From Candidatus Poribacteria bacterium (lineage in GTDB: Bacteria > Poribacteria > WGA-4E > WGA-3G), in NCBI GenBank assembly GCA_028820845.1, contig JAPPII010000109.1, positions 1-37,176 on the forward strand: a stretch of DNA of 37,176 nucleotides. The letters are read 5' to 3'. Below are positions 1 through 37,176 of the stretch, piece after piece (position 1 is the stretch's first letter; the number at the start of each line of letters is the position of its first letter). A program made the translations under genes and the position numbers. The notes below the pieces were generated by a model. That model was given only the letters and a program-made list of their open reading frames with translations. It was not told where the DNA came from and made no database searches.

Positions 1-59
1 GTGATAACATTAAGAAAACTGAAATTGCCTATGTCCAAAACTACTTATTGCGTATTTTT

Positions 60-88
60 TTGACGGCCATCACGAAATGTGCTATACT
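60..88 (+). promoter_or_regulatory. sigma70-type promoter of the MNT-HEPN gene
   Basis: A -35 box TTGACG (60-65) and a -10 box TATACT (83-88) are separated by exactly 17 bases. Transcription would start near 95, giving a leader of only about 15 bases that already contains the Shine-Dalgarno AAGGAGG at 97-103. Confidence 0.6.
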
Positions 89-109
89 CGTATAAAAAGG
101 AGGACTCGC

Positions 110-889
110 ATGGTTACCCGCCAAGACATCCAAACCACATGTAACACCATTGTCCGCGAGTTCGCGCCGTTGCAAGTGATCCTCTTCGGCTCCTATGCGT
201 ATGGCACGCCAACAGACGACTCGGATGTGGATCTGCTCGTCGTGATGGACGTGCCAAAGTCCGAGTTTCGCAACAAGGCAGTGGAAATCCGTCACCGGAT
301 TCCGTCTCGCTTCGACATCTTGGTCCGTTCGCCCGCGGAGATCGCATATCGGGTTTCATACAACGATTGGTTTCTTCGCGAGATTACCGAAAAAGGGGAG
401 CTACTTCATAGTGCCCAGACGCACGCTCATATCAAAAACCGACCCCTCCCGCCTTACGGAACCGATGTTCTCGAAAAGGAGAAGGCTTGCATGAATCCAT
501 TGACGCTGGAGTGGGTGGAGAGAGCTGAAGGCGATTATATTGCGACGCAGAAACTCCTGCCAACAACGAATCCGCAACTCTATAATATTATCTGTTTCCA
601 TGCTCAGCAGTGTATTGAAAAATATTTGAAAGCCTGGCTCCAAGAGGCGAACCTGCCAGTTCCGAGAACACATAACCTTGAAGAATTACTGGCGTTGATT
701 GTGCCAACGCTGCCGGCTTGGACGCAGTGGCAGCCTGACTTTAAGATAATAACGGAGTATGCAGTGGAGTCTCGTTACCCCGGAGACTCAGCAACCGCTG
801 ACAATACACGGCATGCGATACGTGTATGTGAGGCGGTGCGTCAAGCCGTTTGCACGTCTCTGAAACTCCCGATCCCGCCGCTCGAGTAA
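110..889 (+). CDS. fused MNT nucleotidyltransferase-HEPN domain protein
   Basis: The 259-residue protein joins two domains usually encoded as adjacent toxin-antitoxin genes. Residues 1-100 are a minimal nucleotidyltransferase: Gly-Ser at 27-28, the paired Asp-x-Asp at 39-41 and a third Asp near 69 form the expected metal site. Residues 128-250 are a HEPN domain (PF05168 type), with the FHAQQCIEKYLKAWL core and a later SRYP motif. The RNase signature R-x(4-6)-H is not evident in the HEPN part. In known pairs the MNT partner modifies or restrains the HEPN partner; here both activities would lie on one chain. I start at 110 because AAGGAGG lies six bases upstream; an in-frame ATG at 77 has no ribosome site. 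A second AAGGAG (476-481) precedes an in-frame ATG at 491, exactly where a stand-alone HEPN protein would begin. The gene ends six bases from the convergent hemW stop. Confidence 0.85.
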   Translation: MVTRQDIQTTCNTIVREFAPLQVILFGSYAYGTPTDDSDVDLLVVMDVPKSEFRNKAVEIRHRIPSRFDILVRSPAEIAYRVSYNDWFLREITEKGELLHSAQTHAHIKNRPLPPYGTDVLEKEKACMNPLTLEWVERAEGDYIATQKLLPTTNPQLYNIICFHAQQCIEKYLKAWLQEANLPVPRTHNLEELLALIVPTLPAWTQWQPDFKIITEYAVESRYPGDSATADNTRHAIRVCEAVRQAVCTSLKLPIPPLE

Positions 890-895
890 AAAAGG

Positions 896-2044
896 TTACA
901 TCAATTCCACAAAAACCTCGTTTGCGAGGAAAAGGCCGCGGGCGGTGAGGCGGAGATGCGTGGGTGTGCGTTCCAGTAATTCTGTATCTATCCATTTCTT
1001 GAGGATGCGCCCAAATGCGGTTTCTATTTCTTCACCGAAACGGTTTCGGTAGGCTTCGAGAGAGATGCCTTCTCGCTTACGGAGGGCGAGCATGAGGGTT
1101 TCTGCCTTTTCAGCGTTTCCTGTCAAGCGTTCGGTATCGGCGATGGGTTTGCTGCGTTTGGAGAGTGCTTTGATGTAAGGTGCAATGCCTCGGATATTGG
1201 TATAACGGGTCCCATTGACATAGCCGCATGCCCCTGCACCGAGTCCGATACAGGGTTGATTGTTCCAATAGACGAGATTGTGTTTTGCAAAGTGGTTCGG
1301 TCTGGCGAAGTTGCAGATCTCATAATGCGTGTATCCGTACGCCTTCAATGTTTTGATTGTGTATTGGAACATATCGGCTTCGGTGTCCTCGGAGGGGAGG
1401 TGGAGTTCTCCGGCTTGCCACTGTTCATAAAATGGGGTTTCCGCCTCCATGACGAGGTTATAGGCTGAGATGTGTTCGGGTTCAAGTGCGATGACTTCGT
1501 TTAGGGTATGATGCCACGCTGCCATGGTTTGTTCGGGGAGTGCGAAGATGAGGTCGATGTTGATGTTCTCAAAGCCGTGTTCACGTGCGAGATGATAACT
1601 CTCCATAAATTCCGAGATGGTGTGGATTCTGCCCAACTGTTTTAAGGTTTCGTCCTGCATCGCCTGTAGACCGAAACTGAGTCGATTGACCCCGTTTTCG
1701 CGCATGACACTAAGCTTTTCGGCATCAATAGTTCCTGGATTACACTCAACAGTGATTTCAGCGTTGGGGGTTATACCGAAATTCTGGTGTATATCGGCGA
1801 ATAGTTGTGCCAAGGCGTTTGCGGAGAGAATAGAGGGGGTGCCACCGCCTATGAAAATCGTTTGGAGTGCGTCGGCTTCCGAGGTATATAGTTCCATTTC
1901 TGTTTGGAGTGCCTGTAGGTATGCTTTTGCCTGTTCTTTATGGAAAGTATAGGTATTGAAGGCGCAGTAATAGCATTTCGTCGCGCAAAATGGGATATGA
2001 ATGTAGACGGAAGCAGCGGTTTTATTCTTCAAATTCCAATCCAA
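896..2044 (-). CDS. hemW: HemW-like radical SAM heme chaperone
   Basis: A radical SAM protein of the HemN/HemW group. The C-x3-C-x2-C cluster motif is at residues 20, 24 and 27 (CATKCYYC), followed by the SAM-binding GGGTPS motif and a VECNPGT strand. HemW proteins bind heme and pass it to apoproteins; they are often misnamed coproporphyrinogen oxidase. I choose TTG at 2044: GGAGAGG lies nine bases upstream and the resulting 382 residues match the usual HemW length of about 380. A longer frame opening at 2197 adds 51 residues of unrelated sequence lying inside the preceding gene. With this start the gene overlaps the end of the upstream dehydrogenase by 23 bases, so the two are probably translationally coupled. 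A second TTG at 2032 is possible. Confidence 0.88.
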   Translation of the reverse strand: MDWNLKNKTAASVYIHIPFCATKCYYCAFNTYTFHKEQAKAYLQALQTEMELYTSEADALQTIFIGGGTPSILSANALAQLFADIHQNFGITPNAEITVECNPGTIDAEKLSVMRENGVNRLSFGLQAMQDETLKQLGRIHTISEFMESYHLAREHGFENINIDLIFALPEQTMAAWHHTLNEVIALEPEHISAYNLVMEAETPFYEQWQAGELHLPSEDTEADMFQYTIKTLKAYGYTHYEICNFARPNHFAKHNLVYWNNQPCIGLGAGACGYVNGTRYTNIRGIAPYIKALSKRSKPIADTERLTGNAEKAETLMLALRKREGISLEAYRNRFGEEIETAFGRILKKWIDTELLERTPTHLRLTARGLFLANEVFVELM

Positions 2045-3125
2045 CCCGGATTGCCTCTCCACTATCGGCGTAAGAGAAGGCTTCGTTGATGTCGCTAAAT
2101 GGGAAGGTATCGGAGATGATTTTGTGGAAGGGATACCTGTCGCGTGTTCGGCATAGAAAATCGAGGGCGCGCGGGATGACCCACGGTTCGTAGACAATCA
2201 CGCCGCGAATCGCTTTGCTACACCGGACGATGTTTCCCGGATCAATCTCTGTCGGGAATCCGAGATTAATGTTGCCGATCCAAAGGTAGCGTCCACCCCA
2301 TCGGAGCATATCTATGCCTTCAGCGAGCACGCGCGGGGAGCCGACGAACTCGGCGACTAAGTCTGCCCCGATACCATCTGTCTGGTCAAGCACGAACTCG
2401 ACGCGTGCACTCATATCAATCTCATCGACGTTGAGTGTTTCGTCGGCACCAAATTCCCGTGCGAGTGTGAGGCGCGCAGGCAAGCGGTCGAGTACGATAA
2501 TCTTCCCGGCACCCATCTCTCTGGCGACGGCAGTTGCGTAGAGTCCGAGTCCACCTGCACCTTGAATGACGACAGTATCGCCGAGCGTGATACCAATCTG
2601 ATTGAGACCGTAAATAACTTCGGACAAGGCACAGTTGATTGGGGACACGAGTGCGTCTGAGAGTTCATCAGGGACTTTGAAAACCCAATGCCCGCGTTTC
2701 ATATAGTAGTATTCGCCATAAGCCCCGTGGAAGTGCGGGGGTTGTTCGCTGGAGACACCGAGCCAATCTCGATAGCGGTCTGGGCATCCGGGTTTTCCGT
2801 TGAGGCACATCCAGCAGCGTTGGCACGGCTTGTAATAGGAGTAAGCGATACGGTCCCCTTCGGTTAAGGGTTGTCCGGTGCTATCGGTTGAGATGTTGCG
2901 TCCCATGGCTTCAATCGTGCCAATCATTTCGTGTCCGAGGACTTGCGGGATGCCGCTCTCGATTTTGGGTCCGCGTCCGCGCCAAAAGTGTAGGTCGGAA
3001 CCGCAGATATTCGCCATACGGATTCGGACGAGCATATCGTCCGCCGTGACAGATGGAATCGGGTATTCGCGAAATTCCATCGGTGTGTGTGCTTGTGTGA
3101 AGACAGCAACTTTTCCCGTTTGCAT
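2022..3125 (-). CDS. zinc-dependent medium-chain alcohol/polyol dehydrogenase
   Basis: A 367-residue member of the medium-chain dehydrogenase/reductase superfamily. The catalytic zinc site is visible as Cys41 (NICGSD) and the GHE motif at 64-66. A structural zinc cluster follows at Cys101, 104, 107 and 114, its last gap one residue shorter than usual. The nucleotide fold carries GAGGLG at 189-194 and an Asp at 213, which in this superfamily favours NAD over NADP. The substrate cannot be told from sequence; sorbitol-, threonine- and glutathione-independent alcohol dehydrogenases all share this layout. GGAG seven bases before the ATG supports the start. It lies between a lipoprotein gene and hemW on the same strand, and its 3' end overlaps the hemW start. 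Confidence 0.85.
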   Translation of the reverse strand: MQTGKVAVFTQAHTPMEFREYPIPSVTADDMLVRIRMANICGSDLHFWRGRGPKIESGIPQVLGHEMIGTIEAMGRNISTDSTGQPLTEGDRIAYSYYKPCQRCWMCLNGKPGCPDRYRDWLGVSSEQPPHFHGAYGEYYYMKRGHWVFKVPDELSDALVSPINCALSEVIYGLNQIGITLGDTVVIQGAGGLGLYATAVAREMGAGKIIVLDRLPARLTLAREFGADETLNVDEIDMSARVEFVLDQTDGIGADLVAEFVGSPRVLAEGIDMLRWGGRYLWIGNINLGFPTEIDPGNIVRCSKAIRGVIVYEPWVIPRALDFLCRTRDRYPFHKIISDTFPFSDINEAFSYADSGEAIRVGLEFEE

Positions 3126-3153
3126 TGTAAATCTCCAGAAGACAGTCCTGTTT

Positions 3154-3225
3154 TTTGTAGAGTTGCAGTTGGCACAACCTAACAGGTTATGCTACAAAAG
3201 AGCAGCTTGCGTAAGTCCTACGTAT
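3154..3225 (-). repeat. GTAG-hairpin repeat after the lipoprotein stop, with a GTAGGACTTACGCA motif
   Basis: Read on the minus strand, the lipoprotein stop TAA is followed within three bases by GTAGGACTTACGCA. Then comes GTAG (3195-3192) and an imperfect palindrome, CATAACCT-gtt-AGGTTGTG. On the plus strand another GTAG sits at 3157-3160, so the block reads as two facing units. The GTAGGACTTACGCA motif recurs as TAGGACTTACGCA near 37124-37136. The block fills most of the gap between the lipoprotein and the dehydrogenase. Confidence 0.6.
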
Positions 3226-3623
3226 TAATACTCATCAAAGTTGACGACTTTCCATTGTCCATCAATTTGTTCGGTGTTAATAACGATATTTCGCGTGTGT
3301 GTTGTTGTGCCGCCTCGGCTTTTGATGGTCAGTTTATAATTGAATAGGACGTGTGTCGAACCTTCTTCTTTACCGATGAGTTCATATTCCATCTTTGGCA
3401 TTTCCTCGACCTGTTCCCCGGGTCCGCGGACTTCACGGACACGAGCGATTTCGTCTTCGAGTTTCTCTGCCGCAAGTCCGTGGCTGAGTTTAAGTGATGC
3501 TTCTTGGTTGGCGTGCTGGTAATAGTTGTAGATAAAATCTTCACTGACGGCACGCGGGTTATTTCTGTTTGAACACGCCAGCATTAGCAACATAGGTACG
3601 AGGAGATATGATCGTGGTATCAT
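3225..3623 (-). CDS. small lipoprotein of unknown function
   Basis: A 132-residue protein. It has a short signal peptide ending in LLMLAC, a slightly atypical lipobox with Met at -3, so it is probably lipid-anchored at Cys17. The mature part begins with a helix-rich stretch, then basic and acidic residues, and ends in beta-like segments (VLFNYKLTIKSRGG, GQWKVVNFDEY). The C-terminal pattern resembles small DUF4878/NTF2-like lipoproteins, but this is a weak impression. Its ATG overlaps the stop of the upstream phosphodiester glycosidase (ATGA overlap, 3620-3623), which points to coupled translation and a shared role at the cell envelope. Confidence 0.75.
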   Translation of the reverse strand: MIPRSYLLVPMLLMLACSNRNNPRAVSEDFIYNYYQHANQEASLKLSHGLAAEKLEDEIARVREVRGPGEQVEEMPKMEYELIGKEEGSTHVLFNYKLTIKSRGGTTTHTRNIVINTEQIDGQWKVVNFDEY

Positions 3624-4945
3624 TGTGATTGTTTATCTCTGGTCCGAATCATTGCAACATTGAAGATACGGCGTTCATAGCCGTGTGCTGGGCTGTTCGC
3701 GACGCGTCCTAATGCCCAAAGTGTTGAGGAGCTTCCGCCGTCGAAATTGATGGCATGTTTGATGCCGAGTTCACTGAAGAACTTCCCCATATCGTAGAGC
3801 GTCATCCCCATACTGTAGCCGTGTTGTCTACCGTCAATAGCAATGAGGAAAAGTTTTTCGTCGTTGAATCCGAGGGCACTGCGTGGGTGGCGGGACGCGC
3901 CGTTACGGTGTCGATAGGCAGTCCCCCCTCTTGACTTCCCAAACGCCATGAGTTCGGGTTCAACCTTGCCGTTTCGGACAAGTCGTAGGTTTCCACCGAC
4001 TCCGTGCTGAACGCTTTGCCATTTTCTGGGTGTAAGGGCAATTTCCAGTGTTCCTGCTGTGGATTTTCTGATTTTGTTTTCCCAGTCGCGTGCCAAGTGT
4101 GGTTCAATTGCGAGAACGACCCCATCAGATGGGATGGTGCTATTGCCGCGCGGATTCACAGCGGTGACCACGAATCTGCTTTTATATTTTCCGGTCAGCG
4201 GAAGTTTAATCTGTCTAAGTGTGAATTCATAGGCCCGGCGTGTTAAGGTCCTCCGTCCAAAGCGGGGCGTGAACAGCACCACAGGACACACCGAATCACA
4301 GATTTGGTTAATTGCGTTGATCGAAAGCGGGTCGGAGGCACCGTTTTCCATACGCAGTTTGCCGTTTAACTGAACCGCATCCATAAGAAACTCACCGTCG
4401 GGGGTAACGCCGAAACTTGTTTCACCCCATGGAGATGGTGGTGAGTACCCCCATCTATCGAGAAGGATCGGAATGCTGACGAGTTCACCGTTTTGGATAT
4501 GCAAATTAAACATCATGCCCCCGCGTCCCCGATTGTCTTCTCGGATGCCGAAGCTCCCATTAACGCCTGCCAGCGGAAGCACGTCTCTGTTCATAAGTCG
4601 TCTTGTAACACCCGTGACAGTTTCGCGACCTAAGATTTGGTTATTAGTGAGTTCAACACTGAATTGCAGGTCTTCCGCTGTTCGGTCCATCTCTGCGACG
4701 TAGACAGCTGCGCCGCCTATCCACCAATAACGAAGGAGTCGAAAACCGTTGTGCCATCGATCATTTTGAAGTTCGTCGCGCCGTTTTACTGTATCAGGAA
4801 GTGTTTCTTGATCTATCTTGGTAGCACCAATCCGAAAGAACGGCTGTTCGCGTGCGCGTAGTGCACCAATCACTAAAATAAAAACGAGCACAAGCGCACA
4901 CACCGTAATTAACCGGATGAAGTCAGGTCTGTTTTCTGTGGTCAT
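3620..4945 (-). CDS. phosphodiester glycosidase (NAGPA/DUF2233 family), membrane-anchored
   Basis: A 441-residue protein with an N-terminal hydrophobic segment (about 10-29) acting as a signal anchor, then an extracytoplasmic domain. Near the C terminus the motif NFDGGSSSTLW (about 400-410), preceded by SMGMTLYDMGKFF, is the signature of the NAGPA-type phosphodiester glycosidase domain (PF09992). The human member uncovers mannose-6-phosphate by removing GlcNAc. Bacterial members act on phosphodiester-linked sugars, often in exopolysaccharide or wall polymers; the substrate here is unknown. No strong ribosome site precedes the ATG. The gene heads a minus-strand run with a lipoprotein (4-base overlap), a dehydrogenase and hemW. 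Confidence 0.82.
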   Translation of the reverse strand: MTTENRPDFIRLITVCALVLVFILVIGALRAREQPFFRIGATKIDQETLPDTVKRRDELQNDRWHNGFRLLRYWWIGGAAVYVAEMDRTAEDLQFSVELTNNQILGRETVTGVTRRLMNRDVLPLAGVNGSFGIREDNRGRGGMMFNLHIQNGELVSIPILLDRWGYSPPSPWGETSFGVTPDGEFLMDAVQLNGKLRMENGASDPLSINAINQICDSVCPVVLFTPRFGRRTLTRRAYEFTLRQIKLPLTGKYKSRFVVTAVNPRGNSTIPSDGVVLAIEPHLARDWENKIRKSTAGTLEIALTPRKWQSVQHGVGGNLRLVRNGKVEPELMAFGKSRGGTAYRHRNGASRHPRSALGFNDEKLFLIAIDGRQHGYSMGMTLYDMGKFFSELGIKHAINFDGGSSSTLWALGRVANSPAHGYERRIFNVAMIRTRDKQSQ

Positions 4946-5007
4946 AATATTTTATCCGGATGCCATAAGAGTAGGATGAACCAATTGACCAGCGAAGTAG
5001 GCAGGAT

Positions 5008-5526
5008 TTAGTCATTTTTGGAGGGAGGAGTCGTACCATTTCCTGGGATCGGTTCGTCGAATGGGAGGCCTTTCGCTTCGGCTTCCAATCGGCGGGCATT
5101 CCATGACATTATCTCTTGATATAGTTCAGCTTTGCCTTCGGCAATGCCTTTTTCTACACCTTCAGCAATGCCTTTTTCTACACCTTCAGCAATGCCTTTT
5201 TCTACACCTTCAGCAATGCCTTCGGCTCTGGCTTTTTCAAGGTTTTGTGCATGCTCAACACGCCATTCGTTATAACGCCGTAACATAATATCAACTCCTT
5301 CTTTACAGACAATCCACGCCACTGCGCCCTTGTTAAATCGCTGATAATTCGTATCTAACGCGCTCAGCACAGCCAAGGTGCCATTCCAACCCGTGATCCA
5401 TTTGTAAACGCATATCCCCACAATGTAGATGAACAATAAAATCGTATAGGTAACGACAGCAGATTCGGCATCACGGACGGTAAAAATAGATTCTCGTTTC
5501 TGATTCTCGCTCCTTTTCTCTGGCAT
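5008..5526 (-). CDS. single-pass membrane protein with GIAEGVEK tandem repeats
   Basis: About 172 residues, function not recognised. The N terminus is charged and followed by a hydrophobic span (roughly residues 25-46, AVVTYTILLFIYIVGICVY). Then come a short globular part and a coiled-coil-like region with three perfect copies of the 8-residue unit GIAEGVEK and partial copies on both sides. The acidic/basic tail ends with a Pro/Gly-rich segment. Repeats of this type are common in the C-terminal regions of Rpn/PD-(D/E)XK transposase-like proteins, but no nuclease motif is visible here. I start at the second ATG (5526), six bases after AAGGA; the first ATG at 5532 abuts that site. The repeats come from a 24-base DNA tandem repeat. 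Confidence 0.6.
   Translation of the reverse strand: MPEKRSENQKRESIFTVRDAESAVVTYTILLFIYIVGICVYKWITGWNGTLAVLSALDTNYQRFNKGAVAWIVCKEGVDIMLRRYNEWRVEHAQNLEKARAEGIAEGVEKGIAEGVEKGIAEGVEKGIAEGKAELYQEIMSWNARRLEAEAKGLPFDEPIPGNGTTPPSKND
5141..5222 (-). repeat. 24-bp in-frame tandem repeat
   Basis: Three perfect 24-base copies (5141-5164, 5165-5188, 5189-5212) and a fourth partial copy to about 5222. Each encodes GIAEGVEK. Because 24 is a multiple of three, slippage would change protein length without breaking the frame. Confidence 0.9.
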
Positions 5527-5565
5527 ACACATTCCTTATACTGTCGCAGTGCCCGCGCAGGTTTC

Positions 5566-5673
5566 TTATAGTAGATTTTAGAATTAATTTCACACTTCAC
5601 ATCGGTGCGGTTAGGAAACCGCACCTACCAGCGGTAGCTGAGGCTGTAAAAGTATTTACGGAATCTACTATAA
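5566..5673. mobile_element. MITE-like element with 12-bp perfect terminal inverted repeats
   Basis: TTATAGTAGATT at 5566-5577 is matched by its exact reverse complement at 5662-5673, giving a 108-base element with no coding capacity. Inside lies the palindrome GGTGCGGTTaggAAACCGCACC (5604-5625) followed by CTAC. A degenerate copy of the end sequence (GGATCTACCATAAA) occurs near 18117-18130. A target-site duplication is not obvious. The alternative is a composite of two unrelated palindromic repeats. Confidence 0.55.
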
Positions 5674-5727
5674 AGTGCGTCGGTTCTATTAAGTTTAGCA
5701 CCGACCCATTTCAAAAGTCAACTTAAA

Positions 5728-6843
5728 TTACGCCTTTAGCGTGCTTGTTGCCTTTAAACCGATGCCTGTGAGAATCGAGACTGTCAAATCACCACTTTGA
5801 ATGATATTTGCCTGTTGGAACTTTTTATACGCTTCGACAACGACAGCCGACGTAGGTTCGACATAAATCCCTTTGGTTGCCAGTGTTTTTATTCCTGATT
5901 TGACATCTACGTCGTCAACTGTAGTAAACGCCCCATTCGTCGAGCGAAGTGCTTCCAAGATGATGTCGCCTCGGATAGGGAGTTCTGCGGTGATACCTTC
6001 GGCAAGCGTTTCTCCAGTTTGTTTCATTCTTGAAATAGACGTTGTGTTTTTAAGGTAGGCGTTGTAGATCGGGCAGCAGACATCGGGCTGAACGCCGAGG
6101 AGTCGTGGGACACTATCAATGACCCCTTGTGCCTGCAATTCACGGAATCCGATGTAGAGTCCGAGATAGATACTCCCGAACCCGACAGGACATAAGACAT
6201 GGGTAGGCGCACGCCCACCGAGTTGTTCGACGATTTCATACGCCAGTGTTTTCGTACCTTCCAAGAAAAAGGGATGCCAATTATGGGAGGCATAGCACGT
6301 CGTCTCCGCAGCGAGTTTTACGGCTTCCGTTGTCGCCATTCGGTTTCCTTCCACGAGTTTTAACTCGGCACCGTAGGCAGAAATCTGCCTCAGTTTCCCT
6401 TTTGAAGTCGACGCTGGGCAGTAGATGGTGCATCGGATGCCTGCTCTTGCGCTGTATGCCGCGATTGCCGCACCCGCATTGCCCGATGAATCTTCGACCA
6501 CTGTCTCGACTCCGAGTGCCTTGAGATGCGTGAGTAGGACAGCTGCTCCCCGGTCTTTGTAGGAACCCGTTGGGCAGAGGTAGTCCAGTTTGACGAGGTG
6601 TTCAGGTCTGTCAGCATCGAGTGGAACCAACGGGGTCATACCTTCACCGAGTGTGACAATCTCTGTCTCTGCATCAATCGGGAGTGCCTCGCGGTACCGC
6701 CACAGGGACAGCGCTGCAGGGACCTGTGGGTTCGGATAAATGTACGAATCCCTGACCAAATTTAGCGCGTTTCCACAATCACAGGAGTAGCGTAATGGTG
6801 AGATTTGATATGTATTGTTACATTTGGCGCATTTATACTGCAT
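5728..6843 (-). CDS. thrC: threonine synthase (PLP-dependent)
   Basis: A 371-residue fold-type II PLP enzyme converting O-phosphohomoserine to threonine. An N-terminal zinc-ribbon-like segment with Cys at 5, 8, 21 and 23 is typical of one threonine synthase branch. LGEGMTPL at 65-72 and the PLP-lysine motif GSYKDRG (Lys96) follow. SSGNAGAA binds the cofactor phosphate side, and a glycine-rich GFGSIYLG loop lies further on. Length fits the family. The fold is shared with cysteate synthase and other TS-like enzymes, so substrate identity is likely rather than certain. It stands alone, without thrA or thrB nearby, and has no clear ribosome site before its ATG. No attenuator or riboswitch is apparent in the 227 bases upstream. 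Confidence 0.85.
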   Translation of the reverse strand: MQYKCAKCNNTYQISPLRYSCDCGNALNLVRDSYIYPNPQVPAALSLWRYREALPIDAETEIVTLGEGMTPLVPLDADRPEHLVKLDYLCPTGSYKDRGAAVLLTHLKALGVETVVEDSSGNAGAAIAAYSARAGIRCTIYCPASTSKGKLRQISAYGAELKLVEGNRMATTEAVKLAAETTCYASHNWHPFFLEGTKTLAYEIVEQLGGRAPTHVLCPVGFGSIYLGLYIGFRELQAQGVIDSVPRLLGVQPDVCCPIYNAYLKNTTSISRMKQTGETLAEGITAELPIRGDIILEALRSTNGAFTTVDDVDVKSGIKTLATKGIYVEPTSAVVVEAYKKFQQANIIQSGDLTVSILTGIGLKATSTLKA

Positions 6844-6897
6844 TGTTTAATTGGCGATGGTTCATAAATCATGCGATTTGTTAGATAACCTGTATGG

Positions 6898-6990
6898 GTA
6901 CGCAAACTAACAGTTTGCGGTACAAACAGAGAAGATCGCAGTAGTGTAGACACCTGGCTTAGGCACGCAAACTAACAGTTTGCGGTACAA
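6898..6990 (+). repeat. two copies of a GCAAACTaacAGTTTGC palindromic repeat
   Basis: Near-identical units at 6898-6926 and 6963-6990 each contain the palindrome GCAAACT-aac-AGTTTGC flanked by GTAC or CAC and CGGTACAA. A related copy lies at 36001-36024. They sit upstream of threonine synthase and downstream of the HAF-repeat gene. Unlike most repeats in the window they are followed by GTAC rather than CTAC. Confidence 0.8.
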
Positions 6991-7070
6991 GAATGCCGCG
7001 TATAATGAATTATCCTCGTCTAAGTTCGTCTGGTGCACTCTCAAAGTTGCCTACGTTATTGCTGTTAATC

Positions 7071-8885
7071 CTACTTTAAAATAAGCATTCGCCGTGTCTG
7101 CTGGAAAGATGGCGTTACCAATTGATAGAAATAGACACCACTTGCCACAGGTTCACTCAACGCATTACGTCCATCCCAATAAGCTGCGCGACCTTGATTC
7201 TGGTAAAAGCCTGCCGACTGATAGCCGAGCGAGAGCGTTCGGATGCGTTCACCTGTTGCATTGTAGATGGATAGCGACACCGGACCTGCTTCTGCAAGGC
7301 GATAGGGAATCCATGTCTCAGGGTTGAACGGGTTCGGGTAGTTCTGTAAGAGCAGACTCTGTTTCGGGACACCGATGCCGTCAAGTGTCACATTTAAAAC
7401 AGCATTTGCAAGGTCGGTAGCGTTCACGGTGAAAATAAATTTTTCTGAGACGATATTTCCATGTGTATCGCTCACGGTTAATGCCAAGGTATCCCCCAAC
7501 TCGACGACACTGCGACGATTAAGATCAGCAGTGGCAGCGGCGAAGTAACTATCGCGGACCCGAGTTTCCATCAGGGCACCGGTTCGGAGGTTTCGGACTG
7601 TGACGAGGTATCCGTCAAGGTGCTGCCTACCTTCTAAATACCCACTAACAACGAATGCCCATGCCTGATGGCGGATTACAAGGGGTGCAGCAGCACTCTG
7701 CGTCTGGTACATCCACGCTGTGCCGGTAAAGACAACGTCGCGCGCCTCTGGTAAATTGGCGATATATCCTTTTGCCCCTTCGATTGGAAATCCGTCGTCG
7801 GGTGCATTGGGTGTCCATGCTACAAACTGCTGGGTTGCAGGATCAAGCGTAATGACCGTTGTCGCGTCTATCTTTACTGCAAGTGAACGCGCTGTCATGT
7901 GGACAGTCGGTTTCAACGGTACAGACAACATGTTCAAACCTTTAGAGAGGTGCATAGAGAAAATACTGCCAAAATCTTCTCCGCCAGGTTGTGGTGTCGG
8001 TCTGCCGATGAATCCGAGCCTGCGTCCGTCTGCTAAGTCATAATAGCCGATAATACTTCCATCCTGATTAACATTTCGGACGACCGTGCTAATACTGCCT
8101 GGGAGCCGCACTTCATAGAGGGTGCCATCTGGCAGGAGGATATAGGACCGGAGAATATCATTTACAGCTTTTGCCCTGAAACCGATAACACCGAAATCGG
8201 TAATGGTGTTCACAAATAGGAATTCAAGATTCGGCATTTTTGGAAGGTCAATAGTGGTGAAACTACCGTCGGGGTTACGTATGAACCCATGCGGTATTCC
8301 ATCGGCATCCACGTAGCTGCCGACGACAGCCCCTGCGGCGTTGACGAAGTCCCCATAAGTGTTGACTGCACCAGGGAATGTAATTGTCATATCCCCTGAG
8401 AAGGCATGGGTGACACCGGTTTCATCGACGATGTTACCACTCAGTGCCCCTGTTTCGTCACTAAGCCCGTAGATGTGGGTTTCGGCTGCACCGGGGAAAT
8501 CGTATTGGCGGAGTTCGCCATCTTTCAGGATAACACCGTGGTAAAGTCCATCTATATCTTTGTAGTGTCCGGCTGCTTTTCCAGCGTTGTCGAGTGCATA
8601 GAAAAAGGTGTTGAGGGAACCCGGAAAATCGTATGTAGTGAAAACACCGTCTATCAATGTGAAGCCGATGGTTTTCTTTCCGTCAGGACTCCGGGTGTTC
8701 CCTGCGTAGTCTCCGAAGTCGTTGCTTGCACTCACCTCCAGAAAATCGACGCCTGGGACTTCAATCGTCTCAAAGGTGTAATCTGCAATCGGTGTTTCGG
8801 TGCTAACTTGTGCAACGGTATGACTTATGAAGCAGATAATTAGACATATAGACAAGAAAAATTTCATTTTTATATGGTGATTCAT
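7071..8885 (-). CDS. secreted HAF-repeat protein with FlgD-like C-terminal sorting domain
   Basis: A 604-residue exported protein. The signal peptide spans about residues 1-25 (hydrophobic core, then HTVAQ). Residues 30-300 contain repeated units of about 45 residues with motifs such as TYDFPGS, AAGHY, YHG and PHGF, matching the extracellular HAF repeat, probably a beta-propeller. A middle domain (about 310-400) starts SKGLNMLSVPL and has an all-beta look. The last 90 residues begin NYPNPFNPETWIPY and end in QTRRMLILK. This is the FlgD-Ig-like, type IX-secretion-style C-terminal domain used for export and surface attachment. AAGGA six bases before the ATG fixes the start. It is a paralogue of the larger gene upstream. 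Its cell-surface role is unknown. Confidence 0.85.
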   Translation of the reverse strand: MNHHIKMKFFLSICLIICFISHTVAQVSTETPIADYTFETIEVPGVDFLEVSASNDFGDYAGNTRSPDGKKTIGFTLIDGVFTTYDFPGSLNTFFYALDNAGKAAGHYKDIDGLYHGVILKDGELRQYDFPGAAETHIYGLSDETGALSGNIVDETGVTHAFSGDMTITFPGAVNTYGDFVNAAGAVVGSYVDADGIPHGFIRNPDGSFTTIDLPKMPNLEFLFVNTITDFGVIGFRAKAVNDILRSYILLPDGTLYEVRLPGSISTVVRNVNQDGSIIGYYDLADGRRLGFIGRPTPQPGGEDFGSIFSMHLSKGLNMLSVPLKPTVHMTARSLAVKIDATTVITLDPATQQFVAWTPNAPDDGFPIEGAKGYIANLPEARDVVFTGTAWMYQTQSAAAPLVIRHQAWAFVVSGYLEGRQHLDGYLVTVRNLRTGALMETRVRDSYFAAATADLNRRSVVELGDTLALTVSDTHGNIVSEKFIFTVNATDLANAVLNVTLDGIGVPKQSLLLQNYPNPFNPETWIPYRLAEAGPVSLSIYNATGERIRTLSLGYQSAGFYQNQGRAAYWDGRNALSEPVASGVYFYQLVTPSFQQTRRMLILK

Positions 8886-8956
8886 GGGTTATCCTTTTTA
8901 AACGTGCATTCGGAAACCGTCAATAAACGGTTTTGTTGAAGTGGACTATCCAAACC

Positions 8957-9011
8957 GATACCAAAAGGTATCCTTTATAAATATTATAGCACTTTTCTGT
9001 GGTGTTGCCTA
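8957..9011 (-). promoter_or_regulatory. promoter of the smaller HAF gene with an adjacent palindrome
   Basis: On the minus strand, TAGGCA (9011-9006) and TATAAT (8988-8983) are 17 bases apart. Just downstream, spanning the predicted start of transcription, lies the perfect palindrome GATACC-aaaa-GGTATC (8957-8972), a possible operator or 5' stem. A second stem AAACCGT/ACGGTTT lies at 8914-8933, in the leader. Confidence 0.45.
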
Positions 9012-9104
9012 CTATTTATTTCTAAAGGATAAGCGGGTTGTTGCTTACAGCAAGGGAGGGAATTGGGTCGGTTGGGATTCGTACGTCTTTTTTAGGTTTA
9101 AGGG

Positions 9105-9141
9105 AGTGTCACAGTTACACCGAGAGCATAACTGTGACACT
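9105..9141 (-). terminator. 13-bp perfect hairpin after the larger HAF gene
   Basis: AGTGTCACAGTTA (9105-9117) pairs perfectly with TAACTGTGACACT (9129-9141) around an 11-base loop, 19 bases past the stop codon at 9161. There is no T-run after the stem on either strand, so it may be a 3' stabiliser or protein-binding site rather than a classical terminator. Confidence 0.5.
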
Positions 9142-9160
9142 TGTAAGCTACGGATTGACG

Positions 9161-11857
9161 CTACTTTACAATGACAAGTCGGCGTGTTTGCTGGAACGAG
9201 GGTGTCGTCAACTGGTAAAAATAGATACCACTCGCAACGCGTTCCCCAAGGGTATTGCGTCCATCCCAATACGCAGCACGCTCGCGACTGTTATAGAAAC
9301 CTGCGGATTGAAAACCGAGCGAAAGTGTGCGAACCAATTTACCCGTTGTATCGTAAATGGATACCGATACAGAAGTATCTTCCGCGAGTTGATAGGGAAT
9401 CCACGTCTCCGGGTTAAACGGGTTCGGATAGTTCTGCAACAGGAGATTCTGATGCGGTCTACCAATCTCATCAAGTCTGAGGGACAACACGGCATTTGCG
9501 ATGTTCTCAGGGGTCACTGTAAAACTGAGGGGTTGTGATTCAAAGTTGCCATCGGGACCGATGACGCGCAATTCAACCACGTCTCCAACCTGAACGACGC
9601 TCTGCCGCCTCAGATCGGCAGTTGCCGCAGCGAAGTAATCGCCTTGCACCGCAGCGGTTATGATGCTATTTGTTCTCAGGTTTCGGACGCTTACGGTGTA
9701 GCCGTCAAAAGCGGGTTTCCCTTGCAAGTGTCCGCTGACAACGAATGCCCAGGCTTCCTGTGCTATCTCTGTAGATATAGCAGGTGATGCTGCAGCCGCC
9801 TCGGTTGGATCCGTCCAAGGTGCGCCGACGAAAGCGAAGTTTCGGGTTTCTGGGACATTGACGATGTAGCCTTGTCCACCTTCAATTGGGAAACCGTCAT
9901 TAGGTGCGCCGGGTGTCCATGCGACAAAATGCTGTTTTGCGGCATCAAGCGTGATGATAGTTGTTGCGCCTGTCATGGCGACCAGCGACTTGGCAGTCAT
10001 CGGTTTTGGAGGTGCCAATGGCACAGAAAGCATGTTTAGACCTTTAGAGAGCGTAACGGTGTAGGTGTTGCCAAAATGCGTGCTTACTGCCGCATCAACG
10101 GGTTTTGCGATAAATCCGTGTCTGCGTCCATCGGGTGAGTCGTAGTGTCCAACGACAGAGCCGTCCTGATTGATATTCCACCCTTCCGTGCTAACGCTAC
10201 CCGGAAACAGTAATGGACGCAACCCGTGCTGGAGTGAACCGACAGAAGTGCGCGGGACATCCGCTAAACGTTTGGATCTCCCAACGAGCGTGCCGACATC
10301 GTTGATACCGTGGACAAAAAAGTATTCAAACTGTTCGGCTTGTGGAAGGTCAAGAGATATGAACCTGCCATCTGGGTTATGGACATAAGGATGATATAGA
10401 CCGTCAGCATCTACGTAACTACCTACCATCCGACCGCTCGCGTTTATGAAATCGGCATAAGTTGCTGATGCTTCTGGAAACTCAACTATTTCGTCTCCTG
10501 AAAATCCGCGTCGCACGCCAGAAGCGTCCGTAAAATTACCTGTCAGTGCTCCCGTTGCATCGCTGATACCGTATATCTGCGTTTCGACGGCACCCGGAAA
10601 ATCGTATTGCTGGAACTCACCATTTTCTAAGACGACCCCATGGTAGCGTCCATCGCTATCTTGGTAGTGTCCGGCGGCTTGTCCATCATTACCGAGGGCA
10701 TAAAAGTGAGTTTTCTGTGAGCCCGGGAAATCGTAGGTGGTAAAAACGCCATCAATGAGCGTAAAGGCGACTTCTGTTTCACCATCTGCACTTTTTGTAT
10801 AATCGGCGTAATCTTCAAAGTCAGAACTCGCCGTCACCGCTAAAAAGTCTACACCCGGCACATCAATACTCTCAAACGTATAGTTGAGGTTGTCGGGTGT
10901 CGGAGTGGATTGATCATCAACTTGCGTAGCGGTATCCGTTATGGGTCTGGCAATAAACCCGTGTGTTTTGCCATCCGCTGATTTATAGTTTCCGACGATA
11001 GAGCCGTCCTGATTAATATTATAGCCTTCCGTGCTAACGCTGTCCGGCACCTTAAATCTCTGTAACCCCTTTTGGAATGTGCCGACAAGGGTGCCTGGGA
11101 GATCATCTATCCGTTTGGTTCGGGCAACGACAACCCTTGCATCGTTGATACCGTGGACAAAAAAGTATTCCAGATTCGCGGCTTGTGAAAGGTCGAGAGA
11201 TACAAACCTGCCCGTCGGGGTGCGCACATAAGGTTGATATAGACCGTCAGCATCTACGTAGCTGCCGACCATACCGCCGCTCGAATTCACAAAATCGGCA
11301 TAAGTTTCCGATGCCCCGGGTACCTCAATGATTTCAGCCCCTGAGAATCCACGGCGCACGCCAGAGGCATCTGTGAAATTACCCGTCAGTTTCCCTGTCG
11401 CGTCACTAATACCATAGATCTCCGTCTGGACGGCATCCGGAAAATTGTATTCCCGCAACTCACCATTTTCCAAGACGATCCCGTGGAAAAGACCGTCGCT
11501 ATCTTGGTAATGTCCGGCAGCGTTGCCGTTATTAGCGAGCGCGAAGAAATAAGTGTTCTGTGATCCAGGAAAATCATAGATGGTAAAAACGCCATCAATG
11601 AGGGTAAAGGCGACCTCTTTTTCACCATCGGCACTTTTTGTGTAGCCGGCGTAATCCTCAAAGTCACTACTTGCTGTGAGTGCTAAAAAATCTACACTTG
11701 GAACGTCGATCGTCTCAAATGTGTAGTTGTCACTGGCGGACGCGGTAATAAGTGCACCATCGTCTTGTGCATCGGTGTTCATTAGGAAAAAGAAATTGAA
11801 GCATAGAAACAACGTAAATGTGTAAAACAAAAAGTTGGTTTTTATATGCGTGTGCAT
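9161..11857 (-). CDS. secreted HAF-repeat protein with duplicated repeat domain and FlgD-like C-terminal domain
   Basis: An 898-residue exported protein. I start at the ATG at 11857, preceded by AAGGAG with a seven-base gap. A longer frame from 11923 adds 22 residues without a ribosome site. A signal peptide (about 1-30, FLFYTFTLFLCFNFFFL core) leads into two consecutive copies of a 261-residue HAF-repeat domain (about 45-305 and 326-586), roughly three-quarters identical, joined by a 20-residue Thr/Asp/Pro linker. A middle domain beginning SKGLNMLSVPL follows, then the FlgD-like, type IX-style terminal domain (NYPNPFNPETWIPY to the end). The single-domain paralogue directly downstream shares all parts, so the pair arose by tandem gene duplication and this copy later doubled its propeller region. 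The ligand is unknown. Confidence 0.87.
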   Translation of the reverse strand: MHTHIKTNFLFYTFTLFLCFNFFFLMNTDAQDDGALITASASDNYTFETIDVPSVDFLALTASSDFEDYAGYTKSADGEKEVAFTLIDGVFTIYDFPGSQNTYFFALANNGNAAGHYQDSDGLFHGIVLENGELREYNFPDAVQTEIYGISDATGKLTGNFTDASGVRRGFSGAEIIEVPGASETYADFVNSSGGMVGSYVDADGLYQPYVRTPTGRFVSLDLSQAANLEYFFVHGINDARVVVARTKRIDDLPGTLVGTFQKGLQRFKVPDSVSTEGYNINQDGSIVGNYKSADGKTHGFIARPITDTATQVDDQSTPTPDNLNYTFESIDVPGVDFLAVTASSDFEDYADYTKSADGETEVAFTLIDGVFTTYDFPGSQKTHFYALGNDGQAAGHYQDSDGRYHGVVLENGEFQQYDFPGAVETQIYGISDATGALTGNFTDASGVRRGFSGDEIVEFPEASATYADFINASGRMVGSYVDADGLYHPYVHNPDGRFISLDLPQAEQFEYFFVHGINDVGTLVGRSKRLADVPRTSVGSLQHGLRPLLFPGSVSTEGWNINQDGSVVGHYDSPDGRRHGFIAKPVDAAVSTHFGNTYTVTLSKGLNMLSVPLAPPKPMTAKSLVAMTGATTIITLDAAKQHFVAWTPGAPNDGFPIEGGQGYIVNVPETRNFAFVGAPWTDPTEAAAASPAISTEIAQEAWAFVVSGHLQGKPAFDGYTVSVRNLRTNSIITAAVQGDYFAAATADLRRQSVVQVGDVVELRVIGPDGNFESQPLSFTVTPENIANAVLSLRLDEIGRPHQNLLLQNYPNPFNPETWIPYQLAEDTSVSVSIYDTTGKLVRTLSLGFQSAGFYNSRERAAYWDGRNTLGERVASGIYFYQLTTPSFQQTRRLVIVK

Positions 11858-12101
11858 AACGAAACTCCTTAGTAAAGTTAGTAAAGTATAAAGTTCAAAG
11901 CAAAAAAATAGTATACCAAGCACCCTATCCGAGAGCCATTCAGTTTTCGGTTTCTCACGATTTTCTGCTGAGTGTCGCTGCTGCTACTGGCATACATGTT
12001 TTGGCAATGTCATACAAAGATAGGCTATCTTGGGATATCCAAAAATCCTATAAGAAAGTATGCAACATTTTGGCAAAAAAAGCAAGGGAATTATCATAAA
12101 G

Positions 12102-13103
12102 TTATTCGTCCCATGGCAATGGCACGCCTAAGCGTTCACTAACCTCGCGTGCGGATTCTTGTTCCATTTCACCGTAACGGATACCTTCACGACGATGCTG
12201 TTCGGTCCGCTCTATTTCGATAGCACCCGGTAGTAACGCCTTGTCAGTTCCCGGCATCGGTTCGTAAGTTTCACGGACATCGTGTACCATGCGATCAACT
12301 TCTGCGCGGAACACATCGAACGGAACGACAGATTCAATATCTATAGCAAGTACCATCCCTCCCTGTGGGGGTTTCCATTTTGCGGTGTCTTCGGGTGCGG
12401 TTTGGGTGAAGCCTGTGAGCCCACCACCGAGCAGGTGTGCCACAGCGGTGTAACCGATGCTTTTGAAGAAAGCCGCGGGGATCATCGAGAGCAGCGCATC
12501 GAATTCGGGACCGCGTTGGTAGTCTGCCATAATACAAGTTGCGGCATCTAACACAACCGGCGGCTCATCGCCAGAAGGGATGGCAAAACATATCGGTGGG
12601 TTGCCATAATAGCCAATCTGCGGTTTGGGGTCTCGGTTTCCGGCATTGCCGTGGTTTCGGGATCCCTGTACGGAAAACCCGATACAACCGGCTTCGCTAC
12701 AGATACGTGCGTAGTGTCCGGCTGACCCATAGTGCCCAATATAACGGACGAGTCCCATCCCAATACCAACTTCTTTTGCTTTGGCGATGGCATGTTCGGT
12801 GGCACGCACCATTGGCAGATAACCGAGCGTGCCGTTGCCGTCAAGCACGACGGCGGTTGGTGTCTCATGAATGATGCGGATATTCGGACGCGGATTAAGA
12901 CCTCCGTTTTCAAAGCCTCTGCAATATCTATTAACAGTTCGCGTGCCGTGACTACGGACACCTCGTAAATCAGAGTTGACGAGCAAACGGCTGATGAGTG
13001 CGGCGTGTTCGTGTGTGAGACCCGCTTTCTCGAAACAGACAGTGGAGAAGTTGAGGAGTCGTTCCTCATTGACTAAAACAAAAGTTTCTGGCGGTCTGTT
13101 CAT
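12102..13103 (-). CDS. Ldh2/malate dehydrogenase-family oxidoreductase, copy 2
   Basis: A 333-residue NAD(P)-dependent dehydrogenase of the Ldh2 family (PF02615), which reduces or oxidises 2-hydroxy or 2-keto acids (malate, lactate, ureidoglycolate, sulfolactate, cyclic imino acids). Diagnostic parts are the SDLRGVRSHGTRTV segment carrying the catalytic His, the GYLPMVRA and GHYGSAGHYA stretches, and the YGNPPICFAIPSG nucleotide-site region. The substrate is undetermined. AGGAG six bases before the ATG supports the start. It is a tandem duplicate of the gene 42 bases upstream. The copies differ most at the active-site-proximal segment after LTGFT, so they may have different substrates. Confidence 0.83.
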   Translation of the reverse strand: MNRPPETFVLVNEERLLNFSTVCFEKAGLTHEHAALISRLLVNSDLRGVRSHGTRTVNRYCRGFENGGLNPRPNIRIIHETPTAVVLDGNGTLGYLPMVRATEHAIAKAKEVGIGMGLVRYIGHYGSAGHYARICSEAGCIGFSVQGSRNHGNAGNRDPKPQIGYYGNPPICFAIPSGDEPPVVLDAATCIMADYQRGPEFDALLSMIPAAFFKSIGYTAVAHLLGGGLTGFTQTAPEDTAKWKPPQGGMVLAIDIESVVPFDVFRAEVDRMVHDVRETYEPMPGTDKALLPGAIEIERTEQHRREGIRYGEMEQESAREVSERLGVPLPWDE

Positions 13104-13143
13104 CTCTTTCTCCTGAGTTTGATTTCTTATAAGAGTGCGGAGA

Positions 13144-14148
13144 TTATTCGTCCCATGGCAGTGGTACGCCTAAGCGTTCACTAACCCCGCGTGCGGATTC
13201 CTGTTCCATTTCACCGTAACGGATACCTTCGCGGCGATGTTGTGCTGTGCGTTCTGTCTCAATCGAACCTGGTAGCAGTGCCCTGTCGGTTCCGGGCATT
13301 GGTTCATAAGTTTCGCGGACATCATGCACCATGCGGTCGACCTCGGTGTTGAAAACAGCAGCTGGTACAACGGATTCAATGTCTATAGCGAGGACCATGC
13401 CGCCCATGCGTCCACCGCTCCATTTTGCGGTATCCTCCGGTGGTGGTTCAGTGAAACCCGTCAGCGCGCCACCGAGTAGACTTGCCACGGCGGTGTAGCC
13501 GATACTCTTGAAGAAAGCCGCGGGAATGACGGAAAGCAGTGCATCAAAATCGGGACCGCGTTGGTAGTCTGCCATAATGCAGGTTGCGGCATCCAACACG
13601 ACAGGCGGTTCATCACCAGAAGGGATGGCGAAACATATCGGCGGATTGCCGTAGTAGCCGAGTTGCGGTTTGGGGTCTTGGTTTTCGGCGTTGCCTTGGT
13701 TCTGGTACCCCTGCACCGAAAACCCGATGCAACCGGCTTCGTTACAGATACGCGCATAATGTCCCGCGGAGCCGTAGTGTCCAATATAACGCACCAATCC
13801 CATCCCGATGCCGACCTCTTTCGCTTTGGCGATAGCGTGTTCGGTGGCACGCACCATTGGCAGATAACCGAGTGTACCGTTGCCGTCAAGCACGACAGCC
13901 GTTGGCGTTTCGTGGATGATGCGGATGTTCGGACGCGGATTGAAACTTCCGTTTTCAAACCCGCCACAATATCCATTAACAGTCCGTGTCCCGTGACTAC
14001 GGACACCTCGTAAGTCGGAATTGACGAGTAGGCGACTGATGAGTGCGGCGTGTTCGTGTGTAATGCCTGCTCTCTCAAAGCAGGCGGTGGAGAAGTTGAG
14101 GAGTCGTTCTTCGTCCACGTGAACAAAGGCTTCTGGTGGTCTATTCAT
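13144..14148 (-). CDS. Ldh2/malate dehydrogenase-family oxidoreductase, copy 1
   Basis: A 334-residue paralogue of the next gene, with the same Ldh2-family landmarks (RGVRSHGTRTV, GYLPMVRA, YGNPPICFAIPSG, PLPWDE at the C terminus). I start at the ATG at 14148, where the shared N terminus MNRPPE begins. The frame stays open to 14211, but that extension runs through a palindromic repeat and into the upstream gene. AAGGAG lies 13 bases upstream, farther than usual. It follows a substrate-binding lipoprotein on the same strand, suggesting uptake and oxidation of a small hydroxy acid or amino-acid-like compound; this is inference. Identity with the second copy is clearly over 80 percent by eye. 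Confidence 0.83.
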   Translation of the reverse strand: MNRPPEAFVHVDEERLLNFSTACFERAGITHEHAALISRLLVNSDLRGVRSHGTRTVNGYCGGFENGSFNPRPNIRIIHETPTAVVLDGNGTLGYLPMVRATEHAIAKAKEVGIGMGLVRYIGHYGSAGHYARICNEAGCIGFSVQGYQNQGNAENQDPKPQLGYYGNPPICFAIPSGDEPPVVLDAATCIMADYQRGPDFDALLSVIPAAFFKSIGYTAVASLLGGALTGFTEPPPEDTAKWSGGRMGGMVLAIDIESVVPAAVFNTEVDRMVHDVRETYEPMPGTDRALLPGSIETERTAQHRREGIRYGEMEQESARGVSERLGVPLPWDE

Positions 14149-14175
14149 ATTTTTTCTGCTACTCCTTGCGTTAAC

Positions 14176-14203
14176 GGCACACAGCGTGTGCCTACTACTT
14201 TTA
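14176..14203 (-). repeat. GTAGTAG-hairpin repeat abutting a stop codon
   Basis: On the minus strand the stop TAA of the binding lipoprotein is followed directly by AAGTAGTAG and the palindrome GGCACAC-gct-GTGTGCC (14192-14176). The same arrangement, including its contact with the stop codon, recurs at 28822-28849. Confidence 0.8.
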
Positions 14204-15370
14204 AGGGTCAATCTGCTTATAGAACTGCTTTTTGCCGTTTTTGATAGTGAAAATTACCGCGCTTTTCGTTGGGTGGCGGTTCTCGTCGTAATGTGCGATG
14301 TCAGTTGCCCCGATGTAGTTTTTCGTTGCCGCCAGTTCTTCCCGGATGGCTTCACCTTCAAGACTTCCCGCTCTCTCAATAGCTGCGATGAGAATTTGCG
14401 CTGCATCGTAACTTACGGCGTGTCCCCCGATCAGTAACGCTCCATAAGCTGCCCGGTAGGCTTCCACAAATGCTTTTCCGCTCGGTTTATCGGTTGCGGT
14501 TGAAAAATGTCCACTGAAGAAGCTGCCTTCAATGTCAATTTCTTCATTCATGAGTAGGTCGGGATTGTCCCATGCATCGGCACCGAGGAAAAGGACAGGT
14601 TGCCCTGCTGCATTTTGTAAAGAAAGGACTCTCGCTTGTTTCGCGATAAGTGTGATTTCCTCGGCTAACCCTGAGACAAAAAGTGCGTCGGGCGTGCCTT
14701 CAGCGATCCGTGTGAGTTGCTCGGTAAAATCTGTGGTGTTTTCTTCATAAAACACATTTGCCGCGATCGTGCCACCTGCGTGGGTGAAGTTTGTCCGGAA
14801 GAATTCGGATATGCCCTCCGTATAGACTTCGCCGCTTCTGGTGAGGAGTGCAACAGATGTCAAACCGAGTTCTTCAGCAGCAAACTGTGCCATGACGTTC
14901 CCTTGATAGGCATCCGTGAAGGCTGCCATAAAAACGAAATCACCGGCACTTGTTACGTTTGGATTCGTTGCAGTTGTGGTAACCATAGGCACACCGTGTT
15001 GCTGCGCCACTTCACTTACCGGAATAGCATGTGAAGAACGATTGGGTCCAAGAATCGCGATGATGTCGTCGTCTTGGATCATCGTTGCAGCGACTTGGAC
15101 CGCTGCCTCCGCTTCTATGAGCCCAACTGCGGTTATTAATTCAACAGGCATCCCTAACAGGCCGCCGCGAGCGTTGATTTCGGAGATAGCTATCTCCGCA
15201 CCGTTAGGATATGTCGTGCGGCTCCCTGAGGCGAGGAACCCAATTTTAAGGGTGGTTGACTCGGAGTCAACACCTTTTTCTGGGATAACAACTTGCTGGA
15301 TTTTATCACATCCAATGAGTGTCCATATTAGCACAAACACCACAGCAAGCGTTATAGGTATGTTTTTCAT
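14201..15370 (-). CDS. ABC-type branched-chain amino acid-like substrate-binding lipoprotein
   Basis: A 389-residue periplasmic binding protein of the Leu/Ile/Val type (Peripla_BP_6). The signal peptide ends in a lipobox LIGC with the lipidated Cys at about 21. The mature protein shows family hallmarks: LKIGFLASGSRTTYPNG near the start, ISEINARGGLLGMPVEL, a GPNRSSHAIPVSEVAQQHGVPMV stretch, and SYDAAQILIAAIERAGS near the end. Such proteins deliver amino acids, amides or aromatic acids to an ABC importer, but no permease or ATPase gene is present here, so it is an orphan component. AAGGAA four bases before the ATG supports the start. The Ldh2-type genes follow on the same strand. The gap to the divergent sulfotransferase is 128 bases. 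Confidence 0.85.
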   Translation of the reverse strand: MKNIPITLAVVFVLIWTLIGCDKIQQVVIPEKGVDSESTTLKIGFLASGSRTTYPNGAEIAISEINARGGLLGMPVELITAVGLIEAEAAVQVAATMIQDDDIIAILGPNRSSHAIPVSEVAQQHGVPMVTTTATNPNVTSAGDFVFMAAFTDAYQGNVMAQFAAEELGLTSVALLTRSGEVYTEGISEFFRTNFTHAGGTIAANVFYEENTTDFTEQLTRIAEGTPDALFVSGLAEEITLIAKQARVLSLQNAAGQPVLFLGADAWDNPDLLMNEEIDIEGSFFSGHFSTATDKPSGKAFVEAYRAAYGALLIGGHAVSYDAAQILIAAIERAGSLEGEAIREELAATKNYIGATDIAHYDENRHPTKSAVIFTIKNGKKQFYKQIDP

Positions 15371-15498
15371 CTTTTTCCTTTTTGCTTGTATTATTCAATA
15401 GTTTTTGATAAAGTGATTATGAAGCAAAAAAACTTCTATGTATTATCCTTTAATCGAAGGAAATAAGCAAACAATTTTTTACGTAACATGCAGCAGTT

Positions 15499-16257
15499 AT
15501 GAAAAATTTAATCACAGTTATTGGGCGCGGTCATTCTGGGACGCGCGCCATCTCTCATACATTGTATGCCAGTGGGGTTTTCATGGGGAGTCAACTCAAT
15601 CCATCTGGTGATAAAATTCCGCCGCATGCTATGTATGATGCCTGCCGAGTCATGGCGCAATACGTCAAATGGCAAGGCGGATTGTCGTGGGACTTTGAAC
15701 CGTTGTTTACGATGCCGATTGACCCGGAATTTGAGGGGCTTATCAGGACGTACCTTGCGGATGTCCTTCGGGATCCAGCACTTCACAAGGGCTGGAAGAT
15801 CCCCGAGACTACGCTTGTCTATCCCTGGATAATTCGGATGTTTCCTGAGATAAAATATATCCATTGGATTCGGGATCCGCGGGATTGTATTCGGGGGAGC
15901 CACAAAACAGATGACCTTCGGGACTTTGGGGTCGTATACCCTGAAACCGACGATATCTATGAACGCCGGGCAATTTCGTGGATCTATCAGTATAAGCTCA
16001 TGCAAGCAACCCCGATGCCTGAGAATGTTATCCAGATCCGCTTTGAGGACTTTGTCCTGGATCAGGAGGCAATACTCAAAAAACTTGAGGCATTTTTGGG
16101 TATCCCATTAGGTCGGATCATTGTCCGACCAGATGCAGTTGCGCGTTGGAAAAAAGATTTTTTGGCATTAGAACCAGGGGGCTCGTTACCACATTACGAA
16201 TTTGAGTTTCTTCAGAAAGCGATTGTCGAAAACGGTTATCCTTTAACAACAACATGA
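15499..16257 (+). CDS. sulfotransferase family protein
   Basis: A 252-residue protein with the two PAPS-binding elements of sulfotransferases: the 5'-phosphosulfate loop GRGHSGTR at 9-16 and the 3'-phosphate element WIRDPRDCIRGS at about 123-134. A later RFEDF motif is also typical. It should transfer sulfate from PAPS to a sugar, lipid or small molecule; the acceptor is unknown. No membrane segment is seen, so a cytoplasmic site is likely. No clear ribosome site precedes the ATG. The stop overlaps the first bases of the next frame (ATGA at 16254-16257), though that gene probably starts at 16275. With the oxidoreductase and HAD hydrolase it forms a three-gene plus-strand run. Confidence 0.78.
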   Translation: MKNLITVIGRGHSGTRAISHTLYASGVFMGSQLNPSGDKIPPHAMYDACRVMAQYVKWQGGLSWDFEPLFTMPIDPEFEGLIRTYLADVLRDPALHKGWKIPETTLVYPWIIRMFPEIKYIHWIRDPRDCIRGSHKTDDLRDFGVVYPETDDIYERRAISWIYQYKLMQATPMPENVIQIRFEDFVLDQEAILKKLEAFLGIPLGRIIVRPDAVARWKKDFLALEPGGSLPHYEFEFLQKAIVENGYPLTTT

Positions 16258-16274
16258 CAAAGAAAGGAATTATT

Positions 16275-17303
16275 ATGTCAACAAATACTTCTTACCGTGT
16301 TGGACTTGTCGGCGCGGGTGGAATTGCCAATGCACACGCCAACGCGTGTCAACAAGCACCGAGTGCTGAATTGGCGGCGATCTGTGACGTGTCAGGCGAT
16401 GCATTAGCCGGTTTCGGTGAACGGTATGACGTGGACCCCGAAAACCGGTATCTTTCTTTAGCAGAGATGTTAGACACTGAGAATTTGGACATCGCCATTA
16501 TCTGTACCTGGGGTGCCTTTCACGCTGAGGTCGGTATCCAGATTTCTGAATCCCATCAGGTGAAAGCGATTTTGTGTGAAAAGCCGTTTACTTCGACGGC
16601 TGCGGAGGCGGAGGCGTTTGTCGGTGCAGCGCAAGAGAACGGTGTACTGGTGGCAGAAGCGTTTAAATTCCGACATCACCCGATGCACCTGAAGGCGAAG
16701 GAACTCGTTGATGCAGGGGCAATCGGGGAGTTTAAGGCGATCCGGAGCACCTTCTGCACGGGTGGCGGTGGCGGCGGACCCGAGGCACGTAAGCCTGAGA
16801 TGAATTGGCGATTTAACAAAGCGAAAGGTGGCGGCAGTATCTACGATTTGGCGTGTTACAATATCCATCATGCGCGATTTATGTTTGGTGCTGAACCGAT
16901 CCGGGTCTCTGGGATGTCGCAAGCCGGATTAGAAGTGGACGATGGTTCTTACCTACAGTTAGTATTTTCCGGTGAACGGGTTGCCCATATTTCTACGGGT
17001 TTTAATTGTGCGGGTGGACAGTACGCCGAAATGGCGGGGTTGGGTGGTATGCTTAGGATTGAGACGGCGTGGAACAATGAGAACTCGGCGGTCAGCATTG
17101 AGGTGACTACACGAGAGGGTCGAGAAGTCATTGATTTTGAACCCTGTTTCCAATTTGCTTTGCAGTTAGAGCATCTATGCGAAGTTTTAACAACCGGAAA
17201 ACCACACCGGATTTCACCGGAAAGCTGCGTGAATCAGATGCGCGTGATTGATGCTGCGTTTGAAGCGATGGCGACTGGACGGACGGTTGAATTGGGAAAT
17301 TAG
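16275..17303 (+). CDS. Gfo/Idh/MocA-family oxidoreductase
   Basis: A 342-residue NAD(P)-dependent dehydrogenase, probably acting on a sugar or inositol-like compound. The Rossmann motif GLVGAGGIANAH opens the protein, and the family signature CEKPF carries the catalytic Lys. The C-terminal part has the open beta-sheet pattern of the family, with a glycine-rich loop (TGGGGGGPE) after the first domain. I choose the ATG at 16275, preceded by AAAGGAA with a suitable gap, over an upstream in-frame ATG at 16254. The gene lies between the sulfotransferase and the HAD hydrolase on the same strand, suggesting a pathway modifying a sugar derivative. Confidence 0.87.
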   Translation: MSTNTSYRVGLVGAGGIANAHANACQQAPSAELAAICDVSGDALAGFGERYDVDPENRYLSLAEMLDTENLDIAIICTWGAFHAEVGIQISESHQVKAILCEKPFTSTAAEAEAFVGAAQENGVLVAEAFKFRHHPMHLKAKELVDAGAIGEFKAIRSTFCTGGGGGGPEARKPEMNWRFNKAKGGGSIYDLACYNIHHARFMFGAEPIRVSGMSQAGLEVDDGSYLQLVFSGERVAHISTGFNCAGGQYAEMAGLGGMLRIETAWNNENSAVSIEVTTREGREVIDFEPCFQFALQLEHLCEVLTTGKPHRISPESCVNQMRVIDAAFEAMATGRTVELGN

Positions 17304-17333
17304 CGAACCGCGAATAGCGAACAGCAAACTATT

Positions 17334-18029
17334 ATGCCAAATTTTGCAGAGACGAAAGCACTTACATTTGATTTATTCGGTACGATTTTAGACTTAGGCG
17401 GTAGCCTGACACCCTTTATTGGTGAATCTCTGACCGCCCGTGGCGTTGATGTATCAGCGGATGAATTTTGGGCGCAGTGGCGGTATCGACAGCGGATTGA
17501 GCAATATCAAGATACGATTACGATGCTCGGACATAGCGGTTATCTGGAGACCGTGCGCCGTGCTGTCCACTACGTACTGAGAGCAAACGGCATTGCTGCG
17601 ACTCCTGAAACAGTGGAGGAATTTATGCGAGGTTGGCAGTCCCTCTCGCCTTTCCCTGAAGTTTTGTCTGCCCTCGCGAAACTGAAATCTCGGTATCAGT
17701 TGGTGGTGTTATCCAACGGCGATCCGTCGTTTTTAGACTATCTCGTTACGGCGCGCGTTGCCTGGGATTTCGATGACGTAATCTCGGTTACATCGGTGGG
17801 TGCGTTTAAGCCGCATCCGGCGGTCTATCGCGGTGCAGCAGGGAAATTAGGACTTGAAGTCAATGAATGTCTGATGGTCTCTGCGAATTCGTTTGACATT
17901 ATGGGGGCGCGGGCGTGTGGATATAGAGGGGCGTTTGTGAACCGTTATGAACTGCCATACGAGGATACGCTGTATCAACCGGATGTAACGGTGCACGATT
18001 TTGCGGAGTTAACAGCGGCGTTGCTGTAG
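17334..18029 (+). CDS. HAD-superfamily hydrolase, haloacid dehalogenase type II-like
   Basis: A 231-residue HAD hydrolase. Motif I is FDLFGTILD with the nucleophile Asp13. The second Asp of phosphatase-type HADs is replaced by Leu, as in L-2-haloacid dehalogenases. Motif II is LSNGD, motif III includes KPHPAVY, and MVSANSFDIMGARACGY matches the dehalogenase-type motif IV. It may dehalogenate a 2-haloacid or hydrolyse a phosphate ester; the sequence favours the dehalogenase subgroup. No good ribosome site precedes the ATG, which lies 30 bases after the oxidoreductase stop, so coupling is possible. A palindromic repeat begins two bases after its stop codon. Confidence 0.8.
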   Translation: MPNFAETKALTFDLFGTILDLGGSLTPFIGESLTARGVDVSADEFWAQWRYRQRIEQYQDTITMLGHSGYLETVRRAVHYVLRANGIAATPETVEEFMRGWQSLSPFPEVLSALAKLKSRYQLVVLSNGDPSFLDYLVTARVAWDFDDVISVTSVGAFKPHPAVYRGAAGKLGLEVNECLMVSANSFDIMGARACGYRGAFVNRYELPYEDTLYQPDVTVHDFAELTAALL

Positions 18030-18031
18030 AA

Positions 18032-18099
18032 GGGCAGCCACAAGGGCTGCTCCTACAAGGCACGTGGTGGTGGGCAGCCACAAGGGCTGCCCCTACAAG
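18032..18099 (+). repeat. two GGGCAGCC hairpin repeats followed by CTAC
   Basis: Units at 18032-18058 and 18072-18099 each have GGGCAGCC-acaa-GGGCTGC and end in CCTACAAG. The first begins two bases after the HAD hydrolase stop. As paired stem-loops they could also slow or end transcription. Confidence 0.85.
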
Positions 18100-18116
18100 A
18101 TGTGTATTTATTTTTA

Positions 18117-18210
18117 GGATCTACCATAAATGAAGATTAATTATTTAAATTGGTAATTTTCAAACGTGCGATAAATCGCACTACTACGAACCAGTCCGTT
18201 TGTAGTAAAG
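18117..18210. repeat. palindromic repeat cluster with CTAC/GTAG flanks
   Basis: The block contains a degenerate MITE-end sequence (18117-18130). The near-perfect hairpin GTGCGAT-aa-ATCGCAC (18166-18181) is joined to CTACTAC, and a second arm GAACCAGTCCGTTTGTAGTA has GTAG at 18202-18205. It thus reads as two facing GTAG-hairpin units. Confidence 0.6.
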
Positions 18211-18237
18211 CAATTCGATCGAATCTGTTTCTCAGCC

Positions 18238-18508
18238 TTAATCTTGGGTTTTCACGTCGCCCCATAATGTGCTTAAGAGCGATGATGAGGGGGAGACGGG
18301 GAGTTGGTTGGGTGCGAACCAATTTCCGGCATCATTGCTCCCGTTGCCTGTCAGTCGTGTCGCCTTTTGACTCACCAGATTGACTTTGAAAATTTGTGAG
18401 TTGCTCCTGTCGGGTTCCGTCAGGGTTCATTGCTGAGGGGTTTTGCTGAAACAGGGGAGAGGTGTCCGAAGTGAAACAGCAAACGATAGATATATATCGC
18501 AGTTTCAT
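18238..18508 (-). pseudogene. remnant of a secreted TolB/PD40-like protein (both ends kept, middle lost)
   Basis: A strong ribosome site (GGGAGG, six-base gap) leads to ATG at 18508 and a signal-peptide-like start, MKLRYISIVCCF. About 15 residues later comes MNPDGTRQEQLTN, the hallmark strand of TolB/PD40 beta-propeller repeats. The frame then runs to a stop at 18332. In another frame the end of such a protein is readable: RLTGNGSNDAGNWFAP, then LPVSPSSSLLSTLWGDVK and TQD, with stop TAA at 18240-18238. An intact protein of this class would be several hundred residues, so most of the propeller is missing and a frameshift lies near 18370-18395. The C-terminal LWGDVKTQD resembles the tails of the two intact secreted proteins upstream. 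It begins 27 bases after the previous gene's stop. Confidence 0.6.
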
Positions 18509-18535
18509 AAGCACCCTCCCCCTGTTACTCAGGCA

Positions 18536-19324
18536 TTATGGGCGCATTTTGAGTTGCGACCAGGTCACAGCAAGTTTATCATGCGGTTCAACAGCAAGAA
18601 TTTGATCCTGAAGGGTAGCGGCATAGAACAACAGGTTTTCAATAAACGGGAGATTCGTATCGACCTTCACCTGATCTTCATTTTGTATCGCCGTGATGAT
18701 ATATGCGCCCTTACCGTGATATAGGAGTGCCACAACGAGATGGTTACCAACCGTGGCGAGTGGAATATACGCCTTATCGGGATTGTGCCATTTATCATCC
18801 GTCACAATCTCTTCTATCTTGTTTGGCTCAGTGAAAAGCGTCCGAACCTCCGGTGCTTTTGTCGGTTCAAAATCCCATGTCCTCTCGGCTTCATCACCGT
18901 TTAGTGGTTTAGGGAGCCAAGGTGTTGGACACCCGACGGCATCATCGGAGTCCTGCTCAACGTTAATGCAAATCCCTCCCTCCTCCACAAACGCTAACAC
19001 AGCATCTGATCCCTGGTCCGTGAAACGCCATCCCCCTTCACAAATCTCACCTTGTCCAAGCCAGAGGATATCAAAATCATCGGCATCTGCTTTCGGGAGT
19101 TTCGTATCCTTCGTAACCTCGTAATCAAAGGTAAAATTCTGAACTTTTTTCACATTTTTACTAATCGTTTCTGCTTCAACTTGGACTACGTTGTTCCCCA
19201 ATATCAGAACCTTTTTTGTTGACGCAGCTATTGATGTAACAGAGAACATCGCTACAGTAAAGAGAAAACATAAACAACACATCAAAACAGCATGAAATTG
19301 ACTCATTATTGTATCCGTTTTCAT
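18536..19324 (-). CDS. exported protein with an amidotransferase/ThuA-like fold and a TWxQLK tail
   Basis: About 262 residues. The signal peptide follows a short charged start (hydrophobic core about 10-32, ending near SIAAS). The mature part begins KKVLILGNN and continues with a Rossmann-like alternation (DDFDILWLGQGE, AVLAFVEEGGICINVEQDSDD). It resembles the class I amidotransferase/ThuA-like fold used for flexible trehalose- or sugar-related proteins, but no catalytic triad is clear. It ends KLAVTWSQLKMRP, a tail shared with the next upstream secreted protein. I start at 19324 (GGAG 11 bases upstream); 19306 is a possible alternative and 19372 is unlikely. Function unknown. Confidence 0.7.
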   Translation of the reverse strand: MKTDTIMSQFHAVLMCCLCFLFTVAMFSVTSIAASTKKVLILGNNVVQVEAETISKNVKKVQNFTFDYEVTKDTKLPKADADDFDILWLGQGEICEGGWRFTDQGSDAVLAFVEEGGICINVEQDSDDAVGCPTPWLPKPLNGDEAERTWDFEPTKAPEVRTLFTEPNKIEEIVTDDKWHNPDKAYIPLATVGNHLVVALLYHGKGAYIITAIQNEDQVKVDTNLPFIENLLFYAATLQDQILAVEPHDKLAVTWSQLKMRP

Positions 19325-19448
19325 TTCTTGAATAGCTCCTTTTGATGCAACAGAAAGTTGCGTAGGTTCCATAATATAAAGGTTCGCCTACCTTTTATTC
19401 TGATAGACGTATCTGTAACGTGCGTTTGATAAATACATCAGAGATTTT

Positions 19449-19541
19449 TGTATAAAGAGAACCCCTTTGGTATAATGAAGTATAACATCTTCAACCCAAA
19501 GGAGTTCTCCAATGTCTGATGATTCCTCTCAATCTAAATGA
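19449..19541 (+). promoter_or_regulatory. orphan promoter, ribosome site and 9-codon ORF
   Basis: TTGTAT (19449-19454) and TATAAT (19472-19477) are 17 bases apart. Downstream, AAGGAG (19499-19504) lies seven bases before ATG at 19512, and the frame ends after nine codons at 19541, inside the 3' end of the convergent gene. It is either the leftover start of a lost gene or a source of antisense RNA to the neighbouring secreted-protein gene. Confidence 0.5.
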
Positions 19542-20272
19542 CCCTTCAGTTGTGCCCATGTCGTTGTTAATTTGTTTGCAGCTTCAACGGACAATCCTGA
19601 TCCGCCCCCAAATTTGACATCAATCTCAAATTCATGAATTGTCTCGTGTACGTCCCGATCCCTTGGCGTTACCGGTTTCTTCCAACGGTCTTTGTTTGGT
19701 TTCCCCTTAGGTACTTTCGTCGCTTCAACATCGGGCATCGAATCCACAATTTTCGATACATCCCATGTAGGAATTTCGCCTATAGGAGAAAGTGTGGCAA
19801 TATTGGCTGAACGTGCGATTTCGACCCCATTCAGCCACAAAATATAGGAATCGTCATAGTCAATCCGAAACATAATTTTTTTCGATGTAGTCGCCTTAGG
19901 TACATCAAAGTGATAGCGCGTGTAAAGCGAACCAACTTCCCCCGATTTGATTTCCGTATTATCATCCCCATCACCGTAACCGATGCTGATGATGCCGTTT
20001 TTCCAGCTCGTATCGTCAAATTTGAGTTCAGTCCAATCCTCAACGTCTTCGTCAGGAACATGATATTTCACCTCAAAGCCTTCGTCAAAAATAACATCGT
20101 TTCCGACGGTGAGTTGGATAATAAGTGTCATATCACTACTACTGAACCCATCATTATAACATCCCGCAGCAAGCACATTATCTTTTGTAAAGAGCTTAGG
20201 GGTATCAAAGGCATAAGCTAGAGATGCGAATGTACAGCAGAGGGATAGGTAAAAGAGAATACGTTTAGTCAT
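19529..20272 (-). CDS. exported protein with a galactose-binding-like domain and a TWxQLK tail
   Basis: A 247-residue protein with a clear signal peptide (MTKRILFYLSLCCTFASLAYA). Residues about 50-150 contain FDDTSWKNGIISIGYGDGDD, YTRYHFDVP and DDSYILWLNGVEIAR. This is the jelly-roll pattern seen in galactose-binding-like and carbohydrate-binding domains appended to glycosidases and peptidases. No enzyme domain is present, so a ligand- or polysaccharide-binding role is the best guess. The C terminus KLTTTWAQLKGHLD matches the tail of the downstream secreted protein though the rest is unrelated. AAGGAG eight bases before the ATG supports the start; a promoter with TTGACA lies at 20326-20355. 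Confidence 0.72.
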   Translation of the reverse strand: MTKRILFYLSLCCTFASLAYAFDTPKLFTKDNVLAAGCYNDGFSSSDMTLIIQLTVGNDVIFDEGFEVKYHVPDEDVEDWTELKFDDTSWKNGIISIGYGDGDDNTEIKSGEVGSLYTRYHFDVPKATTSKKIMFRIDYDDSYILWLNGVEIARSANIATLSPIGEIPTWDVSKIVDSMPDVEATKVPKGKPNKDRWKKPVTPRDRDVHETIHEFEIDVKFGGGSGLSVEAANKLTTTWAQLKGHLD

Positions 20273-20325
20273 TGGAATTTCTCCTTATTGGTTTTGAAGC
20301 GTTTCGTCTGGACTCATTTGGCAAA

Positions 20326-20355
20326 ATGATAACATTATTGTAAAAAAAATGTCAA
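20326..20355 (-). promoter_or_regulatory. promoter of the galactose-binding-like secreted protein
   Basis: On the minus strand a perfect -35 TTGACA (20355-20350) is followed after 18 bases by TATCAT (20331-20326), about 55 bases before the start codon. Confidence 0.5.
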
Positions 20356-20400
20356 GAAATTGTCAAATAATTCTTTTTTTCTTAGGTTGTGCGGAGTCTT

Positions 20401-20426
20401 TTGCACAGCCTAATAGTCTATGCTAC
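20401..20426 (-). repeat. GTAG-hairpin repeat after the restriction-enzyme remnant
   Basis: On the minus strand GTAG (20426-20423) precedes an imperfect palindrome, GCATAGACT-att-AGGCTGTGC. It starts 25 bases after the terminal stop of the decayed restriction enzyme and resembles the repeat at 3171-3195. Confidence 0.6.
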
Positions 20427-20451
20427 GAAGATGGCAATTTGCGTTATGTTA

Positions 20452-21119
20452 TTACAATGGGGGTAAGCTTTCTACAATATCCACTGTCTCTAAGCTGACG
20501 GTGATGACCTTGGCTATCAACTTGACGATGTACTGTGGGTCGTCGGTGCGGTTTGGGTCGTTGACGATGCCGCTCCGTTTGTCTGTCTTTACGCGATGAG
20601 TCCCGTCAACTTTTCACCGAGTTCTGGCACGGTCTCTCGGAATTCGGCGACGGCGGTATGCCATGCGGCGATATTCTCTTCTTGATAGGCGAAAAAGGTC
20701 TGTAGGACGTGGACGAGATTTCTCGGTTCGCTAATATCCAGGTCGAATTGGAGTTCGCCGTGTTGGTAGAGGAGGGCGTGGGTCGGAGATTGCACAACAA
20801 TATTCTTGGACGGATAGCCAGCGGCGAATTTCTTGTCTGCCTCGACGTAGAGGTTGTCGTGTGTATCTTTTGCTTCCCAGTGTCCGAAAGGTAGGTTGTA
20901 GGTATCGACGATTTCGCCGTCGGGTGTAACCCGTCTTTTTTCGGGTGTGTAGTGTGTTTTTTCGCAGATGAGGGTGAGGTCTGCTTGGCGCGAGTAGTGT
21001 TGGAGGAGGCTTTGGAATGCTGCGCGGACGGTGCCTTCGTTCTGTTCGCCGAGCCGTTCGTATTCCTTGAGTTCGGCGTAGTATTGTTTGATGGGTTTGT
21101 GGGTGGGTCTGATTCTAAT
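20452..21119 (-). pseudogene. type ISP restriction-modification enzyme remnant (nuclease end and C-terminal tail only)
   Basis: The minus strand encodes 176 codons from 21119 to a stop at 20591, beginning IRIRPTHKPIKQYYAEL. It includes TPDGEIVDTY and WEAKDTHDNLYVEADKKFA, the Asp and Glu-x-Lys of a PD-(D/E)XK nuclease as found at the N terminus of type ISP/IIG-like restriction-modification enzymes. Directly after that stop, in another frame, comes KTDKRSGIVNDPN, then YIVKLIAKVITVSLETVDI and VESLPPL with stop at 20454-20452, the usual C-terminal end of the same proteins. The helicase, methyltransferase and recognition domains, normally many hundreds of residues, are absent. The first codon is ATT seven bases after GAGGA, so the original ATG appears mutated. 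The longer frame 20606-21157 is an overlapping shadow. Confidence 0.8.
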
Positions 21120-21162
21120 TGATAATTCCTCTTAAAAGGTTGGCTATTTTTCAGCACTGCTC

Positions 21163-21186
21163 GGTGCGGTTAGAAACCGCACCTAC
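21163..21186 (-). repeat. GTAG-hairpin repeat of the GGTGCGGTT family
   Basis: The palindrome GGTGCGGTT-ag-AAACCGCACC (21163-21183) is followed by CTAC, which reads GTAG-hairpin on the minus strand. It is the same family as 5604-5628 and 24234-24257. Confidence 0.85.
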
Positions 21187-21240
21187 CGGGTGTGACGTGA
21201 GTGGGTTCGGTTAATGCAAGATAAACTTTTAGAAATGGTA

Positions 21241-21735
21241 TTAGTTTCCATTTTCCAATACTTGTTGAAAGTCTTCAGGACTATCCGCTTGTATTGCAGC
21301 GCGAAATAACTCGTTGAGGCGTTGCAAGTTATCAATTTTCTCTAATATTGGCTTGAAAGTGCGCGCAGCCTCAGGATGTAATCGGAGCTCCAATGCTTCA
21401 AGGATTTTCTCGCGAGTGTTTTCTATTACACCTTGCTGCATCCCTTGCTGATGTGCTTCGGCTGCAGCTTGTTCTGTCCAGTATTCGATAATAGAAGATT
21501 GGTGCATGGTTTCCTCCAAAATGATGTTTGAAATTGTTTCGGCTTCGTAAACAAGATTACCTAAAAGAGCCAAAATTCCGAGATACTTAGGCTTATTGGG
21601 AACATTAACACTATCCGCAGTTTGGACACAGCGACGCAGCCAATCATCCGCATCCACATTCTCAGGACGTTTCATGAGCGGGGTGAAAGGTAACAACCCG
21701 GTAGGTTTCGCATCAAGAACTCCTTGACCATCCAT
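21241..21735 (-). pseudogene. 5'-truncated Rpn-family (PD-(D/E)XK transposase-like) protein
   Basis: The 164-residue frame matches only the second half of Rpn-type recombination-promoting nucleases/putative transposases. It begins with the GLLPFTPLMKRP segment and continues through an acidic helical region with the repeat-like EAHQQGMQQGVIENTREKILEALELR. It ends with a helical domain (RLNELFRAAIQADSPEDFQQVLE). The N-terminal nuclease domain is missing. Upstream the frame is closed by TAG four codons before the ATG, and the preceding DNA holds short repeats rather than coding sequence. The remnant may still be translated from 21735 (AAGGAG is not seen in front), but nuclease activity is not expected. 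Confidence 0.65.
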
Positions 21736-21849
21736 CTCAATTTTTACCTATGTCCTTTTCTGTTCATTTGACTAAACTTTGCACCATTTTAAGCTACACT
21801 TTTCGTCCGTATAGGACTCGCGTTTTGGAGAGCACAGATTTTTACACAC

Positions 21850-21921
21850 ATGCCGTCCCGCTGGGGCTGGTTTGTTATTGGGTAATGGTTTTCTATAGAC
21901 ATGTCGCCCCGCTGGGGCTGG
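21850..21921. repeat. pair of 21-bp direct repeats in a 313-bp non-coding stretch
   Basis: ATGCCGTCCCGCTGGGGCTGG (written as a 21-base unit at 21850-21870) recurs at 21901-21921 with two changes. The unit contains the small palindrome CCCCGCTGGGG in the second copy. The rest of 21736-22048 shows no gene I can support. Confidence 0.75.
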
Positions 21922-22048
21922 TATTCTGTGCATCGCGAATGCTTTTTTTTCCGCCAGACTCATGGAGAAAATTCACGGAAAATCAGCGACTCTTTAGAAT
22001 TCAATCCAAACCTAAAAGAAAGATTCTTACATCAAACTGACTTACTAT

Positions 22049-23221
22049 CTACTGCGATAACTGGATTAGAATGCCTACACCTGCGATGATAATGTAAGCA
22101 AATGTACTGACGAGCCCCCAATTCACTTGGAACTTCTTTTTTATTTCTAAAATGTCCCCCGGATAGAGTAGCACCCGCTGCGGTGTCGTGCCTTCGGCGG
22201 TATCAGACACTAACAAGACCTCTTCAGTCGTGCTGTCCCGGCGATGGATGATGACCTCCTCACGGTTCGCAGAGACTTCAAACCCTCCCGCGAGTGCAAC
22301 GGCTTGCGAGAGGTTCAAAGGTCCACGTACGCGTTGTGCCCCCGGATTGCGGACATAACCCGTCACATAGATAGGTTCAACCTTGAAGACGTTGGGAACA
22401 TACAACACATCGCCGTCTGATAAAGAAGGGGACGATGAATTGTTTTCGGATGATTTCCAGAACTGTTCGGCGCGGTTAAATTCGGTGAGTGTGCCGTCTT
22501 TTGCGACTCTTATGAGTGCTGTCAGATCTGCCTCTTGCGTGGAACCGCCTGCGCGTGCAAGTGCCTGCACAATACCAATCTCTCCGCGGATAAAGAGTTT
22601 TCCGGGGGTCTGCACCTGCCCTTGGACTTCAACGACACTCAGCGGCATGACGAACACGAGATCGTTCACGCCGACGCGGATATTTTTGTAAGCACGGTTG
22701 GTTGAGAGGTCGTAGGTTTCAACGTTTTGTGTGTCGTCGGTGCGGATGAGTTGTACGCCTTGACGGTCGGCATTCTCCGCCATACCACCGGCGAGTGCGA
22801 TGGCCCGGTATAAACCGATGTCCGTTTCAGGTGAGATAGGGTAATGTCCCGGTGCCTTTACTGCGCCACCCACAAAAACGCCGTTCTCCTGTAGGGCGGG
22901 AGACACCATAACGATCGGATTGCTGACGTGATTATCCCTGACGAGGAACTCGCGAATCAGATGATTGACATCTGTCACCGTCTGTCCGGCAACATCAAAG
23001 TCGCCACCGAAGTAATTAATTTTTCCGTCTTCACGGACTTGCACGGAATGTGTATACTCCGGTTGCCCGACGACCGCAATGAGGAGGGTATCCCCTTTTT
23101 TAATGCGGTAAACATCACCGAAAAGTGTGGTACTCGCAATGAAAAATAGTAAAATCGGAAATGCTTGCAAGCATCGCACGGGGAAACGGGAAACTCGCAA
23201 GCCTTGGAAAAAATAGATCAT
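22049..23221 (-). CDS. polysaccharide export protein (Wza-like, SLBB domains)
   Basis: A 390-residue outer-envelope protein. A signal peptide (hydrophobic core about 20-35, ending near LFGDVYRI) precedes a polysaccharide export domain starting RIKKGDTLLIAVVGQPEYT. Three ligand-binding beta-grasp (SLBB) repeats follow, recognisable by VFVGGAVKAPGHYPI, VEVQGQVQTPGKLFI and IYVTGYVRNPGAQRV, each trailed by an ALAGG-type helix. A final hydrophobic helix (STFAYIIIAGVGILIQL) may be a membrane anchor, as in Wza's C-terminal helix. Such proteins form the outer-membrane pore for capsule or exopolysaccharide. No polymerase, kinase or glycosyltransferase genes lie next to it. A weak ribosome site (GGTAAG) precedes the ATG. 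Confidence 0.85.
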   Translation of the reverse strand: MIYFFQGLRVSRFPVRCLQAFPILLFFIASTTLFGDVYRIKKGDTLLIAVVGQPEYTHSVQVREDGKINYFGGDFDVAGQTVTDVNHLIREFLVRDNHVSNPIVMVSPALQENGVFVGGAVKAPGHYPISPETDIGLYRAIALAGGMAENADRQGVQLIRTDDTQNVETYDLSTNRAYKNIRVGVNDLVFVMPLSVVEVQGQVQTPGKLFIRGEIGIVQALARAGGSTQEADLTALIRVAKDGTLTEFNRAEQFWKSSENNSSSPSLSDGDVLYVPNVFKVEPIYVTGYVRNPGAQRVRGPLNLSQAVALAGGFEVSANREEVIIHRRDSTTEEVLLVSDTAEGTTPQRVLLYPGDILEIKKKFQVNWGLVSTFAYIIIAGVGILIQLSQ

Positions 23222-23305
23222 AGCGTCTTACCGAGAAGAAACTTCGCCTCACATACGTTTGATGTCATAAATCGTATTGCGTGGGTCCCTTCTCGCACGA
23301 ACCTT

Positions 23306-23515
23306 TCAACCTTTCTTGGCTTCAATGAAAGAGAGTTGCAAATCCTGTATCGATGACAGTTTGCGAGGACCACCCCTTTTGGCAGGTTTTTTCCGCCAAT
23401 GCTCTCTGACGTAACTACCGTTATTCCTCTTGTGCGCTCGGACATAAATCTTGTCAGTTATGCGCATGTGAGATTCTACCTCTTTAAAAAGGTAAAGTTG
23501 CTTCACTTTCTTCAT
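23306..23515 (-). CDS. small basic protein with a YVRxHxRxNGxYVxxHxR motif
   Basis: A 69-residue, strongly basic frame. The centre reads KIYVRAHKRNNGSYVREHWR, a pattern of two related half-motifs (V-R/x-H-x-R around an NG turn) seen in short uncharacterised bacterial and phage proteins. The pattern suggests a compact beta-hairpin nucleic-acid or metal binder; that is inference. The start is uncertain: the ATG at 23515 lacks a clear ribosome site, while an in-frame ATG at 23467 has AGAGG 11 bases upstream and would give 53 residues. It lies 18 bases after the zinc-ribbon gene and 84 bases before the export gene, on the same strand. Confidence 0.45.
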   Translation of the reverse strand: MKKVKQLYLFKEVESHMRITDKIYVRAHKRNNGSYVREHWRKKPAKRGGPRKLSSIQDLQLSFIEAKKG

Positions 23516-23533
23516 GGCAGCTTGCCTGCGGGT

Positions 23534-23881
23534 TTAAACGTCTTGTAGTGAGTCGAAATAAGCCTTGAGGGATTCCCGTGCCTGCGGAAGTAAATTGCTT
23601 GGCACAAGGACATCACCCCATTCAGATTCCGTGAGATTGCCTTTTACACCGCCATAATAAGGGACTTCATGGCAGCGCAAATAGACAGGAATGCCGTCCT
23701 CCTCTAAAACGCTCTGGAGGATATTTCCTGCCGTTTCATTTGGTACAGATTCAACAGCGTACCAATCCCCATACGCCGTCACCTCGGTTTGCATTCGTTC
23801 GGGCACGAGTTGTACCTGGCAATCCGAACACATTGATATTTCTATCTTATATTCAGCGTTGCATTGTGGACAAAACGGCAT
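23534..23881 (-). CDS. zinc-ribbon protein with a DUF2007-like domain
   Basis: A 115-residue protein. CPQC at 4-7 and CSDC at 18-21 form a zinc ribbon. The remainder (WYAVESVPNETAGNILQSVLEEDGIPVYLRC, then WGDVLVPSNLLPQARESL) matches the DUF2007 fold, thought to be a small signal-transducing or regulatory module. Such proteins have no known catalytic activity. AAGGAG seven bases before the ATG supports the start. It appears to lead a three-gene minus-strand run ending in the polysaccharide export gene. Confidence 0.75.
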   Translation of the reverse strand: MPFCPQCNAEYKIEISMCSDCQVQLVPERMQTEVTAYGDWYAVESVPNETAGNILQSVLEEDGIPVYLRCHEVPYYGGVKGNLTESEWGDVLVPSNLLPQARESLKAYFDSLQDV

Positions 23882-24011
23882 GATGTTTCTCCTTATGAAT
23901 GGGAGAGGCTGGACCTCACCAGTAAAAGAACCTTGGGGTTTCGGACTTGTGTGGTGCCTTGCCGTGTTGCATCGGCTAATGGGAGTCGCCGTTGTTTACC
24001 CTAATCTCATT

Positions 24012-24041
24012 ATGGTAGCATAGATGAGAGAATTTTGTCAA
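24012..24041 (-). promoter_or_regulatory. promoter upstream of the zinc-ribbon/export run
   Basis: On the minus strand TTGACA (24041-24036) and TACCAT (24017-24012) are 18 bases apart, about 130 bases before the zinc-ribbon start. The rest of the 23882-24292 gap holds repeats and no gene I can support. Confidence 0.4.
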
Positions 24042-24052
24042 GAATGTTTTTA

Positions 24053-24077
24053 AGCAATCAGCAGTCAGCAGTCAGTT
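24053..24077. repeat. AATCAGCAGTCAGC low-complexity repeat
   Basis: AGCAATCAGCAGTCAGCAGT recurs in similar form at 29813-29832 (CAGCAATCAGCAGTCAGTAG). It is a dispersed short repeat lying in intergenic DNA. Confidence 0.6.
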
Positions 24078-24233
24078 AAAATCGTGACCAAAGGTAATTG
24101 TGGGTAGGTACAAGACCGAGGGGAAACACCCAAGCAAAAACTCCCTACAACGTTTTTTTGCGGATAACATTACTGAAGTATTTATTTAAACTTCATGAAA
24201 CCTCGCCGGTGCGGTGTATTTGTTGAGGGACAA

Positions 24234-24257
24234 TCGGTGCGGTTAGAAACCGCACCT
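24234..24257 (-). repeat. GTAG-hairpin repeat of the GGTGCGGTT family
   Basis: The palindrome GGTGCGGTT-ag-AAACCGCACC is followed by CTAC, reading GTAG-hairpin on the minus strand. It starts 35 bases after the amidohydrolase stop on that strand. A related but broken GGTGCGGTG sits at 24205. Confidence 0.85.
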
Positions 24258-24292
24258 ACCAATTATAGGGAAAATCTCATGAGAAATTAAGT

Positions 24293-25108
24293 CTAAAATT
24301 GCCAAAGCTGCAGTGCCGTCTTGCCTAACACCCATTCCCGGTCCTCAGGTGTAAAGAAATCCATTTCGTCTCGGACGACTGCTAAGGTTTCCGCATAACT
24401 GGCGTGGTTGAGACAAACGGGCCAATCTGTACCCCACATAATCCGCGAACCGCCGAATGCGTGATATACCTTCTTAACCTGTTCGTGTGTATCCGCCCAC
24501 GGAAAACCGGTCTTCGAGATTGACCACGTGTGGCTTATCTTGACATAAACCCGCGGGAAACGTGCCAAGTCGAGCAGCAGTTCGTGCTTTTCAGGGGCAT
24601 CGGGTGCACACCCTGCCATGTGATCAACCACAACATCAAGATTCGGATGTTGCTCTATAAGTGGGACGAGATCTACCAACCGATCGGCTCCGGTGAGGAT
24701 CAGCATCGGAACACCGAGGTCTTCAGCACGACGGAAGATGGGTGGCATCAACGGTCCCGCAAACCAATCGCCGTCGGGTCCGACAGACGGGCTCAGACGG
24801 ACACCATGAAACCCATCTTCCTCCGTCCAGCGACTGAGATGGTCGGGTGCGTCGGGGTCTTCAGGGTTGATTCGGCAGACCCCCATGAATTTATCGGGGT
24901 ATCTTTTCATTGCGTCCGCTGCGTAACGGTTATCCCATCGGTAGTGGATGACTTGAACGAGGACGGTCTTTTCAACGCCGTTCGCTGCCATCAATTCCAA
25001 AAGCACTTCTGCGGTGGCATCGTCTTCTGGTGGGTTAGTTGTCTCCGGTGCCCACGGAAATTGTGGATCGTTTTTCCAGACGTGAACATGTGGGTCGATA
25101 ATTCTCAT
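24293..25108 (-). CDS. amidohydrolase-2 family metal-dependent hydrolase
   Basis: A 271-residue TIM-barrel hydrolase. It opens with IDPHVHVW (the Asp-x-His-x-His metal motif) and carries a central VVDHMAG histidine. It ends with MWGTDWPV, whose Asp is the conserved catalytic residue of the amidohydrolase-2 group (PF04909). Members act as lactonases (for example L-fucono- or L-rhamnono-lactonase) or as decarboxylases. The short length and GTDWP favour a lactonase-like enzyme. CAGGAG seven bases before the ATG supports the start. It lies downstream of the membrane protein at 25156 on the same strand, 47 bases away, so cotranscription is possible. Confidence 0.83.
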   Translation of the reverse strand: MRIIDPHVHVWKNDPQFPWAPETTNPPEDDATAEVLLELMAANGVEKTVLVQVIHYRWDNRYAADAMKRYPDKFMGVCRINPEDPDAPDHLSRWTEEDGFHGVRLSPSVGPDGDWFAGPLMPPIFRRAEDLGVPMLILTGADRLVDLVPLIEQHPNLDVVVDHMAGCAPDAPEKHELLLDLARFPRVYVKISHTWSISKTGFPWADTHEQVKKVYHAFGGSRIMWGTDWPVCLNHASYAETLAVVRDEMDFFTPEDREWVLGKTALQLWQF

Positions 25109-25155
25109 ATTATAACTCCTGTGGATCGCTGTCGGTACTCGGAAACCGTCAGCGG

Positions 25156-26151
25156 TCAGGTGGTTTTGGTAAACTTACGATTCGTCAAAGATCCGTATGC
25201 TCCTAAGGGTAGACAGTAAAGTAAAATTAGAATGTGCAAACTAAATCCAGCGACAGTAGCGGTCTCCACCGATGTGCCAAAATGGTGTAACAACCAGACA
25301 AAAGGAAACTCTGTTGTTCCGAAGTTGCCGACGGTTTGGATGGGAAATAGGTTAAATACGTTCGTGAATGCGAGTGCAAATAACACCTCGGTCATCGGAA
25401 TATCAATCCCCATCTCTATGACAAGGTAACACTGGAACCCGAAACGGATGACGAGACAGAGTAGGGAATATAGCCATACCTCTAAAAAGCGTTGATTTGA
25501 TCGAAACGCCATCAGCTCCTGCAGGACTTCCAATCCTTTGTTGACTCCCCAAGAGATGGGTCGCACTTCGAGACGTAGTAGCGGTGCTGCCCATCGCTCT
25601 GCAAACTTCAGACAGGCGTTCGGAACGGCGTACACAGAGACGACGGCTATGATTAGACCGCCACCTATTAGTAAGGGGAGGAGATAAAGTAGCCTACCAG
25701 AGAACGTTTCGCGGAGCTCGGGTCGTAGGAGCCACGCAGTCGCAATCACCAAACCTATTAGCAGCACAAGGTCAATCAGGCTTGCCACCAAAAGCGAAGC
25801 GATTCCGTGTGTCGCCTCCACCTTCTGCCGTCGTTGCATGAGATAGACATAAGAGATGTCCCCTGTCCGCATCGGCAGGATATTGCCCCAAAAGGTGTGC
25901 AACGCCAAGATTGGAAAGATGTGATGGGCACGGCTCTCAAGGTTGAGTAATGCTCGAAACCGGAGCGTTTTCGCTAAGACCAATAAACAATAGGCTATGA
26001 ACCCGATTAAGAGTGCCTCTATTGACAACCGGCTGAGGGTTCGTGGTATTTCTTGGAGATCAATCTGTTTTAGAAGGAAGTAAGCTAAGATGATTGCCAG
26101 CACTGTCGGTAAGCCAAATTTGGCAATCTGCTGGAACTGCTTTCTGTTCAA
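25156..26151 (-). CDS. YbhN/UPF0104-type flippase-like integral membrane protein
   Basis: A 331-residue protein with about eight hydrophobic spans, matching the lysylphosphatidylglycerol synthase transmembrane domain family (PF03706). The family pattern includes FRALL near the second loop, GDISYVYLMQR, and the C-terminal PIQTVGNFGTTE stretch. Without the synthase domain such proteins are proposed lipid or glycan-lipid flippases. The start is a TTG at 26151, and no strong ribosome site is visible. A promoter lies at 26211-26240. Confidence 0.78.
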   Translation of the reverse strand: MNRKQFQQIAKFGLPTVLAIILAYFLLKQIDLQEIPRTLSRLSIEALLIGFIAYCLLVLAKTLRFRALLNLESRAHHIFPILALHTFWGNILPMRTGDISYVYLMQRRQKVEATHGIASLLVASLIDLVLLIGLVIATAWLLRPELRETFSGRLLYLLPLLIGGGLIIAVVSVYAVPNACLKFAERWAAPLLRLEVRPISWGVNKGLEVLQELMAFRSNQRFLEVWLYSLLCLVIRFGFQCYLVIEMGIDIPMTEVLFALAFTNVFNLFPIQTVGNFGTTEFPFVWLLHHFGTSVETATVAGFSLHILILLYCLPLGAYGSLTNRKFTKTT

Positions 26152-26210
26152 AGGCGCGCTCGCTATCAGTGAATTTTAGATAATATGTTTGCCTCAGAGA
26201 ATACGTACTT

Positions 26211-26240
26211 ATAATATATGTGGCAAGCTTTAATTGTCAA
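26211..26240 (-). promoter_or_regulatory. promoter of the YbhN-like gene
   Basis: On the minus strand TTGACA (26240-26235) and TATTAT (26216-26211) are 18 bases apart, about 60 bases before the start codon. The divergent MFS gene begins 96 bases away on the other side. Confidence 0.5.
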
Positions 26241-26335
26241 GGGAATATTGGAAAAACAATTTGCTTTTTAGTGGGATATAGCCTATAATATACGGCATCT
26301 ATATCTTTACAGAAACGCGGTATTCATCTTATTTC

Positions 26336-27559
26336 ATGAAAAATCAGCAGCCTCCACCACAAGCGTCCACTCGGAAGCAGTTCAATTTCCTGACGTTGTC
26401 GCACACGGTTCTTGATTCCTACGCAACCCTTCTATCCCATCTGCAACCCCGCTTACTGGAAAAGTTGGCATCCGCTGCGAACCGGAACAGCTTAGCGGGT
26501 AACTTTGTCTCAATTTACAGTCTATTTAGTTCTTTCGGACAGGTTCTCTTCGGTTGGCTGTCGGATCGCGTGCGGACAGTGCATTTTGTGACGTTTGGGG
26601 TCGCGCTCACTGCCATCGGTTTAAGCCTATTGTGGGTCGCGCCTACCGTTAACACCGTGTATCTGTTATTAGCAATCGGTGGCATTGGGGTTGCTGCCTT
26701 CCACCCCCAGGCGACGGCTTACGCGGGTGCGCTGGCGAAAGGAAGAGGGATGGGGACCTCTGTTTTTCTGACGGGTGGTAACATTGGGCGTGCCCTTGGT
26801 CCGCTGGCATTGATGTTCATTCCGTATCGTTTCGGCTTGGACTACCTTGCTTGGGAGATGATACCGGGTCTACTCTTGGCACTGATTGCTCCAAAGGTGC
26901 TGAAATTTGATAAAGAACTGGATTTGACGGCTGCCACTCGTGGAACGCCGAGCGATGGTGTGAGACTGCAAGAGTCCTTTTGGACTGTCGCGAGTCCACG
27001 CCTGCTTCCACTGATTGTGCTTTTCGTTATTGCTGCATTCCGCACTGTCACGCTCACAGGTTTAGAAACCTTCTTATCCGTCCACTTAGACGACCAAGAT
27101 TACTCGGATCAGATGCGTTCGCTGGTAATCGCGCTCTTCATCTTTGCGGGTTCCATGGGTATTATGTCAAGCGGTTGGCTGATAACGCGTGTCAATACTT
27201 ATGTTCTGTTGCTGGTCTCGCTTTTGGGGGCACCGCCGCTCCTTTATGCCTCGCTACATACCGATGGACTTAGTTTTCTCACTTTCCTCTTTTTAGGGAA
27301 CGTCATCCTCACCAGCTCGATAACAGTTAACATTATCTTAGCACAGATGATGCTGCGCGGACATGAAAGCATTGCTTCCGGCTTAATGATGGGTGCGGCG
27401 TGGGGTGTCGGCGGATTATTGAATAAATTTGTTGGTGATTTGGGGGATCAGTTCGGTTTGCCAATTGTATTGGACGGCTTGGTGATGATTCCCTTATTGT
27501 TGGCACCCCTCCTGATTTTGCTACGCGATCAACCCGATCTGTCGAAACCGAGTTTGTAG
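26336..27559 (+). CDS. MFS transporter, fosmidomycin-resistance (Fsr)-like
   Basis: A 407-residue protein with about 12 hydrophobic segments. The early part has HTVLDSYATLLSHLQP, and the first-loop signature is FGWLSDRVRTVHF. FHPQATAYAGALAKGRGMGTSVFLTGGN closely follows the Fsr subgroup of the major facilitator superfamily (typically with HP and GG motifs here). Known members export fosmidomycin or similar small molecules; others move sugars or siderophore precursors. The natural substrate is unknown. No ribosome site is clear before the ATG. It is monocistronic and convergent with the barrel protein at 27699. Confidence 0.82.
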   Translation: MKNQQPPPQASTRKQFNFLTLSHTVLDSYATLLSHLQPRLLEKLASAANRNSLAGNFVSIYSLFSSFGQVLFGWLSDRVRTVHFVTFGVALTAIGLSLLWVAPTVNTVYLLLAIGGIGVAAFHPQATAYAGALAKGRGMGTSVFLTGGNIGRALGPLALMFIPYRFGLDYLAWEMIPGLLLALIAPKVLKFDKELDLTAATRGTPSDGVRLQESFWTVASPRLLPLIVLFVIAAFRTVTLTGLETFLSVHLDDQDYSDQMRSLVIALFIFAGSMGIMSSGWLITRVNTYVLLLVSLLGAPPLLYASLHTDGLSFLTFLFLGNVILTSSITVNIILAQMMLRGHESIASGLMMGAAWGVGGLLNKFVGDLGDQFGLPIVLDGLVMIPLLLAPLLILLRDQPDLSKPSL

Positions 27560-27698
27560 AGGGTTATAAGTTATAAGTTAATCCCTGTAGGCGTTATATA
27601 GGTTTTACATGACCCAAACACTTTTAAACAACACCCCAAACAGTCGTAGCAACGCGGATATTCCTTCCATATTAAGGGTTAACTCTTGGAGTTGATTT

Positions 27699-28826
27699 TT
27701 AGAAAGTCCAGAGCAGACTCAAGAAGTGTGTGCTAATCAGGTCGCCGAAGAGGAGGGCGTAATCGAGGCGGAATTCGCGGCGTAGGATGCCGATGCCGGC
27801 GGTAATGCGGTCATCACGGTAGCCGATGCGTAATGCTAATGGATTGCTAATATGGTATTCAGCACCGAAATGTGTTTGCCCACCATAGCGTTGCTGCCAT
27901 TGGTAGGAGAGGATGAGTTTTCGACCAAAAATGTGAGGGTTGGTATACGCCACACCGACGTTCCAATTCGAGGGGATGGATTCTTTAGGTGCGGATTCAG
28001 TATTCCACGTCAAGGTCGTCTTTGAGATGTCTTGAAGGTTCAAGCCGAATGAGAAGCTGCCAACATTTTCTAAACCAAAAATGGCGTTGAGATCCGGTAA
28101 ACGAGCAAGTATACCGACATCAAAGCCGTAGCCACTGCTCCCATAGTTGTAAGTATCAAGGTCTCCACTGCTCAGACGTTGTGATATCCATTTGGCGTTC
28201 GCACCAATCATAAACGATGGCGGCAGGGAATCCCGTCCAAAATTATTCCACCACGATTGACTAACGACCCACCCCGTCGCGAGTGTCAGGATATAGGCGT
28301 TCTCGCTGTCATTGAGGTAACCCGCTGGATCAAAATCTGAGGCGCGCGGTCGGTTCTTTGCGAGGTTCTTCCGTTCATCGGCACTGATATTCGGATCGAA
28401 CGCTGGAACGAGTGGGTATATGGGAATATCGTCCACGCCTGCGCGAAGCCACGACAGTCCGAGGTTGAGTTTGGGGAGAAGTTTCGTCGTGCCGGAGATA
28501 TAGTTGAATGCACCTAATCCCGAACGCCGTGCGGCATGCATGAGGCAGAATTGATACTTATCAGAAACGCCTGCGATACCGGCGGGATTCCAATAAGTGG
28601 CAGTCGCATCATCAGCGATGCTGACATAGGCACCGCCTAATCCGAGTGCCCGTCCCCCAACGCCGTTTGTCAGAAAATCGCCGGTGTAGTTTTCCGCTGA
28701 AGATCGCGGCACAACGCTGCAGCCTAACGCAATCAGAACAACTAATAGACACGTGAAGATATTAGACTTCCGTTTTCGCAACTTAGTCAATTGATTTCTG
28801 TTTCCTTTGAAAAACGTGAACGGCAC
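27699..28826 (-). CDS. PorV/PorQ-like outer-membrane beta-barrel protein
   Basis: A 375-residue exported protein. The signal peptide has a hydrophobic core (CLLVVLIALGC) and a likely cleavage after SSA near residue 44. The mature start FLTNGVGGRALGLGGAYVSIADDATATYWNPAGIAG is characteristic of PorV/PorQ/UPF0164 barrel proteins. Amphipathic strands continue to a terminal Phe (SLLWTF), the usual barrel end. In type IX secretion, PorV shuttles cargo carrying the C-terminal sorting domain, and two such cargo proteins lie in this window. The annotated GTG at 28826 sits inside a palindromic repeat; a TTG at 28790, 12 bases after AAAGGA, is a good alternative. Confidence 0.75.
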   Translation of the reverse strand: MPFTFFKGNRNQLTKLRKRKSNIFTCLLVVLIALGCSVVPRSSAENYTGDFLTNGVGGRALGLGGAYVSIADDATATYWNPAGIAGVSDKYQFCLMHAARRSGLGAFNYISGTTKLLPKLNLGLSWLRAGVDDIPIYPLVPAFDPNISADERKNLAKNRPRASDFDPAGYLNDSENAYILTLATGWVVSQSWWNNFGRDSLPPSFMIGANAKWISQRLSSGDLDTYNYGSSGYGFDVGILARLPDLNAIFGLENVGSFSFGLNLQDISKTTLTWNTESAPKESIPSNWNVGVAYTNPHIFGRKLILSYQWQQRYGGQTHFGAEYHISNPLALRIGYRDDRITAGIGILRREFRLDYALLFGDLISTHFLSLLWTF

Positions 28827-28849
28827 ACGGCGTGTGCCTACTACTTTTA
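28822..28849 (-). repeat. GTAGTAG-hairpin repeat abutting a stop codon
   Basis: On the minus strand the stop TAA of the PhyH gene (28849-28847) runs directly into AAGTAGTAG and GGCACAC-gcc-GTGTGCC. It is nearly identical to 14176-14203, which also starts at a stop codon. It overlaps the nominal GTG start of the downstream barrel gene. Confidence 0.8.
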
Positions 28850-29710
28850 AACTCTATTTAGATCGAAAGCGTTCCAGTAGTATTGGTACTGTGCTGATTT
28901 CCAATCTGTATAAATTTCGTCCCACCCCATTCGGTTGAAATGCGGCAATAGCGAACCTTCTGTGACGGGTTGCGAGGCTCCTTGATACCGGTAATCCACT
29001 GAGAGACGAATCCGATCGGATGTCTGGTTGGGCAGTGCCTTGTGAACGGCGTGGCTGTGAAAGAAGAGTGCATCGCCGACTTCGTAATCGCCGCTGACCC
29101 AGTATAACCCGTCGGCTTCCAAGGGTTCCGTATCAATACCGAGTCCACCTGCCCCGAATGCGGGTTTGACGGGGTAAATTCCGTTTCGGTGCGATCCAGA
29201 TAATACCGACAAGCCGCCCAACTCCGTTGGACACGGACCGAGCGGTATCCATGCGGTATAGGTCTCTTCTGTCCCTCGGATATGGATATAATCCTGATGT
29301 GACGGTGTTGTGTATTTCGTGTTTTCGGGGAACATAATCCTTCCGATATTCCGCGGATGCGCGAGTGTCTTCTCACCGAAGAGTTTGTCGCACATATCCA
29401 AAATCGCTGGATGGTGTGCGAAGGCGTGGAACAACTCCATGCTTTGGAATTCGTCTAAGACGGGCCAATACCCGTCATCCCCTTCCATGTAGGGACCGCC
29501 CGTCCGAATGCCGTCCATCAAGGCGTTGCCACCTTCTGCCCAACCGTGCCGATGGCAGATTTCCAAGAAATCTCGACGTAAGTTATAGATGGAATCGGCA
29601 TCAATCAAACCACGAAAAAAAAGATACCCGTCTTGCTGCGCCTGTTCTCGGAGTTTCTCAGGCTGATCCAAGCGTTCATTTGAGACAGTGAAGGGTTTAA
29701 TACTCGCCAT
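28847..29710 (-). CDS. phytanoyl-CoA dioxygenase (PhyH) family protein
   Basis: A 287-residue Fe(II)/2-oxoglutarate oxygenase. The metal site is His138-x-Asp140 (SHQDY) and His223 (HKALPN), with Arg233 or Arg235 as the 2-oxoglutarate ligand. The barrel is otherwise complete. PhyH-family members hydroxylate lipids, ectoine precursors or secondary metabolites; the substrate is not predictable. I start at 29710 (AAGGAG, six-base gap); the frame extends to 29818 but that part holds the promoter. A consensus promoter lies at 29766-29794. It is divergent from the enolase-superfamily gene. Confidence 0.85.
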   Translation of the reverse strand: MASIKPFTVSNERLDQPEKLREQAQQDGYLFFRGLIDADSIYNLRRDFLEICHRHGWAEGGNALMDGIRTGGPYMEGDDGYWPVLDEFQSMELFHAFAHHPAILDMCDKLFGEKTLAHPRNIGRIMFPENTKYTTPSHQDYIHIRGTEETYTAWIPLGPCPTELGGLSVLSGSHRNGIYPVKPAFGAGGLGIDTEPLEADGLYWVSGDYEVGDALFFHSHAVHKALPNQTSDRIRLSVDYRYQGASQPVTEGSLLPHFNRMGWDEIYTDWKSAQYQYYWNAFDLNRV

Positions 29711-29765
29711 ACAATGCTCCTTACTTGCGAAAACAGTAACGTGTGGATGTTGTGTCGTTAAAGAT

Positions 29766-29794
29766 ATTATAGCAACAAAACGGGGGTATGTCAA
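29766..29794 (-). promoter_or_regulatory. consensus sigma70 promoter of the PhyH gene
   Basis: On the minus strand TTGACA (29794-29789) and TATAAT (29771-29766) match the consensus in all twelve positions with a 17-base spacer. Transcription would begin near 29758, about 48 bases before the start codon. Confidence 0.75.
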
Positions 29795-29938
29795 ATCAAA
29801 GCCGTTAGCATTCAGCAATCAGCAGTCAGTAGTTAGCGAAAAGAATATCCCATGAAAACAGTGTTCAAAACTTTGACCTTTTTAGTGGTAAAGGGTAACA
29901 GTTTCCTTCAAAGAATTAAGTTTGTTGTGGGAATATTG

Positions 29939-29968
29939 TTACGGGCAATTTTGGGAATATGATACAAT
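29939..29968 (+). promoter_or_regulatory. possible promoter of the enolase-superfamily gene
   Basis: TTACGG (29939-29944) and TACAAT (29963-29968) are 18 bases apart, about 38 bases before the start codon. The match is weaker than for its divergent neighbour. Confidence 0.3.
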
Positions 29969-30005
29969 ACGGCAAGCACATCCTTAAATTTGTGGGAGAG
30001 ACCTC

Positions 30006-31187
30006 ATGCTTAGCATCAAACATCTCGAAGCGATTCCGTTGAACGTTCCATTTTACCATGAACGGGTCAGCCGACACATGCACCGCGCCTTGACGCACGG
30101 GGAACGCGTCCACGTTTACCGCGTCGAACTCAGTAACGGTGTTATCGGTTACGGCGAAAATTTATCAGACGAATCAGCGAACATTGAACAGATCATCGGA
30201 CAAAACGCATTTGCGTGTATGAACGACGATAGCATCGGGTTCGGCATCCAGATGTCGCTTTATGATGCGCTTGGTAAATCCGTTGGTGTACCGGTCTACC
30301 AACTCATCGGACCGAAGGTTCGCGACAGGTGTCCTATTTCGTGGTGGGATATCGATATGCCTCCAGAGGATTGGGTGGCGGAAGTCCAGGAATCCGTGAA
30401 ACGGGGTTATACCTCCGCAAAACTGAAGGCGCGTCCGTGGCGCGACATCTTCGCACAGGTCGATGCTGTCGGCAATGCCGTACCGGCAGATTATCGACTC
30501 GACATCGACTTCAACGGTTTCCTGCGGACTGCGGATAACGCTATCCCTGCCTTACAGCAGCTGGACGAACATCCGAACGTCGCTATCTACGAGAGTCCGT
30601 ACTATCTCGGCACGGATGTGATGGGTGCGGTACGATTGCAGGCGAATGTCCAGAAACGGATTGTCGAACATTTCAACGAATCGTGTTTGCATGCGCGATG
30701 TTGCGGAGGATTTGTCGTCGGTGGCGGTGTGAACTCGCTCCGACGGACGAACGCGCTCTGTGCTTCGTTCTCGCAACCGTACTGGCTGCAGATGGTAGGC
30801 ACGGGGATTACAACGGCATACGCCGTGCATCTCGGCGCGGTGCTATCGCAAGCGGAATTACCGGCGATTACGTGTCACGAGCTGTGGGAATCTGACCTGC
30901 TTGAAACGCGACTCGCTGTTGTTGACGGAACGATTGCGGTCCCTGAGTCGCCGGGGTTGGGGATTACGGTAGACGCAGCAGCGTTGACGGAATATCGTGT
31001 GGATCCGTCTACGCCGACACCGCAGCAGCTATTTCGTGAGAGTGCGTATACTTGTCGGGTGCATATTCCAGATGGGAGCGGTGGTGAGACGGTTCACGAG
31101 TTCACGGGTGAGGATGTCTACTATCCGGCGTTTAGTGAAGGGGAGTATCCGGGGTTTGTGCCGGGGGTCTGGATGGAAGTGGTTTAA
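30006..31187 (+). CDS. enolase-superfamily (mandelate racemase/muconate lactonizing-like) enzyme
   Basis: A 393-residue enzyme with an N-terminal capping domain and a modified TIM barrel. Catalytic Lys-x-Lys is at 139-141 (AKLKARPW). Metal ligands are probably Asp168 (DIDFNG), Glu196 (YESPYY) and Glu221 (VEHFNE). These residues support abstraction of a proton alpha to a carboxylate, as in sugar-acid dehydratases and muconate cycloisomerases. The substrate is unknown. The C terminus carries an unusual extra segment after TVDAAALTEYRVDP, with acidic and aromatic residues. GGAGAG before the ATG supports the start. Related clusters often pair such enzymes with oxidoreductases for sugar-acid use, as this wider region does. 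Confidence 0.82.
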   Translation: MLSIKHLEAIPLNVPFYHERVSRHMHRALTHGERVHVYRVELSNGVIGYGENLSDESANIEQIIGQNAFACMNDDSIGFGIQMSLYDALGKSVGVPVYQLIGPKVRDRCPISWWDIDMPPEDWVAEVQESVKRGYTSAKLKARPWRDIFAQVDAVGNAVPADYRLDIDFNGFLRTADNAIPALQQLDEHPNVAIYESPYYLGTDVMGAVRLQANVQKRIVEHFNESCLHARCCGGFVVGGGVNSLRRTNALCASFSQPYWLQMVGTGITTAYAVHLGAVLSQAELPAITCHELWESDLLETRLAVVDGTIAVPESPGLGITVDAAALTEYRVDPSTPTPQQLFRESAYTCRVHIPDGSGGETVHEFTGEDVYYPAFSEGEYPGFVPGVWMEVV

Positions 31188-31226
31188 AGAGAAAATGGAC
31201 AGATAGCAAATCCGTCTACATCCACC

Positions 31227-32828
31227 CTAAACTGCTGAAGGCCGTTCTTGCAGGACAGGAATGACGTAACTTTGAATTTTCAAACCGTCTATTGTCTCAG
31301 TTTCGAGGCGCGAAGTAGGATTATTCCGATGGTCAAATACGACATAGTAGCCTTCTTTTGCTCTTTCTAATTTGAGATATGCAGCGAGTTGTTTCTTGCC
31401 TGTCTGGTAGCGTCTGTCGCCTTCCCAAATCTTAGTTTCAACGATGTATTTGCGCTGGTTGTGAACAATAATGAGATCTATCCGCCCACGGCCGGTCTGA
31501 GTTTCAAGAAATATAGTGGCACCGACACTGTGGACAAGCTGCTCTAAATAGGCATAAAGGAGATGTTGCCCGACATACTCCTGCGGTGTATCCGGGACTT
31601 GCAAGATACGGAAACCGGCGCGTGCGATGAAACCTTGAAAATTTTCAAGGAGTGTTCCCATCTCAATCACGCCATCAGGTGTTAGATAATCAATAAAATC
31701 GTCCCCGTTGTCTTCGGAAAAATAATCATTCTCCAGTCCATTAAACAGCGGTTTAAAAGTCTGCAGAATACGATGTTGATAAATCGGGTTGACGATTTCA
31801 CACGCGCCATCAGCACCTTCCGCGATTACGCCATAAATTGAGAGTTCATTCATGATGTCATTGTCCAAACTGAAAGGTAAACCTCTTTCATAAGAGGCAA
31901 TCCGCATGAGGATTTTCTCAAACCGACGGTCTCTACGGATATTGGTAAGCAGGTGATCGACATTCGTGTTTCGCTCGCGGAGGAGCCGCCTATGTGCTTG
32001 AAAAAAGTGACTTAACGCAATCGTTTCGTTTTTACGGATGTCCATCTCCTCAGTGAGCATCTGTGCGCAGCGATTAACGAGAAAGGGCTGTCCCGCAGTC
32101 TGTTTGTGAATAAAAGTGATAACTTCAGGTGTGAAGGCTTGTCCTACTTCTTCGGTATACTGATCAAGTAGTTCACGGACTTGCGCGAGTGTAAAATTCG
32201 GTAAGTGGAACTCATCTTGGATATTGAAAGGCGAGATTGATCGGTCATAGTTAAGCTGCGTGATGTTCTTGACACCAACAATGCCAACACTATAAGGACA
32301 CCGAAGACTGGTGCTATCAAGGTAAATGTAACGGAGTGAATGAAGGAAGCCGCGAACCGCGTCAGGTGGAATTGCATCAAACTCGTCGATGATGAGAACA
32401 ACTTTTTGAAAACTATTCTGTTCTGGTAGAAAACTGACGAGCTGCGTAAAGAACTCCACCATTGAAACCCGATCTGTTACGTCTGTCTTATCCAAAAATT
32501 GGCTTAGTGTTTTAGAGGGTGTGGTCCCACGTTTCTCGAACACGCGCTTAATTTTCTCACGAAGTTGTCCATAGAAAGCTCGATAAAAATCCGAAGCGGG
32601 ATAGTCAACATACAACTCAAAATTCAGTTGGATTGGGAAATACCCTTCAGCCATGAGAACGTCCATGGCACTGCGGAAGAGCGTCGTCTTGCCGGTCTGT
32701 CGGGGCGCAAAGAGGACGATGTATTTGCCTTGCTTTACGCGGTCAACGAAGTCCTCAATTTCTTTGGTTCGGGAGACGACATAGTTCTCTTTAGGATTTA
32801 CGGGACCTTGGGTTCCAAACGTTTTCAT
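31227..32828 (-). CDS. AAA-like ATPase with C-terminal PD-(D/E)XK nuclease domain
   Basis: A 533-residue protein. Residues 38-51 (LFAPRQTGKTTLF) are a Walker A loop and LIIDEFD (145-151) a Walker B. The region resembles the AAA-like/archaeal-type ATPase domains found with short nuclease tails. Near the C terminus GRGRIDLIIVHNQRKYIVETK fits a PD-(D/E)XK nuclease: Asp in RID and Glu-x-Lys in VETK. Known relatives are widespread, often multicopy, and their role is unproven; defence and mobile-element functions are both discussed. No strong ribosome site precedes the ATG. The decayed mrr gene lies directly upstream, and its promoter may now read into this gene. Confidence 0.78.
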   Translation of the reverse strand: MKTFGTQGPVNPKENYVVSRTKEIEDFVDRVKQGKYIVLFAPRQTGKTTLFRSAMDVLMAEGYFPIQLNFELYVDYPASDFYRAFYGQLREKIKRVFEKRGTTPSKTLSQFLDKTDVTDRVSMVEFFTQLVSFLPEQNSFQKVVLIIDEFDAIPPDAVRGFLHSLRYIYLDSTSLRCPYSVGIVGVKNITQLNYDRSISPFNIQDEFHLPNFTLAQVRELLDQYTEEVGQAFTPEVITFIHKQTAGQPFLVNRCAQMLTEEMDIRKNETIALSHFFQAHRRLLRERNTNVDHLLTNIRRDRRFEKILMRIASYERGLPFSLDNDIMNELSIYGVIAEGADGACEIVNPIYQHRILQTFKPLFNGLENDYFSEDNGDDFIDYLTPDGVIEMGTLLENFQGFIARAGFRILQVPDTPQEYVGQHLLYAYLEQLVHSVGATIFLETQTGRGRIDLIIVHNQRKYIVETKIWEGDRRYQTGKKQLAAYLKLERAKEGYYVVFDHRNNPTSRLETETIDGLKIQSYVIPVLQERPSAV

Positions 32829-32849
32829 TTTTTTTCATCACTAATATTT

Positions 32850-33106
32850 TTAGGTGTTTACGATGTCTTCAGCAAAATAATCGGAATCTACGCGCTTGAT
32901 TTCATAAGTTTTCGTTGTTGAAACACCAACGTTGTGGTCAATCATCAGCTGTGCAAGTTGGTTTCCATCAATGAGGATAACCTTAGAGTCCCTGGAGTCA
33001 ATCGTTCCTGTCCACTTTTACTCAGGGATCCCCTTTCATCTTTGGTAAGCGAAAAATGTTTAGTAAGCATATTGATAATTTTCGGACGAAGATATTCCTG
33101 ACCGTG
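32850..33106 (-). pseudogene. mrr: Mrr restriction endonuclease remnant (two ends only)
   Basis: From about 33106 the minus strand reads GQEYLRPKIINML, then TKHFSLTKDERGSLSKSGQE, matching the N-terminal winged-helix-like part of Mrr-type methyl-directed restriction enzymes. At about 32990-33005 this gives way, in another frame, to SRDSKVILIDGNQLAQL, then MIDHNVGVSTTKTYEIKR and VDSDYFAEDIVNT with stop at 32852-32850, the Mrr C terminus. The catalytic core between them, normally about 200 residues, is gone, and stop codons interrupt the frame upstream. The gene's promoter still looks intact (33133-33160). The fragment lies between the ATPase-nuclease and the ADP-ribosylglycohydrolase. Confidence 0.72.
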
Positions 33107-33132
33107 AATTTATTTTCCCAGTTCACCATAAA

Positions 33133-33160
33133 AGCATAACAAACTTAATCTATTTGTCAA
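33133..33160 (-). promoter_or_regulatory. promoter upstream of the mrr remnant
   Basis: On the minus strand TTGACA (33160-33155) and TATGCT (33138-33133) are 16 bases apart, just after the ADP-ribosylglycohydrolase stop. It is the only good promoter upstream of the ATPase-nuclease gene. Confidence 0.45.
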
Positions 33161-33164
33161 GCGT

Positions 33165-33938
33165 TTATTGCAAATGATACATCTCCTGTATCACCTTAAG
33201 GATGTTTGGGGCATCAGAGAGATAGTGGGTTTTTGTCTGTTCTATGAGTTCATCCGGAACGCCGTGTAATGCTTCAGCGATGGGACCAGCGATAGCAGCA
33301 AGAGTATCCGCATCGCCGCCGAGAGAGATGGCGTTACGGATTGCATCTTCAAAACTGACTGATTCCAACGCACAGGTGATTGCCTGTGGTACCGTCTCTT
33401 GGCAAATTTCATTGAAAGTATAATCCGGCCGAATGTCGTCGATTGTCTGTGTTAAGTCATACCCACAGTCGACGGTGATAATCTCGCGAATCGTCTCTGG
33501 TGTCACGCCTCGATACGCGAGCCAGATGGCATAGGTTGTTGCCCGCGCGCCTTTTATGCCCTCCGGGTGATTGTGGGTGATTTCGGTTACTTTATTGGTG
33601 GCGGAGAGCGCAGCTTCCAGATCGTCACGGTTCAAGAACGCCGCTGGTGAAACGCGCATCGCCGCACCGTTCCCGTAACTGTTATAAGGTTCCGGGGAAT
33701 CCGCATAAATCCATCCGCCAAACATGCCGCCGTAACCCCGCCCTGGATAACGCTGACACCATGCCTGCATCGTTTCTGCTGGCGGCAGATCGTGCAGCAG
33801 TATATCCGCGACAGCGATGGTACATACCGAATCATCTGTGAAAAAACAGTCATCATCAAAGAAAGGAAAATTTTTGGTTTTAATCGGATGCCATTCATAG
33901 ATGGAACCGACGATGTCGCCTATAATCGCACCTAACAT
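33165..33938 (-). CDS. ADP-ribosylglycohydrolase family protein
   Basis: A 257-residue all-helical hydrolase (PF03747). Two magnesium sites are expected from FFTDDS (Thr34, Asp35, Asp36) and GGDADTLAAIAG near the C terminus. Members remove ADP-ribose from proteins (DraG) or hydrolyse related ADP-ribose or crystallin-like substrates. The protein is close to the minimal length of the family. AAGGAG five bases before the ATG supports the start. It is divergent from the lipoprotein at 34077, with 138 bases between them, and no partner ADP-ribosyltransferase is visible in the window. Confidence 0.87.
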   Translation of the reverse strand: MLGAIIGDIVGSIYEWHPIKTKNFPFFDDDCFFTDDSVCTIAVADILLHDLPPAETMQAWCQRYPGRGYGGMFGGWIYADSPEPYNSYGNGAAMRVSPAAFLNRDDLEAALSATNKVTEITHNHPEGIKGARATTYAIWLAYRGVTPETIREIITVDCGYDLTQTIDDIRPDYTFNEICQETVPQAITCALESVSFEDAIRNAISLGGDADTLAAIAGPIAEALHGVPDELIEQTKTHYLSDAPNILKVIQEMYHLQ

Positions 33939-34076
33939 GTCCTCTCCTTTGTGTTTGGCAGAAAAAAATAGAAAATCTACTTAGCGATATGCTATACTAT
34001 TTTGGCGTATAGGTAATATTATACCATATTTAGCTGATCGATAGCAGATTAAATCGAAAAACTGAAAAGAGGACAG

Positions 34077-34832
34077 ATGCAGCGGATTCTTTTCACCGTT
34101 TGTGGAATATTATTGCTATTATTGGGCTGCGGTTCGGATGAAATGCCTGAATCGATGGAAGTCATACCAAACTATTTCCCTGATGCAGTCGGAAGTCGAT
34201 GGGTTTATCTATATTCTGACGGCATCCAAGGGGCAACTGAGGTTAACGACGAAATAAACATTGATGGCAAGAATTATCGAACCCTCAAGGAAACACCACC
34301 AAATGCGGAAACTGATTTCGACCTGTTGAAACCTATATCCTATCGGGTTACAGAGAATCAGATTCTTTTCGCTATAGGTGGAGAGATAGACCATTATGTT
34401 CAAAACGAAATCCCGGCTTCAGTACAAGATGACTTCACCGGTTTGGACCTGAGTGTTACAGTGGAACCTATCTCCTCACCTGAACTGGTCTTTCTGCAAT
34501 TTCCACCGAGTCCGAGTTTCCAGTGGGATGCCCTTAATATGCAGATTAACGGAAGTATCATTTTACAGAACATCGCACTTCTTCAGTTCCCTTTTGAGGT
34601 AGTTATTCGTATCACGGGTGAGGTCGTCGCCGAAGGTCCTCTCGAAACGCCTGCCGGAAACTTTGAAAAAACCTATCAACTCGAATACCAGACAGAAATC
34701 ACACAGACGCTTTTTTCAGAAACGAAAACGACGGCGCATAGCCAGACAATATGGTTTGTGCCGCATGTCGGTATTGCGAAAACAGAAAATGAACTCGGAG
34801 GGTCGGAGTTGATTGAATATTCCGTAGAATGA
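34077..34832 (+). CDS. lipoprotein of unknown function, coupled to an ELM1-family gene
   Basis: A 251-residue protein with a lipobox LLGC (lipidated Cys at about 18). The mature part is rich in beta-strand-like segments: a WVYLYSDG segment near the start and a paired pattern around ETPAGNFEKTYQLEY, with GIAKTEN near the end. This resembles small exported lipoproteins in which a beta-sandwich measures or binds a ligand, but I assign no function. AGAGGA precedes the ATG. Its stop overlaps the next start (ATGA, 34829-34832), so the two are translated together. Confidence 0.75.
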   Translation: MQRILFTVCGILLLLLGCGSDEMPESMEVIPNYFPDAVGSRWVYLYSDGIQGATEVNDEINIDGKNYRTLKETPPNAETDFDLLKPISYRVTENQILFAIGGEIDHYVQNEIPASVQDDFTGLDLSVTVEPISSPELVFLQFPPSPSFQWDALNMQINGSIILQNIALLQFPFEVVIRITGEVVAEGPLETPAGNFEKTYQLEYQTEITQTLFSETKTTAHSQTIWFVPHVGIAKTENELGGSELIEYSVE

Positions 34833-35905
34833 AAGTTATCATTTTAAGCGACAACAGACCGGGACACTATAAGCAATCTTTAGGGATTGTGCAAAAATTG
34901 CCTGAATGTCAAACGGAATATCTTGAGATACACTTCAGGCAGAAGTGGCTCGATAATTTCTTGCGGGTCTTTATGTGTGTCTTCGGTGGGATGTCGCTTC
35001 CCACGTCGCTTATCCGCGTGCTTCTCCAGTGGAGTCTTACTCCGGAAAGTTACACTACCCTTGCCCATCTCCAAACCGCTGACGTTGTTCTCTCAACCGG
35101 ATCATCTGTGGCAGCTGTCAACCTACTTCTTGGCAAAATTCTCCGCGCTAAAACGGTTACATGTCGGCGACCTTCGCCAATAGGTACTCGCTATTTTGAT
35201 CTGGCAATCCTCCCGATGATCTCATGGCAGCGTGCAAAATCTAAAAGCAATATCTGCCAAACGATAGGTGTGCCGAACCCGATTTCACCAGATACATTAA
35301 AATCCGAACGGCAACGACTGAAACAGGAACTTAACCTACCAGACTGCCAGCGTATCGGCATACTCCTCGGTGGAACGGACCGGCACGAGACAATCACGAC
35401 AGCGGATGCGGTAAAACTCAACGATATTTGTGAAACAGCCGCAGCGGAAATGAATGCACAGGTATTGATGACAACCTCTCGTCGAACACCGCCAGATGTC
35501 GTAGCGAGTTTGTCCTCAACACTGAAGGACACCGATTGGTGTCCGCTATTCGTTACGCCAGACGGACCTTCGGAACTCGCAGACCCGTACCAAGCGATTC
35601 TCTCCTTAAGTGACCTCCTTATTGTTACAGCAGATAGCTTCTCAATGGTTTGTGAAGCAGCAAGCAGTGGATGTCCAGTTATTGTTCTCATGCTATCAAA
35701 AGAAAAGGCGAGCCTCCCAAACCGGCATAAAGTCTATCGGTATATGGAAGAACAGGGGATTGTGCGTCGATGCAGACCTGATAATTTAGCACAATACATT
35801 GTCAGTACCCTCACTTCAGATGTCCGACCCTCACCCCTCCAAGACACAGAGATAGCGGCGCGCGCAATTAATTCTCTCATAACTGGCAACTCATCAAAAA
35901 AATAA
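34829..35905 (+). CDS. ELM1/mitochondrial-fission-like family protein
   Basis: A 358-residue protein of the ELM1 family (PF06258), first named from a plant mitochondrial fission factor but common in bacteria near envelope genes. Hallmarks are SDNRPGHYKQS at the start, GGTDRHE, TTSRRTP, and DPYQAILSLSDLLIVTADSFSMVCEAASSG near the C terminus. The last resembles the donor-binding half of GT-B glycosyltransferases, so a role in glycan or lipid-linked sugar chemistry is plausible; activity is unproven. It is coupled to the lipoprotein upstream. A strong stem-loop follows four bases after its stop. Confidence 0.75.
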   Translation: MKVIILSDNRPGHYKQSLGIVQKLPECQTEYLEIHFRQKWLDNFLRVFMCVFGGMSLPTSLIRVLLQWSLTPESYTTLAHLQTADVVLSTGSSVAAVNLLLGKILRAKTVTCRRPSPIGTRYFDLAILPMISWQRAKSKSNICQTIGVPNPISPDTLKSERQRLKQELNLPDCQRIGILLGGTDRHETITTADAVKLNDICETAAAEMNAQVLMTTSRRTPPDVVASLSSTLKDTDWCPLFVTPDGPSELADPYQAILSLSDLLIVTADSFSMVCEAASSGCPVIVLMLSKEKASLPNRHKVYRYMEEQGIVRRCRPDNLAQYIVSTLTSDVRPSPLQDTEIAARAINSLITGNSSKK

Positions 35906-35908
35906 CGT

Positions 35909-35930
35909 GGCGAGGTCTTTCGACCTCGCC
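35909..35930 (+). terminator. stem-loop after the ELM1-family gene
   Basis: GGCGAGGTC (35909-35917) pairs perfectly with GACCTCGCC (35922-35930) around a TTTC loop, starting four bases after the stop. There is no T-run, so it may be a repeat-derived structure that protects or ends the transcript. A related palindrome, CTTCGACCTCGAAG, lies at 36086-36099. Confidence 0.5.
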
Positions 35931-35956
35931 GTTCCAGAGTAAGTCTAAAAAATATG

Positions 35957-36036
35957 TGGACACTTGTAGCATAAACAGTCAGTTTGTGCCAGGATAGCAC
36001 ACAAACTAACAGTTTGCGCTACAATAGAAGTGTCCA
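35957..36036. repeat. inverted pair of GTAG-hairpin repeats within 9-bp inverted ends
   Basis: TGGACACTT (35957-35965) and AAGTGTCCA (36028-36036) enclose GTAG plus a hairpin (35966 on) and a facing hairpin plus CTAC (to 36022). The inner part of the right unit is CAAACTaacAGTTTG, related to 6901-6923. The arrangement resembles BIMEs built from two inverted REP units, or a small MITE. Confidence 0.6.
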
Positions 36037-36107
36037 AGTAATTATGGACTTTACTATATTTTATTCAGTTATTCTGTTGTAAGGCTTCGACCTCGAAGAA
36101 GTTTAGA

Positions 36108-37073
36108 CTAATTCGATGGCGGGACAACTGTGCCTTCCACTAATAATTCAGTATCTTCCGTTGTCGGTTCATAATATCCTGAACCGAAGAGATAACCGTC
36201 GTGTCGAATCGCCCATCCGCGCTTCTGTTCATCTTTACCAGTTTCGGGATTGGGCCACAAGTACTCAATCCAGAGTCCGGTCCCGGTCGCCGCGGCGATT
36301 TCTGCTCCCAACATCCGTTTGCCATCAAGCCCCATAATATCCTTCAGATCTGTTCCTATGAAGTCAGGTCTCGGTGCGTGTGCGACGTGGCGATCATTTT
36401 CGTCGATGATGACGACATACCACTGTCCATCAATATTTGCGGGATTGTTGTAGTAAGCAGCGGTCGCTTCAATGCCTTCAAATTCATAACGGGCAATTGC
36501 TTGCAGAACTATGTTCCGTGTAAATGCCTCTGGATCGTCTTTGGAGGCAATTGAGAACGTCGCGGGGTCCGGATTCCACGTTTGATAATATCCCGAACTG
36601 AACAGGTAACCGTCGTAACGGATTGACCACGTGCGCTTCTGTCCTAATTTGTTCGTGTCAGGATTGGGCCACAGGTACTCTGTCCAAAGTCCCTCTTCTG
36701 TCGCCATAGCAATTTCCATACCTAGGGATGCCCTATCAACCCCGTCAATATCCTCTATAGGTCTACCGACGGAACTGGGATTTGCGGGATGTGCGACAAA
36801 GATATTGTTTTCATTGATGATGAAGACGTACCACTGTCCATCAATACTTGCGGGATCGTTGTAGTAGGCTATTGTTGCATCGCGACCTTCCGTTTTGTAA
36901 AGATTAATCGCCGCTTGCACAAGCGTAACTGCGAATGCCTCAGGATCCTCTGCTGTAGGTGTCTCGGTTGCTGTGATGGATTCCATGATCGGTTTCGTCA
37001 TGGATCGCTCACAACCGATAATGCTAAACGCCGTAAGTCCTACAATAAACAGTATAAACAAAAAATTTCTCAA
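36108..37073 (-). CDS. lipoprotein with two Cache-like sensor domains
   Basis: A 321-residue lipoprotein. The signal peptide ends SIIGC (Cys21). Two homologous units follow at about 43-163 and 180-301. Each has a DPEAF start, AYYN-x-P-x-x-IDGQWYV, VAHP or VAHA, GLW-x-EYLWPNP and DGYLFxSGYY. The pattern fits single-Cache (sCache_2-like) ligand-sensing domains, normally attached to chemoreceptors or kinases. No output domain is present, so it may bind a small molecule at the membrane and present it to a partner. The start is TTG at 37073, six bases after AAGGAG. Internal duplication is clear. Confidence 0.8.
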   Translation of the reverse strand: MRNFLFILFIVGLTAFSIIGCERSMTKPIMESITATETPTAEDPEAFAVTLVQAAINLYKTEGRDATIAYYNDPASIDGQWYVFIINENNIFVAHPANPSSVGRPIEDIDGVDRASLGMEIAMATEEGLWTEYLWPNPDTNKLGQKRTWSIRYDGYLFSSGYYQTWNPDPATFSIASKDDPEAFTRNIVLQAIARYEFEGIEATAAYYNNPANIDGQWYVVIIDENDRHVAHAPRPDFIGTDLKDIMGLDGKRMLGAEIAAATGTGLWIEYLWPNPETGKDEQKRGWAIRHDGYLFGSGYYEPTTEDTELLVEGTVVPPSN

Positions 37074-37123
37074 TTTTGACTCCTTTTTTCGTGAATAAAA
37101 AATTTAACACAGGTTTAATTGTA

Positions 37124-37136
37124 TAGGACTTACGCA
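37124..37136 (+). repeat. TAGGACTTACGCA motif
   Basis: The motif also occurs on the minus strand near 3211-3225, directly after a lipoprotein stop. It may mark the end of a dispersed element running past the window's right edge. Confidence 0.4.
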
Positions 37137-37176
37137 GCGTTAAATTTGAGTGAGGGTGATTTGAGTTGCTGGCAGA

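Follow-up and report, generated by a model that had tools for sequence, protein, structure and literature searches.

Poribacteria carry a short C-terminal tail on many unrelated exported proteins, and we read this tail, with a probability of about 0.75, as a sorting tag. It looks like a phylum-wide and practically Poribacteria-only tag of which Pfam, NCBIfam and the open-access literature yielded no description, with subscription papers and preprints outside the search; the initial annotation, made from the DNA alone, likewise knew of no function for it. The poribacterial type IX secretion system (T9SS) is a putative reader of the tail, a reading to which we give slightly less than even odds.

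The tail was noticed in the window, the whole stretch of 37,176 nucleotides that was analysed, whose features are collected in Table 1. It had been described on two exported proteins with unrelated bodies and on a decayed TolB-like gene, and all three sightings were borne out. Both proteins end in the tail at their stop codons, and the best blastp alignment between their bodies (E 0.04 across 35 residues) is not significant. Tailed TolB-like proteins from the window's genome align to the TolB-like remnant, tail included (tblastn, E 1.4e-5); the remnant's tail has LL where others have KL, a variant shared with intact TolB-like proteins. LL-variant tails are found on exported TolB-like proteins at G000 C11:17481-18476, C33:108698-109690 and L101:9431-10438. 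Neither window body belongs to a Pfam family, and NCBIfam and PDB yielded nothing significant; part of an alpha-L-rhamnosidase model matched the 247-aa protein at E 0.003, far under the cut-off. The body of the 262-aa protein has tailed homologues in a distant Poribacteria class (L079, E 1e-17). The window also includes a tandem pair of closely similar dehydrogenase-like genes on the minus strand (12102-13103 and 13144-14211).

Table 1. Tails, host proteins and neighbouring genes in the window.
Feature	Position	Strand	Remarks
Tail PVSPSSSLLSTLWGDVKTQD of decayed TolB-like gene, LL variant	18241..18300	-	
TolB-like gene, decayed 3' part	18238..18456	-	one in-frame stop; other-frame piece 18374-18430
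Tail VEPHDKLAVTWSQLKMRP, C-terminal, first tailed protein	18539..18592	-	runs to stop codon
Exported tailed protein, 262 aa	18536..19324	-	no Pfam, NCBIfam or PDB sequence match
Sec-type signal sequence, 262-aa protein	19223..19324	-	~34 aa, by inspection and heuristic
Tail VEAANKLTTTWAQLKGHLD, C-terminal, second tailed protein	19532..19588	-	runs to stop codon
Exported tailed protein, 247 aa	19529..20272	-	partial alpha-L-rhamnosidase model, weak
Sec-type signal sequence MTKRILFYLSLCCTFASLAYA, 247-aa protein	20210..20272	-	~21 aa
HAF-repeat protein with type A T9SS sorting domain (TIGR04183)	7071..8885	-	other tail class
Second HAF-repeat protein with type A T9SS sorting domain	9161..11923	-	
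PorV/PorQ-family protein (NF033709)	27699..28826	-	one of ~16 in the window's genome

The tail consensus is L-x-V-[ED]-[PA]-x-x-K-L-[AT]-T-T-W-[GA]-x-[LI]-K, followed by about 1-10 residues; in 88 sampled tails, the distance from the final K to the stop is 1-17 residues. Numbered from W in these 88 tails, the preferred residues by column are L/F (-12), V (-10; 83/88), E/D (-9), P/A (-8), G/D (-6), K (-5), L (-4), A/T (-3), T (-2, -1), G/A (+1), L/I (+3) and K (+4), where the K, L/F, W and K positions were preset by the search pattern. The motif as initially described needs correction at two positions: the residue before K is not restricted to D or N, being mostly G or D, and the position after V, given as E, is in most tails one of E, D, S, K and Q. 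For counting, we used a DNA pattern coding for K-L-xxx-W-xx-hydrophobic-K, with the reversed pattern as control. The 5.69-Mb genome of the window has 146 matches to the coding pattern versus nine to the reversed control; together with the low phylum-wide controls, this rules out chance likeness of the tails.

Terminal position and export were assessed in an 823-kb sample composed of long contigs and the window, with 572 genes from a simple caller. By a looser tail definition, 34 genes are tailed, and the strict motif is internal in none, as the initial annotation had proposed. Its claim that the bearers are exported also holds: our heuristic recognised a signal peptide in 32 of the 34 tailed genes versus 149 of the 538 others (28%; Fisher p 4e-15), and the two tailed genes that fail the heuristic appear, by eye, to have signal sequences. 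Tailed proteins make up approximately one-fifth of the exported proteins in this sample, and the whole genome should contain roughly 140-230 tailed genes, the upper figure being extrapolated from contigs already known as tail-bearing. None of the tails examined has a transmembrane or hydrophobic stretch with a basic end after the motif.

The tail is modular. Among the bodies of 81 tailed proteins from the window's genome, LamG_3 is present in 43 and 3-keto-disaccharide hydrolase in seven; others include CBM9, F5/8, GH59 C-terminal lectin, Kelch, LTD and NPCBM domains. TolB-like bodies are tailed as well. A fold search with a LamG model returned general lectin-like domains only, including binding domains of unrelated proteins, and was uninformative on the tail. 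At sites where tails have the same residue, their codons agree in 89%, 100% and 30% of cases at the first, second and third positions, which points to an old peptide under selection and not copied DNA; on this codon pattern, we consider the tail peptide to be under purifying selection. The tail DNA of the window pair is 60% identical, versus a mean of 59% for random tail pairs.

The search was extended to relatives, and every Poribacteria genome proved positive, with the coding pattern present in 85 of 85. When G or A is required after W, the 84 Poribacteria genomes searched (84/84) have 16-166 matches each (reversed pattern, 0-4), and 128 non-Poribacteria genomes have 0-3, which is background. 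Across 84,980 GTDB species, the exact DNA pattern yielded 62 stretches, of which 61 are from Candidatus or uncultured Poribacteria; this pattern runs one base off frame past the W-G codons, so that it finds only tails with a TNA codon at W+3, and the result is an undercount that speaks to specificity only. The 62nd stretch, from Phycisphaerae, was rejected as a real tail, since it is a spurious ORF of 58 residues. The tail is common to all 10 families of the phylum, and in distant classes (G001, G002) it ends signal-peptide-bearing proteins whose bodies include LamG and 3-keto-disaccharide hydrolase-like ones. One genome outside the phylum (G154) has two real-looking tails (L071, L072) in a PVELxxF protein, on contigs of 7 and 11 kb. 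The small contigs and the 60-73% identity of this protein to poribacterial ones make bin contamination or transfer likely.

Poribacteria also encode parts of a T9SS. Kamke et al. detected type A sorting domains in Poribacteria in a single-cell study from 2014, but did not find the Por structural genes (PMC3909097). Contrary to that study, SprA, PorU-like and PorV-family genes are present phylum-wide, which resolves the puzzle. A divergent SprA is encoded in 84 of 85 Poribacteria genomes versus 0 of 14 controls, mostly in one frame of about 2,150-2,300 aa, and PorU-like C25 peptidases are encoded in 84 of 85, usually two to three each; these SprA and PorU matches score under the curated equivalog cut-offs, and the genes of the window's genome were identified with NCBIfam. 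All 85 genomes have type A sorting domains and 8-24 copies of the PorV/PorQ family. The tailed proteins resemble T9SS substrates in the wide sense in having a Sec signal peptide, in genomes that encode SprA, PorU and PorV. The GldM model has no match in Poribacteria, but the control genomes are likewise silent, and the PorP/SprF model gives weak scattered matches only. In the window's genome, SprA is located at G000:C22:7593-11036 and PorU-like C25 genes at C10:24291-30560, C11:34567-39651 and C74:150317-156682. Each of these three PorU-like proteins ends in a type A domain, and the one on C10 is followed by a PorV-family gene.

The tail and the type A domain appear to be alternatives. In agreement with the initial distinction between the tail and the FlgD-like type A domain, the two never occur on one protein (no overlap between 16 type A and 143 tailed proteins), and the type A domain (TIGR04183/PF18962) is absent from both window tailed proteins and from the families of the 81 tailed proteins. 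In the 823-kb sample, 34 tailed genes compare with 11 type A genes, with median lengths of 260 and 963 aa. The tail follows the PVELxxF domain within 16-27 residues in eight of eight poribacterial-type proteins, and in other phyla nine of 19 homologues have a type A T9SS domain after the PVELxxF domain. Related domains in Poribacteria can have either ending, as in the adjacent C33 genes at 47919-50168 (type A) and 50272-52980 (tail). The shared slot indicates that the tail replaces a T9SS signal; it does not follow that the same machine reads both.

Gene neighbourhoods do not support a link to the T9SS beyond the window's genus. A tailed gene lies beside sprA in the window's genome and in G084 and G082, all of the window's genus; there is none among the sprA loci read from other genera and families, so the linkage of sprA to tailed genes is local only. 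Tailed genes cluster with one another (18/34 within 3 kb of another versus 6.3 expected) and are not enriched near type A genes in the same 823-kb sample (2/11 within 3 kb versus 1.7 expected). For PorV, a two-sequence profile found just the window copy in the 823 kb. Across genomes, the number of tails shows no clear trend, by eye, with the copy number of PorV or C25, and since SprA is ubiquitous in the phylum, presence/absence profiling cannot tie it to the tail.

Altogether, the terminal position, modularity, signal peptides, phylum-wide conservation, T9SS parts and shared type A slot support a sorting tag with the T9SS as putative reader. By this mechanism, Sec would first export the tailed proteins via their N-terminal signal peptides, a step predicted from the sequences. 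At the C terminus, the final ~18-20 residues (V-[ED]-[PA]-x-x-K-L-x-T-T-W-[GA]-x-[LI]-K) would remain exposed outside the folded domain, and recognition of the tail in the periplasm or at the outer membrane would bring the protein to its final place, either secreted or held at the surface. The likeliest reader would be the SprA translocon together with shuttles of the PorV family and the PorU-like C25 peptidases, making the tail an extra, far shorter T9SS signal alongside the type A domain. The T9SS is known to take signals of several classes, with shuttles that differ between them (PMC10202324, PMC12618676), and the expanded PorV family would fit such an arrangement. Weighing against the T9SS as reader are the lack of an Ig-like fold in the tail, the lack of linkage to type A genes and the restriction of sprA adjacency to one genus.

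It is doubtful, though the best of the alternatives, that a separate sorting machine (a dedicated peptidase, transpeptidase or outer-membrane receptor) reads the tail independently of the T9SS. The tail is unlike known T9SS signals in length or fold, is limited to one phylum, outnumbers type A and serves a different class of clients, as their median lengths show. In its fullest form, this would be a dedicated Poribacteria-only sorting and surface-attachment system, with a reader (perhaps a transpeptidase) unlike known sortases, that handles up to one-fifth of the exported proteome, and we hold it to be equally doubtful. The tail, however, takes the type A slot in homologous proteins, and no candidate partner was found. 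The initial annotation had proposed to look for a co-occurring peptidase or transpeptidase: sortase (PF04203) is found in 0 of 85 Poribacteria genomes and exosortase (PF09721) in only three of 85, which excludes an LPXTG sortase or exosortase as general partner, and the only phylum-wide sortase-type peptidases are the PorU-like C25 peptidases of the T9SS. Because these are phylum-wide and the tail takes the type A slot, a novel entry signal for the T9SS already present is no less likely than an independent route. Of the initial idea, the short modular tag on exported proteins is supported, and the second sorting or anchoring route is doubtful.

Unlikely, too, is a permanent docking helix, by which exported lectin-like proteins would bind a common periplasmic, outer-membrane or surface scaffold, with the tail being no secretion signal at all. 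Dockerins bind cohesins, and the binding can be likened to that pairing. Many clients have carbohydrate-binding folds, and AlphaFold2 models of two unrelated families place the tail, as a separate C-terminal helix, outside a confident beta body. Body pLDDT is mostly >90, but that of the helix is low (~58-67). The L, W and L/I residues lie on one helix face (angles 100, 140 and 80 degrees), yet the helical hydrophobic moment of the tail is 0.30 versus 0.29 for shuffled peptides, not higher, and we rejected an amphipathic helix on this ground. No receptor is known.

The remaining explanations fare worse. A tag that marks periplasmic proteins for quality control or degradation would suit a short C-terminal tail with hydrophobic residues close to its end, but is very improbable for a tail that is under strong selection on a large share of exported proteins and, unlike degrons requiring a fixed end, is followed by 1-17 variable residues. 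Cargo loading into a protein compartment (encapsulin or microcompartment) is scarcely credible: the G-x-L-K within a short C-terminal peptide loosely recalls encapsulin cargo peptides, but the clients have N-terminal Sec signal sequences and encapsulins are cytoplasmic. Recent duplication or gene conversion between neighbours, named initially as grounds for refutation and seemingly favoured by the clustering of tailed genes, is excluded for practical purposes by random third positions, a window pair no closer than random pairs, unrelated bodies and an identical tail type in all 10 families.

Poribacteria, known above all from marine sponges, are uncultured, and it has so far been mostly guesswork which of their proteins leave the cell and could act on the host. 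In each genome, the tail marks well over 100 exported proteins, carbohydrate-binding ones among them; it is directly searchable, and therefore provides a predicted surface and secreted proteome for the whole phylum. If the T9SS reads a tail of ~20 residues, then a folded domain is not required of a T9SS signal; if it does not, an undiscovered sorting machine remains to be found.

Several known systems invite comparison. PEP-CTERM, LPXTG, GlyGly-CTERM and MYXO-CTERM signals consist of a motif, a transmembrane helix and basic residues, and are read by exosortase, sortase, rhombosortase and myxosortase. Like the tail, they are short C-terminal homologies shared by unrelated exported proteins, which number from dozens to hundreds in a genome; unlike them, the tail has no transmembrane segment, and their sortase and exosortase readers are absent or rare in Poribacteria. 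Encapsulin cargo proteins are cytoplasmic, with a short C-terminal peptide containing G-x-L-[KR]; the tail is similarly short and C-terminal with this motif, but poribacterial clients carry signal peptides. The T9SS type A domain, some 70-100 residues long, has an Ig-like beta-sandwich fold. The tail resembles it (TIGR04183/PF18962) in being C-terminal on Sec-exported proteins with many unrelated bodies and in its ability to follow a PVELxxF domain, and differs in its length of ~20 residues, in the lack of an independent fold and in never sharing a protein with it. Type B and type C C-terminal domains of the T9SS have been reviewed (PMC10202324), and type B domains have their own PorP/SprF shuttles (PMC12618676). 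These domains, at least about 100 residues long, contain several motifs and have no sequence likeness to the tail, but they resemble it as alternative signals on Sec-exported proteins.
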